From an uncultured Poribacteria bacterium (GTDB lineage Bacteria; Poribacteria; WGA-4E; WGA-3G), in contig OX639973.1 in assembly GCA_951828385.1 (NCBI GenBank), positions 5,199,200-5,263,199 on the forward strand: a stretch of 64,000 nt of DNA, written 5' to 3'. The notes beneath the pieces were generated by a model. That model was not told the DNA's origin. It ran no database searches and worked only from the letters and a program-made list of their open reading frames with translations. How positions within the stretch are numbered: the stretch's first letter is position 1; each line of letters opens with the position of its first letter. Of this stretch, positions 1 to 64,000 are shown piece after piece. The position numbers and the translations under genes were made by a program.

Positions 1-171
1 AAAGGTAAAATCGGTCTTATCCTTGATGTGAATTCCGTGATAGCATTGTCCGATGTCAAGGCATATCGGGGTCGGAAGATAGGGCTGGCAATGGGATGCG
101 CTTGCTTAAGGGGGTTTTCGTGGATTGTTTCAAAATACAACAGATTTGGTAGGCGTGAGTGCCGGAACCCT
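1..171 (+). other. possible 3' end of a gene entering from the left edge
   Basis: Frame 1 is open from base 1 to a TGA at 169-171, giving 56 residues that begin KGKIGLILDVNSVIALSDVK. The first part looks like a hydrophobic beta strand and turn, as in the end of a CheW-like or similar small domain, but this is too short to assign. A hairpin with a short T run follows at 198-240, which fits the end of a plus-strand transcript. An open frame of this length can also arise by chance, so the call is weak. Confidence 0.25.
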
Positions 172-197
172 TGACAAAACAAGGGATGGCGTGCTTA

Positions 198-240
198 TGT
201 TGCAATAAGCAACAGCGTAGCATATTGCAACAGCATTTTT
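198..240 (+). terminator. hairpin with T run
   Basis: A perfect 10-bp inverted repeat, TGTTGCAATA (198-207) and TATTGCAACA (223-232), has a 15-base loop and is followed by TTTTT at 236-240. It could terminate a plus-strand transcript entering the window. The stem is AT-rich for a strong intrinsic terminator, and it may be only one of the many dispersed palindromes here. Nothing else was seen in 241-327. Confidence 0.35.
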
Positions 241-327
241 AACGATAGCAGGGCGGAGCTTGCCTGATAGGATTGTCAGAATCTCGGATGGACAGGATTT
301 TCAGACCAAGGAATTACGTAAGATCGG

Positions 328-2223
328 CTATAGGAAGTTATATTTCTTTAATTTCCGATGCAATGTGGACCTATCGATGCCCAACGCCCGAGCTGCAGCG
401 GAGATATTATTGTGTGTCACTTTGAGGGCCTGAAGGATGCTCCTGCGTTCAACCTCGTCAAGCGGCAGGATCGCAGCGGTATCCGTCGGGTTATCCGTGT
501 CAGTTGGTGAAACCGTTTCTAACAGATTCAACGGGAGGTTCCACCGTTGGAGTAGGTCTGTCGTCTCAAGCAAAACAGCACTTTCAATCGTATTTTCAAG
601 CTCGCGTACGTTCCCGGGAAAATCGTGCTGCATCAACACTTGTAAGGCATCAGGGGCGATGGCACGAATGGATTTTTCGGCGGTTGCAGCATATTTTTTC
701 AGAAAGTGGTTCGCCAAGATAGCAATATCTTCGAGCCGTTCTCTCAACGGCGGAATCATGATTCGGAACGCCGCAATCCGATAATACAAGTCCATGCGGA
801 AATTACCGCTTTCAATGGCATCCGTTAAGTCCTGATTTGTGGCTGTTAGTACACGGATGTCAGTAGAGATAGTACGGGTGCCACCGACTCGCTGAAATTG
901 GTGATCTTGTAGGACGCGCAGCAATTTCGCCTGCAATGCCGGTTGCATATCGCCAATTTCATCAAGAAAGAGCGTCCCTTTGTTCGCTTGCTCAAATTTC
1001 CCTATCTGCAGCGTGGATGCCCCGGTGAAAGCCCCGCGTTCGTGGCCAAACAACTCACTTTCAATCAGTGATTCCGGGATCGCAGCACAATTGACCGCAA
1101 CGAAAGGACCCGCTTTTCGAGGACTATTATAGTGTATGGATTTTGCAACTAACTCTTTGCCAGTACCACTTTCCCCTTGAATTAAGACGGTGATATCGCC
1201 TTCTGTCGCCGTTTGAATCTGAGCGAAAAGTTGCTGCATCTTTTTGCTTTTGCCAATGATTTCACCAAAGGCGTAGTTCTTCTCCAGTTCAGCCCGAAGG
1301 ACCATGACCTCCGCCGCCATCTGCTGAATCTCAACATCTTTTGACATGTCTCGGTAACTGACAACTTTATCCGAGACACCGTCCTCATCTCCTTGAAGGG
1401 ACGTGGTTAAGCAACAATACAACCCCGGCTGACTTTGCTCAGCATCGCCAACAGCTTCCAAAACACCCGTGAAATTCTCAGGCGTGGCAACCACGTGATC
1501 CAACTCCGATAGCTTCAACTCTCGAAACCGCGCATTGAGGCGTGTGTTCAGTTCATCCGGCGAAATCTGCTTAAGGGCGTCAGGCGATATACCTAACAGT
1601 TGACAATACTGTTGATTCGCAAACAACAGCTGGTTGTCTTTATCTAACACGCCGATGGCATCCCCGGTAGCATCCAGCACCGCTTTAAGCCTTTGATAAC
1701 TCAGGTCAAGGGACCGCTGGTCCTTGATAGACTGCTGTTCAACATTCCACTTTTCAACAAGCGCAGCCGTAATCTGCTGAATCTCCTCCTTGGCAACCGG
1801 TTTACGGATGTAGAGCAATTTGTGCAGCAATTCCATATTCGTGACAATCTCATGCAGCGGTTTATCGGTATAGGCGGTCATGATAACGATCTCAAGATTC
1901 TTCTCAAACTCCCGAATCCGCCGAATCGTTTCAACGCCATCTATGCCGGGCGGCATCCGGATGTCAATATACGCGACCGCGAACGGACGGTTCGCTGCTG
2001 TTGCCGCTTTGACAATCTCATAGGCTTCAGCACCACCTGAGGCGTGCGACAACTCAAACGAAGGCAGATAGGTTGTGTTACTTTCCGAACTCCCCGGCAG
2101 AAACACATCTGCCAAATCGTCAGAAGCAGCTCGCTTATGCTTTTCGCTCAGTATTTCTTGAAAGTCAATATGGATGTCGTCCTGATCGTCAACAATTAAG
2201 ACACGTGTATTGCGATTGCTCAT
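328..2223 (-). CDS. sigma-54-dependent response regulator (REC-PAS-AAA+-Fis HTH)
   Basis: This is a 631-residue NtrC-type activator. The N-terminal receiver domain (about 1-160) has the acidic pair in LIVDDQDD and the phospho-acceptor region AYIDIRMP, with an extra stretch between its first two strands. A PAS-like segment follows (about 170-300). The AAA+ domain has Walker A GESGTGKE, the sigma-54 contact loop GAFTGA and Walker [11 protein letters not shown]. The C-terminus is a Fis-type helix-turn-helix ([19 protein letters not shown]). It should activate sigma-54 promoters when phosphorylated. It lies 90 bases downstream of, and on the same strand as, the disrupted histidine kinase at 2314-6300, its likely partner. 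If that kinase is dead, this regulator may be orphaned. ATG at 2223. Confidence 0.93.
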
Positions 2224-2281
2224 CTAACTCCCTTTCCGATGTTATACCATTTCTATAATTCCGATTTTCCCCAGGACCGGT

Positions 2282-2304
2282 AGGGGCGGTTACAAACCGC
2301 GCCT
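2282..2304. repeat. short palindrome, GGTAGG-CGGTT family
   Basis: A near-perfect hairpin (AGGGGCGGTT, loop ACA, AACCGCGCCT) follows the motif CCGGTAGG. It is one of a dispersed family in this window; related copies are at 6332-6348 (half), 39911-39954, 53939-53960 and 61813-61833. Here it sits between the kinase and regulator genes and could act as a processing or attenuation hairpin, but nothing shows that. Confidence 0.6.
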
Positions 2305-2313
2305 ATTAATGCT

Positions 2314-3673
2314 TTAGCCACCGCCCGGCTGAATTGAGGTATGCTGTAGCATGATACGTATGGTTGTACCTTTTCCTTCCCCTTCACTGAACGGCAGGAT
2401 TCGCCCGCCAGAACTAATTACAAAATTTGCACTCGAATGTAGTCCCAGCCCATTCCCTTGTTTTTTCGTCGTAAATCCAGCCGCAAAAATTTTGTCTATA
2501 TTTTCAGGCGCAACCCCTATACCATTATCCCTAATATCAAGGCATAAATAATCACCATCAATGTAGGCGCGAATTTGGATACGCGGCTCTTCAGTGAGTT
2601 CACCCGAATTGGCTAACTCATCAATCGCTTCAATAGCATTTTTAGTCAGGTTGACCAGCATTTGATGAAATTGGCTCTCCTGAATCCGGATCTCTTCAGG
2701 CGCATTTTCACAGTCAACCTCGATCTGAATGTGTCGTTTGTCTATTGAGTCCTGGAGCATCTTGATCGCATCTGAAATTGCAGCTGCAAGGTTTATATCT
2801 TTCGAGGTCCCGCTTGTCTCTTGATACGAATTCTGCGTACGGATAATATCAACAATATGCCTTGTTCTGTTCCTAATGCGGCCTACCGTTTGCCTCAACT
2901 TTTCGTCGGCAACTTTGAAATCTTCGGAAAGCGTCAGAAGGAACGGGAGCACCTTCTGCCCCTGTGGATCATTGGCAATGTAATCCTCTAAGTTATTTTC
3001 ATGTTGCTGCAGGGCCCCGGCGAGAGCAGTAAGTCGGCTGACAAGTAACTCGTCGGCAAGCAGGTTGTAGACAGTTTCAATGCCGATGGTTACGCTGTTG
3101 ATCGCATTACCAATATTGTGGAGGATCGTATCAACGATCTCTAATCTGCCTTGGACAAAGGCTTGTGCCAACGCTTCTTCGGATTTGATTCTGTCGGTTA
3201 TATCGTGAAAAACAATAACACCGCCTTTCTGGGTTTCATCAGGACTGTGCAGAGGCCTTCCAGTAACGCTGAGATAAATCCCGTCCGGTATCTTCGGACC
3301 TCGCACAAATAGTTCAACGTCGTCTGTTGATTTGCCCTGGATAGCCTGAGCGAGCGGCAATTCTTCTACAGCAAACGGCGTGATGCCATCAAGATGAAAG
3401 TATTCATAGAGATCCTGCCACCTATCAAGATCCTCTATAGGCATATTGCTTCTCGCAAGATGGTGCGCACCCCGGTTAAAAAATGTGATCTGACAGCTGC
3501 CATTGGTGACTATTATCCCATCGCTGATACTATTAAAGATGGATTCCATGAATTCGCTCTGATTTTTGAGTTCATCGTTAAGCGTTTTCAATTGCCTTTC
3601 TTTCGCTTTCAATTCCGATATATCATGGATGACAGAAACCGCACCGTTTATAACACCGTTTTCGTCATATATA
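2314..3673 (-). pseudogene. PAS histidine kinase, 3' fragment (cut by IS)
   Basis: This is the C-terminal part of a sensor kinase whose N-terminal part is at 5068-6300. Read back to the insertion point, the frame gives ENGVINGAVSVIHDISELKA, which continues exactly from RPIYD at the end of the other fragment. It holds the end of the third PAS domain, a fourth PAS domain, a coiled linker, an H-box of the LHNIGNAINS type, and an ATPase domain with N-box NLTKNAIEA, G1 DIRDNGIGV and G2 GNGLGLHSS. All catalytic motifs remain. The fragment could still be translated from the TTG at 3612 or from a promoter in the IS, which would give an uncoupled kinase core without its main sensors. Confidence 0.88.
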
Positions 3674-5071
3674 CTAAAGTTTGGACAATTTTATGAATTA
3701 AGATGACAAAAAGCAGAAAAGTAGGTATCCTTTCAGAAATAACCACACTTTTGAAAGGAAAGTAAAAATGAACCTCCTTTTCTGCTTAGAAGATATTCTA
3801 TCGTATTTTCGTCCTTTATTCAACCTACAAAACTTCGCACTGTTCCAAGCGATGATCTGTGGCTTTATTGCCAATACACACGGTGGCACCCTCACCCGTC
3901 TTTATCAATCAAGTTTCTCGAAGACGAAGTATTGGTCTTTTACGAAGTTTCTCTCCCGAGGGGAGTGGGACGTTAATGCTGTCGCTGCACGGCTTGTTGC
4001 GAAGATACAGGAGGTGTTTCCTCATTGGGTTTATGTTTATGATCTCACGAGTGCCGTAAAAACAGGCAAGAGACAATTTGGACTGCATTTCTTCCGCAAC
4101 TTCAAGTATCAAAAGGGTCGCGTGAATCAATCAAAGTTTCACTTCGGACATGAGTTTGCTGCTTTGGGGCTGCTTTGCGAAACTCCGAGACAATGGATCC
4201 TGTTTCCTGTTTGGGTCAGACTCATCGTGGCGGAGAAACTCCGAGACAAAGGCGATGCGGTATTGAAACGTATCTTTTCAAGAATCCCTCGGGGACTCGT
4301 CATCTTTGATAGAGGGTTCGCCCGCCGGAAAGTCTTTCAAACGCTTTTGGCACTCAAACACCAGATCTTGTGTCGTGCGAAGTCCAATGCCGTCTTCTAT
4401 CGTATGCCTAAACGTCGCAAACGTCCCGGCCCCGGACGTCCCAAGAAATACGGAGACCGTCTAAACATCAGACGTTTGCGGTATAAAGTCGTCTCCATAA
4501 TGGGCAAAGACTCTCAGGTGGCTTCACAGATCGTCCGGACGAAAATGTGTCCCGCAGATGTGCGCCTCGTTGTTATACGAACAAAACCTAAACCTTCAAA
4601 GCCGTATCAATATTTTTCTGTCTTTACAACCGATTTGACGCTTGAGATACCGAAGATCGTTGAATACTATCGCCACAGGTGGCAGATAGAGACCGCATTT
4701 CGAGATGCCAAGCAACACTTCGGCTTCAGCGGCTATCAGGTGAAATCTCGCAAAAGCATCAATCGTTTTCTCCAAATGAGTTTCGTCGCAGCATCTCTAA
4801 CAAAGTTGATCTTTTCTATGCCAGAAATGACGAAGAAACACCTCAGTGTTCAAGAGGTCTGTGAACAACTCGGTATTCATTGGTATAAACCCAAGAAACT
4901 CACGCAAGGACTTCGTGTCGCTTATCTTCAAGCACAAATTGGGTGGCTCCGATTTTCTACGAGTTCCAAAGAAAAAACAAACTCGCAGAATATTCAGACT
5001 CAGACACCACAGGATAACGCACTGCCTTTTGACAAGGCAGCATGAAATCTATAATATTGTCCAAACTTTAG
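3674..5071 (+). mobile_element. complete IS4-like insertion sequence
   Basis: The element is 1398 bp. Its ends are inverted: CTAAAGTTTGGACAAT at 3674 and the reverse complement of the same 16 bases ending at 5071, with partial matching a few bases further in. The 9-bp direct repeat TCATATATA lies immediately outside both ends (3665-3673 and 5072-5080), a clear target-site duplication. It carries one transposase gene. The intact ends, intact gene and perfect duplication point to a recent insertion. An internally deleted relative is at 49673-49940 and a lone end-like sequence at 50248-50263, so the family has been active more than once here. Confidence 0.95.
3768..5045 (+). CDS. IS4-family transposase
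   Basis: This 425-residue DDE transposase cuts and joins the ends of the surrounding element. The IS4 signature Y-x2-R-x3-E-x6-K is complete in YRHRWQIETAFRDAK (about residues 300-315). Candidate catalytic aspartates are in VYDLTSAVKTG (about 88) and LVIFDRGFARR (about 185). A basic segment (KRRKRPGPGRPKKYGDR) fits DNA binding. The ATG at 3768 has a good ribosome site (GAAAGGAAAG). The gene fills almost the whole element and shows no frameshift, so the copy is probably functional. Confidence 0.93.
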   Translation: MNLLFCLEDILSYFRPLFNLQNFALFQAMICGFIANTHGGTLTRLYQSSFSKTKYWSFTKFLSRGEWDVNAVAARLVAKIQEVFPHWVYVYDLTSAVKTGKRQFGLHFFRNFKYQKGRVNQSKFHFGHEFAALGLLCETPRQWILFPVWVRLIVAEKLRDKGDAVLKRIFSRIPRGLVIFDRGFARRKVFQTLLALKHQILCRAKSNAVFYRMPKRRKRPGPGRPKKYGDRLNIRRLRYKVVSIMGKDSQVASQIVRTKMCPADVRLVVIRTKPKPSKPYQYFSVFTTDLTLEIPKIVEYYRHRWQIETAFRDAKQHFGFSGYQVKSRKSINRFLQMSFVAASLTKLIFSMPEMTKKHLSVQEVCEQLGIHWYKPKKLTQGLRVAYLQAQIGWLRFSTSSKEKTNSQNIQTQTPQDNALPFDKAA

Positions 5072-6300
5072 TCATATATAGGCCTGGCACTGATACTAAT
5101 ATCTGTTCCATACGGCAGTTGCTGATTCTGTATAAGCATCTCAACGTTATCCGGACATTTACCTTGTAGGGCTTGAGCGAGAGGCAATTCACCCGGCGGA
5201 AAAAGACTTTTACTTCCCGGTTGGTAGAGACCAAACGTTACAGGTGCGTACTGGGTGGATATACCTTCTGGATTCCGACCTGCCATTCTTTTCGTAGTAT
5301 CATTAAACATCACATATTTTCCATCCTTATCTGCAACGATAATACCGGCACCGATACTATTAAAAATCGCATCCATCAACGCGTTCTGCGTTTGGAGTTC
5401 CTCGATTGTTGTTTTGAGTTGCCGCGTGATCATCTTCATCTCGGTAATATCTCGGAAAGTGACAACGCCCCCGATCAAACTGCCGGCCTTGTCGTATAAC
5501 GGGCTACCATTGACACTGATAAAAACACCGTCCAGCCGCTTCTGATTCCGAATAAATATCTCAACTTCGTTCGTGGTTTCGCCTCTCAGGGCTTGGCTGA
5601 GCGGGAGTTCCATTGAGGGCATCGGCGTAACTTTATCCGGATAAAACGTCCCGTAAGTCTCACTCCATTCTCCAGGGGTACCCTCAGTTGAACCTACCCC
5701 TATGATGTCCTGGGCGATCGCGTTAAAAAATAAAAACTCACCTTTCTCATTCGCAACAATAACACCGTCACTGATACTATTGAAAACGGTATCCATCAAC
5801 ACGTTCTGCCTTTGTAACTCATTGACTGTTGTTTCCAACTGCTTTGTGACCTTCTCTATCTCAGAAACATCGCGTATAGCGATAACGCCCCCGATTAGAG
5901 TCCCTGTTTCATCGAATAGAGGCCTCCCACTGACATTGACAAAAACACCTTCCGGGCGGTTATGATTACGAAGAACTAACTTAATATCGTTCGTTATCTC
6001 ACCCCGCATGGCTTTGTTGAGCGGGAGTTCCGTAGATGGATATTGCGTAATGCCATCCGGATAAAACGTCCCGTAAATCTCATTCCATTCTTCGGGGCGA
6101 CCGTCGCCCGCAGCAGGGCCTATTCCGGCGAGCTCCTGAACTATCGGATTTACAATTAAAAATTCGCCTTTTAAATTCGCGGCTACCACCCCCTCACTGA
6201 GACTATCAAAAATAGTCTGCATCAGGTTGATTTGATTTTTCAGTTCGAGGTTGGCAGCTTTTAACACCGCGTTTTCACGTTTGAGTTCATCTGTTGACAT
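5068..6300 (-). pseudogene. PAS histidine kinase, 5' fragment (cut by IS)
   Basis: This is the 410-residue N-terminal part of the sensor kinase. It starts at ATG 6300 after GGAGCTTAAAAT and opens with a short coiled coil, then has three tandem PAS domains of about 125 residues, each with the pattern IFxSIxxGxIxA...ELPLxxAxxG. The third is interrupted: the frame reaches RPIYD and stops at a TAA supplied by the IS end. Joined to the fragment at 2314-3673 without the IS, it would give a kinase of about 865 residues with four PAS domains. As it stands it has no H-box or ATPase and cannot phosphorylate anything. The partner regulator is at 328-2223. Confidence 0.9.
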
Positions 6301-6830
6301 ATTTTAAGCTCCGTTAGGACTTACACACTTCACCGGTAGGTGCGGTTTGATGAGGTTTAAGTATTTAAATGCCGTAATTTCCGAAACTTCCGAACGTGCA
6401 TCATGCCACATCCACATTGAAAGGATAGCCGATAGACGGACAAACAGCAACTTGGGTTATAATCAGTCAATTCAGTTGTTATTAATTATTAAATTGTAAA
6501 GACTATATCTAACTAATATTATACGGTATTTTTTGGGTAAAAAGCAATAAATTTAATAAAAGTTGCTAATTTGGCTTGAAAAGTGTATAATATTTTAGAA
6601 TTCCATACACTGGCATCGATCGGACTTATGGACACCGAAGAACGGCATTTTCCATATTTTTTCGTCCCTATCCGCATCTGGCATTTTATGTTGAACTCAC
6701 AGTATAAAAAACGCATTCAGTAAGGTTAGGGATTTTTACTTTGGATTTTAGCGTTCCCTTCGTGGTAGAATAGATATATGGAGTTTATCCAGTTCATGAA
6801 AAAGGTACCTTACTGTGAGGAAATGTATTG
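6301..6830. other. intergenic region between divergent genes
   Basis: This 530-base stretch separates the kinase gene (minus) from the first primase-like gene (plus). It holds TAGGACTTAC at 6315, a motif also found at the ends of the 49506-49595 element, followed by CCGGTAGGTGCGGTTT (6332-6348), a half copy of the palindromic repeat. The rest is AT-rich (about 6470-6600). I see no convincing gene; a short minus-strand frame at 6519-6716 has no recognisable content. Confidence 0.5.
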
Positions 6831-9788
6831 ATGACAACCGATGTCTTGCAAGATTTGATTGCCCGCTGCCAGCAACGGCACGAGAATCCACTTAAGCAAC
6901 GGAAGACAACCTCAACACCTCGGCTTTACAAAGGGATTCCTTACCATTTCACAGCCTATTGTGCACACAGATACCCGGTGCTGCTTCAAGACTTGGAGGC
7001 AGCAGGCATTTCCTTTATGCCGAGCGGACAGGCTCCTGGAACCGACCGGCCGCCGCGTAATTTTGGAGGGGAACGGTTCTTGAAACGTCAAGAGGCGATA
7101 GACTGGAGGCTCACCCAATGGCACAATTCGTGGGGGATTCACGTCTATACGGGGATGCCCTCAGCACGCGATGACGCGCCATGGCATGATGTCGACTTTA
7201 AATATGAAGCCTTATGTGCCGCACCTGAGGCTATTCTTGCTTGTGTTCAAGCACTTGTTGATGCCGTTGAGAACCCATTGTTGACGCTGTCAAAGTCCGG
7301 CGGGCTCCGTTTTTCTTGTCGGATACCGGGGTACCTGCACCCAAATACCGAGCAAACACTGTTGGCTGTCAATAAACAGACATCGACAGCAGAGAATCCG
7401 CACCAACACAAAGCATATTTTGAAATTTTGGGTGAGAAGGGATACAACTCCTGGGATGCGCGCTATGAAATTCTGCTTGGAAATCTGTTAGATCCGCCTC
7501 TGATTCCTCAAGTGGTTTTCTTCGCAGCTATCGATGCACTTCGCGCCGCGCTTCATGAGCCTGTTCCTCAAAGCATGCAACGCAAGGAGAGCACCCCGGA
7601 CGCCCCCTACTCTCTCGGATCCTGTAAACTTGACCTCGCCAAAGAGGCTTTTTTCAGGCGTGGGTTTTCTTATCTCAGACAAGCAGATGGATTTCATTAT
7701 TGGAACCGGCAAGACCGTGAGATTGACAACACAGAGGTAGCATTGTGGGAGAATGAAGAGGGTGTGTGGTTACGTGCGTCTACTTCCGATACCGGGCTAC
7801 CTATCGAGGCAACGCTTCTAACAGACGTTTGGAAGGATACTGGCATCTTGCCCCCGATCCCTGCAACAGGGCTGCCTATAGACGACAAGATACCCGCCAT
7901 TCGGGAAGGGAAACTGAGTCCACTATCAATAAAGCGTCCTACGCCTATATTACACAAGTCCGAACCGACCGAAAATACTTATGAAACACACGAAGAAATT
8001 GGTGTTCAGGTGCAGCATGCTTTCGATAGGAATGTGCGTGTCCTTGGATTTACTGCCGAGATAGACGCAGAGAAAGACCCTGAAGTAGAATCCGTTCTGC
8101 GCACGCGTAAGGCAATCTGTTTAAAGATCCCGAGTGTTGATCTCGCAGCAGCAGCATCGCGATTTCTTCAAAGCCAAGATGTCAGATCGGTGGCACAGTG
8201 GCCGGATCAGATACATCTCTGGGATCAGGTGAAAGATATCCCCAGTACTCGACTGTTTTCGGACCCAGAATACGCAAAAATAGCGGAACAACTTCTCGAA
8301 ACGCGCGACGGAACACAACCCCTCTGTATCATCAATACCCGCGAAGAGGAGCAACTGTTTCTTAGATGCAAACTCTCCAGAACCACACTGAAGACGTGGG
8401 TTGCCAATTGGCAAGGCAATGCCTTAGGCAACTTTGCTATAGCGCTACTGAATGCAGTAGACATCAGAGATAAATCCCATGAAAACGCTGTCAGACGGGT
8501 CCGAACAGTCGTCCAGACGTTTGAATGGCTCGAAGAAGAAATCCTCCAACAGATGTGCCACGTCGATGCGGCGACTGTTGAAAACATTCAGGCGTTCCCA
8601 GCGATTTATGCGGATCCAAGCTGGACCTTTTGGCAGCAACTCAAACGTTTCTTTGCACATTACACAAGGGACGCTGACGCACCGATACGATGGGAGGACG
8701 AAGCCCTACAGTTCCGGATGCCGCCCGTGCTGCATCCGAGCATCCAATACCTTTTCGTCAATATACCGGTTCTCTACGCTGAACATTTGCGGCGGGCATT
8801 CTTGGATGTAGAAACCGAGATCCTTCGCACGCAACCGATGGTGTGGGCCCCCGGAAACCGCGTTTTTCAGATTCGCACCGGTATTTATCCACGGGAAACA
8901 ATTTTAGACCTCAGCAACACTTGGGACGTTATGGCGATGTCTGAAACAGGGCAGCACATTTTTTCCAGAATTCAAGCAGAAATACAAAGGGATCCAAATA
9001 TTAAGCATGGCATTATCACCCATGTTTATGGAACTGAGCTGTTGAAGCATATAGCGAAAAATGAGAACGTCTGTTTCTTGACGAGTTTTCGAGAAGTGGA
9101 AGGATTAGAAACCGCTTTTCAAGAGGCGCAAGTCATCTGGATGGTTGGCGTGCCGGAAATGGGAGCACGCGCCATTTTGAACCGCACCCAGGTCTTATTT
9201 GGAAACGACGAGAAGCCCCTCTCTTATGAAATGGAACCTGAGCTCTACCGTTACAAAGACGAACGCGTCCATAGCGTTTATGAAAAAGAGGTCACCTGTA
9301 TATTCACACAGATTATAAAGTTGGCTCAGTTGAACCGTTTGCCAAACAAGAAGATTATGTTGATTACGGGTCTACGAATTCCCAATATCACCGACAGACC
9401 TGAAACACTCCTTTTTGACTGGGCAGATTTCGATGTCGCCGGTGACTTAGATAAACTCGCTGACGTGATAGCGACACGCCAACGTTTTGAGACCGAACGC
9501 GAAAATCTAACAGCTGAATCCAGCAGAAAAGAAGTCGAACGGGTATTAGGATGTTCGACAAGGCAGGCGAACCGAGTATTGGTAAGAATGAGGGGTGGGA
9601 AAATCGTACGTGTCACTTTCCGCGAGCAAATTCTTGCACTTCTCGCTGATGGTGAGAAGAAAACACCGGAACTCACGACAGCCATTCAAGGACATCCAAA
9701 AGCAATAAATACAGAACTCACGCGTCTTGTAAACAGGGGTGAAATTATAAAAATCAAACGGGGTCTGTATAAACTACCAGAGATGTAA
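6831..9788 (+). CDS. primase-like / degenerate helicase fusion, copy 1
   Basis: This is a 985-residue protein, a paralogue of the next gene. The N-terminal third resembles an archaeo-eukaryotic-type primase core: an acidic motif in WHDVDFKYE (about residue 120), then LSKSGGLRFSCR (about 150) where primases have their second motif. The rest resembles the back half of a DinG/XPD-type helicase, with a motif III-like stretch ending EHLRRAF, then FQIRTGIYPRETILD, HGIITHV and LNRLPNKKIMLITGL. No Walker A sequence is visible. Two winged-helix segments close the protein. Compared with copy 2 it lacks about 65 residues including four cysteines (junction near 8238-8255) and has about 11 extra residues near 8570-8600. 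The start is ATG 6831 after GTGAGG. Function in replication, repair or mobile DNA is inferred. Confidence 0.6.
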   Translation: MTTDVLQDLIARCQQRHENPLKQRKTTSTPRLYKGIPYHFTAYCAHRYPVLLQDLEAAGISFMPSGQAPGTDRPPRNFGGERFLKRQEAIDWRLTQWHNSWGIHVYTGMPSARDDAPWHDVDFKYEALCAAPEAILACVQALVDAVENPLLTLSKSGGLRFSCRIPGYLHPNTEQTLLAVNKQTSTAENPHQHKAYFEILGEKGYNSWDARYEILLGNLLDPPLIPQVVFFAAIDALRAALHEPVPQSMQRKESTPDAPYSLGSCKLDLAKEAFFRRGFSYLRQADGFHYWNRQDREIDNTEVALWENEEGVWLRASTSDTGLPIEATLLTDVWKDTGILPPIPATGLPIDDKIPAIREGKLSPLSIKRPTPILHKSEPTENTYETHEEIGVQVQHAFDRNVRVLGFTAEIDAEKDPEVESVLRTRKAICLKIPSVDLAAAASRFLQSQDVRSVAQWPDQIHLWDQVKDIPSTRLFSDPEYAKIAEQLLETRDGTQPLCIINTREEEQLFLRCKLSRTTLKTWVANWQGNALGNFAIALLNAVDIRDKSHENAVRRVRTVVQTFEWLEEEILQQMCHVDAATVENIQAFPAIYADPSWTFWQQLKRFFAHYTRDADAPIRWEDEALQFRMPPVLHPSIQYLFVNIPVLYAEHLRRAFLDVETEILRTQPMVWAPGNRVFQIRTGIYPRETILDLSNTWDVMAMSETGQHIFSRIQAEIQRDPNIKHGIITHVYGTELLKHIAKNENVCFLTSFREVEGLETAFQEAQVIWMVGVPEMGARAILNRTQVLFGNDEKPLSYEMEPELYRYKDERVHSVYEKEVTCIFTQIIKLAQLNRLPNKKIMLITGLRIPNITDRPETLLFDWADFDVAGDLDKLADVIATRQRFETERENLTAESSRKEVERVLGCSTRQANRVLVRMRGGKIVRVTFREQILALLADGEKKTPELTTAIQGHPKAINTELTRLVNRGEIIKIKRGLYKLPEM

Positions 9789-10242
9789 AGTGGTGACTAT
9801 TGCTCTTGATTTGGGTGATCACGCACATCATTAGAGACAGCTGGCATCTCGGATATCTCATCTCTTTTTACTGAAAGCAGATTGAATACTTACCTCTCAC
9901 GCTTTCTTTTCTTCCATCCTGTTTTGCGTATACATTTCTACTTGCGTATCAACAACTTGCGTGTAGCGATGTAATCCCCGCTTTGAGCGGATCTGATGTG
10001 AAATATTTATCCGATAAGTCTTCCGAAAATAGCGGCGAATCACAAAAAGTTTTATTGGGATATTTATATATTTTTATTTTTATTTGAAAATATGTCCTAA
10101 CACAACTTACGCTTAAACCCTGATGACTATTGACTTTATATCAATTTAAAAGTTTGACCAAAAATGAAATTTGTGATAATATATATTCCTAACTTCTGTG
10201 AAAATATAAAGTTTGTAAACGCTTCATTTGGGAAATGTATCA
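9789..10242. other. intergenic spacer between the two paralogues
   Basis: No gene is visible in these 454 bases. The second half is very AT-rich and carries the promoter noted at 10154-10182. The last few bases before each paralogue's start are similar (AAATGTAT followed by the ATG), consistent with duplication that included part of the leader. Confidence 0.5.
10154..10182 (+). promoter_or_regulatory. sigma-70-like promoter for the second paralogue
   Basis: TTGACC at 10154-10159 and TAATAT at 10177-10182 are separated by exactly 17 bases. Transcription would begin near 10189, giving a leader of about 54 bases before the ATG at 10243. The surrounding sequence is AT-rich. It implies that the second copy is transcribed independently of the first. 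Confidence 0.6.
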
Positions 10243-13200
10243 ATGACAGCCAGTGTCTTGTCAGATATTATTTTACGCTGCCAGCAACGGCATGAGAATC
10301 CACTTAAGCAACGGAAGACGATCTCAGTACCTCAACCTTACAAAGGGCTTCCTTACCATTTTACAGTCTATTGTGCGCACAGATACCCTGTGATGCTTCA
10401 AGACTTGGAGGCAGCAGGCATTTCCTTTATGCCGAGCGGGCGAGCCCCTGGATCCGACCGTCCGCCGCGATCTTTTGGAGGCGATCGGTTCTTGAAACGT
10501 CAACAGACAGCAAACTGGGACACCGTCCAATGGTTGAAGTCGTGGGGGATTCACGTCTATACGGGGATGCCCTCAGCACGCGATGACGCGCCATGGCATG
10601 ATGTCGACTTTAAATATGAAGCCTTATGTGCCGCACCTGATGCCGTTCTTGCTTGTGTTCAAGCGCTTGTTGATGCCGTTGCGAACCCATTGTTGACGAT
10701 TTCAAACTCTGGCGGGCTCCGCTTTTCTTGTCGGATACCGGGGTACCTGCACCCAAACACCAAGCGATCAAGATTGTATGTCTATAAAGGGACACCGACA
10801 GCAGAAAATCCGCACCAACACGACGCGTATGTTGAAATCTTCGGCGAGAAAGGACACACTTGCTGGGATGGGCGCGCTGAAATCCTGCTTGGAGATTTGT
10901 TAGATCCGCCTGTCATTCCTCAAGAGGTGCTCTTCGCGCCTATCGATGCACTTCGCACTGTGCTTCACGAACCGGGTCCGCAAACCCTTCAATACATCGA
11001 GAACCCCTCCGAGGTACCATACTCTCTCGGATCGAATAAACTTGATCTCGCCAAAGAGGCGTTTTTCAAGCGAGGGTTTTCTTATCTCAGGCAAGAGAAT
11101 GGATGCCACTATTGGCACCGGCAAGGTAGTGAGAGTGGCAACACGGAGGTATCATTGTGGGAGAACGAACGGGGCGTGTGGATATGTGCCTCTACCTCTG
11201 ATATTGGGCTGCCTATGGAAGCAACACTCATAACGGAGGTTTGGGAGGATACTGGCATCCTCCTGCCGATCCCCGCAACGGGGCTCCCTGTAGACGATAA
11301 GGTGCCTGCCATTCGGGAAGGGACACTCAGTCCATTGGCAATAAAACGTCCGGCTCCGGTCTTGCACAAGTCCAGACCTACAGAAGATATTCACGAAACA
11401 CGAGAAAAAATTAGTGTTCAGGTGCAGCGTGCTTTCGATAGGAACGTGCGCGTTCTGGGATTTATTTCCGATGTAGATGCGGAGAAAGAAGGTGAAGTAG
11501 AATCCTTTCTGCAAAATAGTGCAGTAATCTACGCGCAGGATTCTGAGCTTGCAGCAGAAGCGGAGCAATTTTTTCAAAAGCGAAATGTCGGATCGGTCAC
11601 ACGCTGGCGGGATCGGATGTATCTCTGGGATGAAGTGAAAGATATCCCGATTGACGTACGCATGGCAACTCCGTTCGAACGTGGTAACGTCTGTGAGGAT
11701 GCTCAGCGGTGTGAAGTACTAGAGAAAAAGGGCGGGAACCCGACTGAAATTATCTGTCCACACTGCCGCGTCTATACAGCATGTCAGGCCCGTGGCTATC
11801 TATCGCAATTCTCCATATTACAAACTACCAAAACACAAATATTAGAGGATTTTCGACTGTTTTTGAATCCACAATACGGAAAAATAGTGGAACGCCTTCT
11901 CGAAAAGCGTGATGGCACACATCCGCTTTGTATCATCAATGTCCTGAGAGAAAACGCGCTGTTTCTTCAATGCGAATTATCAAAAACCGAATTAGAGGAG
12001 TGGGTTGCCAACTGGCGAGGCAGTGCCTTAGGAAACCTTGCCATACTCCTACTCAATGCAGTAGGCATCAGAGACAAAACCCATGCCCACTCCATCAAAC
12101 GCCTCCGGACAGTGATGCAGACGTTTGAATGGCTGGAGGGACAAATTATCCAACAGATGTGCCACGTCAAGGTCGAGGACAGATCGGATCCAGACTGGAC
12201 GTTCTGGCATCAACTCAAACGTTTCTTCGCACATTACACCAGGGACGCTGATGCACCGATGCAATGGGACGGCGAAGTCCTACGTTTCTGGGTGCCCCCG
12301 GTCCTACATCCAAGCGTCAGACACCTTTTGGTCACCTCCCCAGCGCTCTACGGCGAGCATCTACATCGGACGTTCTTCGATTCGGAAACCGAGATTCTTC
12401 CCACCGAACCGATAACGTGGGTTCCTGGAAACCGCGTTTTCCAGATTCGCACCGGGATTTATCCACGAGAGACAATTTTAGATATCAGTAACACATGGGA
12501 TGTGCTTGGCGTGTCTGAAACAGGACAGCACATTTTTTGGAGAATCCAAGCTGAAATTGAACGGGATCCGAATATTAAACATGGGATTATAACGCATGTT
12601 TACACAATGGGACAACTCAAGGATATCGTGAAACATGAGAACATCTGTTTTTTGACGGATTTCCGAAGGGTGAAAGGATTGGAAACCGCTTTTCAAGAGG
12701 CAGAAGTCATCTGGATAGTTGGCGTACCGGAAATAGAACCACACGCCATTTTGGAGCGCACGCAGATCTTGTTTGGAAACGACGAAGAACCCCTCTCTTA
12801 TCAAATGGAACCTGAGCTCTACCGTTACAAAGACGAACGCGTCCAGAGCGTTTATGAAAAGACGGCCACCTGTATATTCACACAGATTATGGAGCTGGCT
12901 CAACTGAACCGTTTGCCAAACAAGAAGATTATGTTGATTACGGGTCTACGAATTCCCAATATCACCGACAGACCCGAAACACTCCTTTTTGACTGGGCAG
13001 ATTTCGACGTCGCCGGTGACTTAGATAAACTCGCTGACGTGATAGCGACACGCCAACGTTTTGAGACCGAACGCGAAAATCTAACAGCTGAATCCAGCAG
13101 AAAAGAAGTCGAACGGGTATTAGGATGTTCGACAAGGCAGGCGAACCGAATATTGGTAAAAATGAGGGGTGGGAAAATCATACGTGTCACTTTCCGCGAG

Positions 13201-13371
13201 CAAATTCTTGCACTTCTCGCTGATGGTGAGAAGAAAACACCCGAACTCACGGCAGCGATTCAAGGACATCCAAAAGCAATAAATACAGAACTCACGCGCC
13301 TCGTGGGGAGAGGGGAAATTGTAAAGATTCGACGCGGGCTTTACAGACTTCCAGAACCTGAGAACGGATAA
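10243..13371 (+). CDS. primase-like / degenerate helicase fusion, copy 2
   Basis: This is a 1042-residue paralogue of the previous gene, with the same primase-like N-terminus (WHDVDFKYE; ISNSGGLRFSCR) and helicase-like C-terminal half (LVTSPALYGEHLHRTF, FQIRTGIYPRETILD, LNRLPNKKIMLITGL). It keeps a cysteine block that copy 1 has lost: GNVCEDAQRC, then IICPHCRVYTACQARGYLSQ (encoded about 11686-11805). This resembles the iron-sulphur or zinc insertion of DinG/XPD-type helicases. As in copy 1 no Walker A is visible, so ATP-driven unwinding is doubtful. The C-terminus has two winged-helix segments. The last 450 bases are nearly identical to copy 1 while the middle has diverged. The start ATG 10243 matches copy 1; an upstream in-frame TTG at 10228 is less likely. 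Confidence 0.6.
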   Translation: MTASVLSDIILRCQQRHENPLKQRKTISVPQPYKGLPYHFTVYCAHRYPVMLQDLEAAGISFMPSGRAPGSDRPPRSFGGDRFLKRQQTANWDTVQWLKSWGIHVYTGMPSARDDAPWHDVDFKYEALCAAPDAVLACVQALVDAVANPLLTISNSGGLRFSCRIPGYLHPNTKRSRLYVYKGTPTAENPHQHDAYVEIFGEKGHTCWDGRAEILLGDLLDPPVIPQEVLFAPIDALRTVLHEPGPQTLQYIENPSEVPYSLGSNKLDLAKEAFFKRGFSYLRQENGCHYWHRQGSESGNTEVSLWENERGVWICASTSDIGLPMEATLITEVWEDTGILLPIPATGLPVDDKVPAIREGTLSPLAIKRPAPVLHKSRPTEDIHETREKISVQVQRAFDRNVRVLGFISDVDAEKEGEVESFLQNSAVIYAQDSELAAEAEQFFQKRNVGSVTRWRDRMYLWDEVKDIPIDVRMATPFERGNVCEDAQRCEVLEKKGGNPTEIICPHCRVYTACQARGYLSQFSILQTTKTQILEDFRLFLNPQYGKIVERLLEKRDGTHPLCIINVLRENALFLQCELSKTELEEWVANWRGSALGNLAILLLNAVGIRDKTHAHSIKRLRTVMQTFEWLEGQIIQQMCHVKVEDRSDPDWTFWHQLKRFFAHYTRDADAPMQWDGEVLRFWVPPVLHPSVRHLLVTSPALYGEHLHRTFFDSETEILPTEPITWVPGNRVFQIRTGIYPRETILDISNTWDVLGVSETGQHIFWRIQAEIERDPNIKHGIITHVYTMGQLKDIVKHENICFLTDFRRVKGLETAFQEAEVIWIVGVPEIEPHAILERTQILFGNDEEPLSYQMEPELYRYKDERVQSVYEKTATCIFTQIMELAQLNRLPNKKIMLITGLRIPNITDRPETLLFDWADFDVAGDLDKLADVIATRQRFETERENLTAESSRKEVERVLGCSTRQANRILVKMRGGKIIRVTFREQILALLADGEKKTPELTAAIQGHPKAINTELTRLVGRGEIVKIRRGLYRLPEPENG

Positions 13372-13393
13372 CACACGCGCACCAAAAATCCCT

Positions 13394-13410
13394 AAATTGA
13401 CACCTATGGT
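13394..13410. repeat. 17-base repeat AAATTGACACCTATGGT
   Basis: This 17-mer is identical to the right terminal repeat of the palindromic element at 39884-39996. Only one end is seen here, so it is probably a remnant or solo copy of that element, in the short gap between convergent genes. Confidence 0.6.
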
Positions 13411-13458
13411 GCTTCTAAATTTTTTTCAAGCTTATGTTTCTATAAGTCCTATCAACTT

Positions 13459-14628
13459 TTAGAACGCTGCTTCAAATAATGCCACCATATCTGCTTCCGT
13501 GCACGCTCTTGGGTTGAATTTGTGGCAGTGATCCAGCATCGCATCCGCGCCGAGCTTTGGGATTTTCTTTTTATCTAACCCCGCATCTCCGAGACCTATC
13601 GGCATCTTTAATTCCGTATTGAATGTCCTGATTTTATCAATAGCAGCATTCCCTGCTTCACTGCTATCCATGCCCCTGGTATCTATTCCTAAAGCCCGTG
13701 CAATTTCGGCGTATTTCTCTGTCGCATAAGAAAAGTTAAATTCCATGACAGGGGGGAGCAAAATTGCGTTCGCTACCCCGTGCGGGATCGGGGCATCCGT
13801 GGAGAGTTGATGTGCCAGAGAGTGGACAGCACCCAGCCCTTTCTGAAATGAAAACGCTGCCATACACGACCCTAAAAGCATTTCCCCGCGCGCAGTCACA
13901 TCTCCACTATCGTGATAGACCTTTTGGATATTCGCGCTCAACATTCTGAGTGCCTGCAATGCGACACCTTCAGCAATCGGGTGGTACTTCGTCGCGACAT
14001 ACGCCTCGATGCCGTGTGTAATCGCGTCCATACCCGTAGCAGCAGTGAGCGCGGGTGGCATACCGAGGGTTATTCCGGGATCAAGCAGTGCTATGTTCGA
14101 CATGTTGAACGGCGTAACGATTGCCCGCTTTCGCCATCGATCGGTCGTGTTGAACGATGTATCCGTAATGATCGCGCCTTGCGAGACTTCACTGCCAGTG
14201 CCAGCCGTTGTCGGGACACATATCAACGGTGGCATATCGCCGCGAATCCGTTCGACTCCACCGACATCAGCGTAATAAGGGTCCAAAGGCGGTTCGTGTG
14301 TCGTCAAAAGGCGGATGGCTTTGGCGGCATCCATTACGCTGCCACCGCCGACAGCAATAACGATATCGCACGCTTCCGAGTTGTAGACTTCCACGCCGTG
14401 TGTAATGCTCATATCTGTCGGATTCGGCTCGATATCTGAGTATGTAGCAGACGGCAAACCGCTTGTCTCTAAAGCGTCTATCGCTTTGGCAAGAAGACCT
14501 GCATTGATGACACCCGCATCGCTTACCAAGAGCGGTTTTTGACATTTAAACGTTTTGACGTGTTCGCCTAAATTTTGGACGGCACCCGCGCCAAATTCAA
14601 TTCGTGGCGGTAAAAGGTAGTTTTGCAT
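13459..14628 (-). CDS. iron-containing alcohol dehydrogenase
   Basis: This 389-residue group III (Fe-dependent) alcohol dehydrogenase oxidises or reduces an alcohol/aldehyde pair with NAD(P). The NAD-binding motif GGGSVMDAAKA is near residue 98, followed by PTTAGTGSE. The metal ligands are visible as the D and H of GMDAITHGIEAY (about 195), the H of HSLAHQLS (about 268) and the H of PIPHGVAN (about 280). Length is typical. The C-terminal sequence NPRACTEADMVALF is also usual for the family. The substrate cannot be told from sequence. It is followed on the same strand, 72 bases upstream of its start, by a DUF1080-like secreted protein gene. Confidence 0.92.
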   Translation of the reverse strand: MQNYLLPPRIEFGAGAVQNLGEHVKTFKCQKPLLVSDAGVINAGLLAKAIDALETSGLPSATYSDIEPNPTDMSITHGVEVYNSEACDIVIAVGGGSVMDAAKAIRLLTTHEPPLDPYYADVGGVERIRGDMPPLICVPTTAGTGSEVSQGAIITDTSFNTTDRWRKRAIVTPFNMSNIALLDPGITLGMPPALTAATGMDAITHGIEAYVATKYHPIAEGVALQALRMLSANIQKVYHDSGDVTARGEMLLGSCMAAFSFQKGLGAVHSLAHQLSTDAPIPHGVANAILLPPVMEFNFSYATEKYAEIARALGIDTRGMDSSEAGNAAIDKIRTFNTELKMPIGLGDAGLDKKKIPKLGADAMLDHCHKFNPRACTEADMVALFEAAF

Positions 14629-14700
14629 TTGAAATTTTTTGCATAAAGGTAGCGCGAGGCAGCGAACCCCGCGCTATATGTCATGAACATTATTCAAAAT

Positions 14701-15423
14701 CTATTTCACGGATTTCAGATGTGCCCAAGTCGTCGCGAGTTTGCTTCTCGCATCAACTGGTAGCGAGGGACCATCAGGACCATAAACCAAGACATCATCA
14801 TATTTCGCAACGGTACTCCAAGTTGCGAGACCGACTCTGCCAACACCATCTTCGGTGTTATCGTCCACCTTCGCGACTTCTTCATCGTTGAGGAAGAGCG
14901 TGTAGCTGCCCGGTTTATTGACAATCTTGATGCTATACCACTCATCATCTTCTATCGTGTGGGCGCTGTTGGCACCACCTTTGCCACCCCAAGATTCAAC
15001 TTGCGAGCGTGTGTTTCCCCAACCGCCGAGGTTCCACCAGTACTCCAATGAAGGTTTGAGTTTCTCCATGCGCGGCGGATGGTCTTCAAGTGCTTGATTG
15101 CGGGCTTGCATCAAACCTTGGCATCGGAACATAATCAGGAAGCCTTCAGCACCGCTGATTTTATTCCCTCTCACCTCAAAGGTGTAATCATTCCACTTGT
15201 CGTCCCAAAATTCGTCAGCGACGACGCTCATGCAGTTGGGTACATTTTGGAGTTGATGGTATTCATCAGCCTTGAATTCCCAATCTCCAAAGAGGGCGAC
15301 CCATTTCTTCTCAGATTCCTTTGGGTCATCAAAATTATCTTCAAAATAGGTTTGTGACATCGCAATCGCAGCAATGCCAAGCGTAATACCGCAGATAGCG
15401 ATAAACAGATTACGTCTGTTCAT
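14701..15423 (-). CDS. secreted DUF1080/LamG-like protein with shared C-terminal motif
   Basis: This 240-residue protein has an N-terminal signal sequence (about 1-23, hydrophobic IAICGITLGIAAIAM, cleavage near MSQ). The body is a single jelly-roll domain with the pattern of DUF1080/3-keto-disaccharide hydrolase-like lectin folds (DNFDD..., WSTVAKYDDVLVYG). It probably binds or acts on sugar outside the cytoplasm. The C-terminus, VDARSKLATTWAHLKSVK, matches the C-termini of the proteins at 21247 and 22204, which otherwise look different; this may be a sorting or processing tag. ATG at 15423 after AAAAGGAG. Confidence 0.75.
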   Translation of the reverse strand: MNRRNLFIAICGITLGIAAIAMSQTYFEDNFDDPKESEKKWVALFGDWEFKADEYHQLQNVPNCMSVVADEFWDDKWNDYTFEVRGNKISGAEGFLIMFRCQGLMQARNQALEDHPPRMEKLKPSLEYWWNLGGWGNTRSQVESWGGKGGANSAHTIEDDEWYSIKIVNKPGSYTLFLNDEEVAKVDDNTEDGVGRVGLATWSTVAKYDDVLVYGPDGPSLPVDARSKLATTWAHLKSVK

Positions 15424-15530
15424 AATGGAATTCTCCTTTTGCTTGTATTTGGTGTAGCATAGCCTGTCAGGCTGTGCATATATAACCAGTTAGTTTATGC
15501 TTTTCCCAATCCATCTACTCACAAGTTCTA

Positions 15531-16160
15531 TTACTCTTCTTGAGAAAACAAGGGTAAAACAAATTTATTAAGGAAAGATTTTCTGGCATAAAAGGCTCTC
15601 GAGGTACTGCCATGCCCACGTCCCTTAGTTCTGGGCTGGATATATTTACCCATTTCGCTCTTAAGAGCAGAAAAACCTTTCGTGTGAATTGTTTCTCTGA
15701 CCAAATTATAATCGTCTTTTATCTGATTATAAACCTCAAGATCATCTAATAAATCGAAAGTTGTAACACCATAAAAAATTGATTTTTCTGTTTGTTTGTT
15801 TTCCGAAATTCTGGCGGCTATGACAAGTTGCCCTAATTTGGCAAGTAAATGACTACTTTCAAAATTAGTTTGCGCGACATTATCAGGATTGAACATTGTT
15901 ACTGCCATCGTCTCTTTGACCGTCAATTCTCCATTTACCTTGTATTTTAGGGGTATCAGTTTTAGTTCCCAAGACCCAGCGTTAGGTGCTTGTAATGTAT
16001 TATTGGAGAAACCTAAATATTTTTCGATTACTTGTCCAGCCCAACCTTTATTTTTTCCGCCGCCATCTTTAAATACAGTAACTTCATATTCATCAGCAAG
16101 TTCTCGAAGGTCCTGACCTATGATTCTTGATAATTTCTGAATTGCTTCTTCTCTTTCCAT
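15531..16160 (-). CDS. MutH/Sau3AI-like restriction endonuclease, copy A
   Basis: This 209-residue protein looks like a nuclease of the MutH/Sau3AI fold group: KGWAGQVIEKYLG (about 38-50), then PNAGSWELKLIPLK (about 60) with the E-x-K catalytic pair, then VKETMAVTM. The usual metal-binding aspartate before E-x-K is an asparagine, here and in copy B, so it is probably a feature of the subfamily rather than a dead mutation. A strongly conserved C-terminal block, GHGSTSRAFYARK, closes the protein. It lies 105 bases downstream of a closely related copy and beyond that a DNA methyltransferase, so the set reads as a type II restriction-modification system with a duplicated nuclease. ATG 16160 follows AAAGGATTT. 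Confidence 0.72.
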   Translation of the reverse strand: MEREEAIQKLSRIIGQDLRELADEYEVTVFKDGGGKNKGWAGQVIEKYLGFSNNTLQAPNAGSWELKLIPLKYKVNGELTVKETMAVTMFNPDNVAQTNFESSHLLAKLGQLVIAARISENKQTEKSIFYGVTTFDLLDDLEVYNQIKDDYNLVRETIHTKGFSALKSEMGKYIQPRTKGRGHGSTSRAFYARKSFLNKFVLPLFSQEE

Positions 16161-16265
16161 TATAAAATCCTTTCCTACATTGCTTTTATTCCCTCTTTAG
16201 CACAGTGAAACTGCCGGACGTTATAACACACTGCCATCTACAAGCACTTCAATATGCCTTATCCG

Positions 16266-16889
16266 TTACCCTTCCTGAGATAGTGCGGGAAAAATGAATT
16301 TTTCAAGAAAGACTTTTCTGGCATAAAAGGCTCTTGAAGTACTTCCGTGCCCCGTCCCTTTTGTTCTGGGCTGAATATATACACCCATTTTGCCAGTAAG
16401 AGCAGAAAATCCTTTTGTACGAATTGTTTCTCTGACTAAGTCATAATCTGCCTTTATCTGATTGTAGACTACTGGATCATCTAAATCGAAAGTTGTTACA
16501 CAGTATAAAATTGATCTTTCCTCCTGTTGACTTTCCCAAATTCTCGCAGCTACAACCATTTTTCTCAACTTGGTTAGCAAATGGCTATCTTCAAAATCAG
16601 TTCGTTCAACATTATAGGGATCGATCATTGTTACTGCCATTGTCTCTTTAATTCTCAATTCTCCATTCTGTAGATATTTCAAGGGAACTGTTTTTAGTTC
16701 CCACGACCCGAAGTTGGGTGCTTGAGCCGAATTAATAGGCAAATCTAAATGCCTTTCAAGTACATGTCCCGCCCAGCCTTTATTTTTCTTTTCGCCCTTA
16801 AATACAGTGACTTCATATTCACTGGCTAACTCTCGAAGATCCTGACCAGCAATCGTTGATAATTCTTCAACTGCTTTTTGTCTTTCCAT
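16266..16889 (-). CDS. MutH/Sau3AI-like restriction endonuclease, copy B
   Basis: This 207-residue paralogue is the one next to the methyltransferase, only 12 bases from its stop codon. It shares with copy A the motifs KGWAGHVLERHL, PNFGSWELKTVPLK (E-x-K), IKETMAVTM and GHGSTSRAFYARK, and roughly two thirds of its residues. The position of this copy suggests it is the original partner of the methylase, with copy A a later duplicate. Two subunits could form a heterodimer that cuts the two strands separately, or have drifted to different roles. The recognition sequence cannot be read from the protein. Confidence 0.74.
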   Translation of the reverse strand: MERQKAVEELSTIAGQDLRELASEYEVTVFKGEKKNKGWAGHVLERHLDLPINSAQAPNFGSWELKTVPLKYLQNGELRIKETMAVTMIDPYNVERTDFEDSHLLTKLRKMVVAARIWESQQEERSILYCVTTFDLDDPVVYNQIKADYDLVRETIRTKGFSALTGKMGVYIQPRTKGTGHGSTSRAFYARKVFLEKFIFPALSQEG

Positions 16890-16901
16890 AGCTTTCTCCT
16901 A

Positions 16902-18056
16902 TTACCAATCGCTATTTGAGCTATCCTCAAATAATTCACTAAACAATTCATCAACCCTTTTTTGAGCAATTCGGTTATATTCATCTTCCTTCTCAATCAT
17001 TATCCATTTCCGTTTGTGTTGCTCGGCTACAACGGCTGTAGTTCCAGTTCCAGAGAATGGATCAAGAATAAGATCACCTTCATTGGTTCCAGCTAAGATA
17101 AGCCGATTAATGACCGCTGAAGGCTTTTGCGATGGGTGTTTCCCATATTTCCGCTCCGATGGTTTGGTGAGTGGAATTTCCCACATGTTTCGCATTTGCT
17201 TGTTATTGTTCATTGCCTTCATTATTTGATAATTGAAAGTCCAATTTTTAGCTTTCTTACTTTCATTATTGACTGCCCAAATGATAAACTCGGTAGACTC
17301 AGTAAACATTCGGCAGGTAATATTGGGCTGGGCGTTAGGTTTATACCAGACAATTTGGCTAATAATTCGTCGGTTGAACAAACTTTGAAGAATAAAACCA
17401 ATTGTGAAGATACAGTGAAAAGATCCAAAGATAAACAAATTCCCGTTCGTTTTTAACAACCTCAAAACCTCGGTAATCCAATCAACCGTGAACTGGAAAT
17501 AATCGTCCTGTGCAAAAATATCCCATTGTTCCTGCATCGTGACATGAGAACTGAATGCCCAACCAAGGCCTTTTTTCCTTGACATATTAAACGGTGGATC
17601 AGTGATACAACAATCAAAAATTCCATCAGGAAAAGACCGCATAACGTTTATGCAGTCCCCTGATACAATTTGATTGATCGGAAATTCCTCAGTTCCCCCA
17701 AAAAGAGTTGGTGAATATCCAATACCTTCAGAAGATGGATCGCGTATTTCACCCCCTACTATTTTCGGGGATACTTGTGTGTTTTTTAGTGGATGGATTC
17801 CTGTTGAAAGATATTCTATCAACTGGGTCTTCTTCAACGATGAATATCCTTTTAACCCACGTCCCTTGAGTTCTTCTCTTAACTCCTTTACGCGCATTTG
17901 GTGGTGATTTACTTGTTCAACAGTGTTCCTTAATGGATGGATTCCTGTCGAAAGATATTCAATCATCTGGATTTTCCTTAATGACGAATATCCTTTCAGT
18001 CCTCGCTTTTTAAGTTCCTCTCTTAAGTCTTTGGTTGGCATCCGGAAGTAGTTCAT
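16902..18056 (-). CDS. beta-class DNA methyltransferase with tandem SAP-like repeats
   Basis: This is an N6-adenine or N4-cytosine methyltransferase of about 384 residues. The catalytic motif is ITDPPFNMS (motif IV) and precedes the AdoMet-binding motif DPFSGTGTT (motif I), the beta-class order. The N-terminus has two copies of a 40-residue helical motif (KDLREELKKRGLKGYSSL and VKELREELKGRGLKGYSSL, each followed by IEYLSTGIHPL), which look like SAP-type DNA-binding repeats. The open frame continues upstream to an ATG at 18146, but that lies inside a MITE-like element at 18084-18238. The start at 18056, after AGGAAG, is preferred. It pairs with the two nucleases just downstream. Confidence 0.88.
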   Translation of the reverse strand: MNYFRMPTKDLREELKKRGLKGYSSLRKIQMIEYLSTGIHPLRNTVEQVNHHQMRVKELREELKGRGLKGYSSLKKTQLIEYLSTGIHPLKNTQVSPKIVGGEIRDPSSEGIGYSPTLFGGTEEFPINQIVSGDCINVMRSFPDGIFDCCITDPPFNMSRKKGLGWAFSSHVTMQEQWDIFAQDDYFQFTVDWITEVLRLLKTNGNLFIFGSFHCIFTIGFILQSLFNRRIISQIVWYKPNAQPNITCRMFTESTEFIIWAVNNESKKAKNWTFNYQIMKAMNNNKQMRNMWEIPLTKPSERKYGKHPSQKPSAVINRLILAGTNEGDLILDPFSGTGTTAVVAEQHKRKWIMIEKEDEYNRIAQKRVDELFSELFEDSSNSDW

Positions 18057-18083
18057 AAATTTAAGTATCTTCCTGTAGAATTT

Positions 18084-18238
18084 AACCCAAGTTGCTACCA
18101 ACGGATTTTGAGCATTGGAACACGGTTTTTCAAACACTTTCTTCACCCCGTAGGGGTGGCATGTCTATAGAAACGGCATATTTAAGCGGCCGCACTCCGT
18201 AGGAGTGCCATGTCTATAAATAGGTGGCAACTTGCGTT
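18084..18238. mobile_element. MITE-like element with terminal repeats and 7-bp target duplication
   Basis: The 155-bp element has no gene. Its ends are AACCCAAGTTGCTACC and GGTGGCAACTTGCGTT (14 of 16 positions complementary). It is flanked by the direct repeat AGAATTT at 18077-18083 and 18239-18245. Inside, a unit CCCGTAGGGGTGGCATGTCTATAG is followed by a similar CTCCGTAGGAGTGCCATGTCTATA. It has landed just upstream of the methyltransferase gene and adds false in-frame codons to it. Relatives are at 39459 (left end only) and 61938-62181. Confidence 0.8.
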
Positions 18239-18334
18239 AGAATTTAGTAGAAATCTGTTCTAAACTTCGGTCAAGAAAGTGGTTAAGCCTATTTAAAAAT
18301 CTGCTGTGTTCATGAAGCGTAAGGTTGACTATAG

Positions 18335-19987
18335 TTAATGATTAAGCGAAAATTCGGCTGAATTTAACAAGACCCAATAGAGGTCTTCATAAGCCAAGTC
18401 TTTGTTACGATAGAGGCTGCGTTCCATATAGCGTTGGAAATAGGTTTTCTCTTTCGCAGTTGGCAACCGAGACAAGACGTTAAGATAGATATACTCCAAG
18501 CGATCTGCCGGTGCGCGCCATTTTGCCAAGACGTAATTGACAAAGCTGCCGCGTTCGCCATGACTCGCGCTATCGTTCACCATACTCCCATTAATCATCA
18601 TGAGCGCTTGAGGCACAGTTCCATTGAAAGCCTCAATCTCTTCCATCTCGCCGTTATCGAGTAAAAAAAGAAATTTTTCGAGATGCTCACGTTTCTTTCC
18701 TTCAAGGTCGCGTAGCATGCCCATGCGGTCTTCACCACCTTGCCTATTATTCCCATTCATTTTCTCTTTCTGAAGCCGTTCAAACTCGGTCGCCTGTAGT
18801 AGCGAATAGAAAAACTGCTCAGCACTTAGAGGTTTCACATACGCATGTGAGTAATACTGTTCGTCGTCTTTATTACTCTTATTCGTTTCTGATGTCCGCT
18901 GGTAAGTTTCTGAATTAAGGATTGTCCGCATCAAGTGTTGTAAATCGTAATCGTGGATGACGAGATCTCCCGCGAGCCAGTCCAACAATTCGGCGTTAGT
19001 CGGGAGATTCTCTTCACCGAATCCGTCGATCGGTTCAACAAAGGCGCGCCCCATAAAATGTTTCCAGACGCGGTTTACGATTGCACGGCTAAAATAGGGG
19101 TTTGATTTATCGGTCATCCATTGTGCAAGTGCCTCGCGCCTTTTGGTAAGTGAACCTTTGTATTCTGTGCCACCTAAGAAGCGTGGGGCGACTTCCGCGT
19201 CCATTCTCTCCACCCACATAGCCTTTCTCGGTTCGTTGGTAATCAGAAAATTTTCCATCCGCTTCTCATTACCCGCCATATCCATCGTCTCGATGTATCC
19301 CTTCTGCTCACTCTCAATACCATTAAAAAAGGCGGCAATACCGTAGTAATCTTTTTGGCTCCAAACTTCAGTCTTATGATCGTGGCATTCGGCACACTGC
19401 ATAGGCAGCCCTAAAAATAGGCGCGAACTGTGTGAAGTTAGCACGGCAGGGGATCGCTCATAGCGCATGATATAGTTTCCGGCACCGTTGTCCTTTAACT
19501 CGCCGTCCGCAGCGATGAGCTCTTGAACGAACTGATTGTAGGGTATATTTTTCGTCAACGCGCCCTGTACCCAAGCTGCTAATCCGATGCGCCGATCGTC
19601 GTTATCACCACGCCTGCCGATTAACCAGTTCACCCACAACCGAGTCCAATAGTCAATATAAGGCTCGCTTCCTAACAATTGATCAATCTTTTTTTGGCGT
19701 TTGTTCGGAGAACCGTCCTTGAGAAAATCCAAGACCTCTTCAGGGGCGGGTATTTTTCCGGTCAGATCAAGATGGACACGCCGCAAAAACTCCGTATCTT
19801 CTGCTATCCTTGACGGTTGAATACCTTCTCTCTTAAGCACTGCGTTGATGTGCCGGTCAAGGTGTTTTGTGCTTGACGAGACCTGCCGTGTCGGCGTGAC
19901 GGCAACTTTGGTGCAATTCAGTGTCAAGAACGCAAAAGTGAGCAAGACGAGTGAAGAGTAAGCGGTAATTCCAAAGAATTTTTTCAT
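18335..19987 (-). CDS. DUF1549/DUF1553 secreted protein
   Basis: This 550-residue exported protein belongs to the PSCyt2/PSD1 type common in Planctomycetes and relatives. The N-terminal signal is hydrophobic with a possible lipoprotein cysteine (LTLNC at 21-25, an imperfect lipobox). DUF1549 spans about 40-240 and includes the motif CAECHDHKTEVW; DUF1553 follows (about 270-420, with NPYFSRAIVNRVWKHFMGR). These genes usually sit beside a DUF1501 gene, and none is in this window. The biochemical role is not established; a link to polysaccharide handling at the cell surface is often assumed. ATG 19987 follows TTGGAGG. Confidence 0.88.
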   Translation of the reverse strand: MKKFFGITAYSSLVLLTFAFLTLNCTKVAVTPTRQVSSSTKHLDRHINAVLKREGIQPSRIAEDTEFLRRVHLDLTGKIPAPEEVLDFLKDGSPNKRQKKIDQLLGSEPYIDYWTRLWVNWLIGRRGDNDDRRIGLAAWVQGALTKNIPYNQFVQELIAADGELKDNGAGNYIMRYERSPAVLTSHSSRLFLGLPMQCAECHDHKTEVWSQKDYYGIAAFFNGIESEQKGYIETMDMAGNEKRMENFLITNEPRKAMWVERMDAEVAPRFLGGTEYKGSLTKRREALAQWMTDKSNPYFSRAIVNRVWKHFMGRAFVEPIDGFGEENLPTNAELLDWLAGDLVIHDYDLQHLMRTILNSETYQRTSETNKSNKDDEQYYSHAYVKPLSAEQFFYSLLQATEFERLQKEKMNGNNRQGGEDRMGMLRDLEGKKREHLEKFLFLLDNGEMEEIEAFNGTVPQALMMINGSMVNDSASHGERGSFVNYVLAKWRAPADRLEYIYLNVLSRLPTAKEKTYFQRYMERSLYRNKDLAYEDLYWVLLNSAEFSLNH

Positions 19988-20087
19988 AGTAGATAACCTC
20001 CAAGAGACACAATTTGGGGCAATATGTTCTTAAAAGTCTAACCGATTGTTGGCAGCATTGTCAAGGAAAAGCGGAGGAAGATCGATA

Positions 20088-21140
20088 TTAATCCCATCGA
20101 ACGCCTGTCGGAATGATGCCGACATCCTCACCACGGCGCATCGCTTCAGCAGCATCAAGGATACTTGCCAAGTCGTGTTGTGGTTTATAGTCCAACAGCG
20201 TTTTGATTTTGCTTAAATCAAATTCAAAATAGAGGGATTGCGGGAGTTGGACATCAACAAAATCCATCTGGTAGCGTTCAGATAGGTATGGCATCACCTC
20301 TTCGTGTTTGAAAACGCCATTTCCGCCGAGCGTGAATTCTTCGCCGACAGCGGCATCTTTCTCAATACCTAAAACCAACCCTTGTACAATATCTCGGACA
20401 TCGGTAAAATGTTCTTTGAAGGGTCGTCCATCAAGGTTACGTTTAAGGATGAACTTTTCTTGTCCGTCCCAGAGACCTTTGACAGCCTCAGCAGTTTCTA
20501 ACTCAGCCGGATTATCGCCTTTATAATTCTTGTATCGGTTGTAAATATTACTAAAGACGAACTGTTTTGGCAAACCATCTTCATTGAGGAATTCGCTCGG
20601 CTCAATGACGGTCGTAAATCGGAAAACTGTCGAAGGTACACCGTATTGGTGGTGATAGGTCATGCACAATTCCTCGCCGATCCATTTCGTAAGGAAATAG
20701 GGCATGTGATGGTACTTGGCAACCATATCCTCGGTGATAGGTTCATCGAAAAGTCTACCTTTTTCAGTGAGTTCCCAGTAAATCGCTTCCGTACAGGCAT
20801 AGACGAGGCGGTGAATATTCGGGTTAAATTCACGGATACACTCCAAAATATTGAGTGTCCCCATGCCGTTGATTTCCAAGTACTGACGGTTATCAAAGGG
20901 ACCCCCAAAGGCAGCAGCAATATGATAGATGGCATCTACACCTTCAACGGCTTTTTTGACATCCTCGTATTCGCGCAGGTCGCCAAGGACGGTTTCAACG
21001 CGTTCCGTGCCGTCCCATTTTCCGACACGATTCACATCATCCGGATAAACAAAGCTGCGGATATCGTGTCCTTTTTCCAACAATTTTTTGACGAGGTTTG
21101 ATCCGATGCGACCTGTACCGCCAGTGACTAAAATTTTCAT
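20088..21140 (-). CDS. NAD-dependent epimerase/dehydratase (extended SDR)
   Basis: This is a 350-residue extended short-chain dehydrogenase. The Rossmann motif GGTGRIGSNLVKKL starts at residue 7, the conserved DVxxA-like region is VDAIYHIAA, and the active-site Y-x3-K is in PYFLTKWIGE, with the partner serine replaced by the ACTEAIYW context. It should act on a nucleotide sugar or similar substrate with NAD(P), but the product cannot be told. C-terminal residues form the usual substrate domain. The genes on either side are not obviously in one pathway with it. Confidence 0.88.
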   Translation of the reverse strand: MKILVTGGTGRIGSNLVKKLLEKGHDIRSFVYPDDVNRVGKWDGTERVETVLGDLREYEDVKKAVEGVDAIYHIAAAFGGPFDNRQYLEINGMGTLNILECIREFNPNIHRLVYACTEAIYWELTEKGRLFDEPITEDMVAKYHHMPYFLTKWIGEELCMTYHHQYGVPSTVFRFTTVIEPSEFLNEDGLPKQFVFSNIYNRYKNYKGDNPAELETAEAVKGLWDGQEKFILKRNLDGRPFKEHFTDVRDIVQGLVLGIEKDAAVGEEFTLGGNGVFKHEEVMPYLSERYQMDFVDVQLPQSLYFEFDLSKIKTLLDYKPQHDLASILDAAEAMRRGEDVGIIPTGVRWD

Positions 21141-21246
21141 TCATTTTTTCTCCCAAAAGCCAATAAGGAGTCATAGCACCCAAACCTAAAGGATTGGGCT
21201 TGTGCTTCATAGATAGCAGTGTTCCCGAAGGAGCGTCTCACTCCAT

Positions 21247-22023
21247 TTATTGCTTTTTCAGATTTGCCCACCGAGTTGTGAGTTTCCCAGCTGCTTCGAC
21301 AGCAGCAAATTCTTCAACATAGCTCAGCAAATTCTCCATAAAAAGCTTTGCCATGTCTTTCGTATGGTTATCGTTACCTGCGATATAGTATTTATCAGGG
21401 GCAATCGCCATCATCAGAAACTTACCTTTCCCGAATTCCGCTTCCATAATGGCAGGTTGTCCCAAACTTTCCATCAGCACGTCAAATCCTGTTTGAGAAG
21501 CGATGACTTCCCACACAGTAGGCCAGCCTTGATGTCCCCAGCCTTCAAACGTTTTCTCATTCATACGGTTTGGTGCGTTAAAGAGCGGATGGTCCGCGTC
21601 TAATATTTCAAAATCTGGACTATCACGGTCACTCCGAACACAACTCAATCCAGACGGCAACCAATCCACATTCGCTTCATTCTGATCAGCTTGGGTCGGT
21701 TCCCAGACGACACCACCATTTTCGACGAAATCCTGAATCGCTTTTGCATTCTTGTCGAGGCTTTGGTGCAATCCAGCATTGTTGGTCGTCATGCTACCGA
21801 TTAAGAAAATCCTATTTTCCGCTTTGAGGGGAAGCTCCCCACCTTCAAGTGCCTTTGTCAGATCATCGTACTCAACTTTGAATTCATCCAGGGTCTGACG
21901 CAACGCATCAACCTTTGTCCACTCGTCAGCAAAATCAACAACAGCAATTTTAGCAGCTTCTACAGCCATTACGCTCAAAACGAGGTTCAAAATACAGAAC
22001 CCCACAAACAAACGGTGAAACAT
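21247..22023 (-). CDS. secreted ThuA/GATase-like protein with shared C-terminal motif
   Basis: A protein of about 258 residues starts at ATG 22023 with the ribosome site AAGGAG; a longer frame to 22059 has no such signal. A signal peptide is clear (LFVGFCILNLVLSVMAVEA). The mature part has an alternating beta/alpha pattern (KIAVVDFADEW..., RIFLIGSM..., FVENGGVVWEPTQAD, GKGKFLMMAIAPDKYY) like class I glutamine-amidotransferase-like or ThuA domains, but I see no catalytic cysteine. It may bind carbohydrate. The C-terminus VEAAGKLTTRWANLKKQ matches the tag in the proteins at 14701 and 22204. Confidence 0.65.
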   Translation of the reverse strand: MFHRLFVGFCILNLVLSVMAVEAAKIAVVDFADEWTKVDALRQTLDEFKVEYDDLTKALEGGELPLKAENRIFLIGSMTTNNAGLHQSLDKNAKAIQDFVENGGVVWEPTQADQNEANVDWLPSGLSCVRSDRDSPDFEILDADHPLFNAPNRMNEKTFEGWGHQGWPTVWEVIASQTGFDVLMESLGQPAIMEAEFGKGKFLMMAIAPDKYYIAGNDNHTKDMAKLFMENLLSYVEEFAAVEAAGKLTTRWANLKKQ

Positions 22024-22203
22024 AAGTTTTTGATACTCCTTGTTATAGAGTTGATACACACCTACACGATCACACGAGCGTTCTGCCGATTTGATTGAAT
22101 AGAAAGAAAGAGTGTTGCACTTGAGGGATGTGCAGTACTCTTTGACGGTTATCTTTGCCGAATTGTAAGCGGTGCTGAGTCACTCACAATTTCGCAAACG
22201 GGT

Positions 22204-23058
22204 TTATTGCAAGGATTTTATCTCTGCCCATTTCACTGCTAATTTATCTCTTGGTTCTACAGCAAATGCAGTGCTGATGAGCTTTATATTATCTATTGCC
22301 CACCACCAATCATTCTGCGCATCAATGACCCCGAAACTGATAACCATCTCAGTGGCATTCGCGGGATTATCAATAGGGATTTCTAACGTTTCGTTTATCT
22401 GTTCGCCATCCTTTAGGTCTTCCTCATCCAAGTCGAGGGTAGGAATCGTAACAAGGGTATGCGCGCCTGCGTCAATACCGACGCTCTTGAAGAATAGGAT
22501 GCGTTCTTCCTTACCGCCGTCGAAACTTACTGTTATCTCGCCGTTTTGCGTATCTTCAGGCCGCCAACTTGAATCTAACGTTAAGACGAGCGACTTTGCT
22601 GCTGCACCCTTGACTTTAATGGGTGGCGTAATTAAGTGGCCATTCCAACGACTCAACGCGTCAGGGTCGCCATTTCCGTCCCAATCGTCCCACTCATCCG
22701 GATCAGAAACGGCTCCGTTACCTATGCCTTTGCCGTCATTGTGTACGCCTGTGAACTCACTACGCCGTTGGTCTTCTGCTGCACGTGTCCACCACTCAAG
22801 GTCAACAATCGCCCAGGTTCTCCACTCAGGCATCCCGAGGTCTTTCGGGTTCTCGTTTGTAATTTCCCACCCCTCAGGCGGTGTACCTGACCAGACTTTA
22901 TTATCTTTAACCGCTTCCATTATACTGTCTTCGAGTGTTACATCCTCAAAATCTTCTTCAAAGAGAACAGTATCAGCTGCCCACACCAGTGGTGTTGAAA
23001 GACAAAGGGTCGTTATAAGGAACGCACGTCCAACGACTCCCATAATGCTGCTATTCAT
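22204..23058 (-). CDS. secreted jelly-roll protein with shared C-terminal motif
   Basis: A protein of about 284 residues. ATG 23058 follows the strong site AGGAGGGTAATC and is preferred to an upstream ATG at 23082. It has a signal peptide ending PLVWAAD. The mature protein starts LFEEDFEDV and is rich in aspartate and tryptophan, with a repeating beta pattern typical of MAM or carbohydrate-binding jelly rolls (IDAQNDWWWAIDNIKLIS near the end). The last residues VEPRDKLAVKWAEIKSLQ match the shared C-terminal motif. A long open frame on the opposite strand (22172-23086) is a shadow of this gene. Confidence 0.7.
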   Translation of the reverse strand: MNSSIMGVVGRAFLITTLCLSTPLVWAADTVLFEEDFEDVTLEDSIMEAVKDNKVWSGTPPEGWEITNENPKDLGMPEWRTWAIVDLEWWTRAAEDQRRSEFTGVHNDGKGIGNGAVSDPDEWDDWDGNGDPDALSRWNGHLITPPIKVKGAAAKSLVLTLDSSWRPEDTQNGEITVSFDGGKEERILFFKSVGIDAGAHTLVTIPTLDLDEEDLKDGEQINETLEIPIDNPANATEMVISFGVIDAQNDWWWAIDNIKLISTAFAVEPRDKLAVKWAEIKSLQ

Positions 23059-23150
23059 GATTACCCTCCTATTGGGTATCAATTAAGTTAGCGAGATTAG
23101 TTTTTCCCGACATCGCGAATCCAGATCATCTCTATTGTTAAAATTAAAGA

Positions 23151-24779
23151 CTAAAAAGTAACAGCGTATCCATCAGTTCTGGGGTCGGAACCTCCAATCA
23201 GCGCGCCAGATTCCGGATGAACCATTATCATCTGTGCACTTCCGGGACCGCCCCAGTCCCCAACGATTTGGAGTTCGTGTCCCCTCTCTGCTAATCCGTT
23301 CTTGGTATCCGAAGGGAACCGGTTTTCTAACTGTAGGTCATTCGAGCAAGTGTGTGGAATCGTGGATTCCATCGGGTTTTGTAAACTGCGCCAACGCGGT
23401 GCAGAAACCGCTTCTTGCGGTGTCATTCCGAAATCGAGGATATGGGTAACGAGTTGTAAATTCGTCTGAACCTGTGTATCCGCGCCGGGTGTACCACAGG
23501 TTAAGAACGGTTGACCGTCTCTCGTGACGATAACAGGATTCATGGTGTGTCGGACGCGTTTGCCCGGCATTAAGCAGTTAGGATGTCCCTCCTCCAAATG
23601 CCAATAGGTCATGCGATTGTTCAAAAGGACACCTGTATCTCCCGCAATCAGACTGGAACCGAACCCGGATTGGATACTCTGTAACACACAGACGAGGTTC
23701 CCCGCGCGATCCGCGGTGCAGAAACAGGTCGTATCTTCGTGCGCTTCTGGACCACCAGCAGGCACATCAAACGCGGCTTTCTCCAAGTCAATTCGTTCGG
23801 CTTGTTCGGCGGCGTAGGATTTAGATAACATCCCATCCAATGGAACATCCACCCAATCTGGGTCTGCCATATATTTTTCACGGTCGGCAAAGGCGAGTTT
23901 TTTCGCTTCAACCATCAGATGCACACTTTCGGCGGTATTGCATCCTGAAGCTTGCAAATCAAACAGTTCAACCATATTCAATTCTTGAAGTAAGATGTGC
24001 CCACTTGAATTAGGGGGCATCTCATAGACTTCGTACCCGCGGTAATTGACATGTATGGGATCCGCCCAGTGTGCGTGGTAATCAGCGAGGTCTTCGGCAG
24101 TTAGGAGTCCATCGTAGGCGCGACTGAATTCGCCAATAGTTTTGGCAATCTCACCTTTATAGAACACGTCTCTGCCATCTTTCGCGATCTTTCGGAATGT
24201 AGTACCAAGGTTGGGATTTGCGAGAAGTTGACCCGCGGGGATCGGTTCGCCGTCATTTGTGAAGACAGCGCGGCTGTCTGGTTCGGCAGCGAAGCGTGCG
24301 TTTTCGCCTTTAAGACCCCCGGCGAGTCGATGGCTGACAGGGAAACCGTCCTCACACAGCGAAATAACAGGCGCGAAAACGTCCTCTAACTTGAGCGCCC
24401 CATAGCGTTCATGTGCAAGGAGCCACCCGTCAAGGAGACCCGGCACAGAAACACTTCGCATCCCTTTCATCGGGATTCCACCATCTTTGAGATAGGTTTC
24501 GCGAGTCGCGGCGCGCGGCGCAGGTCCAGTAGCATTCACAGCTGCAACCTGCCCGGTTTCTGCCCAATAGATGAGAATAAACCCGTCGCCGCCGATGCCA
24601 GAGCCAGCGGGTTCGACTACGCCTAACGCTGCAGCAGTCGCGATGGCAGCATCAACAGCGTTGCCGCCTGCCATCATTGTCTGAATACCCGCCTGTGAGG
24701 CGAGTACGTGTCCGGATGTAACCATCCCGTTCCTACCCATCACAGACGGACGGAACGCTGAGCCGTGTGGAGATTGCAT
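23151..24779 (-). CDS. gamma-glutamyltransferase-like hydrolase
   Basis: A 542-residue protein of the gamma-glutamyltranspeptidase family (N-terminal nucleophile hydrolase). The N-terminal part has SGIGGDGFILIYW and GGNAVDAAIATAAALGVVEP, typical of the family. The autoprocessing site that makes the catalytic threonine is in HEDTTCFCTADRAGN (about residue 345), and the later GFGSSLI matches the conserved substrate region. It would hydrolyse or transfer gamma-glutamyl groups from glutathione-like substrates. No signal peptide is visible, so a cytoplasmic location is likely, unlike many bacterial homologues. ATG 24779 follows AAGGAAAG. Confidence 0.93.
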   Translation of the reverse strand: MQSPHGSAFRPSVMGRNGMVTSGHVLASQAGIQTMMAGGNAVDAAIATAAALGVVEPAGSGIGGDGFILIYWAETGQVAAVNATGPAPRAATRETYLKDGGIPMKGMRSVSVPGLLDGWLLAHERYGALKLEDVFAPVISLCEDGFPVSHRLAGGLKGENARFAAEPDSRAVFTNDGEPIPAGQLLANPNLGTTFRKIAKDGRDVFYKGEIAKTIGEFSRAYDGLLTAEDLADYHAHWADPIHVNYRGYEVYEMPPNSSGHILLQELNMVELFDLQASGCNTAESVHLMVEAKKLAFADREKYMADPDWVDVPLDGMLSKSYAAEQAERIDLEKAAFDVPAGGPEAHEDTTCFCTADRAGNLVCVLQSIQSGFGSSLIAGDTGVLLNNRMTYWHLEEGHPNCLMPGKRVRHTMNPVIVTRDGQPFLTCGTPGADTQVQTNLQLVTHILDFGMTPQEAVSAPRWRSLQNPMESTIPHTCSNDLQLENRFPSDTKNGLAERGHELQIVGDWGGPGSAQMIMVHPESGALIGGSDPRTDGYAVTF

Positions 24780-24825
24780 ATTTTTAACTTTCCTTGCGGT
24801 TCATTCAGGTGGATTTGACCTTTGA

Positions 24826-25893
24826 TTAAGCAAGCATCTTCTTGGCAAACGCCTCAACATCAACGCGTTCGTGTGTTCTCGCGGATTCGTTACAGGCTTC
24901 CATCAGTATCCATGTACCGAGGGTCGTGTCCTGCATCCAGTCTCGATCCCTGCCGTTGGCAATCGCCTGTGCAAAAGCATCAAATTGGAGTCGATCATCT
25001 TCTATGAGTCCTGCGTGTAAATCTTGAAGCACTAAATCTTCAACGTTTTTGCCGAGTTGGAAAAATTGCAGATGCCCTCCGTCTCGTCGGAGATCACCAT
25101 CTTCGCCGTGAAAGCTCCAACTTCCGCTCCAACCGAAGGGGCCGGTATGTCCTGCGCGCGTTCCAGTGTAAGAGAAAGGCGCGCCGTTTGCGTATTCCAT
25201 GAGTGCATTACCACCTGCTGTCCCCCAAGCCTCAATTTGCCCAAGTTCCGGGTCACGGCGGTTGTGGACATGTGCGGTGACATATTTCGGGAGCCCCTTT
25301 GCAGCAACAAGTTGGTCAAGTTGATGGCTGCAGCCTGCATGGAAAAAGAGCCCATCCACATAAGCATCAGGTTGTCGGGAATCGGGACCGGTGTGCAAAT
25401 TTTGTCGGATCCAGAAGCGACACTCCCCGGCTAACATTTCACCAATACCACCATCTTCGCGCAGCCATTCCCGCATTTTCGCGGCGGCGGGGTTCCAGCG
25501 TTTGTTCTGCCCTTGGACAAGCATTAAGCCCGGATTCGCTTTATGGGCACGAATAATGTCCTGGAATTCTGCCTGTGTTGTTGCAATGGGCTTGACACAG
25601 AGCGTATGCATACCGAGGTTCAGGCTTTCGACGATTAACTTGGCGTGAACGGTTGTTGAGGCATAGATAAGACATGCCTGGGCATCGTGTTTCTCTTTTG
25701 CTTCGGTTACGGTCGTGTAGATACGTTCTGTTAAACCTTCAGGTGCCCCATTTATTGACGACACCCCCTCCCGTGCGGCTTCAAGGTTGATGTCCACACA
25801 CGCGACGGGCTCTAACCCGCGCGAATTGACCTGTGCTTGTAAGCGACCGTGCGCGAAATGGGTACATCCCACATGAATAGTTGGGATAGGCAT
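24826..25893 (-). CDS. Gfo/Idh/MocA family oxidoreductase
   Basis: A 355-residue predicted NAD(P)-dependent sugar or inositol dehydrogenase-like protein. It has the N-terminal Rossmann domain (PTIHVGCTHFAHGRL..., VACVDI), the conserved CVKPIATT in place of the usual EKP motif (about 98-105), and the C-terminal alpha/beta domain with FFHAGCSHQLDQL. The usual GxGxxG is altered (VGCTHFAHG), so cofactor binding may differ. It sits directly downstream (101 bases) of the DUF6807 gene on the same strand, an association that suggests sugar or polyol breakdown. ATG 25893 follows CGGAGATTC. Confidence 0.85.
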   Translation of the reverse strand: MPIPTIHVGCTHFAHGRLQAQVNSRGLEPVACVDINLEAAREGVSSINGAPEGLTERIYTTVTEAKEKHDAQACLIYASTTVHAKLIVESLNLGMHTLCVKPIATTQAEFQDIIRAHKANPGLMLVQGQNKRWNPAAAKMREWLREDGGIGEMLAGECRFWIRQNLHTGPDSRQPDAYVDGLFFHAGCSHQLDQLVAAKGLPKYVTAHVHNRRDPELGQIEAWGTAGGNALMEYANGAPFSYTGTRAGHTGPFGWSGSWSFHGEDGDLRRDGGHLQFFQLGKNVEDLVLQDLHAGLIEDDRLQFDAFAQAIANGRDRDWMQDTTLGTWILMEACNESARTHERVDVEAFAKKMLA

Positions 25894-25993
25894 TTATGAA
25901 TCTCCGTGTATTCGCTATCAGCGGACGGGTTATCGGAAACCTTCGGCGTTTTCTTTCTGACTGCTGACAGCCATCTTGGTATAAGTTTCGCGG

Positions 25994-27160
25994 TCAGGAC
26001 ACCTCAACGGCAGGCGGATTGATGAAATCGTGGTATTTCTGTCCGACCTTTCCAACAGCGGCATCGCCTGCGTGGATCAGTACCCGGAACCGGAAATGCA
26101 TCGCTTCACCCTGTTTGAGTGTATAGGAACCATCCTTAGCAGGGTCTTTTTCAAAAGTGCCACCGCCGAAGATATTGCTTCCCATTAACCCGTAGTTACG
26201 CACATGCCAATACGTCGGATAGCGTGGGTTAACAATATGATCGAACACAGCAATACCGACAGGTGTGCCGTCAACAACGCCGGAATAATCACACCAGTTC
26301 GCACGTTTGCCCCAAGTTTCCGCCTCATTGATGCCGCCAAACGCGTTCTCTATTTTTCCACCATCTGAAGCGTTCATTGACGGATGGACACGAATCGACA
26401 TGATGCCGCCTTCTTTGGTATCGCCGAAATGAACATCCCCAGCCGAAGCAATGAAACTGAGATCTAAGTCGATCAACGCAGCAGCCTCAGATAGGTTATA
26501 GATTCGGAAATTCTGTTTATCCGTCATCAAGACATCACCGGCTTGTGTCTCCCAGTTATTATGTGTATAAATCCTGCCGACGACAGCACCGCCTTGCTTT
26601 TGTGTAAAGCCTTGATGCACGACTCTTCCAGAATTGCTCCCTTCACCCCATAAATCAACGTCATTAACTTCGCCGTATGCGACGTAGAGTGAACGGTGAT
26701 GCACATGATCCTTCGATATCTCGCTGGTTTCACCGCGTGTCACTTCGCATCCATTAGGACCGAGGACAGGAAAGAAGTAGGGACGATACTGCCCCTTGTT
26801 GTTAGAAGTCGCATAACGGAATGTTGTAAAGGGGCGATCATTGAGTGTGACGGCGATGGTCTCGGCTTCTTCATTTAGCTGAACGCCGGATTCGCCAGAA
26901 ACGCTTCCCTCTGCGAGGGTATAGGTACGCGACTCACCGGCGGCGAGTCCATCAAGTATCCAGTTTACAGTCGTAGTGCCGTCCTCGTTGGCGAAGCATT
27001 GTGCTGGAATGGTGCTATTAGATGCCACATCTGTTAAAGTAACAGCCTGATCATGAAGTTGGCTCACCCCGGGATGGTCAACGCTGACACTAACGGGGCA
27101 TCCATCTCGATCGTGGAAACCGGCGTTGACAGTAAACGTGGGAAGGTTCTGATTTGCCAT
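25994..27160 (-). CDS. DUF6807 (PmoA-like) protein
   Basis: A protein of about 388 residues. The ATG at 27160 (MANQNLPTF) follows GGAAAAGGAAATTT; the longer frame to 27352 overlaps the STAS gene and is not credible. The core has the DUF6807 pattern: TTFRYATSNNKGQYRPYFFP, DHVHHRSLYVAYGEVNDVDL, then FTQKQGGAVVGRI and late HFRFRVLIHAGDA. Despite the database name PmoA it is not a methane monooxygenase subunit; family members accompany sugar catabolic genes in planctomycete-like bacteria. Function is unknown. The Gfo/Idh/MocA gene lies just downstream. Confidence 0.82.
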   Translation of the reverse strand: MANQNLPTFTVNAGFHDRDGCPVSVSVDHPGVSQLHDQAVTLTDVASNSTIPAQCFANEDGTTTVNWILDGLAAGESRTYTLAEGSVSGESGVQLNEEAETIAVTLNDRPFTTFRYATSNNKGQYRPYFFPVLGPNGCEVTRGETSEISKDHVHHRSLYVAYGEVNDVDLWGEGSNSGRVVHQGFTQKQGGAVVGRIYTHNNWETQAGDVLMTDKQNFRIYNLSEAAALIDLDLSFIASAGDVHFGDTKEGGIMSIRVHPSMNASDGGKIENAFGGINEAETWGKRANWCDYSGVVDGTPVGIAVFDHIVNPRYPTYWHVRNYGLMGSNIFGGGTFEKDPAKDGSYTLKQGEAMHFRFRVLIHAGDAAVGKVGQKYHDFINPPAVEVS

Positions 27161-27293
27161 AAATTTCCTTTTCCGTATCTGGGTTTCCTCTCGGAAATTT
27201 TCGTAGGAGTGAAAGGTGTGATTCCTGATGTATTGGAGCCATTTAGTTTTACAACTATAAACTACAGTCGCATAAATGGCTCTCCTGTTTCTA

Positions 27294-27647
27294 TTAAGTC
27301 TCCTCAGAGGTAAGCGCGAGGATCCCTTCCTCTTCACTATTGTAAGTCTCAAAGACAGTCATTAAGCGGCCGAGGATCAGCAGGTTGCGGATATGCGCGC
27401 CGGCATTGACGAGGGCTGTGCGTCCACCTTTACGAGAGACAGTCACGTTCACGGAGACAAGCGTACCGAGTCCGCTACTGTCCATACGCGTGACATTTTC
27501 AAGGTTAAAGATGACCTTCGGAGAATCAAAATGCTCCTCAAGTTCCTCATTAATCTGCTCCCGAATTTCAGCGTTTGCAGCACCAATCATGCGTCCGGTG
27601 GGTCGAATAACGATGACCCCTTCTCTTTGACGTATTTCTGCTAACAT
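27294..27647 (-). CDS. STAS-domain anti-sigma-factor antagonist
   Basis: A 117-residue single-domain protein of the SpoIIAA/RsbV type. The phosphorylation site is in RMDSSGLGTLVS (serine near residue 61). It would bind an anti-sigma kinase and release a sigma factor when unphosphorylated. No kinase or phosphatase partner is adjacent; the downstream gene (DUF6807) is unrelated, so the cognate partner is elsewhere. ATG 27647 follows AAAGGAAAATAG. Confidence 0.9.
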   Translation of the reverse strand: MLAEIRQREGVIVIRPTGRMIGAANAEIREQINEELEEHFDSPKVIFNLENVTRMDSSGLGTLVSVNVTVSRKGGRTALVNAGAHIRNLLILGRLMTVFETYNSEEEGILALTSEET

Positions 27648-27958
27648 CTATTTTCCTTTCTTAATTGCTCGCGTTATTAACTTATACGGGCTTTCGAGTT
27701 ATGCCCTAACAAAGACCTTTTCAATATTAATATAGCACGTATCTCATAAATCCGAATTTGTTTAAATCAATACCGTGTGCGCTTATTGTTTATCGGGCTT
27801 ACAAAGCCTTTCCACGATTTATGAGATAGACCGTTGCATTAATATAGTCTATTCCCAAAATTTTGTCAAGACTTTCGTGAGTTTTCCGAGAAGCATTCAG
27901 TTATCAACAATCAGCAGTCAGCAATCAGTGGTTAGCCACACAAGGCTTAATGCCTATT
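27648..27958. other. intergenic region with CAGTTATCA-type repeat
   Basis: These 311 bases separate the STAS gene from the end of the defence operon. Near 27896-27936 is a run of CAGTTATCA/CAGCAGTCA/CAATCAGT units, a degenerate repeat also found at 42345-42372, 47938-48075 and 57596-57738. The rest is AT-rich and I see no gene in it. Confidence 0.55.
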
Positions 27959-30121
27959 TTAGGCTGCCCAATCTTTACACAATACCTCTGCCTGTTCCAA
28001 AACGGTTTCGGTGGCTTTCGCCTGTTTGTCGGGTGGATAGCCGTGTTTACGGAGGATGCGTTTTACGCCTAATCTGAGTTTCGCTCGAACACTCTCTTTA
28101 AGCGTCCAATCAATAGTCACGTTTCCCCGAACACTGTCCACAAGTTCAATCGCAATAGCTTTCAAGGTCTCATCCCCGAGTACTTTGACAGCACTATCGT
28201 TAGTTTCAAGCGCATCATAAAACGCCAATTCCTCATCTGACAGTCCTAATTCTTCGCCTCGGTCTTGCGCTTGACGCATCTCTCTTGCGATTTCGATCAA
28301 CTCTTCAATGACTTGTGCCGCCTCAACCGTCCGGTTCTGATAGGGGCGGATTGATCGTTCCAACAGCTCTGCAAATGAACGGCTTTGTACAACGTTTTTC
28401 TGTGATCGAGTTTTAATTTCACCACTAAGGAGTTTTTCTAAGAGTTCAACTGCAACGTTTTTATGCGGTAAATCCTGGACTTCTGTGAGGAATTCATCGG
28501 AGAGAATCGAAACATCCGGCTTTTTCAACCCAGCAGCTGCAAATATATCAACCACGCCTTCAGAAACGACCGCCTTAGATACTAACTGCTTAATCGCTTG
28601 CTCTGTCGTTTCAACCTGTGCTTCTTCAGTCGTTGAGGGTTTTGCCAAAACGTTTCTTACCGCCTGAAAAAAGGCGACATCGTCGCGAATCTCAGTTGTT
28701 TTTTTGTCTGGGACAGCCAAGACAAACGCTTTAGAGAGCTCAGTAACTACTCCCAATAAACGCTCCTTGCCATCTTTTTGCACCAATATATGTTCTTGTG
28801 CTGGCGGTAGTAACCTAATTCGATCTTCAGCACTTCCAGTAGCCCAAGGCGACCAATCAAATCCATGAAATAACCCACAGCAGATTTCGTATTTCTCCAA
28901 CATCACCGCGACAGCGTCAACTTTATTAAGGGTAGCATCCCCTTTTCCACCACTTCCAGTGTAATTCTGTAACGCCTGTCTTAGATGGTAAGCAAGCCCT
29001 ATGTAGTCTACAATCAAACCGCCGGGTTTGTCGCGGTATACACGATTGACACGTGCAATCGCCTGCATCAGTCCATGTCCACGCATTGGCTTGTCTACAT
29101 ACATGGTGTGAAGACTCGGCGCGTCAAATCCAGTTAACCACATATCGCGGACAATGACAAACTTCAACGGGGCATTGGTATTTTTGAATCGGGTCGCCAT
29201 TTCCTCGCGCCCCGGTTTACTGCGAATATGCGGCTGCCATGATGCGTCATCAGAAGCGGAACCTGTCATCACAACTTTTATTACACCATTCTTGTCGTCG
29301 TTGTCGTGCCACTCCGGACGGCGTTTGACAATCGCATCGTAAAGGTCAACACAGATACGACGGCTCATACAGACAATCATCGCCTTTCCATCCATTGTCT
29401 CTAATCGCTCTTCAAAGTGTGCAATTATATCATCAGCGATGAGTCCGAGTCGCTTTTCGGTTCCCACCAACGCCTCAAGTTGCGCCCACTTGGTTTTGAG
29501 TCTTTCCTTCTGTGTCACTTCTTCTGTCTCAGTAACTTCCTCGAATTCTGGATCAATGTGAGGTTTTTCGTTCTCGTCAAGTTCGATTTTGGCGAGGCGG
29601 CTTTCATAGTAAATTGGGACAGTGGCACTATCCTGAACCGCCTGTTGGATGTCGTAGACGCTGATGTAATCCCCAAAAACCGCAACGGTATTGCGATCTG
29701 TAAGTTCAATCGGCGTGCCGGTAAATCCGATAAAAGAAGCATTTGGAAGTGCATCGCGTATATGACGGGCAAACCCATCAATAAAGCCGTATTGACTACG
29801 GTGCGCTTCGTCAGCGATAAGCACGATGTTTCGTCGGTCGGACAACTGCGGAAAACGGGTTTCCTCACCTTCAGGAAAAAATTTTTGAACCGTAGTAAAG
29901 ATCACGCCACCCGATGCGACTTTCAGGAGTTCACGTAAGTGTCGTCTGCTCTGGGCTTGTGCCGGTGTCTGTCGTAGAGGTTGGTGGCATCGAGCGAATG
30001 TGCCGAACAGTTGGTCATCCAAGTCGTTTGTATCAGTGATGACAACCAGAGTCGGGTTTTCCATCTGAGGATGTTGAACGATGCTGCCAGCGTAAAATGC
30101 CATAATTGTATTGCGATTCAT
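27959..30121 (-). CDS. hsdR: type I restriction HsdR, N-terminally truncated
   Basis: 720 residues of a restriction subunit that is normally about 1000. It begins at the motor domain: [20 protein letters not shown], then [15 protein letters not shown] box [22 protein letters not shown], and motif VI region [10 protein letters not shown], followed by the helical C-terminal (DUF3387-like) region. The N-terminal nuclease domain and the Walker A loop are missing. Codons just upstream read GHQGT after an in-frame TAG, where a complete HsdR has WHTQGSGKS or similar, so the break falls at the ATP site. The start ATG is 18 bases from the end of the DUF4276 gene. Without nuclease and Walker A it should not translocate or cut. 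Confidence 0.85.
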
Positions 30122-30139
30122 ATTAGTGCCCTGATGTCC

Positions 30140-30763
30140 CTACACCAACAATTCTTCCCCTACGCATGCTTTAATCCCTTCAACGAACACCTGAAAACTT
30201 TTCGATCTGTTTCGACTTGGTACCATGTGTTGTGCAATGTTCTGTGCTACTGTAGGTTTGGATATCCGCCCCTTATAGTAGTTTTTCTGCCTTAGCAACT
30301 GTTCCAATGCTTCGTAAGTGCCGCCCCGGATTGCGTCCGGATTCCTATATTTTGCTTTAGATTGGAGATTTTCTGGGATTCTCGGATACGCTGCGTGTAA
30401 AGCTTGAACATCTCCAAAAAACCACGCCTCTAATTCTTCAACTGCTATTCGATTGACGATTTGAAAATCTTCGTTTGGAGTCACGCGGGATTTAGTGACA
30501 AACCCCGCCTCGTCCGCTGCTTTTTCTAAATATGCCTTCAGTTCGTGGCAGTCTCTTCGGTCTTCATCAATAAGCACAATAATTCGCCAGTCGTCAGTTA
30601 TCCACTGGTGTCCTTTCAAATGCTTTGGCAATTCTGTGAGCATATCGTCCCTTCCTTCAAATGCATGGAAGATACAAATGACATCTGGTAAAAGAATTTT
30701 GGGCAAGATATATCTTAATGCTTCCTCTGCAGAAGGCTCCTCCAAAAAGAATTTAATGTGCAT
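30140..30763 (-). CDS. DUF4276 TOPRIM-like protein
   Basis: 207 residues from ATG 30763 (MHIKFFLEEPSAEE), overlapping the end of the SEFIR-ATPase gene by 11 bases; an upstream ATG at 30790 is also possible. It matches DUF4276, a TOPRIM-fold family: the acidic residue in FLEEPSAE, then the D-x-D of IVLIDEDRRDCHELK (about 85-95), and AVEELEAWFFGD. Such proteins accompany OLD/RecF-like ATPases and are probably the nuclease partners. The overlap with the ATPase gene supports a two-gene unit. The short gap to hsdR and the loss of the hsdR start suggest this unit inserted there. Confidence 0.8.
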   Translation of the reverse strand: MHIKFFLEEPSAEEALRYILPKILLPDVICIFHAFEGRDDMLTELPKHLKGHQWITDDWRIIVLIDEDRRDCHELKAYLEKAADEAGFVTKSRVTPNEDFQIVNRIAVEELEAWFFGDVQALHAAYPRIPENLQSKAKYRNPDAIRGGTYEALEQLLRQKNYYKGRISKPTVAQNIAQHMVPSRNRSKSFQVFVEGIKACVGEELLV

Positions 30764-32423
30764 GCAGCTCTCGCTTTGGCCCTCCTGCATTAGTCAACGG
30801 GTCACCGAATTCAAAGTAACCCTCCATCCACAGTTTCCCTAACTTCGCACCTGCATCCAAAAGCTGCTCTACGCCGAGCATATCCGAGGCGCGTTTGCAG
30901 ACTGTAAAACCTTGCTCATCCCGGTAGAGTACCCACACCTCCTCAGCACTCAATTCGTTGACAAGGTGAGGTGAATGCGTGGTAATTATGAGTTGAGAGA
31001 ACATTAACGCCTCAAGAAACTCTCCAACCAAACCGGTCAACAAGCGCGGGTGTAGATAATTCTCGGGTTCTTCAATGCCGATCAATTGCGGCGGTTGTGG
31101 ACCATGAAACAGCGTCAGGTACGACAACAACTTCAATGTGCCATCGGAGGCGAACTTCGCCAAGATAGGTTGCTCAAATGGCGCATCTTTAATCTGTAAG
31201 CGGCGGCGACCACTCATTGTTAATTCCGTGTCAACCTTTTCTAAACGCGGTACCTGATTTGACAGAGAAGAGATAATTTTCTCCAGACGTTCTGGATATC
31301 TTTCCTGCAGATACTGGATAACGTTAGCCAAGTTGTCACCTATTGCGGATAATCTTTTTTGTGGTCCATCATTGGTTGCTTGGTGTGTAGCATCAGTAGA
31401 AAGACGGGAGAGGTGCCAATCTGTAGTAAAACGCCGAAAGGCACTGACGCGCGGGTGATGTGCGGATTGACCAAACATACTTGCTGCGATCGTTGTGGGA
31501 TCATCCAGTTGCTCATTAATTGGCGTGTCTGTTTTATCCGGTGTTTCGCCAGGAATTATACTGCCTTTTCCGTGGTGAAAATTGAGAAAACGCACATGTT
31601 TTCCATGACTTCCGCGCCGCCATTGCATCCACTCGGTTTCAACAAAGGGACCTTCCGCATTTTCATTGATGGAAAGATGATAGGTGATAATCGGTGCTCC
31701 GGGTTCCTCGCGATATTTCAATTCAAATTCAATGGGTCCATTACAACCTCGTGTCCTCAGTTCCTTGAAACCTTCTCTTTTGTCCAAAGCACGGCGCAGC
31801 CCATCCGTGAAACATTCAGCAAGAAACGCAAACACATCAAACAGCGTTGATTTTCCACTGCCGTTTGGACCTAAAAAAACAGTTAACGGTTTGAGTTGTT
31901 TCAATTCTACATCCCGCAACGCTCGATAGTTTTTGATACCCAATGCCTCAATATGTGGAATCAATGGTATTTGTAGAGGGGGTACCAAGAGCCGTTCATG
32001 CAGCAGCTCCTTAAATTTCTCCTCAAATTGGTTGTCGTCCGTAAAATCAACATAAACTCGTTTTTTCAAAAATTCTGGTGTTTTATCCTCCCATTCTGTC
32101 TGGCGAATTACGGGAATAAATTTGTTAGTTCCCAAATCTTCAACAAGTTTTTGGGTTACAATCATCGGCTCGTATCCAATGCTATCTTCACCATCATTCG
32201 CTTTGCCCACGTAACTATCCGTGCAAATAACTAAGGCTCTATCGGAGTCCCTGATGCCATGCTCCATGAATTGGGTAACATCATCCTTTGGATCAAGGTT
32301 CCACTGGTCAAGTATTGTATTGACACCATTGCGCCGAAGTTGTGCAGCGAGTTCTGATACCCACCTCTTGTGCTCTGGAGAATCGTGGGAATATGAAATG
32401 AAAACCTTATAATTTTTCGTCAT
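30753..32423 (-). CDS. SEFIR domain fused to OLD/RecF-like ATPase
   Basis: 556 residues with two parts. Residues 1-145 are a SEFIR (TIR-like) domain: KVFISYSHDSPEHKRWV, then LVICTDSYV, and the conserved GYEPMIVTQ glutamate. From about 158 an ABC-type ATPase of the OLD/AAA_21 kind follows: NYRALRDVEL, Walker A GPNGSGKST (185-193), Walker B LIGIEEPENYLHP (about 447-459) and the THSPHLV switch (about 482). The ATPase normally senses a trigger with its DUF4276 partner; the fused SEFIR domain could then deplete NAD. This is inferred from related defence proteins. The N-terminus closely resembles that of the SEFIR gene upstream, so the domain was probably copied between them. ATG follows GAGGTAAAAG. 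Confidence 0.85.
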   Translation of the reverse strand: MTKNYKVFISYSHDSPEHKRWVSELAAQLRRNGVNTILDQWNLDPKDDVTQFMEHGIRDSDRALVICTDSYVGKANDGEDSIGYEPMIVTQKLVEDLGTNKFIPVIRQTEWEDKTPEFLKKRVYVDFTDDNQFEEKFKELLHERLLVPPLQIPLIPHIEALGIKNYRALRDVELKQLKPLTVFLGPNGSGKSTLFDVFAFLAECFTDGLRRALDKREGFKELRTRGCNGPIEFELKYREEPGAPIITYHLSINENAEGPFVETEWMQWRRGSHGKHVRFLNFHHGKGSIIPGETPDKTDTPINEQLDDPTTIAASMFGQSAHHPRVSAFRRFTTDWHLSRLSTDATHQATNDGPQKRLSAIGDNLANVIQYLQERYPERLEKIISSLSNQVPRLEKVDTELTMSGRRRLQIKDAPFEQPILAKFASDGTLKLLSYLTLFHGPQPPQLIGIEEPENYLHPRLLTGLVGEFLEALMFSQLIITTHSPHLVNELSAEEVWVLYRDEQGFTVCKRASDMLGVEQLLDAGAKLGKLWMEGYFEFGDPLTNAGGPKRELHAH

Positions 32424-32559
32424 CTTTTACCTCATAGTATATCAGATGCACCACTTACATAAATTTAACTGAACAACTTCGTCAAATGCTCTTACAAGAT
32501 TTAAGAGATTGTTAGACTCTTCTAGGTTTTCAAGAAATATAGCTAACGAAAAAATAAGG

Positions 32560-34068
32560 TTATAGGTTCTGAAAAAACTTTTTATAATCGACAACGTTAT
32601 AATGATAAACATCCCACATCAGTGTGTTTCTATAGACATTCCCTAGCCAAAATTCAAATAATCGAACCCAATTTTCCCATGAACTTTCCATTTGTTCACG
32701 TTTGACATTTAAGTTGGTCCATAGCTCCATAAGTGCTTCTGGATTACGGAAAAGCAGAGAAATCGCGCGTTGGTTTATATCTCGGGTCTCAGACATAAAA
32801 GTCAATGGGACATTAAAAGAGAAAGGATGGTTTAAACTAAAACTCCTGTTTAACGTGTCCTGCTGCCCTGAAGCAATTATCGAAGCCAATTCATGGATAT
32901 TTAGTGCCATATAATAGGCAACTAATGAAGTCAGGTATTCCGATTTATCCTCGAATATAGGAGACAACCACTCCCATCTTTCATAAGCATTGGTTAAATA
33001 GTTCCAACCTTCTGTACAACTCGAACCGAGTGAGTCCATCCATCCTGTAAGATTACTTTTCTGCCAAATATAAAAGGACTCTCCGTTATATTTTGTATTA
33101 TGAGCTTTAACTCGTGCTAGGCTAACGGAGAGGTTCAGCTGGTTTGTGCTCATGCTGACACCACCGTGTAGACTGTGATAGACATATCCCAGTGCCTCAG
33201 GAATATTTGCCCATGTTGTGTAACCGGAAGAATTCCATTCTGAAATGTTTAACAGGTCATCAAGTAAGGACTTCTGATCTCTAAATTCCTCTCTACCAGA
33301 TTCAACTCCTACTAATGCTACAACCATTAAGGGTGAAATAATCTCAACTGCCTTATCTACAACCTGAACTAATTGTTCTATGCTCTCTGCTTTTTGCCTA
33401 TCTAATTCATTTTGCCGCCATTGTACCAAAGATGTGAATATGCCTGGCCGAACCCGTTTAATGAGTTGTCGCCATCCAAACACATCCCCCACACGAACGA
33501 GTTTAGCCGCAGTTGCGTAAGCTACTGACGCAGACTGAACCTCCTCCGGTATCTCAATTAGTTGAGGGTCTAATTCCGCAGAAGGGAACGGGTTTTTTCC
33601 CAAAGGAGGTTTCTCTATAATTGGTATCTCGTGAAGTTCACGAATTAATTTTTCGCATTCCGCATCAAATTGACTGTCATTTCTAAAGTCTGCATACACT
33701 CGCGTACCTAAAAATGTTGGCGTTTTTTCTTTTCCTGATGCCTGACGGATGATAGGGATAAATTTGTCTGTCCCTAAATTCTGAACAAGTTCCGCGTTTA
33801 CAATCATCCGTTCGTAGCCAACGCCACCTTCATCAGCGTTCGCCTTGCTCACATACTTGTCCGTACATATAACCAGCACCCTATCTGCATTCACGATGCC
33901 ACGTTCCATGAATCGTGTTACATCATTACCTAACCCGAGGTCCCATTGGTCAAGTATTGCGTCGATCCCATCACGACGAAGTCGCGCAGCAAGTTCGGAG
34001 ACCCACTGTTTATGCTCTGGAGAATCGTGAGAATATGAAATAAAAACTTTAGGATTTTCAGACATCAT
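32560..34068 (-). CDS. SEFIR-domain protein (bSEFIR-like)
   Basis: 502 residues. Residues 1-150 form a SEFIR domain (KVFISYSHDSPEHKQWV, LVICTDKYV, VGYERMIVNAEL) that shares most residues with the domain in the downstream SEFIR-ATPase. The remaining 350 residues look mostly helical and match no family I recognise; they hold tryptophan-rich stretches (WENWVRLFEFWLGNVY) and no membrane span. Single proteins of this layout are known as bSEFIR, an abortive-infection effector that consumes NAD; the C-terminal part would be the sensor. The start (MMSENP, after GAGGAAA) overlaps the end of the MNT-HsdS gene by 11 bases, so it is in the same operon. Confidence 0.82.
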   Translation of the reverse strand: MMSENPKVFISYSHDSPEHKQWVSELAARLRRDGIDAILDQWDLGLGNDVTRFMERGIVNADRVLVICTDKYVSKANADEGGVGYERMIVNAELVQNLGTDKFIPIIRQASGKEKTPTFLGTRVYADFRNDSQFDAECEKLIRELHEIPIIEKPPLGKNPFPSAELDPQLIEIPEEVQSASVAYATAAKLVRVGDVFGWRQLIKRVRPGIFTSLVQWRQNELDRQKAESIEQLVQVVDKAVEIISPLMVVALVGVESGREEFRDQKSLLDDLLNISEWNSSGYTTWANIPEALGYVYHSLHGGVSMSTNQLNLSVSLARVKAHNTKYNGESFYIWQKSNLTGWMDSLGSSCTEGWNYLTNAYERWEWLSPIFEDKSEYLTSLVAYYMALNIHELASIIASGQQDTLNRSFSLNHPFSFNVPLTFMSETRDINQRAISLLFRNPEALMELWTNLNVKREQMESSWENWVRLFEFWLGNVYRNTLMWDVYHYNVVDYKKFFQNL

Positions 34069-35665
34069 TTTCCTCTAATATCTCCGCTGCAGCGTCTACA
34101 CGAATTTCCCCGGACAACAACTTTGGGAGCAGCGTATCTCGGGTTTGAGCAAGTGTGCGAGATTCATTTTCGTTATTCTCAATAGTTTGATCTAAAGGAA
34201 AAACCAAACGTTCAAATGCTTCGACAATCTCATCGCGTGGTCTGAGATAGGGAAGTGTTTGGAAGTCTGTCTTATTAATTGCTCCAAAAACTGTACCTTC
34301 TGCTTCGTAGCGAGAAAAGACATCCTGCAAAGACTGCATAGTGTAGTAGGTATAGGATCGGTTCCCGGTTTTATGTTGTACCGCTGCCACGCCACGCCCT
34401 ATACTGCACTTTTCCAAAACCATATTAATATCGCCGACGGGCGCGCGAACGCTTACGAGGGTATCCCCTTTTTCAGCAAATCGTTTTGGCGCAGTACAAT
34501 AGACGCGTTGCGTTGGGTATCTAAATCCAAAGTCTCTCCGGCCTTGATAAAATGGCATACCCTCTCCATCTTCGTTGTACGTGGATCCGGGGGGTGATTG
34601 TCCCATTATAAGGTTAAAATCTTCATCAATTGTGGTAATCTGCCACCTTTTTGGAATCTTCCCCAGCGAAGAATCTTGGAACGCTGATGGAAATAAGACA
34701 GCGGTTGAGGTATCCATGCATGGCGGTTTGCGCCCCTCCATCTTTGCTTTCACAGGATCAAAATCCACAAACCATGACTTGAAAATCGCGCATGCTGTTG
34801 CTTCCAACGTTTCATTCATCTGTCGGTTGAGTTCGATTTTGTCGTCAAGCGTGCCGAGGATGTGAGCGATGCGGCGTTGTTCTTGAAGAGGCGGAAGGTG
34901 GACTTTGTATCGTGATACCCATTCCCATTTTGTCCTCGGCATTCGGGTGCCTATGGATCCTGAGTCCGCAAAATCAACAAAAGATTGGGATGCCATGCAA
35001 TAGTATAAAAAACCTTGATCGATTCCTTCTTTAGCACGCGTAACCCAAATATCTGTTGAACATACACCATCAAAAGGTGCTCTGGCGACTTTACGGAAAT
35101 AGCATCTCAATTTTCCAAAAAGGATATCACCTTCTCTGAAACGAGACTTTGTACTCGTGACATCACTTGCTATACCGCGTCCTATAAGAGACAGGGTATT
35201 TTCTCCGATGTGCTCAAGTCCTATGTAGGGCGTATTGCCTAAATCAGATGGTGAAATGGATTCGCGGATCAACGTCGCACAATCGCCGAAAACCTTTACT
35301 TGACATTCTCTTTTTCTACTCCAATTTCCATTAATTCCTTTGGCATTTCCGTTCTGGTTAACAGGTTTTGCTTTTTGTATTACCTCATACCTTTCCAAAA
35401 TAACTTGTCGGAATCTGTCTGATATTGATTGCCAATCTAAGATATCAACTCGAATCGGTAGATTGGATTCCTCAAAAGCGTCTGCCAATTGCCCCCTCTG
35501 TCTCAAGCTTAAGGGCTCATTTCCGACAACAGCAAGATCAAGATCGGAATAATCTTTTGCTGTCCACTTCACACGTGACCCAAAGGCACGAACTTCGTAT
35601 GTGGGGATATACTCAGCCAATATAGACTGAATTGTTTTAAGGTGTTTTGGATTAAGATCAATCAT
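34058..35665 (-). CDS. hsdS: MNT nucleotidyltransferase fused to HsdS specificity subunit
   Basis: 535 residues from ATG 35665. Residues 1-100 are a minimal nucleotidyltransferase: G29-S30, then D41-L-D43 with exactly ten residues between (the GSX10DXD pattern of MntA antitoxins) and a third aspartate in VDILDW (about 74). A linker (about 96-118, NQNGNAKGINGN) leads without a stop into a full HsdS: target recognition domain 1, the conserved LPPLQEQRRIAHILGTLDDK and NRQMNETLEATACAIFKSWF, then domain 2 and a final repeat region (LLPKLLSGEIRVDAA). The start overlaps the HEPN gene by 8 bases (ATGATTGA). An antitoxin enzyme is thus physically tied to the DNA-recognition subunit of the methylase. 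Confidence 0.9.
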   Translation of the reverse strand: MIDLNPKHLKTIQSILAEYIPTYEVRAFGSRVKWTAKDYSDLDLAVVGNEPLSLRQRGQLADAFEESNLPIRVDILDWQSISDRFRQVILERYEVIQKAKPVNQNGNAKGINGNWSRKRECQVKVFGDCATLIRESISPSDLGNTPYIGLEHIGENTLSLIGRGIASDVTSTKSRFREGDILFGKLRCYFRKVARAPFDGVCSTDIWVTRAKEGIDQGFLYYCMASQSFVDFADSGSIGTRMPRTKWEWVSRYKVHLPPLQEQRRIAHILGTLDDKIELNRQMNETLEATACAIFKSWFVDFDPVKAKMEGRKPPCMDTSTAVLFPSAFQDSSLGKIPKRWQITTIDEDFNLIMGQSPPGSTYNEDGEGMPFYQGRRDFGFRYPTQRVYCTAPKRFAEKGDTLVSVRAPVGDINMVLEKCSIGRGVAAVQHKTGNRSYTYYTMQSLQDVFSRYEAEGTVFGAINKTDFQTLPYLRPRDEIVEAFERLVFPLDQTIENNENESRTLAQTRDTLLPKLLSGEIRVDAAAEILEENDV

Positions 35666-36065
35666 TGCGCTCCTCCAAAACCTGTAGAAGCTGCTTAGCA
35701 TCATGAACAAATTCAGTGGCTACCAAAAAGACATTCAAGGCAGCATCTTCATCGTAAGTGTGAGAAGTCGAAATACGCGCTTCGTGATATTCCATCCAAC
35801 TTTCTACATCAGCGATTAGACTATATTCTGCAGCTCTTTGAAAGAGTGCTTTTTTAGGAATATTAACATCACTGCTAATATTTTCCTTTAACCATTTTTG
35901 TACCATCTTCCACGATAGTTCATAAGCGACCTCAAAACTATGAATGACTCCGGCGCGAACTGTTTCCTGTAAATCTTTATCGGAGTTATCAACTCTGTTT
36001 GCTGTCTTGATAGAACGTTCCAAAATACCAATAGATTTTGCTAAACTGTCCAGTTGTAAACTCAT
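35658..36065 (-). CDS. HEPN toxin of a HEPN-MNT pair (HI0074/HepT-like)
   Basis: 135 residues, all helical, of the nucleotidyltransferase substrate-binding (HI0074) type. The active-site motif R97-x4-H102-x-Y104 is complete in ARISTSHTYDED. In characterised HepT proteins this motif forms an RNase site, and the tyrosine is modified with AMP by the MntA partner to silence it. The partner here is the MNT part of the next gene, whose start overlaps this stop codon, so the two are made together. ATG 36065 follows AAAGGAGATG and overlaps the stop of the AlbA_2 gene by four bases. Confidence 0.88.
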   Translation of the reverse strand: MSLQLDSLAKSIGILERSIKTANRVDNSDKDLQETVRAGVIHSFEVAYELSWKMVQKWLKENISSDVNIPKKALFQRAAEYSLIADVESWMEYHEARISTSHTYDEDAALNVFLVATEFVHDAKQLLQVLEERND

Positions 36066-37816
36066 TGTTCATCTCCTTTGGTATAAGGGCAATACTCCAG
36101 CAGTGCTGATTTACCAACAATGGCAACGATACGTACTAACAATTCTCTGCCATTGATATCGGTGAGACGTATATCCTCGCCAAGAATGAAATGAACGGGT
36201 TGCTGCTGTCCTTCATTCATGACGATCTTAGAAGCATAAAGATAGGTTCGGTCACGCGTATCACGTATTGGATTTAAATATCCAGATAAACCTGGAATGT
36301 TGCCTGTCCCTTCAGGAAAGATTACGGATCCGCCATCTGGAAGACGCTGCATTTCAATTGCGAGCCCCCCTTTCCCTGGCATCCAGTCTTGCTCAAGGTG
36401 TGCGACAAAGCCGGGGGCGGCTGCAAACACCGTCATTGGAAGGTGCGTCGTGTGTAAATCAATTTGCGCGGCACCATGTTCATCAGTAGTTGTGCGTCTC
36501 CATGTTTTATTTGGAAATAACACCAATAACTCAACTCCGGGCAAGGGGTGACCGCGGTGGTGAGCAAGGATGTGAGCGGTTGCTGGCGTAAAATTTGTAT
36601 CCGCAGCGGGGATTGTGAGAACAAGATCTGAACCATCAATGAGTTGATACTGTGGCAATTCTCCACTTAACGCTTTCGTTTCGCGAAAGATAATCGGCAC
36701 ACCATCTCCGCGGCGTTCCATGAAAAATTGTCGGTCGTCCGAGCCGCGTATATTCCCAACAGACATCCTTCCAAGCATTGAGGTGAGAGCTTCATTGCGC
36801 GTTGATTGTCGGACATCCATGCTTTCAATCGTGAGGTTGTTTGGCAAGCCCCCGGGAGAATTTATTTCAAGTCGATCTGCGAACATTGAGAGCCGAATTC
36901 GGCTGCCGCGAATTTCATAGTCGCGGTGGGCTACTGCATTGACGATCGCTTCAAAAAGTGCTTTTTCACTGTATTGCGGTAGGTCCGTACGACCAGGATT
37001 CTTGTATGCTCCGACGCGCATATTACGCACAGCAAAGGCAACTGCTCCAGCAATTTGTTGGTTCAGCGGACCGGTAATTGTTTGGGCATCTATCTGCTCG
37101 GAGGCGCGGTCTGTGCCACGGTAACAGGTTGCGGAGATGCACGCGTTGGGAAGCCATTGCTCGGGTGAATGACTGCACAACAGTAACCCCGCTACAGTAG
37201 CATGTGTTATGCCGTTTTCGTCTTTAATTAGAAGCCCCATCTTTTCCAGTGCCAATTCAGGAGCGGCGGCACCTTCGGCACTTAATAAAGGTTTCCAAAG
37301 AGATTCGTCCAATGATCCAAAACCTGTTTCTGGAATCGGCTGTTTATCAAACCAGAGGAAGCGTGTTTGTCCGCACTTCTGTGCAAGACGTAACCGTTCA
37401 TCACTAGTCATTTTGCGTTTTGAGCTGCCGACTCGATGGTAGCCACCACCAGGACTATCGTGCAGTGCATATCCTTGTGGTACTTCAACGAGCAGGAACG
37501 GTTTGCCTTCTTCTATTTCTCTACGAAAAATGGCAGGACGAATTGAGGGTTTAATCGTGTCAGTGCATATCTCGGTCAAGAGTCTTTCCAATTCATCCAT
37601 TTGCTCGCGCGACAAACCTTGCACATCGCCGCTGTCGGTCACGCCACACAGTACCACTCCGCCATCCGTATTCGCGAATGCAGCGAACTCGTCCGCCAGA
37701 TCGTTACGACTGGGACTCCTCGGTTTGTTTTCCGTGAACACAATTTCTTTGAATTCCCAACGGTTATCTTCACCTAAGCGTATGTGGCGTTTGATTTCTT
37801 CGTCACTGAAATTCAT
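36062..37816 (-). CDS. AlbA_2/Schlafen-like ATP-binding protein
   Basis: 584 residues. The N-terminal AlbA_2 domain (RWEFKEIVF, then [20 protein letters not shown], about 18-65) is followed by a GHKL-type ATPase (HATPase_c_4) region: [19 protein letters not shown] (about 295) and [16 protein letters not shown]. The C-terminal third has an Ig/carboxypeptidase-regulatory-like beta segment ([30 protein letters not shown]), unusual for this family. Such genes commonly sit inside type I restriction operons; their role is unknown, with nucleic-acid binding or regulation suggested. It overlaps hsdM by four bases (ATGA) and has the ribosome site GGAGATGA. Confidence 0.85.
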
Positions 37817-39423
37817 GACTCATCTCCAAAACCGAGTATTTGCAAATTCTTACGGATGGCATCATCTAATCGCCTCGCTTCTGCCATCTGCTCGGTCAAT
37901 TTCTCAGTCAGGTTCACCATCACGTCCTCAAAAGGTTCGTCGTCCTCTTCCTGCACCTCAGCACCGACGTAGCGACCCGGTGTCAGAACGCTGCCGTTCT
38001 CTTGGACTTCCGCAAGCATTGTGCTTTTGCAAAAGCCCGGCACATCGGCATATTCACCTGCGCCTTCATCGCCGCGCCATGCGTGGTAAGTTTCAGCAAT
38101 GCGTTTCATTTCTTTATGAGTGAGTTCACGATGTACGCGGTCAATCATCTTCCCCAATCTGCGAGCATCTATGAAAAGTGTTTCGCCGGTGCGTTTTCGA
38201 TAGCGATTGTTTTTCTTATTTCTCGCGATGAACCAAAGACAAACCGGAATGGATGTGGAATAGAAAAGCTGCCCCGGCAACGCCACCATGCAATCTACCA
38301 AATCGGCTTCAATAATTTTCTTACGGATTTCGCCTTCGTTGGCGGTATTTGTACTCATTGAACCGTTCGCCAACACAAAGCCAGCGATGCCATTTGGCGC
38401 GAGGTGATCGATAAAGTGCTGTACCCAAGCAAAGTTAGCGTTACCAGTCGGTGGAGTGCCGTAGACCCAGCGTTTGTCTTCACGTAACCGGTCGCCGCCC
38501 CAGTCGCTACTGTTGAACGGCGGATTGGCGAGGATGTAATCGACTTTCAGGTCCGGATGTATATCGTCGTGAAAACTGTCGGCGTGTTCCTGGCCGAGGT
38601 TCGCCTCAATGCCGCGAATAGCGAGATTCATCAGTGCCAATTGCCGTGTGGTTGGGTTAGACTCTTGCCCATAGATAGAGATGTCATCGCGCTGCCCACC
38701 GTGTACTTCTACGAATGCCTCACTTTGGACAAACATCCCACCTGAACCGCAGCACGGGTCGTAAATCCGTCCTTGATAGGGCGCGAGCATCTCAACAAGA
38801 AGCTGCACAACACAGCGAGGTGTGTAGAATTGACCGCCTCTTTTACCTTCGGCACTGGCGAATTGTGCGAGAAAGTATTCATAAACTCTGCCCAGTATAT
38901 CCTTTGAGCGATTCTCTTCTTCACCTAAACCGATGGTGCCGATGAGGTCCACAAGTTCACCGAGGCGTTGTTTATCAAGCCCTTGGCGTGCGTAGTTTTT
39001 GGGCAGAACACCTTTGAGCCGCGGGTTCTCCTGTTCAATCGCATGCATTGCATCATCAATCAGTGTTCCAATTTCTATTTGCTTGGCGTTTGCTTGTAAA
39101 TAAGACCAGCGCGCTTCTTTCGGGACATAAAAGATGTTTTCTGCCAAGTATTCATCTCCATCCTCAGCACTTTCGAAGCGGAGGATCTCGTCATCTATAT
39201 AGTATTCACTCTTTGGATCGGCAAATTCGTCAAGAAGTGAATCGTGTTTTTCCTCAAAAGCGTCCGAGATGTATTTGAGAAAAATCAACCCTAACACCAC
39301 GTGTTTATATTCAGCAGCGTCCATATTATTGCGGAGCTTATCGGCGGCTTGGTATAAAGTTGCTTCAAAGCCGAGCGTCGCGCCGTTTTTGTTAGAATTT
39401 GTGTCTGATTTTTTCTTTGCCAT
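37813..39423 (-). CDS. hsdM: type I DNA methyltransferase subunit HsdM
   Basis: 536 residues, the AdoMet-dependent N6-adenine methyltransferase of a type I system. The N-terminal helical domain ([20 protein letters not shown]) is followed by motif [13 protein letters not shown] (about 223) and motif [14 protein letters not shown] (about 307). All expected motifs are intact, so with the HsdS part of the MNT fusion it should still methylate DNA. It is the first gene of the defence operon and ends in a four-base overlap with the AlbA_2 gene. The upstream region carries a MITE-like end at 39459. Confidence 0.95.
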
Positions 39424-40033
39424 GACTTTTTAGATAACCCGTCTAAATATAATACTATAACCCAAGTTGCTACTAACAGATGTTGAACGTTTCCAAGGCG
39501 TTTTTCAAGTCCTTTCTCCACCCCGTATGAAGATTAAGAATTTAATCGGGTAATTCTGAGACGTGGGATAACAAGTAGATCGGTTCGTAGTAGTGCGATT
39601 CATCGCACGTTGCGTTGCCACAATTACCCAATTTATTTGTTAAACCTCATTAGGGGTGTTATGTCTATAGAACCTTACTATAGAAACTATCTTAACCGCG
39701 TGACTCGGCAATTAACTATTATTAAAATAATACCACGTTTGGCGTAGAAATTCAATGATTCGATTGAGAAAGATTTGTGTTGACTATCTAAGTCAAGGAT
39801 TTACGCGGAGGGCAGAGAAACACGGATTGAGGCGTGCGGTTAGGAATGCAGATCGCATTTGGGCGAGTACACCGCAAAACCGAACCATAGGTGTCAATTT
39901 AGCAGTATTCCAGCCCCGGTAGGTTCGGTTTCCTAACCGAACCTACCGGGGCTGGGGACCACAACGGTTATTTTTTCTAAAATTGACACCTATGGTACGC
40001 CGCAAAACCGAACCTACCGTTTTAGTATCCTAT
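39424..40033. other. repeat-rich intergenic region upstream of hsdM
   Basis: No gene is visible in these 610 bases. The region holds AACCCAAGTTGCTACT at 39459-39474 (one end of the MITE family at 18084, with no matching right end found), TAGGGGTGTTATGTCTATAG near 39651-39670 (the inner unit of that MITE), and the palindromic element at 39884-39996. It separates the defence operon from the sulfatase gene, and the hsdM promoter must lie in or beside it. Confidence 0.6.
39884..39996. repeat. nested palindromic element, possible MITE or terminator
   Basis: The outer 17-base inverted repeats are perfect: ACCATAGGTGTCAATTT (39884-39900) and AAATTGACACCTATGGT (39980-39996). Inside is a perfect 20-bp stem, CAGCCCCGGTAGGTTCGGTT (39911-39930), with loop TCCT and its complement at 39935-39954. 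The sequence CCGCAAAACCGAACC lies next to both ends (39872-39886 and 40000-40014). The outer repeat recurs at 13394-13410, and the inner stem is the richest copy of the dispersed GGTAGG family. Confidence 0.8.
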
Positions 40034-41491
40034 TCAACGTCCAGGAGATGGCTGTGGGGGCCAGTGGAGTCCGCGTTGACCGGATAGGGATCGGTTCGCA
40101 GAAGGTCGATACGCACGATCAGGCAGACCTATGAGTTTGCCATCTTCTATCCATTTTTCATCGCTGCCATAGAGTTCACCGATCAAGATATCTGTTAACC
40201 GCTCAAGAATTCCAGCGTGCGCCGGTGAATCGGCAAGGTCGTTTAACTCTCGTGGATCTTCTTCCAAATCGAAGAATTGTCGGTAGTTGCCCGTGGCGTA
40301 ATAGATCAACTTAAAGCGTCCGTCATGAATCATTCGGGTCGCACTACCACCTTCACCACATTCGCCGTACAACCACTCCCGTTTTTCGTCACCTACCATC
40401 GGTACCCCGTCCACTGTCCCTGGAATCTCTATTCCTGCGAGATGGAGGAGCGTCGGCATCACATCTTGCCATCCGACGAGCCGGTCGTCTACCCTATGGT
40501 GTCCTACGCGTTCATCGCCTGCGGTGCCAACGAGAAGCATCGGAACATTCGCAGAATCTTCGTAATAGAGCCGTTTTGCCCACATCCGATGGTTTCCGAG
40601 CATATCACCGTGGTCGGAAGTGAACAGCAGGATCGTGTTGTTTAACAAGCCTTCTTCTCGCAAAGTACCGATAACGACACGCAATTGATGGTCAATGTGC
40701 GTACAAAGCGCGTAAAAAGCTTGACGCGCCGAACGGACGAGATCTTCATTAAAGTGTTCGTCCTGTTTCTGTCTCCCTTTTATCGGTAAAGGTAGCCCCT
40801 CGTCCTGCTTTGCCCATTCACCACAATAGGGCATATCCACGTCAATATTGCGGTACATGTCCATATAACACTGTAGCGGTGCCAATGGTGGATGCGGGTG
40901 GCAATAGGAGAGATACCAGAATCCCGGACGAGTAGGGTCTCGACGTTTAATCATCCGCACCATCTGCTGCGTGCTCCAGTTCGTGACGTGGCAGTCCTCG
41001 GGGAGGTGCCAAGGTCTGTTGAGGTAATCGTTGTTGCACATCCCGTGCGCGAACTGCTGACCTGCATAACCTCTGTCGCCGAGAAAGAGTTCATAGTCGT
41101 CAATCGCGCCGTATTGTAACCTACCTTCCTCACCCAACAGTACATCGTCAAATCCGATGCGGTCACGTTGCGGATAGACGTGCAGCTTCCCGACAGCGTA
41201 AGCCTGATACCCCGCATTGCGAAACGTCTGTGCGATTGTCGGGAGTCCGTTTGTCCCCATTCGATCGTTGAAAACGCGGTCTTTGTGGGTTCGCGTTGTT
41301 GCACCGGTCATCAACGTCTTCCGTGCTGGAACACAGACGGGACATTCACTGTATCCGCGTGTGTAGCGGGTGCCAGCACGAGCGAGTGAGTCGAGTGTCG
41401 GCGTTTGGATAGCCGGATGTCCACTGACACCGAGCAATGAGTTGGGCCAATGGTCAGTTGAGATGAGCAGAACGTGTGGTTTGTCAGCCAT
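40034..41491 (-). CDS. sulfatase
   Basis: 485 residues of a type I arylsulfatase-family enzyme. The N-terminal DHWPNSLLGVSGHPAIQTPTL has the metal-binding acidic residue. The formylglycine site is C-x-P-x-R, seen in PVCVPARKTLMTG (about residue 54). Later motifs LFTSDHGDMLGNH (about 295) and GWQDVMPTLLHLAG match the family. No signal peptide is visible, so it may act in the cytoplasm on imported sulfated compounds. It would need a formylglycine-generating or anSME enzyme, not present in the window. The cupin gene lies 11 bases upstream on the same strand. ATG follows CGGAGTAACT. Confidence 0.93.
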   Translation of the reverse strand: MADKPHVLLISTDHWPNSLLGVSGHPAIQTPTLDSLARAGTRYTRGYSECPVCVPARKTLMTGATTRTHKDRVFNDRMGTNGLPTIAQTFRNAGYQAYAVGKLHVYPQRDRIGFDDVLLGEEGRLQYGAIDDYELFLGDRGYAGQQFAHGMCNNDYLNRPWHLPEDCHVTNWSTQQMVRMIKRRDPTRPGFWYLSYCHPHPPLAPLQCYMDMYRNIDVDMPYCGEWAKQDEGLPLPIKGRQKQDEHFNEDLVRSARQAFYALCTHIDHQLRVVIGTLREEGLLNNTILLFTSDHGDMLGNHRMWAKRLYYEDSANVPMLLVGTAGDERVGHHRVDDRLVGWQDVMPTLLHLAGIEIPGTVDGVPMVGDEKREWLYGECGEGGSATRMIHDGRFKLIYYATGNYRQFFDLEEDPRELNDLADSPAHAGILERLTDILIGELYGSDEKWIEDGKLIGLPDRAYRPSANRSLSGQRGLHWPPQPSPGR

Positions 41492-41502
41492 AGTTACTCC
41501 GT

Positions 41503-42231
41503 TTAGCGATCATAGCGTGCAAAGTAGAAAGTCTTAAGCGGTTCATCTGTGTCGTTGATCAGGCTATGCCCCGGATTCGAGAAAGCTACAGAGACAGCAT
41601 CCCCGGGCATCTGCCGATATACATTCCGACTGACAACATGGATGCCGTTGCCTTCAAGCATATACCACACCTCGTCCATATCGGGACCGTGGCCGTGCGT
41701 ATCAGGCGTTTGCATCGCTTCAATCCGCACCATGAGTACTGAGTGGAGCGTCACTAAGCCGTCGTCCTGACCGAAAATCGGATGCACCAGATGCGTCCAA
41801 TGCCCTTGCCCTAAAGGGCGTTCTCGGTAGTTGCGGATAAGTGCATCCTTGCGCGGTGCCTCCACGCCGTCTGGGATAACCTCTTCCAACATTAGAAACT
41901 CTAACGGCGTGCTCTCCGGATTTTCCAATACATGGTTGAGTCCGGGTGGGACTAAGATTGCATCTCCCTCTGTAACTTGCTGCTTCAAGTCTCCCGCCGC
42001 AAATGTACCGGAACCGTCAACGATGTAAAATATCAGCTGCCTGTCATCAAGTGCCGTAGGCACAGAAGCGATCCTCGGTTCAAGGTAGCACCGAGAGAAA
42101 CTGTCAACATACCTTAAAATCGCGCCCTCTTTGTCGGCGGAATCCTCTGTACGTTTGCTAAAAATTTCACGTTTAATGATGTTGCCGTGTGTTAGGCTTG
42201 AAGGACTCTGTAACCAATGTCGCATATACAT
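41503..42231 (-). CDS. bicupin protein
   Basis: 242 residues with two cupin domains: the first with GSGTFAAGDLKQQVTEGDAILVPPGLNHVLEN without its early histidines, the second (about 175-235) with the metal-site pattern HGHGPDMDEVWYMLEGNG and PGDAVSVAFSNPGHSL. Only the second domain has a full set of likely metal ligands. It could be a dioxygenase, isomerase or sugar-binding protein. Eleven bases separate it from the sulfatase, so the two are probably co-transcribed. ATG 42231 follows GGAGGTGCTTTACA. Confidence 0.82.
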   Translation of the reverse strand: MYMRHWLQSPSSLTHGNIIKREIFSKRTEDSADKEGAILRYVDSFSRCYLEPRIASVPTALDDRQLIFYIVDGSGTFAAGDLKQQVTEGDAILVPPGLNHVLENPESTPLEFLMLEEVIPDGVEAPRKDALIRNYRERPLGQGHWTHLVHPIFGQDDGLVTLHSVLMVRIEAMQTPDTHGHGPDMDEVWYMLEGNGIHVVSRNVYRQMPGDAVSVAFSNPGHSLINDTDEPLKTFYFARYDR

Positions 42232-42344
42232 TGTAAAGCACCTCCGAATATATCAATTGGATGGACAATGCACGTCAAATTTGATTCGCATCATCTTATC
42301 AAAAGTTGGGACAATTGGCAAGGGAAAAAGTTTTAGAAGTAGTC

Positions 42345-42372
42345 AGTTATCAGTTGTCAGCAGTCAGTAAGA
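42345..42372. repeat. CAGTTATCAG-type degenerate repeat
   Basis: The sequence GTCAGTTATCAGTTGTCAGC, followed by AGTCAG, lies in the 183-base gap between the DUF711 and cupin genes. It is the same family as at 27896, 47938-48075 and 57596-57738. Only one arm is seen here. Confidence 0.5.
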
Positions 42373-42414
42373 GCACAACCGGGAGGTCGCTACTACAGCA
42401 TGGAGGCTTATGAG

Positions 42415-43545
42415 CTATATCTGCATCACTGTGGTATTTGTTAGGTAGGGGGAATCAAATTCTGTCATGCAGTCTGCGTTACATCCCGGAACCGGAAAAA
42501 GGCGTACCGATAGCGGTTTGCTTAACTGTATGGAGAGCGTCGCAACATCCCTCAGAATAGCAGCAATCTGAGATGTCGAAGCATCGCCGGGTATAGGAAT
42601 TGTATCTAACCCCGTCCCACAGACAGTAGAATAGAGGAGGAGACTGTCAAGGTTAAAATAGCCTGCTTCACTTCGCTCCCCCAAACCGACATCTTCAAGG
42701 ACAGGGAGCATTAATCCCGAATATCCACAAAGCGGTAATTCGAGAGATTGGAGTGTACGGGTCAAACCCGCGGCGACTGTTAATGTGCCGCGCTCGCCAA
42801 AATAACCGGGGAGTTGGTGTTCCATCGCGTAAGCGATGCTTTCATCGCCCATAGGTGCAAGCGACGCGTCTATACCGACAAACTTGATACCCCACTCCTG
42901 TGCCAACGTCTGTGCAAGTGTGACAATCTTCTGCCCTTCTGCTTCCATGAGAACTTTCAGGTTTTGCAAACCGACTTCTAAATTCGGGGCATCTATGAAA
43001 GCGTCTTGCACAAGGTCTATCGCCTGCCATCCGATGCTGAAGTTCGTGCGAGCGTCGTGCCAGTACGCTGCGGGGAAGAAGGGAGTATTTGGCGGGCAGT
43101 TCATCAATGCTGCGAAGCGGAGGTTTCCGTAGCCAGCATCAGTTCGATGCGCGATCTGCCGAATGATGTCTGCAGTGCTTTCAATGATATCCGATGCCAT
43201 ACGTCCAGCTTGTGTCGTAAGGGTGGCGGTGGTGAAGAGTATCTCACTTTGGACAATTACATCGACGACACGCGCGAGATGTGTTTCTGTGTATCGCTTT
43301 TCTGGTAGAATTGTCCCCAAATTAAGGAATTCAATTCCCAATTCCTGGGCATCGGTCTCTAAAGCAAGGATTGTATCTATATCCCGTGCCTCATCCCAGA
43401 TTTGACTGCTTACACGTGTTGTTTGTACTTCGTAACCGTTCGCTTCAAAGCAAGTTTGGCAGGCGGTGTTAAATTTTGCCGCACGTTGAAGTTGGTAAGG
43501 AGCAAAAGGCAATGGAACGCCTGTCGTAATTGTTCGGATTTTCAT
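42415..43545 (-). CDS. DUF711 (UPF0210-like) protein
   Basis: 376 residues with the DUF711 pattern: MKIRTITTGVPLPF at the start, ARVVDVIVQSEILFTTATL, then FAALMNCPPNTPFFPAAYW and IKFVGIDASLAPMGDES (about 232). The family resembles a pyruvate-formate-lyase-like barrel but has no known reaction. The ATG overlaps the stop of accA by four bases (ATGA), so translation is coupled. This pairing with a fatty-acid gene may be only local. Confidence 0.85.
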   Translation of the reverse strand: MKIRTITTGVPLPFAPYQLQRAAKFNTACQTCFEANGYEVQTTRVSSQIWDEARDIDTILALETDAQELGIEFLNLGTILPEKRYTETHLARVVDVIVQSEILFTTATLTTQAGRMASDIIESTADIIRQIAHRTDAGYGNLRFAALMNCPPNTPFFPAAYWHDARTNFSIGWQAIDLVQDAFIDAPNLEVGLQNLKVLMEAEGQKIVTLAQTLAQEWGIKFVGIDASLAPMGDESIAYAMEHQLPGYFGERGTLTVAAGLTRTLQSLELPLCGYSGLMLPVLEDVGLGERSEAGYFNLDSLLLYSTVCGTGLDTIPIPGDASTSQIAAILRDVATLSIQLSKPLSVRLFPVPGCNADCMTEFDSPYLTNTTVMQI

Positions 43546-44522
43546 GCCATATCTACAGGATCTTCGCCATAAAGCCCGATGTGCCGATAGCGGTCATATC
43601 TTTGTTGGACGAGTTGTTGAGGTGTCATCTGCATTAATTCGGTGAAGTGTTTCCGCACCGCACGTTTGACGTTGCGTGCAGCGGCTTCTGGATTTCTGTG
43701 TGCGCCGCCAAGCGGTTCACGGATGACCTGGTCGATGATATCTAACTTGAGCAGATCTGGGGCAGTAGGTTTATAACCTTCGGTTGCCTCTGGCGCGTGT
43801 TCGCCTTTGTCCTTCCATACAATACCGCTACAAGCTTCAGGGGGTGCGACGCAATAGACAGCGTACTCCATCATCAATACGCGGTTCCCGACAGCAATCG
43901 CTAACGCGCCGCCGCTCCCGCCTTCACCGATAATAACGACAAGAATTGGGACACGCAGCTGCATCATCTCAGCGAGATTTTCAGCGATCGCCATTGCTTG
44001 TCCGTATTCTTCGGAACGGAGATCGAAATGCGCTCCCGGTGTATCAACAAAACAGATGATGGGGCGGTTGAACTTATTTGCCAACTGCATCAACCGCCTC
44101 GCTTTGCGATAACCTTCTGGATGCGTGTATCCAAAATTCATCTCTTGCCGTTCTTCAAGGTTTGTGCCTTTCTGCTGTGCGAGATAGACGAGCGGTTGTC
44201 CATCAAACCATGCGAAACCACCAATAAGTGCGCGATCGTCGCCGTACAACTTATCGCTGTGGAGTTCAGTGGGTTCATCAAGGAGCGCGTTGATATAGAA
44301 GGAGGCTTGTGGACGTTGCGCGTGGCGCGCTAATCTCACTTTATCCCAGCGGCTGAGTTTTTGGAAGGTCCGCTTTGTGAGCACATCCGCATTTTGCTTT
44401 AGCGCGTTAAGCCCTTCTGTAAGGTCTAACTCCGGGTGTGCTTCCGCAAACGCCTCTAACTGTGTAAGGTGGCGTTCCAATTCAATAAACGGTTTTTCAA
44501 ATTCCAATTCTGTTGTGTTCAT
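43542..44522 (-). CDS. accA: acetyl-CoA carboxylase carboxyltransferase alpha subunit
   Basis: 326 residues from ATG 44522 (MNTTELEFEKPF), the usual AccA length; a longer frame to 44579 adds residues without homology. It transfers carboxyl from biotin to acetyl-CoA, the first committed step of fatty-acid synthesis. Motifs include RPQASFYINAL, IGGFAWFDGQPLVYLAQQKG, MNFGYTHPEGYRKARRLM, CFVDTPGAHF and IIGEGGSGGALAIAVGNRVLMM, all of the crotonase-like core. accD, accB and accC are not in the window. DUF711 follows with a four-base overlap. Confidence 0.96.
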   Translation of the reverse strand: MNTTELEFEKPFIELERHLTQLEAFAEAHPELDLTEGLNALKQNADVLTKRTFQKLSRWDKVRLARHAQRPQASFYINALLDEPTELHSDKLYGDDRALIGGFAWFDGQPLVYLAQQKGTNLEERQEMNFGYTHPEGYRKARRLMQLANKFNRPIICFVDTPGAHFDLRSEEYGQAMAIAENLAEMMQLRVPILVVIIGEGGSGGALAIAVGNRVLMMEYAVYCVAPPEACSGIVWKDKGEHAPEATEGYKPTAPDLLKLDIIDQVIREPLGGAHRNPEAAARNVKRAVRKHFTELMQMTPQQLVQQRYDRYRHIGLYGEDPVDMA

Positions 44523-44699
44523 TTTTTTCGTTCCACTTATCCTTACGGTTCCAATGCAATAAAGGAAAAAGCTTTCCATAGAGAGCTTCTATTTCATAGT
44601 ATAACTGGGACCGCCCCTAAAAAGCAAGAGGTAACCAGCGGAAAAATGCTCCTGCTTTTAGAAGCACCGCCGTTTCAGCATTACCGTTTCCAAAGTTGA

Positions 44700-46325
44700 T
44701 CAGCGCGATGCTTTCCGAAGAGCTATCCATGTACAGATTCCGATGCCAATAATGATGAAAGCGAAGGGTAAGCCGGATACAAGCGTGGCAGCCTGCAGCG
44801 ACCGGAGCCCACCGCCGAGCAAGAGTGCAATTGCAACCAACCCTTCGGCAGTACACCAAAAGACGCGCTGCGCTGCCGGTGCATCAAGCTTACCGCCAGC
44901 GGTCAGCATGTCAACAACCAGTGAACCGGAGTCTGACGTTGTCACAAAAAAGGTAATCAGCAGGACAATACTGACGAATGAAGTGAGCTGCGTTAACGGC
45001 AGCTCCTCAAACATTTCAAAGAGTGCAGCCGCATACGCCCCTGTCTCAACACTCTCCATCACGCCGGTGTAGCCATTGGTGAGGAACTGGTGGATGGCAG
45101 TCCCGCCGAAAGTACTGAAGCACAGTAACGTAATCAGCATCGGTAGCAGTAGCACACAGCACAGGAATTCGCGAACCGTGCGTCCCTTTGAAATTCGGGC
45201 GATGAAGGTCCCAACGAAGGGCACCCAGGTAATCCACCAGGCCATGTGGAAGGCTGACCAGTCGTGTATGAAGTAAGAGTCCGTGCGTCCCACCCAGTTG
45301 CTGAGCGGCACAATTTCAACGGCATAGTCCCCAAGCGCCGTAAAAAAGGTCATGAAAATCACACGTGTCGGCCCGACGACGATGACGAATGAGAACAGAA
45401 CTATCATAATCCAGATGTTGACTTGGCTCAGCCGTTTGATACCGACATTAATTCCACTGAGCACAGAGGCTGTAGCGATGACGGTAATCAACACGATTAC
45501 CGCCACTTCGGTAGTACTGGTAGCGGGGATGCCGAACAGTTTTTCGACCCCGGCTGCCACCTGTTGTGCCCCCAGCCCGAGCGAAGGCGCGAGCCCAAAC
45601 AAGGTCGCGAATACAGCGAGCGTATCAATAACGTGGCCGGGCCATCCCCAGACCCGTTCTCCGAGAAGCGGATAGAACGCTGAGCGGAGTGCGAGCGGTA
45701 ATCCTCGGTTATAGGCAAAAAACGCGAGCGCAAGCCCAACAACGGCATAGCCTGCCCACGCATGAAGCCCCCAGTGGAAAGCTACCGCCGCAAAACTCAT
45801 ATCTCGCGCTGCTTTGACATCCGGATGCGTGGAATCGGGCAATAGATGCGGTGCATCATCGTAAACCTGCTCCGGGTCATAAACCTTCGTCATGTTAAAC
45901 GGCGGAGTCTGAAAATGCTGGACGGGCTCGGCTATCCCCCAATAGACCAACCCGATAGCCAAGCCTGCCGAAAAGAGCATGGCTATCCACGTCAGCCTGG
46001 AGTAATCCGGCACCGCCTGCTGTCCCCCAAGGCGCACCTTACCAAGCGGCGAAATAATCAGATACAGGCAAAATACCACAAGGAGACTACAAGTCAGAAG
46101 AAACACCCAGTCTAAGCGTGAGGTCATCCACTTCCGGATATCCTCGAAGATGACTGTCGCTTTTTCTTGGAACACGAGTGCCACGAGGACAAAAATGATG
46201 ATGGTGAGACTGGAAGTCAGGAATACCGGCGCATTGATATCCATACCGAATATCTGGAGGTTATCCTGACCGACCTGGTGACGCGTTTCCGCCTCTGGTT
46301 GCAATTGTTTCTCTTCTTTGTTCAT
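44700..46325 (-). CDS. BCCT-family transporter, copy 1
   Basis: 541 residues, about 12 membrane spans, of the betaine/carnitine/choline transporter family. Motifs: SAGLAIGLVYWGIAEP (the glycine-rich unwound helix), GLHAWAGYAVVGLALAFFAY, FYPLLGERVWGWPGHVIDTL, AWWITWVPFVGTFIARISKG (the tryptophan-rich substrate box) and FFVTTSDSGSLV. It would import a quaternary amine or similar osmolyte with sodium or protons. It lies 65 bases from the end of a second BCCT gene of the same strand, with which it shares most of its conserved blocks, so they arose by tandem duplication. Confidence 0.95.
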   Translation of the reverse strand: MNKEEKQLQPEAETRHQVGQDNLQIFGMDINAPVFLTSSLTIIIFVLVALVFQEKATVIFEDIRKWMTSRLDWVFLLTCSLLVVFCLYLIISPLGKVRLGGQQAVPDYSRLTWIAMLFSAGLAIGLVYWGIAEPVQHFQTPPFNMTKVYDPEQVYDDAPHLLPDSTHPDVKAARDMSFAAVAFHWGLHAWAGYAVVGLALAFFAYNRGLPLALRSAFYPLLGERVWGWPGHVIDTLAVFATLFGLAPSLGLGAQQVAAGVEKLFGIPATSTTEVAVIVLITVIATASVLSGINVGIKRLSQVNIWIMIVLFSFVIVVGPTRVIFMTFFTALGDYAVEIVPLSNWVGRTDSYFIHDWSAFHMAWWITWVPFVGTFIARISKGRTVREFLCCVLLLPMLITLLCFSTFGGTAIHQFLTNGYTGVMESVETGAYAAALFEMFEELPLTQLTSFVSIVLLITFFVTTSDSGSLVVDMLTAGGKLDAPAAQRVFWCTAEGLVAIALLLGGGLRSLQAATLVSGLPFAFIIIGIGICTWIALRKASR

Positions 46326-46390
46326 ATATCTTTGTGATTTGTATGGGCGGATAAGAACGAATGTCGTTCATATCCGCCCATCTGATATTC

Positions 46391-47914
46391 TCACTGCGAT
46401 TCACGCGATTCGCTACGGAGTCCCATCCAGACGCAAACCGCCATTCCCAATAGGACAATCGCGAAGGGAAACCCTGTGACGAGGGAGGCTGCCTGCAACG
46501 AACTCAGGCCACCGCCAAGTAACAGCACGATTGCAACAGCGCCTTCAGCCGAACACCAGAACACTCGGTGGGAAACCGGGGCATCAAACTTGCCGCCCGC
46601 CGTGATGGTATCAATCACAAGGGAGCCAGAGTCCGACGAGGTCACGAAAAAGATGATCGTCAGCAGCATTGCGATAGAGGACACCAGCGTCGTCATCGGC
46701 AATTTGTCAAGCATTTTGAACAGCGAAAGCTCCGGTGTGTACGCTTCAACCGTTTCGGTCACTCCGGTGTAACCATCGCTCATGAACTGGTCAAGGGCAG
46801 TGCCACCAAAAGCACTAAACCAGATTAAACACAAAAACGTTGGTAAAATTAGCACGCCAATGATGAACTCTCGAACCGTGCGTCCCTTTGAAATTCGGGC
46901 GATGAACGTTCCGACAAAGGGTGCCCATGCGATCCACCACGCCCAGTAGAAGGTTGTCCAGCCATGCAGAAACCCAGTATCTTCGCGGCCGATCCAGTTG
47001 CTGAGGGGCCTCATTTTAGAGATATAGGCACCCAATCCAGTGAATATACCTTTGAAGATTGCGAGTTTCGGTCCAACAACGATGATGAAGAGCAGGAGCA
47101 AAAATGCGAGGATTACGTTAAGCTGACTGAGGCGTTTGATCCCGACATTCAGTCCTGTCAACACGGAAATGAGTGCGGCAGCGGTTATTACGATGATCAG
47201 CACGACCATGGTGGTATTCGTCGCGGGAACATCAAAGAGGTAGTTGAGCCCGGCGGTCACCTGCTGTGCGCCTAAACCGAGCGAGGTTGCGAGACCGAAC
47301 AAGCTGGCAAAGACAGCGAGCGTATCAATGACATGGCCCGGCCAGCCCCAAATCCGATCACCGAGCAACGGGTAGAACGCGGATCGGATGGTGAGCGGTA
47401 GCCCCCGGTTGTAGGCGAAGAATGCCAGGGCAAGTCCGACAACACCGTAGATTGCCCAGCCGTGTATGCCCCAGTGAAAAGTTGTCGCTGCGATACCGAT
47501 GGCTGCGTCGGTTTTCGCTTCACCGCCGAGGGGGGGGCTCATGAAGTGTTGGACGGGTTCCAAGACCCCGAAAAACAGGAGCCCGATACCGATGCCGGCG
47601 GCAAAGAGCATGGCGAACCAAGTGAGATTGGAGTATTCAGGGACAGCCTCGCGCCCGCCGATGCGCACCTTGCCAAGCGGAGAAACAATCAGGAAGAGAC
47701 AGAATATTACAATGAGGTTGACGATGTCCATGAACCACCAATCGAAGTTCGTGGTCAACCATTTTCGGGTAGCCCCGAAGAGGCTTGTCGCTCCTTCCCG
47801 AAACACGAGGGACCCGATAACAAAAATGACGATGGTGATTGCGGAAACGAGGAATACCGGTGTCAGTCCAAACATCTTGGTATTGTTCTGGAGTTGTTTT
47901 CCTTCTTCGTTCAT
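46391..47914 (-). CDS. BCCT-family transporter, copy 2
   Basis: 507 residues from ATG 47914 after AAAGGAG; the longer frame to 48073 runs through a repeat at 47938-48075. The same family motifs as copy 1 are present: FAAGIGIGLLFFGVLEP, GIHGWAIYGVVGLALAFFAY, FYPLLGDRIWGWPGHVIDTL, AWWIAWAPFVGTFIARISKG. The glycine-rich helix GIGIG differs from LAIG in copy 1, which may change the coupling ion or substrate. It is followed upstream on the same strand by a porin-like gene, so porin and transporters may form one uptake unit across both membranes. Confidence 0.95.
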   Translation of the reverse strand: MNEEGKQLQNNTKMFGLTPVFLVSAITIVIFVIGSLVFREGATSLFGATRKWLTTNFDWWFMDIVNLIVIFCLFLIVSPLGKVRIGGREAVPEYSNLTWFAMLFAAGIGIGLLFFGVLEPVQHFMSPPLGGEAKTDAAIGIAATTFHWGIHGWAIYGVVGLALAFFAYNRGLPLTIRSAFYPLLGDRIWGWPGHVIDTLAVFASLFGLATSLGLGAQQVTAGLNYLFDVPATNTTMVVLIIVITAAALISVLTGLNVGIKRLSQLNVILAFLLLLFIIVVGPKLAIFKGIFTGLGAYISKMRPLSNWIGREDTGFLHGWTTFYWAWWIAWAPFVGTFIARISKGRTVREFIIGVLILPTFLCLIWFSAFGGTALDQFMSDGYTGVTETVEAYTPELSLFKMLDKLPMTTLVSSIAMLLTIIFFVTSSDSGSLVIDTITAGGKFDAPVSHRVFWCSAEGAVAIVLLLGGGLSSLQAASLVTGFPFAIVLLGMAVCVWMGLRSESRESQ

Positions 47915-47937
47915 TTCAAAAATCTCCTTTTTCAAAG

Positions 47938-48075
47938 AGTTGTCAGCTATCGGTACTCGGTTTTCGGTTAAGAGGTTATTTGTGGCAGTTACCTTTCCTG
48001 CGACTGCCATAACAAACGCTTTAACTAAAAACTGATAACTGAAAGATTTTTCGCAGAAAAATCGTACTGACAACT
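47938..48075. repeat. inverted-repeat element, AGTTGTCAG family
   Basis: AGTTGTCAG at 47938-47946 is matched by CTGACAACT at 48067-48075. Inside are CTATCGGTACTCGG and AAACTGATAACTGA-type units. This 138-base element fills the gap between the porin stop and the BCCT start. The related inverted element at 57596-57738 has the same design. Confidence 0.6.
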
Positions 48076-48077
48076 AT

Positions 48078-49370
48078 TTAGAAATAATAACCGAAGTTAA
48101 AATTGAGCCTCCAATTCCAGGCGTTATTTCCGTTAGCCCCAAAGGCACCGGCACCCGTATAGATATTACCGTAGCCTTCCACCTCGCCATCGGCTGTCCT
48201 GTTTCCAACAAAGAAGTTGCCATCGGAAAGTGCTACATCACTATACACATAAAGTGCACCCAAGATTGTCCAACTTGCTCCAATTGTCACGAGCGTACTG
48301 GGGTTGTAGTCCTCTACCGTTTTGAAAATGGTGCTCCATTCTGCATAAGGTGTAACACTGTCAATCCATGAAATCCCAGAAGTATCTATACCACCGTAAC
48401 GGAGCGAGAGTGCCGGTATTAATCCCTGAGATGCGATGGGCCATGCGAAATCGTAAGCACCCATTGGAATTAGATCCCCGGTGCCCCAAGGTGTATCATC
48501 CGTGATGTTATAAGCGTAATAGGAAAATTGCGAATAGAGCGTGAAGTCGGAGACGGTATTCTTGGCATGTGCGGAGAACGCATAATGGTTACCGCTATCA
48601 TCGTCACCGACATTCGTTCCTTTTAACAATCCGTATTGCGCGGAAACACCGAAATCCCCGATATTCTCAATTGCGTAGATCGCGCGGATGTTAAGTTGAT
48701 GTTGCTCATCATATCCGTTTTCGCCGGCACCCCATTCAACATTTCCGTCTGCATCCGCTTTTTCTTCCCATCTGACAACGTCGTAACTGTATAGAGAACT
48801 GGCAAGGCTACTTCCATCTGTCTGGAATTCACCCATAAGATAGTAGCCGACATCAAGCGTCAGCTTATCAAGGGTGTCAGTCCATCTGATTCCGATATCC
48901 ATATCGTCGGCGAGCCCGACATAAAAATGCTGGTCGAAAAACCAACTCGTCGAGACACCGTAGGCGGTCGGGCCGAAGGGGACCCGCACCATACCCGCTT
49001 TAACTGTGCCAAGATCACCGAGATTGTACCCTAACCATGCGGTGTGTATCATACTGTAGCCATCATACCAGCGGTATTCAAGCCGACTGATGATGTTGTT
49101 ATAGTCGAAATCCGCATTGAGACGGAATATCTCAAGGTCTACATCCCCGATTTTTTCGCCTCGGCGATGCGGGTTGTCATCACTGCCATAAGTGCCATAG
49201 GCGTAGTTTACACGCATCGCCCCACCGACCTTAATCGGGCTTTTCTTTGGTTCTGCCGCCTCAACAGCTTCTGCTGCCTCTTCGGTTGTATCAGCCGCCA
49301 TCCCGAACGGAGAAACGATTAGCAAAAATGCGATGCCGAAACTGAATATGAAATTTATCTGTTTATACAC
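48078..49370 (-). CDS. porin-like outer-membrane beta-barrel
   Basis: About 430 residues. The GTG at 49370 follows AGGGGGAAGAG and begins a good signal peptide (FIFSFGIAFLLIVSPFGMAAD); an upstream ATG at 49421 would lengthen it oddly. After a short acidic linker (EEAAEAVEAAEPKK) the sequence has the alternating pattern of transmembrane strands (IISRLEYRWYDGYSMIHTAWLGYNLGDLG in part) and ends with the aromatic RLNFNFGYYF, the usual barrel-insertion signal. It probably lets small solutes through the outer membrane, perhaps those taken up by the two BCCT carriers downstream. It implies a diderm cell. Confidence 0.82.
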   Translation of the reverse strand: MYKQINFIFSFGIAFLLIVSPFGMAADTTEEAAEAVEAAEPKKSPIKVGGAMRVNYAYGTYGSDDNPHRRGEKIGDVDLEIFRLNADFDYNNIISRLEYRWYDGYSMIHTAWLGYNLGDLGTVKAGMVRVPFGPTAYGVSTSWFFDQHFYVGLADDMDIGIRWTDTLDKLTLDVGYYLMGEFQTDGSSLASSLYSYDVVRWEEKADADGNVEWGAGENGYDEQHQLNIRAIYAIENIGDFGVSAQYGLLKGTNVGDDDSGNHYAFSAHAKNTVSDFTLYSQFSYYAYNITDDTPWGTGDLIPMGAYDFAWPIASQGLIPALSLRYGGIDTSGISWIDSVTPYAEWSTIFKTVEDYNPSTLVTIGASWTILGALYVYSDVALSDGNFFVGNRTADGEVEGYGNIYTGAGAFGANGNNAWNWRLNFNFGYYF

Positions 49371-49505
49371 CAGCTCTTCCCCCTTAGGTAAGTAATAATG
49401 TGCGTTAAGTATAAGAAACAAGAAACAAAAGATTTTGCGGTGGAAAGATTGTTCACGCTAACCTATCAGACACTCATAATTAAATCAATGAGATTATATA
49501 ATGCA

Positions 49506-49595
49506 TAGGACTTACGCAATTTGCTGATGTGTAACTACGGCCCCGCCGCTGGTGAGGTTTGAGACCTCGCCAGCGAAGGTGCTGCGTAAGTCCTA
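49506..49595. mobile_element. 90-bp inverted-repeat element with 5-bp direct flanks
   Basis: The ends are TAGGACTTACGCA (49506-49518) and TGCGTAAGTCCTA (49583-49595), a perfect 13-bp inverted repeat. Both sides are flanked by ATGCA (49501-49505 and 49596-49600), like a target duplication. The centre has a second hairpin (GCTGGTGAGGT and its near complement, 49548-49574). A similar TAGGACTTAC start occurs at 6315. Confidence 0.65.
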
Positions 49596-49672
49596 ATGCA
49601 ATTAATCGTTGTCATCTGAGCAACAATACTGGTTAAATTCCAAAAACTATTTGGACAATCTTCTGTAGAATA

Positions 49673-49940
49673 CTATAGTTTGGACAATTTTAAGAATTAA
49701 GGTGCGTGAAAGCAGAAAAAGAGATATCCTTTCATAAACATACTTTGGGATCGTCCGATGAAACTCATACAAGGAAACCTGCGGGTAGCTTATCTCCGAT
49801 CGCAAATGGCGATAGCGTCATTTTCTGCGAAGTTCAAGCAAAAAACAAACTCACAGAATATTAATGTTCGTTTTCAGGATTCCGATACACCGCTGCCTTT
49901 TGACAAGGCAGTATAAATTTACAACATTGTCCAAACTTTA
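49673..49940 (+). mobile_element. internally deleted relative of the IS at 3674
   Basis: About 268 bases. The left end CTATAGTTTGGACAATTTTA and the following AAGCAGAAAAAG...TATCCTTTCA match the left end of the full IS. The right part encodes LRVAYLRSQMAIASFSAKF, then KTNSQNI and PLPFDKAV followed by a stop, the tail of the transposase, and then ATTGTCCAAACTTTA. The whole catalytic region is missing. With both ends kept it could be moved by an intact transposase, like a MITE in the making. Confidence 0.82.
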
Positions 49941-50247
49941 ATACATTTTAAGTCATTTTTTAATATTTTCAAAATTTTTGTATTTCTGAACCTAATATGT
50001 AGAATTATACACAAATTTGGATGATATGTCAAATTATAGCAAAGCCCATAAGTTTTTAGGCAAAAAGCGAAATTTTCAACACAAAACAGCGTAAAACTCT
50101 CAAGGAAAATTGTTTATGCGTTTTCTATTCTCACTGTGAAGCAATAGCACGCCTCCGGCGTACGGTGTTTTTCTCTGATTTCAGTCATCGTGGCAAACTC
50201 ATAGAAAATCCACCTTCCCTTGACCCCTGAACTACGACTTAACACGA

Positions 50248-50263
50248 ATCGTCCGAACTTTAG
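50248..50263. repeat. solo IS-end-like sequence
   Basis: ATCGTCCGAACTTTAG matches the right end of the IS (ATTGTCCAAACTTTAG) at 14 of 16 positions and is followed by TATATAG, like the full IS right junction. No transposase sequence is attached. It is probably the scar of an older, decayed copy. Confidence 0.5.
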
Positions 50264-50289
50264 TATATAGAGACACCTGTATATAAAAG

Positions 50290-50322
50290 AAACTCGCTCA
50301 CAATCGAGTTGTGAGCGAGTTT
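50290..50322 (-). terminator. hairpin downstream of the lipoprotein gene
   Basis: A perfect 14-bp inverted repeat (AAACTCGCTCACAA, loop TCGAG, TTGTGAGCGAGTTT) lies 10 bases beyond the stop codon of the lipoprotein gene. In the minus direction it is followed by CTTTTATAT, a modest T-rich stretch. A transcription terminator is the natural reading. Confidence 0.75.
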
Positions 50323-50331
50323 GAAATCCAT

Positions 50332-52584
50332 CTATTGCATCTGTCCCATATTCTGCATCATCATAATCATCTGGACAGCTTGCTTGAAGTCGCCAAGGGT
50401 GAGAAGCAGCTTTGCACCGACCCCGTCCTCTTGGACTTTAGCAGAAAAGCCGATGCTGTAAGTCTCAGGCACATTCATAAACATTCCTGCGAACATTTGC
50501 ATCGCCGCACCAGCATTCGGATCCGCTTTCGCAACAATAGGCATGAGACTTTTAACCAGAGTCATCGGTGACAGTGCCAAAAGCAGGTTATTGTCTGTCC
50601 CCAACGTGTCAGTCAGTTTCTGATAACTCACATTTTCAGAAAGGCTGTCGCCCATCCCAGATTTCCTGTCCAATGCTGCCTTAAGCAGATCAGAACCGCC
50701 TATAGCAAAAAACAGTTGGTCTTCATGAAAAGCATAGTACCAGTGCCATTCCTGAGGCATCATCGCAGCAGCTTCAGGTGGCATCTCGCCCAAAATTGAA
50801 CCGAAATTAGGGAAGACGTAACTTTTAATCTCAACATCGTTGTGCATGAGCGGTTGACCGGCATGAGCCCCATCATATATCCCCAATTGTGGCATATCTC
50901 CAATCGCTCCGCGCATGATCTGCATGGTGTTGAGGAGTTGTTCAAGAAACATGTCATTCATGTAAGTTTCAGCGAGTTGTTTATCCTTCATCTCATAAAC
51001 GATCAGATAATCAGGGATAATACTATCGCCAAAATTGACAGTAAATCCCCACTCGTCGGCGAGAGATTGATAAAAAGTTGACATCTGCTCGGTGAGTGCC
51101 TCCAGTTTCTCTTGCTGCTCTCGAGAACCCGCTGAAAACATTTTTAGCCTAAACATATTCATATCAAGCAGCAATTGTTGATTCCCTTGAAAGGCACCGT
51201 TCATGAAGGCGAGATTTGGTAGATCATTGAGAACTGCCAAATCGTCAGGTATCATCTCTTCCAAAGATTGCTGAATCTCGCTATTGACCTTGAATTTTAA
51301 GAACGGGGCGAGTTGTACATCGGCCCCCTTGATTTCAAACGTCGCGCTCAGAGATTCCAACTGCTCAATTACGTTTGCGGTTGAATCCAACATAGACGTA
51401 AAGAAGGGCGCGAATGCCATAGCGGCAGGATCGCTTTCAAGACCGTCTCGCATTGATTCCGATTCTTCCTGAATCGAAGCCGTCAGGAGCGGTGCAATGG
51501 ATTCAAGATTAAAATGCGCTGCTACCTGCGCGTCGCCCGCCACAAGATCGGTAAGAAATGAAGTGTAACTTGGATTGGCTATGACAGACTGTTGGGTCGC
51601 CTTATAAGTATCAATAACACTTTCACACACTTCAGGGAACCGAGAAAAGACCAAGATATTGTCTAAAAGAGCGAAACTGCCGCCCCCGCCGCTTGCGTTC
51701 CAATAGGTTACGCCGTTGTATTCAGTCGGAGCACTTCCTGCGCTTTCAGCGTCAATGACCTGTTTCATGGCTGCAGGGTCTGTTAGATGGACGAGTGCGG
51801 AGAGACCGGGTGGGTTCAAGGATGTCATGAAAACCGCAAAATCTTGGTTCAAGTCAAGCCCGATTTCCTCTAACTCCGCGAGGCTTTCAAATCCAGCACC
51901 GAAACTTTCGGCTAAGATTCTGGCGAGGATTTCTGGGTCTTCATCTGTCGGAATCAAGTCTGTCACCAACGTATTAATCCGATAATCCAACTCAAGCAAA
52001 CTCGGACAATAAATAAGTCCCATTGTCTGTTTTGGAATCAGATGTAGTACACTACCTCTTGGAATCTCCACCATTTCAGCTTCAGGTTCATGGCGTGTTT
52101 CCTCTTCACCCGCGTGTTCTGATGTTTCCTCTTCCGATTCATGCTCTAACGTCTCTTCTTCAGATTCATGTTCTGATGTCTCTTCTTCAGATTCGTGTTC
52201 CTCTTCGGATTCATGTTCTGACGCTTCTTCCGCAGACTCGTGTTCTTCTTCGGATTCGTATTCTGACGCTTCTTCCGCAGACTCATGTTCTGCCGTTTCT
52301 TCCGCAGATTCGTGTTCCTCTTCAGATTCATGTTCTGATGTTTCTTCCGCAGACTCATGTTCTGCCGTTTCTTCCGCAGATCCGCGTTCCTCTTCGGACT
52401 CATGTGCTGCCGCTTCTTCAGCAGATTGAGGAAGTTCGCCCATTTCTTGCGATTCCTGTACCGGTGCCGATTCGGCAGCTGCTGAAGTCGTAACTGGCGG
52501 TACTTCTTTCGTGCTACAACCGACGCATATACACATTGTGAGAAGTGCTAACGTGATAAGAGGTAAAAACAAACATTTTTTCAT
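50332..52584 (-). CDS. lipoprotein with acidic His/Glu/Ser repeats and DUF3352-like domain
   Basis: 750 residues. The signal peptide ends in a lipobox (CICVGC, cysteine at about 23). Residues about 55-170 are a low-complexity repeat of units like EHESEEE and ESAEETA, strongly negative with a histidine in nearly every unit. The rest is a globular DUF3352-like domain with alternating predicted strands and helices (VLHLIPKQTMGLIYCPSLLEL, then AVFMTSLNPPGLSALVHL) and a methionine-rich tail. The repeat may bind metal ions or serve as an extended spacer from the membrane; both are guesses. ATG follows AGGAGAAATTAAG. A terminator follows. Confidence 0.8.
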   Translation of the reverse strand: MKKCLFLPLITLALLTMCICVGCSTKEVPPVTTSAAAESAPVQESQEMGELPQSAEEAAAHESEEERGSAEETAEHESAEETSEHESEEEHESAEETAEHESAEEASEYESEEEHESAEEASEHESEEEHESEEETSEHESEEETLEHESEEETSEHAGEEETRHEPEAEMVEIPRGSVLHLIPKQTMGLIYCPSLLELDYRINTLVTDLIPTDEDPEILARILAESFGAGFESLAELEEIGLDLNQDFAVFMTSLNPPGLSALVHLTDPAAMKQVIDAESAGSAPTEYNGVTYWNASGGGGSFALLDNILVFSRFPEVCESVIDTYKATQQSVIANPSYTSFLTDLVAGDAQVAAHFNLESIAPLLTASIQEESESMRDGLESDPAAMAFAPFFTSMLDSTANVIEQLESLSATFEIKGADVQLAPFLKFKVNSEIQQSLEEMIPDDLAVLNDLPNLAFMNGAFQGNQQLLLDMNMFRLKMFSAGSREQQEKLEALTEQMSTFYQSLADEWGFTVNFGDSIIPDYLIVYEMKDKQLAETYMNDMFLEQLLNTMQIMRGAIGDMPQLGIYDGAHAGQPLMHNDVEIKSYVFPNFGSILGEMPPEAAAMMPQEWHWYYAFHEDQLFFAIGGSDLLKAALDRKSGMGDSLSENVSYQKLTDTLGTDNNLLLALSPMTLVKSLMPIVAKADPNAGAAMQMFAGMFMNVPETYSIGFSAKVQEDGVGAKLLLTLGDFKQAVQMIMMMQNMGQMQ
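52100..52400 (-). repeat. tandem coding repeat (EHESxEE units)
   Basis: The DNA here is made of 18- to 24-base units such as TCTTCCGCAGACTCATGTTC and its variants, about a dozen copies, encoding the acidic histidine-rich stretch of the lipoprotein. Such repeats change copy number easily, so the length of this region may differ between strains. It produces long open frames on the other strand that are not genes. Confidence 0.8.
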
Positions 52585-52643
52585 CTTAATTTCTCCTAAG
52601 TCGTAGGGCAGCCTAACGCTATATTCCTACGAGAATAGTATCA

Positions 52644-53729
52644 TCAATTTTGGGTTTGTGCGATTTTTTCTTGGAGTGCATCAATCTCTGCATTGGAAGT
52701 AAGCACACCGATTTCGACTTCATAGTGCCTACGACCACCGGGTTCAATATACTGTAACGTGCCGCGTTCACGCGCCTTTGCCCTGCCTTCTACACCGCAG
52801 TTTGAGGGTTCCAAACCGAAAACATAAGTGCCTTCACCACACATCTTCCACTGGACAAAATTTGGAAACTGCGTCTTGTGATAGCGGACGGATACGCCGA
52901 TGCCTTGTCCATTATTGAATCTTCGGTTTACCAGCGCGACATGGATGTGGTTATCAACATCTGGTTCCATTTCGTGGTAGAAAGCCTGCTCTTGGAAATC
53001 AACGGTTGGCGGTTCGCAGAGGTTATAGTTATTTAAGTTTGCGGCAGCTTGTTCATCTCGCGGTGTGACTTGTGAGGAGGGGGCAAGTAGTTCGCTGTCT
53101 TGTGTGAGAATCGGAAATCCGACATTAATATGGAAAAGGTACATGTGTGGTGAATCTTGGTATCCCAAATTTTCAACAATATCTTCAATGTGCAACGTAC
53201 GCGATCCGAGTTCCGTCCAGATCCTGCGAGTGCGCGAGAGGTTTTCGCCCAAAGCGGCGGTTTCTTTAACCTTGCCCTGCGCCCATAGCATATAGCGTTG
53301 TCCTTCCCACCGGCTGTCGACCCAAACGTTTTTTGCCGGAATGTGCGACACCCGTCCGTGAAGTCCTAATGCCTCATCGCCATCTTCGTTCGGTACACCG
53401 ACTTGCCGCATCCCACAAGTTGTCAGTAAACCGCCGTAGAAGCTGCGTAGCCAACCCAGGCCACCAGGTTCATAATGCGCCGGGTTGACATCGCCTGTAC
53501 TTGAACGCCAACAGAGCGGAATCCCCTGATATTCGGCATAAGAGACATCTAACCCACGGCTCGGTAGCACGGTAAAATTTAAGCCGCTACCGGTTCGGAA
53601 ATCAATGGCATCAACACCTTTTTCATTGCCATCCGTGAGTTGATACATCTTCGCATGGGCAATTTGCGATATATCTCCGACATGGCGAAGCAGTTGTATT
53701 CTGTCATACGTTGCTCCATATAGGTTCAT
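52644..53729 (-). CDS. DUF4432 aldose-epimerase-like protein
   Basis: 361 residues of the galactose-mutarotase fold group. Visible features are FRTGSGLNFTVLPSRGLDVSYAEYQG in part, GLGWLRSFYGGLLTTCG, EALGLHGRVSHIPA (active-site histidine region, about 123), MYLFHINVGFPIL (about 198) and VFGLEPSNCGVEGR. DUF4432 proteins are thought to act on sugars, but no reaction is established. It stands upstream of the lipoprotein gene on the same strand with 59 bases between. ATG 53729 follows AAGGAGAACC. Confidence 0.88.
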   Translation of the reverse strand: MNLYGATYDRIQLLRHVGDISQIAHAKMYQLTDGNEKGVDAIDFRTGSGLNFTVLPSRGLDVSYAEYQGIPLCWRSSTGDVNPAHYEPGGLGWLRSFYGGLLTTCGMRQVGVPNEDGDEALGLHGRVSHIPAKNVWVDSRWEGQRYMLWAQGKVKETAALGENLSRTRRIWTELGSRTLHIEDIVENLGYQDSPHMYLFHINVGFPILTQDSELLAPSSQVTPRDEQAAANLNNYNLCEPPTVDFQEQAFYHEMEPDVDNHIHVALVNRRFNNGQGIGVSVRYHKTQFPNFVQWKMCGEGTYVFGLEPSNCGVEGRAKARERGTLQYIEPGGRRHYEVEIGVLTSNAEIDALQEKIAQTQN

Positions 53730-54104
53730 TAAATAAGGTTCTCCTTCTGGGTGCAGCTGGATAGTTTATGGGCATTGCTCCCAAGCCCATATTAATTTTA
53801 GAAAATGGGCAAAATTTTCTCTATACTGAAAAAACATTATAGCATAGATAGGAAAAAAAAGCAAATTTTTCGGTAGAGGCACTCAGAGCCATTCAATTAT
53901 CCATTTTTTCGATCGAATCTTCACTACCAGGCCCGGTAGGTTCGGTTTCCTAACCGAACCGGCTCGTTTAAAAAGGACGTGAAATCCAATAATTTCTTAA
54001 AATTGAATGTCTCTGATCGGACACAACTTTCAGTTGTCTCAACCTCAGTTTTATGGTATACTTAATGCAGTTGATTTACGCGTGATTTATAAAGAGGACA
54101 CCCC
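53730..54104. other. intergenic region between divergent genes
   Basis: These 375 bases hold an AT-rich stretch, one copy of the GGTAGG palindrome (GGTTCGGTT, loop TCCT, AACCGAACC at 53939-53960) and the HD-gene promoter at 54034-54062. No coding sequence was seen. Confidence 0.55.
54034..54062 (+). promoter_or_regulatory. sigma-70-like promoter for the HD-domain gene
   Basis: TTGTCT at 54034-54039 and TATACT at 54057-54062 are separated by 17 bases. Transcription would start near 54069, 36 bases before the ATG at 54105, which has the ribosome site AAGAGGA. Confidence 0.6.
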
Positions 54105-54668
54105 ATGATTGAAACTATGAGAAACAGAATTGAGGAGATTGTTGAACAGGCTTGCGCTGCCGATACCAACATCTTCGGTTACGATATTTGGACCCATCAT
54201 ATCCTGAAAGTCGTTGAAAATACAAAACAACTCGCCTCACGCTTTGATGCGGATCCCGAAATTGTTGAAATTGCGGCGTTACTTCATGATTATGCCAGTA
54301 TAAAAGACAAAGCACTTTATGCGGATCATCATATTCATGGTCCGATTGAAGCGGAGAAACTTCTCAAGCGTTTCGGCTACCGAAAAGAAAAAAGAGAAGC
54401 AGTAAAAAACGCTATCGCAACACATCGAGCAAGCGTAACAGTTGAACATCGCAGTGCGGAGGGAGCATGTCTTGCGAATGCCGATGCGATGTCGCACATT
54501 GAACAGGTCCCCTCGCTTTTATACTTGGCGTACGTTCATCACGGAATGGGAATTGATGAAGGAAAAACGTGGGTTAAGGCAAAATTACAACGGAGTTGGC
54601 AGAAATTGCGGGAGGATGTCCAGGAGCTTGTTAGAGATAAGTATGAAGCCGCGTTGAAAGTTCTCTGA
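54105..54668 (+). CDS. HD-domain phosphohydrolase
   Basis: 187 residues. The metal-binding HD motif is in AALLHDYASI (about residue 64), with an upstream histidine in WTHHILKVVENTKQ, a further histidine pair in ADHHIHGP (about 79), and NADAMSHI (about 125) as the late aspartate. This is the pattern of small cytoplasmic HD phosphohydrolases that act on nucleotides or related phosphates; the substrate is unknown. It has its own promoter and is one of the few plus-strand genes in this half of the window. Confidence 0.88.
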   Translation: MIETMRNRIEEIVEQACAADTNIFGYDIWTHHILKVVENTKQLASRFDADPEIVEIAALLHDYASIKDKALYADHHIHGPIEAEKLLKRFGYRKEKREAVKNAIATHRASVTVEHRSAEGACLANADAMSHIEQVPSLLYLAYVHHGMGIDEGKTWVKAKLQRSWQKLREDVQELVRDKYEAALKVL

Positions 54669-54689
54669 CATAGATTTCATATAACCCTT

Positions 54690-55186
54690 TTCAAGGAGGT
54701 TTTACCAGTCAGTGACCCCCAACTGAAGTTTGGGGGAAACCTGTTCAATACGGCAGCCGAGTCTATAGGTTGAACGGGGGTAACTCATTGTCTACAGTCA
54801 TATATCGCAACGCTTCAGTGTGGCAGCTTAAACACGTCTGTAAAACGGTAAGTGTCTGTGGTGGGTGCTTACTTAAGGATGCTCCCAAAGTCTCAGGTAG
54901 CGTGGGTGTTGTGATCTGGAAGGGGCAACAAATACCTGCTTTATGCAGAGCGCCGAAAGGTCATTACCTGTTTTTTCAAAGACACCGGGTCAGGTCGGAT
55001 CGGGGATGGTGACAGCACTTCCGAAAAGAAGCAGCCCACTCGGAGAAAATCGCCTATGGGTTTGTGGCGAAAAAACAGCCCACACCCCACTTCGGAGAAT
55101 CTAAAACTGAAACAAAGGAGCGGTGTTTCCTCCCCTGCCTAAAGTGTTTTTGCTTGGGCGTTTCTTCTAGGGGTTTCCACACCGAA
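54690..55186 (+). mobile_element. IS200/IS605-like non-coding relic with end hairpins
   Basis: No convincing gene is present. At the right end, CGGTGTTTCCTCCCCT (55121-55136) pairs with AGGGGTTTCCACACCG (55169-55184); this two-step hairpin is typical of the right ends of IS200/IS605-type elements that carry tnpB. A similar structure at 54696-54742 has CCCCCAACT/AGTTTGGGGG inside GGTTTTAC/AAACC. The 380 bases between are GC-rich and structured (for example the repeat of AGCAGCCCAC and ACAGCCCACACC) and could be the remains of a guide-RNA scaffold. A short frame at 54770-55012 is cysteine-containing but not recognisable as TnpB. Confidence 0.45.
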
Positions 55187-55193
55187 GAATTTG

Positions 55194-55415
55194 ATGACTA
55201 AATATAAATACAAAACGGTGACACTTGTGCAGAAGAGATGGGGATGGTGGCAGTCCAGAACGATTCCGGAGATTCCGTACCTTGACAGTACACTTAATCG
55301 TGAAGGCAGGGACGGATGGCGACTCTGTGAGATTGTCCTACCATCTGCTGCCTTTGGGGCACCAAACAAAGTGATTGTGATTTTTGAGAGAATTTTGGAA
55401 CGAACTGAAAATTGA
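55194..55415 (+). CDS. DUF4177-like small protein
   Basis: 73 residues (MTKYKYKTVTL...), with the DUF4177 pattern of a first strand, then LNREGRDGWRLCEIVLP and a final strand VIVIFERI. The family has no known function. Its start lies 10 bases after the right end of the IS605-like relic, so its expression may depend on readthrough or on a promoter in the relic. There is no strong ribosome site (GAAGAATTTG only). Confidence 0.7.
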   Translation: MTKYKYKTVTLVQKRWGWWQSRTIPEIPYLDSTLNREGRDGWRLCEIVLPSAAFGAPNKVIVIFERILERTEN

Positions 55416-55458
55416 ACCGCTCCAAACATCACGTCTGGAACGGACAAGATTCAATTTT

Positions 55459-56100
55459 TTAATGCTTCCAAAAAAGCGTAACAATACCCGCAATCATCAA
55501 AGCGATAGACCACAGCAGATCCAGATTAAACCACGCTTTGCGAAGCAGCGCAAGCCCTACCACTTCGTAGACGACAATTGCCACGATTCCAGTCACAACA
55601 AAAAAACTGAGGGTATGTACCCCAACGGCAGACAGTAACATCACTGCGTTATCCGTCATGCTTGCGGGGGCGTGGTGCATGTGTGCTGAAGCCTCAGCAG
55701 CAGGCGTTCGTAACAGAAAAGGTACGAGCATCAAGCCAGCACCGTGTGCGGATGCCATCAGGAATGACCAAATTGTTAGGTCTTTGAAGCCAACACGCAT
55801 GCCGACCCATTTCGGGTGTCGCGCGCTGAAAAATTTGTACACACCAAAACCGAACAACACAGTCGCGCAAGCGATACGCAGCACGTTCTCTGGAATCTGT
55901 CGTTGTGCCAAAGCGATGACAAACACTACAACAGCGATGGATATCGCGTGTCCGAGTGCCATTGGAAAAAGGGCACCAATAACCGCACGCCTCCGTTTTT
56001 CCTGCATGCCTAAAGCGACTGCAAAAAGCCAACCCATCCCCGGATTAATACCGTGATATACACCCATGAGCGTATAGCTTAACCATGAGCCAGTATCCAT
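55459..56100 (-). CDS. NicO/UreH-like membrane protein
   Basis: 213 residues with about six membrane spans. The first helix has YHGINPGMGWLFAVALG, which resembles the HGxxPGH-type metal-handling helix of NicO/UreH-like exporters. A loop has several histidines (SAHMHHAPA, about 135-142), suggesting divalent-metal binding. The likely role is transport of nickel, cobalt or a related ion, or export of a small sulfur compound. It lies just downstream of the SBP56 gene on the same strand, 69 bases apart, with a perfect hairpin between them. ATG follows GGAAAGGC. Confidence 0.72.
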   Translation of the reverse strand: MDTGSWLSYTLMGVYHGINPGMGWLFAVALGMQEKRRRAVIGALFPMALGHAISIAVVVFVIALAQRQIPENVLRIACATVLFGFGVYKFFSARHPKWVGMRVGFKDLTIWSFLMASAHGAGLMLVPFLLRTPAAEASAHMHHAPASMTDNAVMLLSAVGVHTLSFFVVTGIVAIVVYEVVGLALLRKAWFNLDLLWSIALMIAGIVTLFWKH

Positions 56101-56120
56101 AAAAATGCCTTTCCGTATAG

Positions 56121-56143
56121 AGGCGCGCTTAAAAAGCGCGCCT
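56121..56143. repeat. 10-bp palindrome AGGCGCGCTT/AAGCGCGCCT
   Basis: The stem is perfect with loop AAA, between the SBP56 and NicO-like genes. A related sequence (GCGCGCCTAAAAAGCGCG) lies just upstream of the DUF362 gene near 59790. It could act as an intergenic processing hairpin in the transcript. Confidence 0.55.
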
Positions 56144-56169
56144 ACTCAATGTGTGTCCTCGCTGCCCTC

Positions 56170-57561
56170 TTATGGATAACAGTAAGAATCAGAAGAACTA
56201 TCTCCACCTTGTAACCGAATCTGATGGGCGCGGCTTTCACCGAAATCTACGAAGAAGTCGGGATCCAACGCCAGTCCGCCATTTTCCACATTGGTATCTG
56301 CCTTCACCATCCACCCGTTCGCGCCTTCCGGATAGAACTGGTTATCCAAAGCAACATAGAGAGAATTGGTAAAGTAGAGACGTTTACCGTCACGACTCAA
56401 TTCGACCATTTGCGGACCACCGCTTACAGGTCCGGCTGCCGGGTGCGGGTGCGATTTGGTAATCCCACCGATCTTGAGTGTGCCGATATGCTTCGGATTA
56501 AACGGGTCGGACACGTCGTATTGCAACATCTCCCCGGTTCCCCAACACGAGACATAAAGGAACTTGTCATCCAACGAGAGAATATGGTCGGTGACGAGCG
56601 GTGGGATCATGCCGATATCCTTCAAAACGGGTGGCAAATCATCAGGATTCTCTGGTGCCTGTGCCGGAATATCAATAATCTTTTGAATGCCCCAATCATC
56701 GCCATCTTTGTACCACGTCCAGATGGAACTGGAGAGGTCGTTCATATTAAGCACAGCATTGACGAACCCGTACGCCTTCGTTGGGTCATGTGCCGGACGC
56801 AGTTCCAAGGTCATTTGGTAATCGTCACCGAGATCCAGCGTCTGGATGTTTTTCCGGTGCCGGATATCCCAGATATGAATTTTATGACCGAACTTGCGCT
56901 CCATCAAGTCTTCGAGGTTCAGACCGTTCTCAATCATTGCCGGATAGCCCCACTCGCTGGTAACAGCCACATCATATCCTAAGTGCCACCAGAAATCATA
57001 AGAGAGCGATTGCGGACCGCGTTCCACTTCCCACTGTCCGAGAATGTTGAAATTATAGTGATCCATGAGGAAAATCCCACCAGGACCTTCTTCAGAACCG
57101 GCTGCAGCTAAAGCACTGACATAGATACCTTCGGGACCGCAGTGGACTGTATGCGGACGGGTATAGCCCGAACGCGACTCAACTTCCTTGGCATCCAACG
57201 TTTTAATGAGTTTCGGTGATTTCGGGTCGTCCTTCACATCGAGGATGTAGATATTAGAACCGCGCAGTGCCGGCACAACGAGGTAACGCCGTTCAATATA
57301 CGGGTGTGGTGCATACGGGCAGAGCGAAGCACTGCAGGCGTTCCAATTGAAGTGGTGGATTTCGTCGCGAACGCCGAGTTCCAACTTACTAACAATCTGC
57401 CTATAGGTATCAGAGCCTTTATTGAGGTCAACGACGCACATCGTATCCGGCTTTCCATCATCCCGCGGTGCGGCGACATAAGCGAGTTCTTCAACAGGGG
57501 CATCAATCGCCATTTTCGGCGACGGATAAAAGGTTGGGTCAGGTTTCCACTGTTGTAACAA
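56170..57561 (-). CDS. selenium-binding protein 56 / methanethiol oxidase family
   Basis: 463 residues of the SBP56 family, a seven-bladed propeller. Members oxidise methanethiol to hydrogen sulfide, formaldehyde and hydrogen peroxide. Visible blocks: HHFNWNACSASLCPY (the cysteine site), RRYLVVPALRGSNIYILDV, SGYTRPHTVHCGPEGIYVSAL, FLMDHYNFNILG, TSEWGYP, HIWDIRHRK, and GGPQMVELSRDGKRLYFTNS. The start is TTG at 57561 after GGAGAAATAAATC. This is a sulfur-metabolism gene, consistent with a marine or sponge-associated habitat, and with the next gene being a possible metal or sulfur-compound transporter. Confidence 0.95.
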   Translation of the reverse strand: MLQQWKPDPTFYPSPKMAIDAPVEELAYVAAPRDDGKPDTMCVVDLNKGSDTYRQIVSKLELGVRDEIHHFNWNACSASLCPYAPHPYIERRYLVVPALRGSNIYILDVKDDPKSPKLIKTLDAKEVESRSGYTRPHTVHCGPEGIYVSALAAAGSEEGPGGIFLMDHYNFNILGQWEVERGPQSLSYDFWWHLGYDVAVTSEWGYPAMIENGLNLEDLMERKFGHKIHIWDIRHRKNIQTLDLGDDYQMTLELRPAHDPTKAYGFVNAVLNMNDLSSSIWTWYKDGDDWGIQKIIDIPAQAPENPDDLPPVLKDIGMIPPLVTDHILSLDDKFLYVSCWGTGEMLQYDVSDPFNPKHIGTLKIGGITKSHPHPAAGPVSGGPQMVELSRDGKRLYFTNSLYVALDNQFYPEGANGWMVKADTNVENGGLALDPDFFVDFGESRAHQIRLQGGDSSSDSYCYP

Positions 57562-57595
57562 GATTTATTTCTCCTTTTTAATAGTTGTCTTTCAA

Positions 57596-57738
57596 TAGTT
57601 ATCAGTTATCAGTTTGCCTCACAGTGAGAGCTAAAGAAAGTTTCTCTAATAATTCGCGCCCTCTTGCGGTACACTAAGTTTGGATAGATTGATGAGGAAG
57701 CGGCTCTTAACTGATAACTGACGACTGATTACTGGTTA
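57596..57738. repeat. inverted CAGTTATCAG element
   Basis: The left arm AGTTATCAGTTATCAGTTT begins at 57597; the right arm AACTGATAACTG, then GACTGATTACTGGTTACT, runs from 57709 to the stop codon of the next gene. They are imperfect inverted repeats that fill the gap between the nuclease-like and SBP56 genes. It is the same family as at 47938-48075. Confidence 0.6.
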
Positions 57739-58620
57739 CTATTCCTCATCGTTTTTTGCGCGGTCAAGCCAGCCAGGTAGCCTGATGCCTTCAGATAATT
57801 TCCACGCAGTTAAATAGAGTGAAGCTGTCCAGCGCACCGATTCCCGCGCCCGGTCATTTGTAAAGTCAACCAAAGCAGGCGTAGGGCTTTTCAGATTTTT
57901 CCAGTCTTCGGCGAGTGCGTAAACGTTGTCAACAAGACTGTGTCCGGTTTTGATCTGCTCAATGATCGCGGGCATCAAATCGCCGACAGCTTCAATCTGT
58001 TGTGCTTTCGCGAGTTCCGTTGGGTTTAATTTTAGCATCTCAATTGCCGAATCAACTTTCTCATGTATACCGGCATGCAGGCGTGTCCCATCTGCTTGTT
58101 TAATCCCATCAAAATTAATGGTCAGATGCAACGGTTGACACATATCCTGCGCGTAGTGCGCGAGGAACCCCGCATAGAGAAAGCATTTATTCTGAACCAT
58201 CGGATTATCGGGCCATTTGCGATACTCTGCAAAAGCGACAGCGAGCCGCTCTGTCCATTCCGCCAATGCGTATGGCAGCGTGCCGACCTTTCGCGGTTCA
58301 AGTCCGAGCTCAGCACATAATTTAAGATGAGCGTCGCGGCCCTCCGGGATCGCGTGCTCGCCGAACAATTCTATATCAATATAGTGCTCGCCATACTCAG
58401 CCTGTCGTGCGTGTGGCGTGCCGCGTTCCTTAGATATATCCGGGTCGTAGGCACAGTGCGCAACCATTTTTTCGGCGTTACGAAAAAAATCAGGCATCTC
58501 TTCAGGGAGTGCTTTAACGGATGCTTGTGTAAGGATATCGTGTCCGCCACCCCACCATGCCCATGCCGGCGTGGTAAGGAGTATCGAAAACAGAATAATG
58601 GTATTATAGAAACGTTTCAT
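57739..58620 (-). CDS. S1/P1 nuclease / zinc phospholipase C-like protein
   Basis: 293 residues, exported. The signal peptide ends PAWAWWGGGHD, so the mature chain begins with tryptophan, the N-terminal metal ligand of this fold, followed by GGGHDILT. Further ligands are seen in VAHCAYDPDI, FLAHYAQDMCQPLH and AGIHEKVDSA. These H and D residues fit a three-zinc site that cuts phosphodiesters in nucleic acids or phospholipids. It is probably a periplasmic or secreted scavenging enzyme. The ribosome site is weak. Confidence 0.85.
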   Translation of the reverse strand: MKRFYNTIILFSILLTTPAWAWWGGGHDILTQASVKALPEEMPDFFRNAEKMVAHCAYDPDISKERGTPHARQAEYGEHYIDIELFGEHAIPEGRDAHLKLCAELGLEPRKVGTLPYALAEWTERLAVAFAEYRKWPDNPMVQNKCFLYAGFLAHYAQDMCQPLHLTINFDGIKQADGTRLHAGIHEKVDSAIEMLKLNPTELAKAQQIEAVGDLMPAIIEQIKTGHSLVDNVYALAEDWKNLKSPTPALVDFTNDRARESVRWTASLYLTAWKLSEGIRLPGWLDRAKNDEE

Positions 58621-58818
58621 TTTTTAGTTTACCTTGCGGTTCGTTCAGGTGAATTAGTTAAATAACGTTAGTCGACGTATATCTGTCTGCCCCGTTGTTG
58701 CAGGCTATAATTACTGATAAAACTGCACAATCTAACAAAATTATGCTACAAGTTCCCAAAAACCTGCGCGTAATGGAATGGAGCGCAGTCCAAGAGGCCA
58801 TAAATTAAAAACCTTTTG

Positions 58819-59769
58819 TTAGTCTGCTGCCAAATATTCCGCCGGATTCGCTTCTTGCCATTGAAATTGAAGTTCAGCCGTTTCATGCGGCTTAAACGAT
58901 ATTGCGACCGTCTCAACGGCAGGGCCAACAAGGTCAATCTTATTCAGATCTGCAGTGCCGTAACCCATTTCGTTTGCGTAATGGAAAAGTCCAATCTCCA
59001 ACGGTTCAAATCCCATCGCTTTTGTCGTGACGGCATCCGCCGCAAACACATCTCCGCTGACAACACCGATGCCGAGTGGCACAGAATCGGTGCCACCCGG
59101 TCCATTGCCTTGGAGTCCAACGGTGCCATCAACGATAGTAATATCCGGCTTGAGATGGCGTGAAAGCCGGAGCAAGTTGATGTTGAGGGTCTGCGCCTCA
59201 CGGGGTAGCACTCGGTCTGCGTGGCTATGATAGCCGTGCATTTTAATCCGATCCTCTTTATGCAGGGTGCCCATAATCATATTCTTCATACCAAGCGTCA
59301 CGACACCAGCATCATGCGTTTTAGCGATAGCGACAGAGACGGTGCAAGGACAATCCAGGACTATCTTTGGCATCCGCACGGTGTCTTCCTCACGTCCCGC
59401 AAGAAAAACTCTGGTTTCTACCCATTCGGTCTCTTGATGCAAATCGACAAGCCGGATCGGAACATCGTATTCGGCTTGGAGTGCGTCATAACCGAAAATC
59501 TGGAACGCTTCACCAGAGAATTTCTCATTCGCGCCTTCGGCGATAATGACCTCTTCCGGAGGCTGTGGTGTGCTCAACAGAAAATCCAACGCGCCCCGCA
59601 TCGCATCCACATGCGACGAAGCGAGTTGATTTGTGCTGGAGAGAAAATTCGGTTTCAACAGTACCTGTTCACGAACTTTCGGCGTGAGATCCTGACGTAT
59701 ATTGTCTAACGCTTGAAAGACGTTAGAACGCCGCCTATCGGTTTTAGCAAGCCCAACTTTGGTACCCAT
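58819..59769 (-). CDS. DUF362 domain protein
   Basis: 316 residues from ATG 59769 (MGTKVGLAK), with the strong site AAGGAGGAACC; a longer frame upstream to 59862 adds residues without homology. The DUF362 pattern includes VLLKPNFLSS, the early strand VIIAEGAN, then AIAKTHDAGVVTLGMKNMIMG and TIVDGTVGLQGNGPGG (about 198). The family is found in many bacteria near iron-sulphur proteins, but no cysteine cluster is seen here. Function is unknown. Confidence 0.88.
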   Translation of the reverse strand: MGTKVGLAKTDRRRSNVFQALDNIRQDLTPKVREQVLLKPNFLSSTNQLASSHVDAMRGALDFLLSTPQPPEEVIIAEGANEKFSGEAFQIFGYDALQAEYDVPIRLVDLHQETEWVETRVFLAGREEDTVRMPKIVLDCPCTVSVAIAKTHDAGVVTLGMKNMIMGTLHKEDRIKMHGYHSHADRVLPREAQTLNINLLRLSRHLKPDITIVDGTVGLQGNGPGGTDSVPLGIGVVSGDVFAADAVTTKAMGFEPLEIGLFHYANEMGYGTADLNKIDLVGPAVETVAISFKPHETAELQFQWQEANPAEYLAAD

Positions 59770-59880
59770 CGGTTCCTCCTTATAAATTGCGCGCCTAAAA
59801 AGCGCGTCTTCCAAGCATAGATTATAGTGAAGCCCATAAATAAATGGACATCTTTGTAGCATAAACTTTTAGTTTGTGCC

Positions 59881-59911
59881 AGTCTGAATGCCTGTTATAG
59901 GTATTCAGACT
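59881..59911. terminator. hairpin between DUF362 and murQ
   Basis: AGTCTGAATGCCT (59881-59893) and AGGTATTCAGACT (59899-59911) form a 13-bp stem with one mismatch and loop GTTAT. It lies 42 bases beyond the murQ stop codon. No T run follows in the minus direction, so it may be a processing signal or a weak terminator. Confidence 0.4.
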
Positions 59912-59952
59912 GTTTGAGAGTGCACAATTAACTATAGGTTTTACTATAACTC

Positions 59953-60837
59953 TTAATCAAGAACTTGTCTCAGAAATCCAGAATGCTTTTCTAATAATGC
60001 GTTTGCGTCTGTCGGGTTCAACCCTTTTACGAGCATTACAATAGCGAGTTTCGCTCGACCACCCGCCTGTGCTAAAGCCGCCTCGGCTGCCACAGCGTCT
60101 ACACCCGTGACGGCTTGAACAATCCGAATGCTCCGTGCGACCAGTTTCGTGTTAGAGGCGTTCACATCTACCATCAGATTGTTATAGACTTTGCCGAGTT
60201 TTATCATAGAGACGGTCGTGAGCATGTTCAACACCAACTTTGTGGCAGTCCCCGCTTTTAATCGGGTTGAGCCAGTGATAATTTCGGGTCCGACAATCGG
60301 TGCAATGACATGCGTCCCCCACTCTTTCAATTGCGCAGGGGGTGGCACGCAGCAGAGAAATATTGTAGTTGCTCCCATAGCGTGTGCTTCTTTCAAAGCA
60401 CCCATAACATAGGGTGTCCGTCCGCTACTCGCAATTCCGACAAGTACATCTTGTGATGTGAGTTGCCGTTCTCGAACAACTTGCGCGCCGCGTTCAGGCT
60501 TGTCCTCCTCACCTTCCACCGAACGGCGTAAGGCGACATCACCGCCAGCAATAATCCCCTGCACCATTTCAGGAGGCGTGCTGAAGGTTGGCGGGCATTC
60601 AGAGGCATCTAACACACCGAGCCGACCGCTTGTGCCTGCACCTACATAAAATAACCTGCCACCGTCGCGAAACGCAGCAACGCACAAGTCAATAGCATGC
60701 GCGATGGCATCGGATTCCGCTGCTACCGCTGCAATCGCTTTTTGATCTTCTTCGTGAAAAATCTGAACGATTTCTGCAGTTGATTTTAGATCAATGTCAG
60801 TAGAATTCGGGTTTCGCCGTTCCGTTGTGGATTGCAT
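59953..60837 (-). CDS. murQ: N-acetylmuramic acid 6-phosphate etherase
   Basis: 294 residues, the usual MurQ length. It splits the lactyl ether of MurNAc-6-phosphate to give GlcNAc-6-phosphate and lactate, part of cell-wall recycling. The N-terminal TERRNPNSTDIDLKS, the SIS domain with FYVGAGTSGRLGVLDASECPPTF in part (about 66-88), GIIAGGD and GIASSGRTPYV are typical, and the C-terminal helical part has LNMLTTVSMIKLGKVY and VDVNASNTKL. The kinase-like gene 26 bases upstream probably supplies its phosphorylated substrate. ATG follows GAAGGAACGC. Confidence 0.97.
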   Translation of the reverse strand: MQSTTERRNPNSTDIDLKSTAEIVQIFHEEDQKAIAAVAAESDAIAHAIDLCVAAFRDGGRLFYVGAGTSGRLGVLDASECPPTFSTPPEMVQGIIAGGDVALRRSVEGEEDKPERGAQVVRERQLTSQDVLVGIASSGRTPYVMGALKEAHAMGATTIFLCCVPPPAQLKEWGTHVIAPIVGPEIITGSTRLKAGTATKLVLNMLTTVSMIKLGKVYNNLMVDVNASNTKLVARSIRIVQAVTGVDAVAAEAALAQAGGRAKLAIVMLVKGLNPTDANALLEKHSGFLRQVLD

Positions 60838-60863
60838 GCGTTCCTTCGTTGATAAAAATTTTG

Positions 60864-61769
60864 CTATAATCTCGCCTGCGCTACCAACACGGCACCGTAG
60901 GCGGGGGCATGTTTCGGAAGTAGCACTGATGCCTCTGGTGCAATCCTCGCGAACTCTCGGCGGAGTTTGTCAGCAAATATCGTCTGATGGATAAGATTAC
61001 CGCCACTGAGAACAATATCAAATGCCCCTACGAATTCCAACTGTTTAACGACACTATTTGCAGCACAGACGAGTTCCTCAGCAGCCGCATTAACAATCTG
61101 TTCTGCTGTCCGATCCGTTGTTCGGGCAGCATCAAATACAATTTTAGATAGGTGCGCGATGGCATCCCTACTTGCAGCATGCGCCCAGCGAATGAGATCA
61201 CCCGGTTCCTTCAGTTCAAGGGCATTCAGAATTCGGTTTGTCAATTCGGTCGGTCTGTCTCTGCCGTCTGCAGCACGAGCGACAGCGCGGAGCCCTTTTA
61301 TGGCGATGTCGTAACCGCTCCCTTCATCACCGAGTAGATACCCCCACCCACTTGCGCGGGCTTCTTTGCCGTCAGCGTTGATGCCATAGACGATGGCACC
61401 TGTTCCTGAAATGACAATTACACCCTGCTGTTTCTCAGTGCCACCAACGAGTGCAATGTGTGCATCGTGCGTCAGGATGCGATTTTCGCTGATGCCGAGT
61501 TCATCACAAATCCTGCCAATTATTTTTCTATCCGCGGCGCGCCCTAAGCCTGCCATTCCCAGACAGAAGTGGATAGCACTTGTTGATCGGATGCCTGCTT
61601 TTTCACAAAGTTCTTCGACAAGGCTTTTCAAAACCGTTTGCGTTTTCGCATCACCAACGACGTGGTAATTTGATGGTCCCGATTGCACTTGTGCGAGACA
61701 TCGCCCTGTTTCCGTCGTCAAGATACCAACCGTTCCTGTCCCACCGCCATCAATTCCAATGATGTACAT
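60864..61769 (-). CDS. BadF/BcrA-type sugar kinase (GlcNAc/MurNAc kinase-like)
   Basis: 301 residues from ATG 61769 (MYIIGIDGGGTGTVGIL). The longer frame upstream crosses a dispersed repeat (61801-61835). ASKHA ATPase motifs are the phosphate-1 loop GIDGGGTGT, GVIVISGTGAIVYG (about 111-125), the Gly-rich LLGDEGSGYDIAI (about 142) and VLSGGNLIH. Members phosphorylate N-acetylglucosamine or MurNAc. With murQ 26 bases downstream the likely job is phosphorylation of MurNAc or GlcNAc from recycled peptidoglycan. Confidence 0.88.
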   Translation of the reverse strand: MYIIGIDGGGTGTVGILTTETGRCLAQVQSGPSNYHVVGDAKTQTVLKSLVEELCEKAGIRSTSAIHFCLGMAGLGRAADRKIIGRICDELGISENRILTHDAHIALVGGTEKQQGVIVISGTGAIVYGINADGKEARASGWGYLLGDEGSGYDIAIKGLRAVARAADGRDRPTELTNRILNALELKEPGDLIRWAHAASRDAIAHLSKIVFDAARTTDRTAEQIVNAAAEELVCAANSVVKQLEFVGAFDIVLSGGNLIHQTIFADKLRREFARIAPEASVLLPKHAPAYGAVLVAQARL

Positions 61770-61812
61770 AATATGCAGATGTGGCACTCCTAATTTAGCC
61801 CCAGGCCCGGTA

Positions 61813-61833
61813 GGTGCGGTTTGCAACCGCACC
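61813..61833. repeat. palindrome of the GGTAGG family
   Basis: GGTGCGGTT, loop TGC, AACCGCACC, within CCCGGTAGGTGCGGTT...AACCGCACCGGG. It sits upstream of the kinase start and makes the false N-terminal extension of that reading frame. Confidence 0.6.
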
Positions 61834-61937
61834 GGGTATACACCAAGAACGCCACAGTTCTCCAAAGGACTTTAAAACAAAATGCATAAGCCCTATTTCT
61901 ATAAAAACTTGACAACTTACCGCGAATTCCTTATAAT

Positions 61938-62181
61938 AACCCAAGTTGCTACCTAAAAGGTTATAGATAACCTGAGTTATCAATACGCCCCATTTCGTGC
62001 AGTCGCGTCTAAAGAATGCCCTATTTTGTGCAGTGCCTCCTCTGCATTTTGTAGAAAACTCCGACAGTACTGTATTGTTCCAATTGGCACGGAACTTGCT
62101 ACCCTTAAACGTGAGTTTAGGGCCAATGTGTAGATCGGTTTGCTTCCACCCCAAAAGTTATGTATCGGTGGCAAGTTGGAC
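61938..62181. mobile_element. MITE-like element, relative of 18084-18238
   Basis: The left end AACCCAAGTTGCTACC is identical to that of the element at 18084. The right end GGTGGCAAGTTGGACT is similar but less conserved. TATAAT flanks both sides (61932-61937 and 62182-62187), suggesting a target duplication. The interior differs from the 18084 copy and contains CTTCCACCCCAAAAG. It lies between divergently placed genes (kinase on minus, YCF48-like on plus) and has no coding capacity. Confidence 0.6.
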
Positions 62182-62244
62182 TATAATATAGTTTATCACG
62201 ATTCAGAAATGGATGCAATAAAAATTTATTTAGAGAGGCTCGAA

Positions 62245-63186
62245 ATGCAGAAGAAAAACTACCTCGCGCTCTTTATCCTATGCGGAAGTCTTGTCTACCT
62301 CGGTTGTTCCCAAGATTCGGTGCAATTTGAGTGGCGACAAATTGAAAGTGGTACAGGTGAACATCTTTATGGAGTCCATTTTGTAGATGCGAAACACGGA
62401 TGGGCAGTTGGGACTGCTGGTATCATACTATCTACTACCAACGGTGGCATGAGCTGGACGGCGGCAGCAGCGTCAAAAGAGACACTCACACAGGTGAGTT
62501 TCACAACCCCGAATAACGGTTGGCTTGCGAGCATCGGGAAGGTGCATTATACCGGCAGCAGTGGTGCATCTTGGAATACACAACACCAAGCGCGTGGCGA
62601 AGGTAAGAAACCGCCGGGTATCTTGGATCTGTATTTTGTGAGTACGACCGAAGGGTGGGCAGTCGGCGGATCAGGAACTATTCTCCACACAACAGATGGC
62701 GGGAGTCGGTGGGAAAACCACAGAGGGCTTTCAGATAAACATTTATGGGGTGTCCATTTTGTTGATCCAAACCATGGGTGGATCGTTGGCGAGGAAGGTG
62801 AGGTACTCCATACCCAAGACGGTGGAAAACGGTGGGTTCGCCAGAGAAGCAACGCCGAGCAACCGCTATTTGCTGTTCACTTCGCAAATCAAACGCATGG
62901 GTGGATTGTTGGCACAAATGGCTTGATCCTTGGGACGACTGACAGTGGAAAAACATGGCACCGACAGCAGACACCTGTGAATCAAAGTTTACGGGATGTG
63001 GCGTTCCGCGACGAGAACCGCGGATGGGCAGTGGGAGAAAAAGGCTTAATCCTCCATACAACAGATGGTGGGAACTTATGGAGCCGTTATCCGACACCGG
63101 CGCAATATAACTTGCAGGACATCCATCTGCACAAAAACGCCGGTTGGATCGTCGGCGCGAAAGGAACAATCCTGCGGAGTTATTAG
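62245..63186 (+). CDS. YCF48/BNR-repeat lipoprotein
   Basis: 313 residues from ATG 62245 after AGAGAGG; the longer frame from 62140 passes through the MITE. The signal peptide has a good lipobox (LVYLGC, cysteine about 21). The rest is about seven repeats of 40-45 residues with the core GWAVGxxGxILxTTDGGxxW, forming a beta propeller like YCF48/HCF136. In other organisms this fold helps assemble membrane complexes or binds sugars; here the partner is unknown. It converges with the WD40 gene, 16 bases apart. Confidence 0.9.
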   Translation: MQKKNYLALFILCGSLVYLGCSQDSVQFEWRQIESGTGEHLYGVHFVDAKHGWAVGTAGIILSTTNGGMSWTAAAASKETLTQVSFTTPNNGWLASIGKVHYTGSSGASWNTQHQARGEGKKPPGILDLYFVSTTEGWAVGGSGTILHTTDGGSRWENHRGLSDKHLWGVHFVDPNHGWIVGEEGEVLHTQDGGKRWVRQRSNAEQPLFAVHFANQTHGWIVGTNGLILGTTDSGKTWHRQQTPVNQSLRDVAFRDENRGWAVGEKGLILHTTDGGNLWSRYPTPAQYNLQDIHLHKNAGWIVGAKGTILRSY

Positions 63187-63202
63187 CATTTGGCTCCGCA
63201 GA

Positions 63203-64000
63203 TCACTTATGTCGCCGCAAAACTGTATCAACATCCCAGAGAAAAACCGCCCCGGACTCACCACTGGCAAGCGTTCTACCATCTGAAGAAAATGCGACGA
63301 CTGAAACAGAACTCTTATTCGCTGTTAAGGTGACCAATCCGCGGCCTGTGGTTGGATCCCACAAACGCGCGGTGCCATCCATTCCTCCACTGGCAAGCAA
63401 GTTTCCATCCGGCGAAAATGCTACCGAATAAACTTCACTGGTATGATGACTATGTCGGCTTTTAGCATGTCCTATCAATGTAAACCGCTTCTCACGGGTG
63501 CGCACATTCCATAAACGGATTGTGGGATCCTGAATTCCACCGCCACTCGCAAGGTGCTGCCCATCAGGAGAAAATGTGAGGACTTCAGTGCCGTACTTCT
63601 CTGGAAAGGTGTTTAGCAAACTACCGGTCTGAATATCCCATAAATGAATTTCTGATAGCCATCCGCCGCTCGCAAGGCGCTGCCCATCAGGAGAAAACAC
63701 CACCGTTTTGAATTCTCTACCGTTGCCTGTGAAAGTCTTTAACAAGCCGCCTGTCTCTACATTCCATAGTTGGACTGTCGCTTCTCTACCAGCACTCGCA
63801 AGGGTTTGGGCATCTGGAGAAAACGCGAGCGCATTAATCCCTTTATGGTCTGAAACGGTTTTCAACAGTTCACCGGTTTCAGGGTTCCACAAACGGAGCG
63901 TCTTATCTGGAAAACGTCCACTACTTGCGAGGGTACGCCCATCCGAAGATATGGCTACAGCAATGATTGGTCCCGTGTGTCCAGTGAGAACGCGCAACAG
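63203..64000 (-). CDS. WD40-repeat protein, partial
   Basis: At least 264 residues, open to the right edge of the window, so the N-terminus is missing. It is made of WD40 repeats with the patterns FSPDGQRLASGG, LWNVETGGLLKTF and LWDPTTGRGLVTL, ending in LWDVDTVLRRHK. At least six repeats are visible, enough for most of a propeller. Proteins of this kind usually present a binding surface for other proteins; an N-terminal effector domain could lie beyond the edge. The 16-base gap to the YCF48-like gene holds no obvious terminator. Confidence 0.88.
   Translation of the reverse strand: MLRVLTGHTGPIIAVAISSDGRTLASSGRFPDKTLRLWNPETGELLKTVSDHKGINALAFSPDAQTLASAGREATVQLWNVETGGLLKTFTGNGREFKTVVFSPDGQRLASGGWLSEIHLWDIQTGSLLNTFPEKYGTEVLTFSPDGQHLASGGGIQDPTIRLWNVRTREKRFTLIGHAKSRHSHHTSEVYSVAFSPDGNLLASGGMDGTARLWDPTTGRGLVTLTANKSSVSVVAFSSDGRTLASGESGAVFLWDVDTVLRRHK

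Follow-up and report, generated by a model that had tools for sequence, protein, structure and literature searches.

A short peptide shared by the C-termini of otherwise different secreted proteins was found in a Poribacteria genome, and it proved to be a modular, export-linked motif that is maintained at the peptide level and occurs throughout the phylum. This peptide probably serves, as a C-terminal module, to sort proteins already exported by Sec, an interpretation that no experiment, localisation evidence or identified receptor yet backs. The best reading is that of a signal for sorting or attachment after Sec export, with an unproven receptor, inferred because the position, the modularity and the strict residues of the tag fit nothing else as well. 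To judge from its sequence, the tag looks like a new and so far undescribed family of C-terminal signal, although the nearest phyla were not covered and no experiment supports this.

The three proteins in which the tag was noticed lie on the minus strand of the window, the 64-kb stretch of DNA that was analyzed, which sits in a single-contig genome of 6.66 Mb. Protein 1 (240 aa, 14701..15423) bears the C-terminal tag VDARSKLATTWAHLKSVK (14704..14757), its tail VDARSKLATTWAHLK beginning at 14757(-). Protein 2 (21247..22023, 258 aa with the ATG at 22023) ends in the tag VEAAGKLTTRWANLKKQ (21250..21300), with the tail VEAAGKLTTRWANLK beginning at 21300(-), and its open frame extends to 22059 and further. 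Protein 3 (22204..23058, 284 aa with the ATG at 23058) carries the tag VEPRDKLAVKWAEIKSLQ (22207..22260), with the tail VEPRDKLAVKWAEIK beginning at 22260(-), in an open frame that extends to 23082. The shared tails described by the initial annotation were thus found in place in all three proteins, 2–3 residues short of the stop, and no further motif match was present in the window. Each protein consists of a signal peptide, a body and the tag. The predicted Sec signal peptides, assigned heuristically, occupy 15352..15423 in protein 1 (about 24 aa, cleavage site approximate), 21952..22023 in protein 2 (about 24 aa) and 22978..23058 in protein 3 (about 27 aa). The claim that all three proteins have signal peptides was borne out by Sec-like hydrophobic N-termini at the starts 15423, 22023 and 23058, that of protein 3 failing a stricter rule.

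The bodies were also different from one another, as had been claimed, with a best blastp E value of 0.38 between them once signal and tail were removed. The description of the protein 1 body as DUF1080-like agreed with a Pfam match to the DUF1080/3-keto-disaccharide hydrolase-like domain (PF06439, E 2e-7), while the names given to the other two bodies had to be softened: the supposedly ThuA-like protein 2 gave only a non-significant Pfam match (Glyco_hydro_42M, E 0.07), and a Pfam scan of the body of protein 3, labelled as another jelly roll, gave no match. The ThuA/glutamine-amidotransferase-like reading of protein 2 was made by eye only. An AlphaFold model of protein 1, run without an alignment, was unusable (mean pLDDT 37).

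A degenerate DNA pattern for K-L-x-x-x-W-[GA]-x-h-K was matched 98 times (49 + 49) in the whole genome and never in the reversed control. The open frames of these matches end 11–28 residues past the start of the motif, with the exception of one that has a stop inside it. With a tag profile made from 35 tails, 234 candidates were obtained and 150 of them were scored and listed, each with E < 0.02, so that the resulting count of at least 149 tags is a lower bound. Among the listed matches 149 could be aligned: 147 lie 1–18 residues from the stop, and the other two are an internal copy and a copy interrupted by a stop. The latter, at place 2015465, was mis-aligned to another W of its frame. Internal copies had been named beforehand as grounds for rejecting a C-terminal tag, and the single case found, at about 3231431, closes its own body and is followed immediately by a type IX-type (type-A) C-terminal domain (CTD), tag and CTD standing in series; the body before it has, in our reading, an ASPIC/UnbV-like stretch. 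The consensus is V-[ED]-[PA]-x-[GD]-K-L-[AT]-T-T-W-[GA]-x-[LI]-K-x(1-7)-stop, the tag itself having 15–18 residues.

The same pattern was present in all 85 Poribacteria genomes searched, with 11–137 matches in each, compared with 0–2 in the controls. Outside the phylum, 14 genomes (from Chloroflexi, Clostridia and others, the nearest sister phyla not being included) gave a single match in all. Ten matches in 20-kb stretches or small loci of other Poribacteria genomes all lie at most 13 residues from the stop, and the reversed control was again zero. The 98 matches against none in the reversed control, together with the occurrence in 85/85 genomes, place the motif above chance. An apparent tag in a viral contig was discarded, since the single match is out of frame with the gene in which it sits, one resembling a phage tail sheath gene.

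Among the 149 aligned tags, V was kept in 141, [ED] in 101, [PA] in 145, K in 140, L in 125, the two T in 122 and 105, W in 149, [GA] in 144, [LI] in 137 and the last K in 148. The counts for W and the last K are biased upward by the way the matches were found, and two sets chosen independently of the tag were therefore used as checks. The first comprised 98 LamG places picked by domain, of which 82 were tagged, six had a recognisable variant that keeps W (judged by eye), one was stop-cut and nine were untagged; these nine are mostly large proteins, and one of them resembles a lipoprotein. The second consisted of the matches of protein 3, whose relatives are present in 28 of the 38 genomes of the genus. 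In the 29 aligned sequences (the window copy and 28 from other places) V, P, K, L, A, W and K were kept without exception, the residue directly before the tag was kept in 7% and the three residues after it in 48–62%. At the fixed residues (L, T, G, V, K) synonymous codons were highly variable, which indicates that selection acts on the peptide and not on the DNA. This free synonymous variation, together with the single frame kept by the copies and the empty reversed control, refutes a DNA-level element or mobile repeat that would be translated by accident, an idea suggested by the many dispersed copies at the 3' ends of genes and now practically without support.

The same conservation bears on a docking peptide, in which the proteins would take another export route and the tail would either bind a phylum-specific surface scaffold or glycan non-covalently or lie on the membrane as a short cationic amphipathic helix. 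The residues L, W and L/I, at i, i+4 and i+7, fit a single helix face, the residues after the tag are 26% K/R compared with 9% in these proteins, the tails contain no transmembrane segment and the carriers resemble binding modules. However, the invariance of W (149/149, partly by selection of matches) and of the last K (148/149) is stricter than amphipathicity needs, and the hydrophobic moment also peaks at a strand-like 160 degrees, so a helix is not established. Such docking is regarded as unlikely, without being dismissed, and a sorting signal remains the preferred reading.

The association with export was clear in a comparison of large frames from the same DNA. A strict signal-peptide rule was passed by 124 of 137 tagged frames of at least 180 aa (about 90%) and by 329 of 1120 other large frames (29%), gene starts and signal peptides being assigned by a heuristic, sequence-based procedure. 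Most of the remaining tagged frames have a signal recognisable by eye, or are fragments or long frames cut at the start. The tag was seen on no clearly cytoplasmic protein; a carrier of that kind would have spoken against the initial proposal. Cys occurred in only 1/135 tails, and no transmembrane-like stretch was found in the tails, none of which reaches a hydropathy of 1.6 over 17 residues. Microcompartment and encapsulin cargo peptides resemble the tag as short terminal peptides on unrelated proteins; the cargoes are cytoplasmic, in contrast to the tag carriers, and microcompartment cargo peptides are short terminal helices. Poribacteria have been reported to encode bacterial microcompartment shell genes (PMC3909097), which would favor a cargo peptide for an intracellular shell, but the Sec signal peptides on nearly all carriers largely refute this explanation, and hardly any credence is left to it.

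The carriers themselves are diverse. When 93 tagged proteins were scanned, 55 matched Laminin_G_3, and the other domains detected were PD40/TolB propellers, DUF1080, LTD, CBM9, WD40 and F5/8 type C. Clustering of the 93 bodies by phmmer gave 19 unrelated clusters (59, 5, 4, 4, 4, 2, 2 and 2 members, and 11 singletons). A shared ancestral domain, which would have explained the common tail in another way, is not supported by these clusters or by the unrelated bodies in the window, and the tag is accordingly not part of one such domain. A related explanation, that a shared fold ends in this tail, which would be a structural cap without any sorting role, could draw on the LamG-like nature of more than half of the carriers (55/93) and on the close succession of last strand and tail. 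It was judged very improbable, because the same tail occurs on DUF1080-like, PD40/TolB-like, WD40, LTD, CBM9-like and unassigned proteins in 19 clusters and the residue preceding the tag is free to vary among the relatives of protein 3. No gene family adjoins most tags, so that a conserved neighbor was not found; ASPIC/UnbV-like proteins near tags were seen in 10/10 cases, from only about ten loci.

The tag was then compared with known C-terminal signals. The initial annotation had suggested looking for co-occurrence with a protease or sortase, and this check excluded both classical sortases (PF04203), absent from 85 Poribacteria genomes while control genomes gave the expected result, and exosortases (PF09721), present in only 3/85. 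With these partners ruled out, the designation as a sorting, anchoring or processing tag remains valid as a class, although it is unproven which of these roles applies and what reads the tag. LPXTG/sortase signals resemble the tag in having a short conserved motif close to the C-terminus, but the tag has neither an LPXTG motif nor a transmembrane helix, and its hosts have no sortase. PEP-CTERM/exosortase and GlyGly-CTERM/rhombosortase are likewise recurrent C-terminal signals of exported proteins, and both contain a transmembrane helix. MYXO-CTERM, read by myxosortase, is similarly found throughout a single phylum, each genome having dozens of carriers (PMC11980579), but it differs from the tag in its invariant Cys, its transmembrane helix and its Arg-rich end. 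The type-A CTD of the type IX secretion system (T9SS; TIGR04183/PF18962) shares with the tag its C-terminal position, Sec-exported carriers, many unrelated bodies and dozens of copies per genome. By contrast, it is a beta-sandwich of about 70–100 residues with conserved motifs, and the tag, with its 15–18 residues and no GxY, does not meet the criterion of an Ig-like beta-sandwich of 40–100 residues with GxY. Even the short CTDs of Prevotella intermedia have 43–55 residues with motifs B, D and E (PMC11969387), and the tag has no motif in common with these or other known CTDs. The tag carriers are also much smaller than those of type-A CTDs, with a median frame of 272 aa versus 857 aa (Mann-Whitney p 2e-24). 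TIGR04183 was not among the families matched by the 93 whole tagged proteins, and 25 tags scanned alone gave no NCBIfam or Pfam match at E up to 10, a search in which the short peptides and the HMMER filters limit sensitivity. No significant match for the tag was found in the PDB, and the tag strings were not found among the open-access papers searched. The earlier statement that the tag is not LPXTG, PEP-CTERM or type IX consequently holds for membership of LPXTG, PEP-CTERM and type-A CTDs, but a type IX-like route remains plausible.

Components resembling those of such a route are encoded by Poribacteria. A SprA-like protein, divergent and about 2200 aa long, was found in 84/85 genomes; the whole protein scored 162 bits (E 1.4e-47), below the curated equivalog cut-off of 200, and a PDB search with the SprA profile gave no match. 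Peptidase_C25 proteins were likewise present in 84/85 genomes. Two of those in the window genome matched the PorU model at 394–395 bits (cut-off 420; E 1e-117 to 1e-118), both bear a C25 propeptide and a FlgD-like CTD, and one matched the PorU structure 6za2 (E 8e-35). PorV/PorQ-family proteins scored above the cut-off in 30/30 genomes, with 11–21 per genome, and in one case a PorU-like gene was followed directly by a PorV-like gene. The window genome also has 61 type-A CTDs (TIGR04183) above the cut-off. The wide-sense criterion for T9SS cargo, a host that encodes SprA, PorU and PorV, is met, with SprA- and PorU-like scores below the equivalog cut-offs. Type-A-like CTDs but no Por structural genes were described in Poribacteria single-cell genomes by Kamke et al. 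(2014; PMC3909097), and in recent texts T9SS is still confined to Bacteroidota (PMC12618676) or to the FCB group (PMC11205867). The SprA-, PorU- and PorV-like genes found beside the tag bear on that report of missing genes, and their presence in Poribacteria bears on both proposed confinements.

A direct link between the tag and T9SS was not found, and the genomic link is weak. Tagged genes directly upstream of the SprA-like gene occur in only five genomes, all of the window's genus and none of other families, and a conserved operon of the two was rejected as restricted to that genus. By a rough count of the listed places, tags were no closer to PorV-family genes than expected by chance. An exchange of tag and type-A CTD on one Fn3-like module ('LPVxLSxF') was not seen in the DNA examined, where all forms were tagged apart from one decayed frame. 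The lack of CTD length and of GxY, the sub-cut-off SprA- and PorU-like scores, and the one protein with both tag and type-A CTD, which argues against simple redundancy of the two, are points against a T9SS reading. Tag and T9SS-like parts are both phylum-wide, so co-variation between them is uninformative. Nevertheless, with its SprA-, PorU- and PorV-like proteins, and with about 61 type-A CTDs beside them, the phylum has what makes a type IX-like outer-membrane route a plausible host for the sorting signal.

As a working model, the N-terminal signal peptide, itself predicted from sequence, would take the protein across the inner membrane. The folded body, mostly LamG-type and lectin-like, would then show the short tail, whose exposure is inferred. 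A dedicated phylum-wide envelope factor may recognise the tail through its near-invariant Lys and Trp, as their conservation suggests, and the protein would presumably cross the outer membrane or become attached to it. It is only a guess, and a rather doubtful one, that this factor belongs to the type IX-like apparatus, as the SprA-like translocon, the PorV/PorQ-family barrels or the PorU-like proteases. In that case cargo would be marked in two ways, by the short tag and by the ordinary type-A CTDs of about 85 residues. We tentatively put forward, as a real possibility, a phylum-specific system in which a non-transmembrane peptide of 15–18 residues, read by an unknown receptor, brings as many as about 150 proteins in a genome, most of them lectin-like, to the surface, beside or feeding the type IX-like apparatus.

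Little precedent is known to us for short C-terminal signals without a membrane helix, and Poribacteria have not, to our knowledge, been grown in culture so far. In marine sponges they rank among the dominant symbionts (PMC3909097). From sequence alone, the tag picks out an exported and mostly lectin-like set of proteins, about 150 in the window genome, which suggest themselves as candidates for contact with the host and its glycans.

Outer-membrane parts resembling those of type IX secretion were found by genome search to be common across Poribacteria; no such parts were found in single-cell Poribacteria genomes according to a previous report (Kamke et al., 2014; PMC3909097). An SprA-like translocon gene lies at G000:C1:3713135-3719980 in the window's own genome (stretch L069:10119-16964). 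Two PorU-like C25 proteins, both with a FlgD-like C-terminal domain (CTD), are encoded on two further DNA stretches, L328:4708-10980 and L327:2347-7521, the first being directly followed by a PorV-like gene (L328:11121-12140).

The tag and the type-A CTD were observed together on one protein (G000:C1:3231431, stretch L220), the tag immediately upstream of the CTD and preceded by a body whose end reads as ASPIC/UnbV-like. In the DNA stretches examined, all ten members of the ASPIC/UnbV-like cluster, whose C-termini were assigned by eye, were at most two genes from a tagged gene, against 3.2 expected (G000, near 553627, 1283893, 2911389, 3212072, 4437142, 4462739, 4678772, 5351922, 5584143 and 6594636).

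Within the window, two paralogues of about 1000 aa are arranged in tandem (6828-9788 and 10228-13371), the second having an AbiEi-like match at its C-terminus and no other Pfam match. Additionally, an adjacent pair of paralogous MutH-like endonucleases, with the MutH match checked for the first only, and a neighbouring N6/N4 DNA methylase with SAP-like domains look like a restriction-modification cassette (15531-18146).

The tag was also present on fragments or genes with early stops (G000:C1:2015486, 533364, 2837009, 3281958 and 5595971), which suggests that tagged genes are continually born and decaying.
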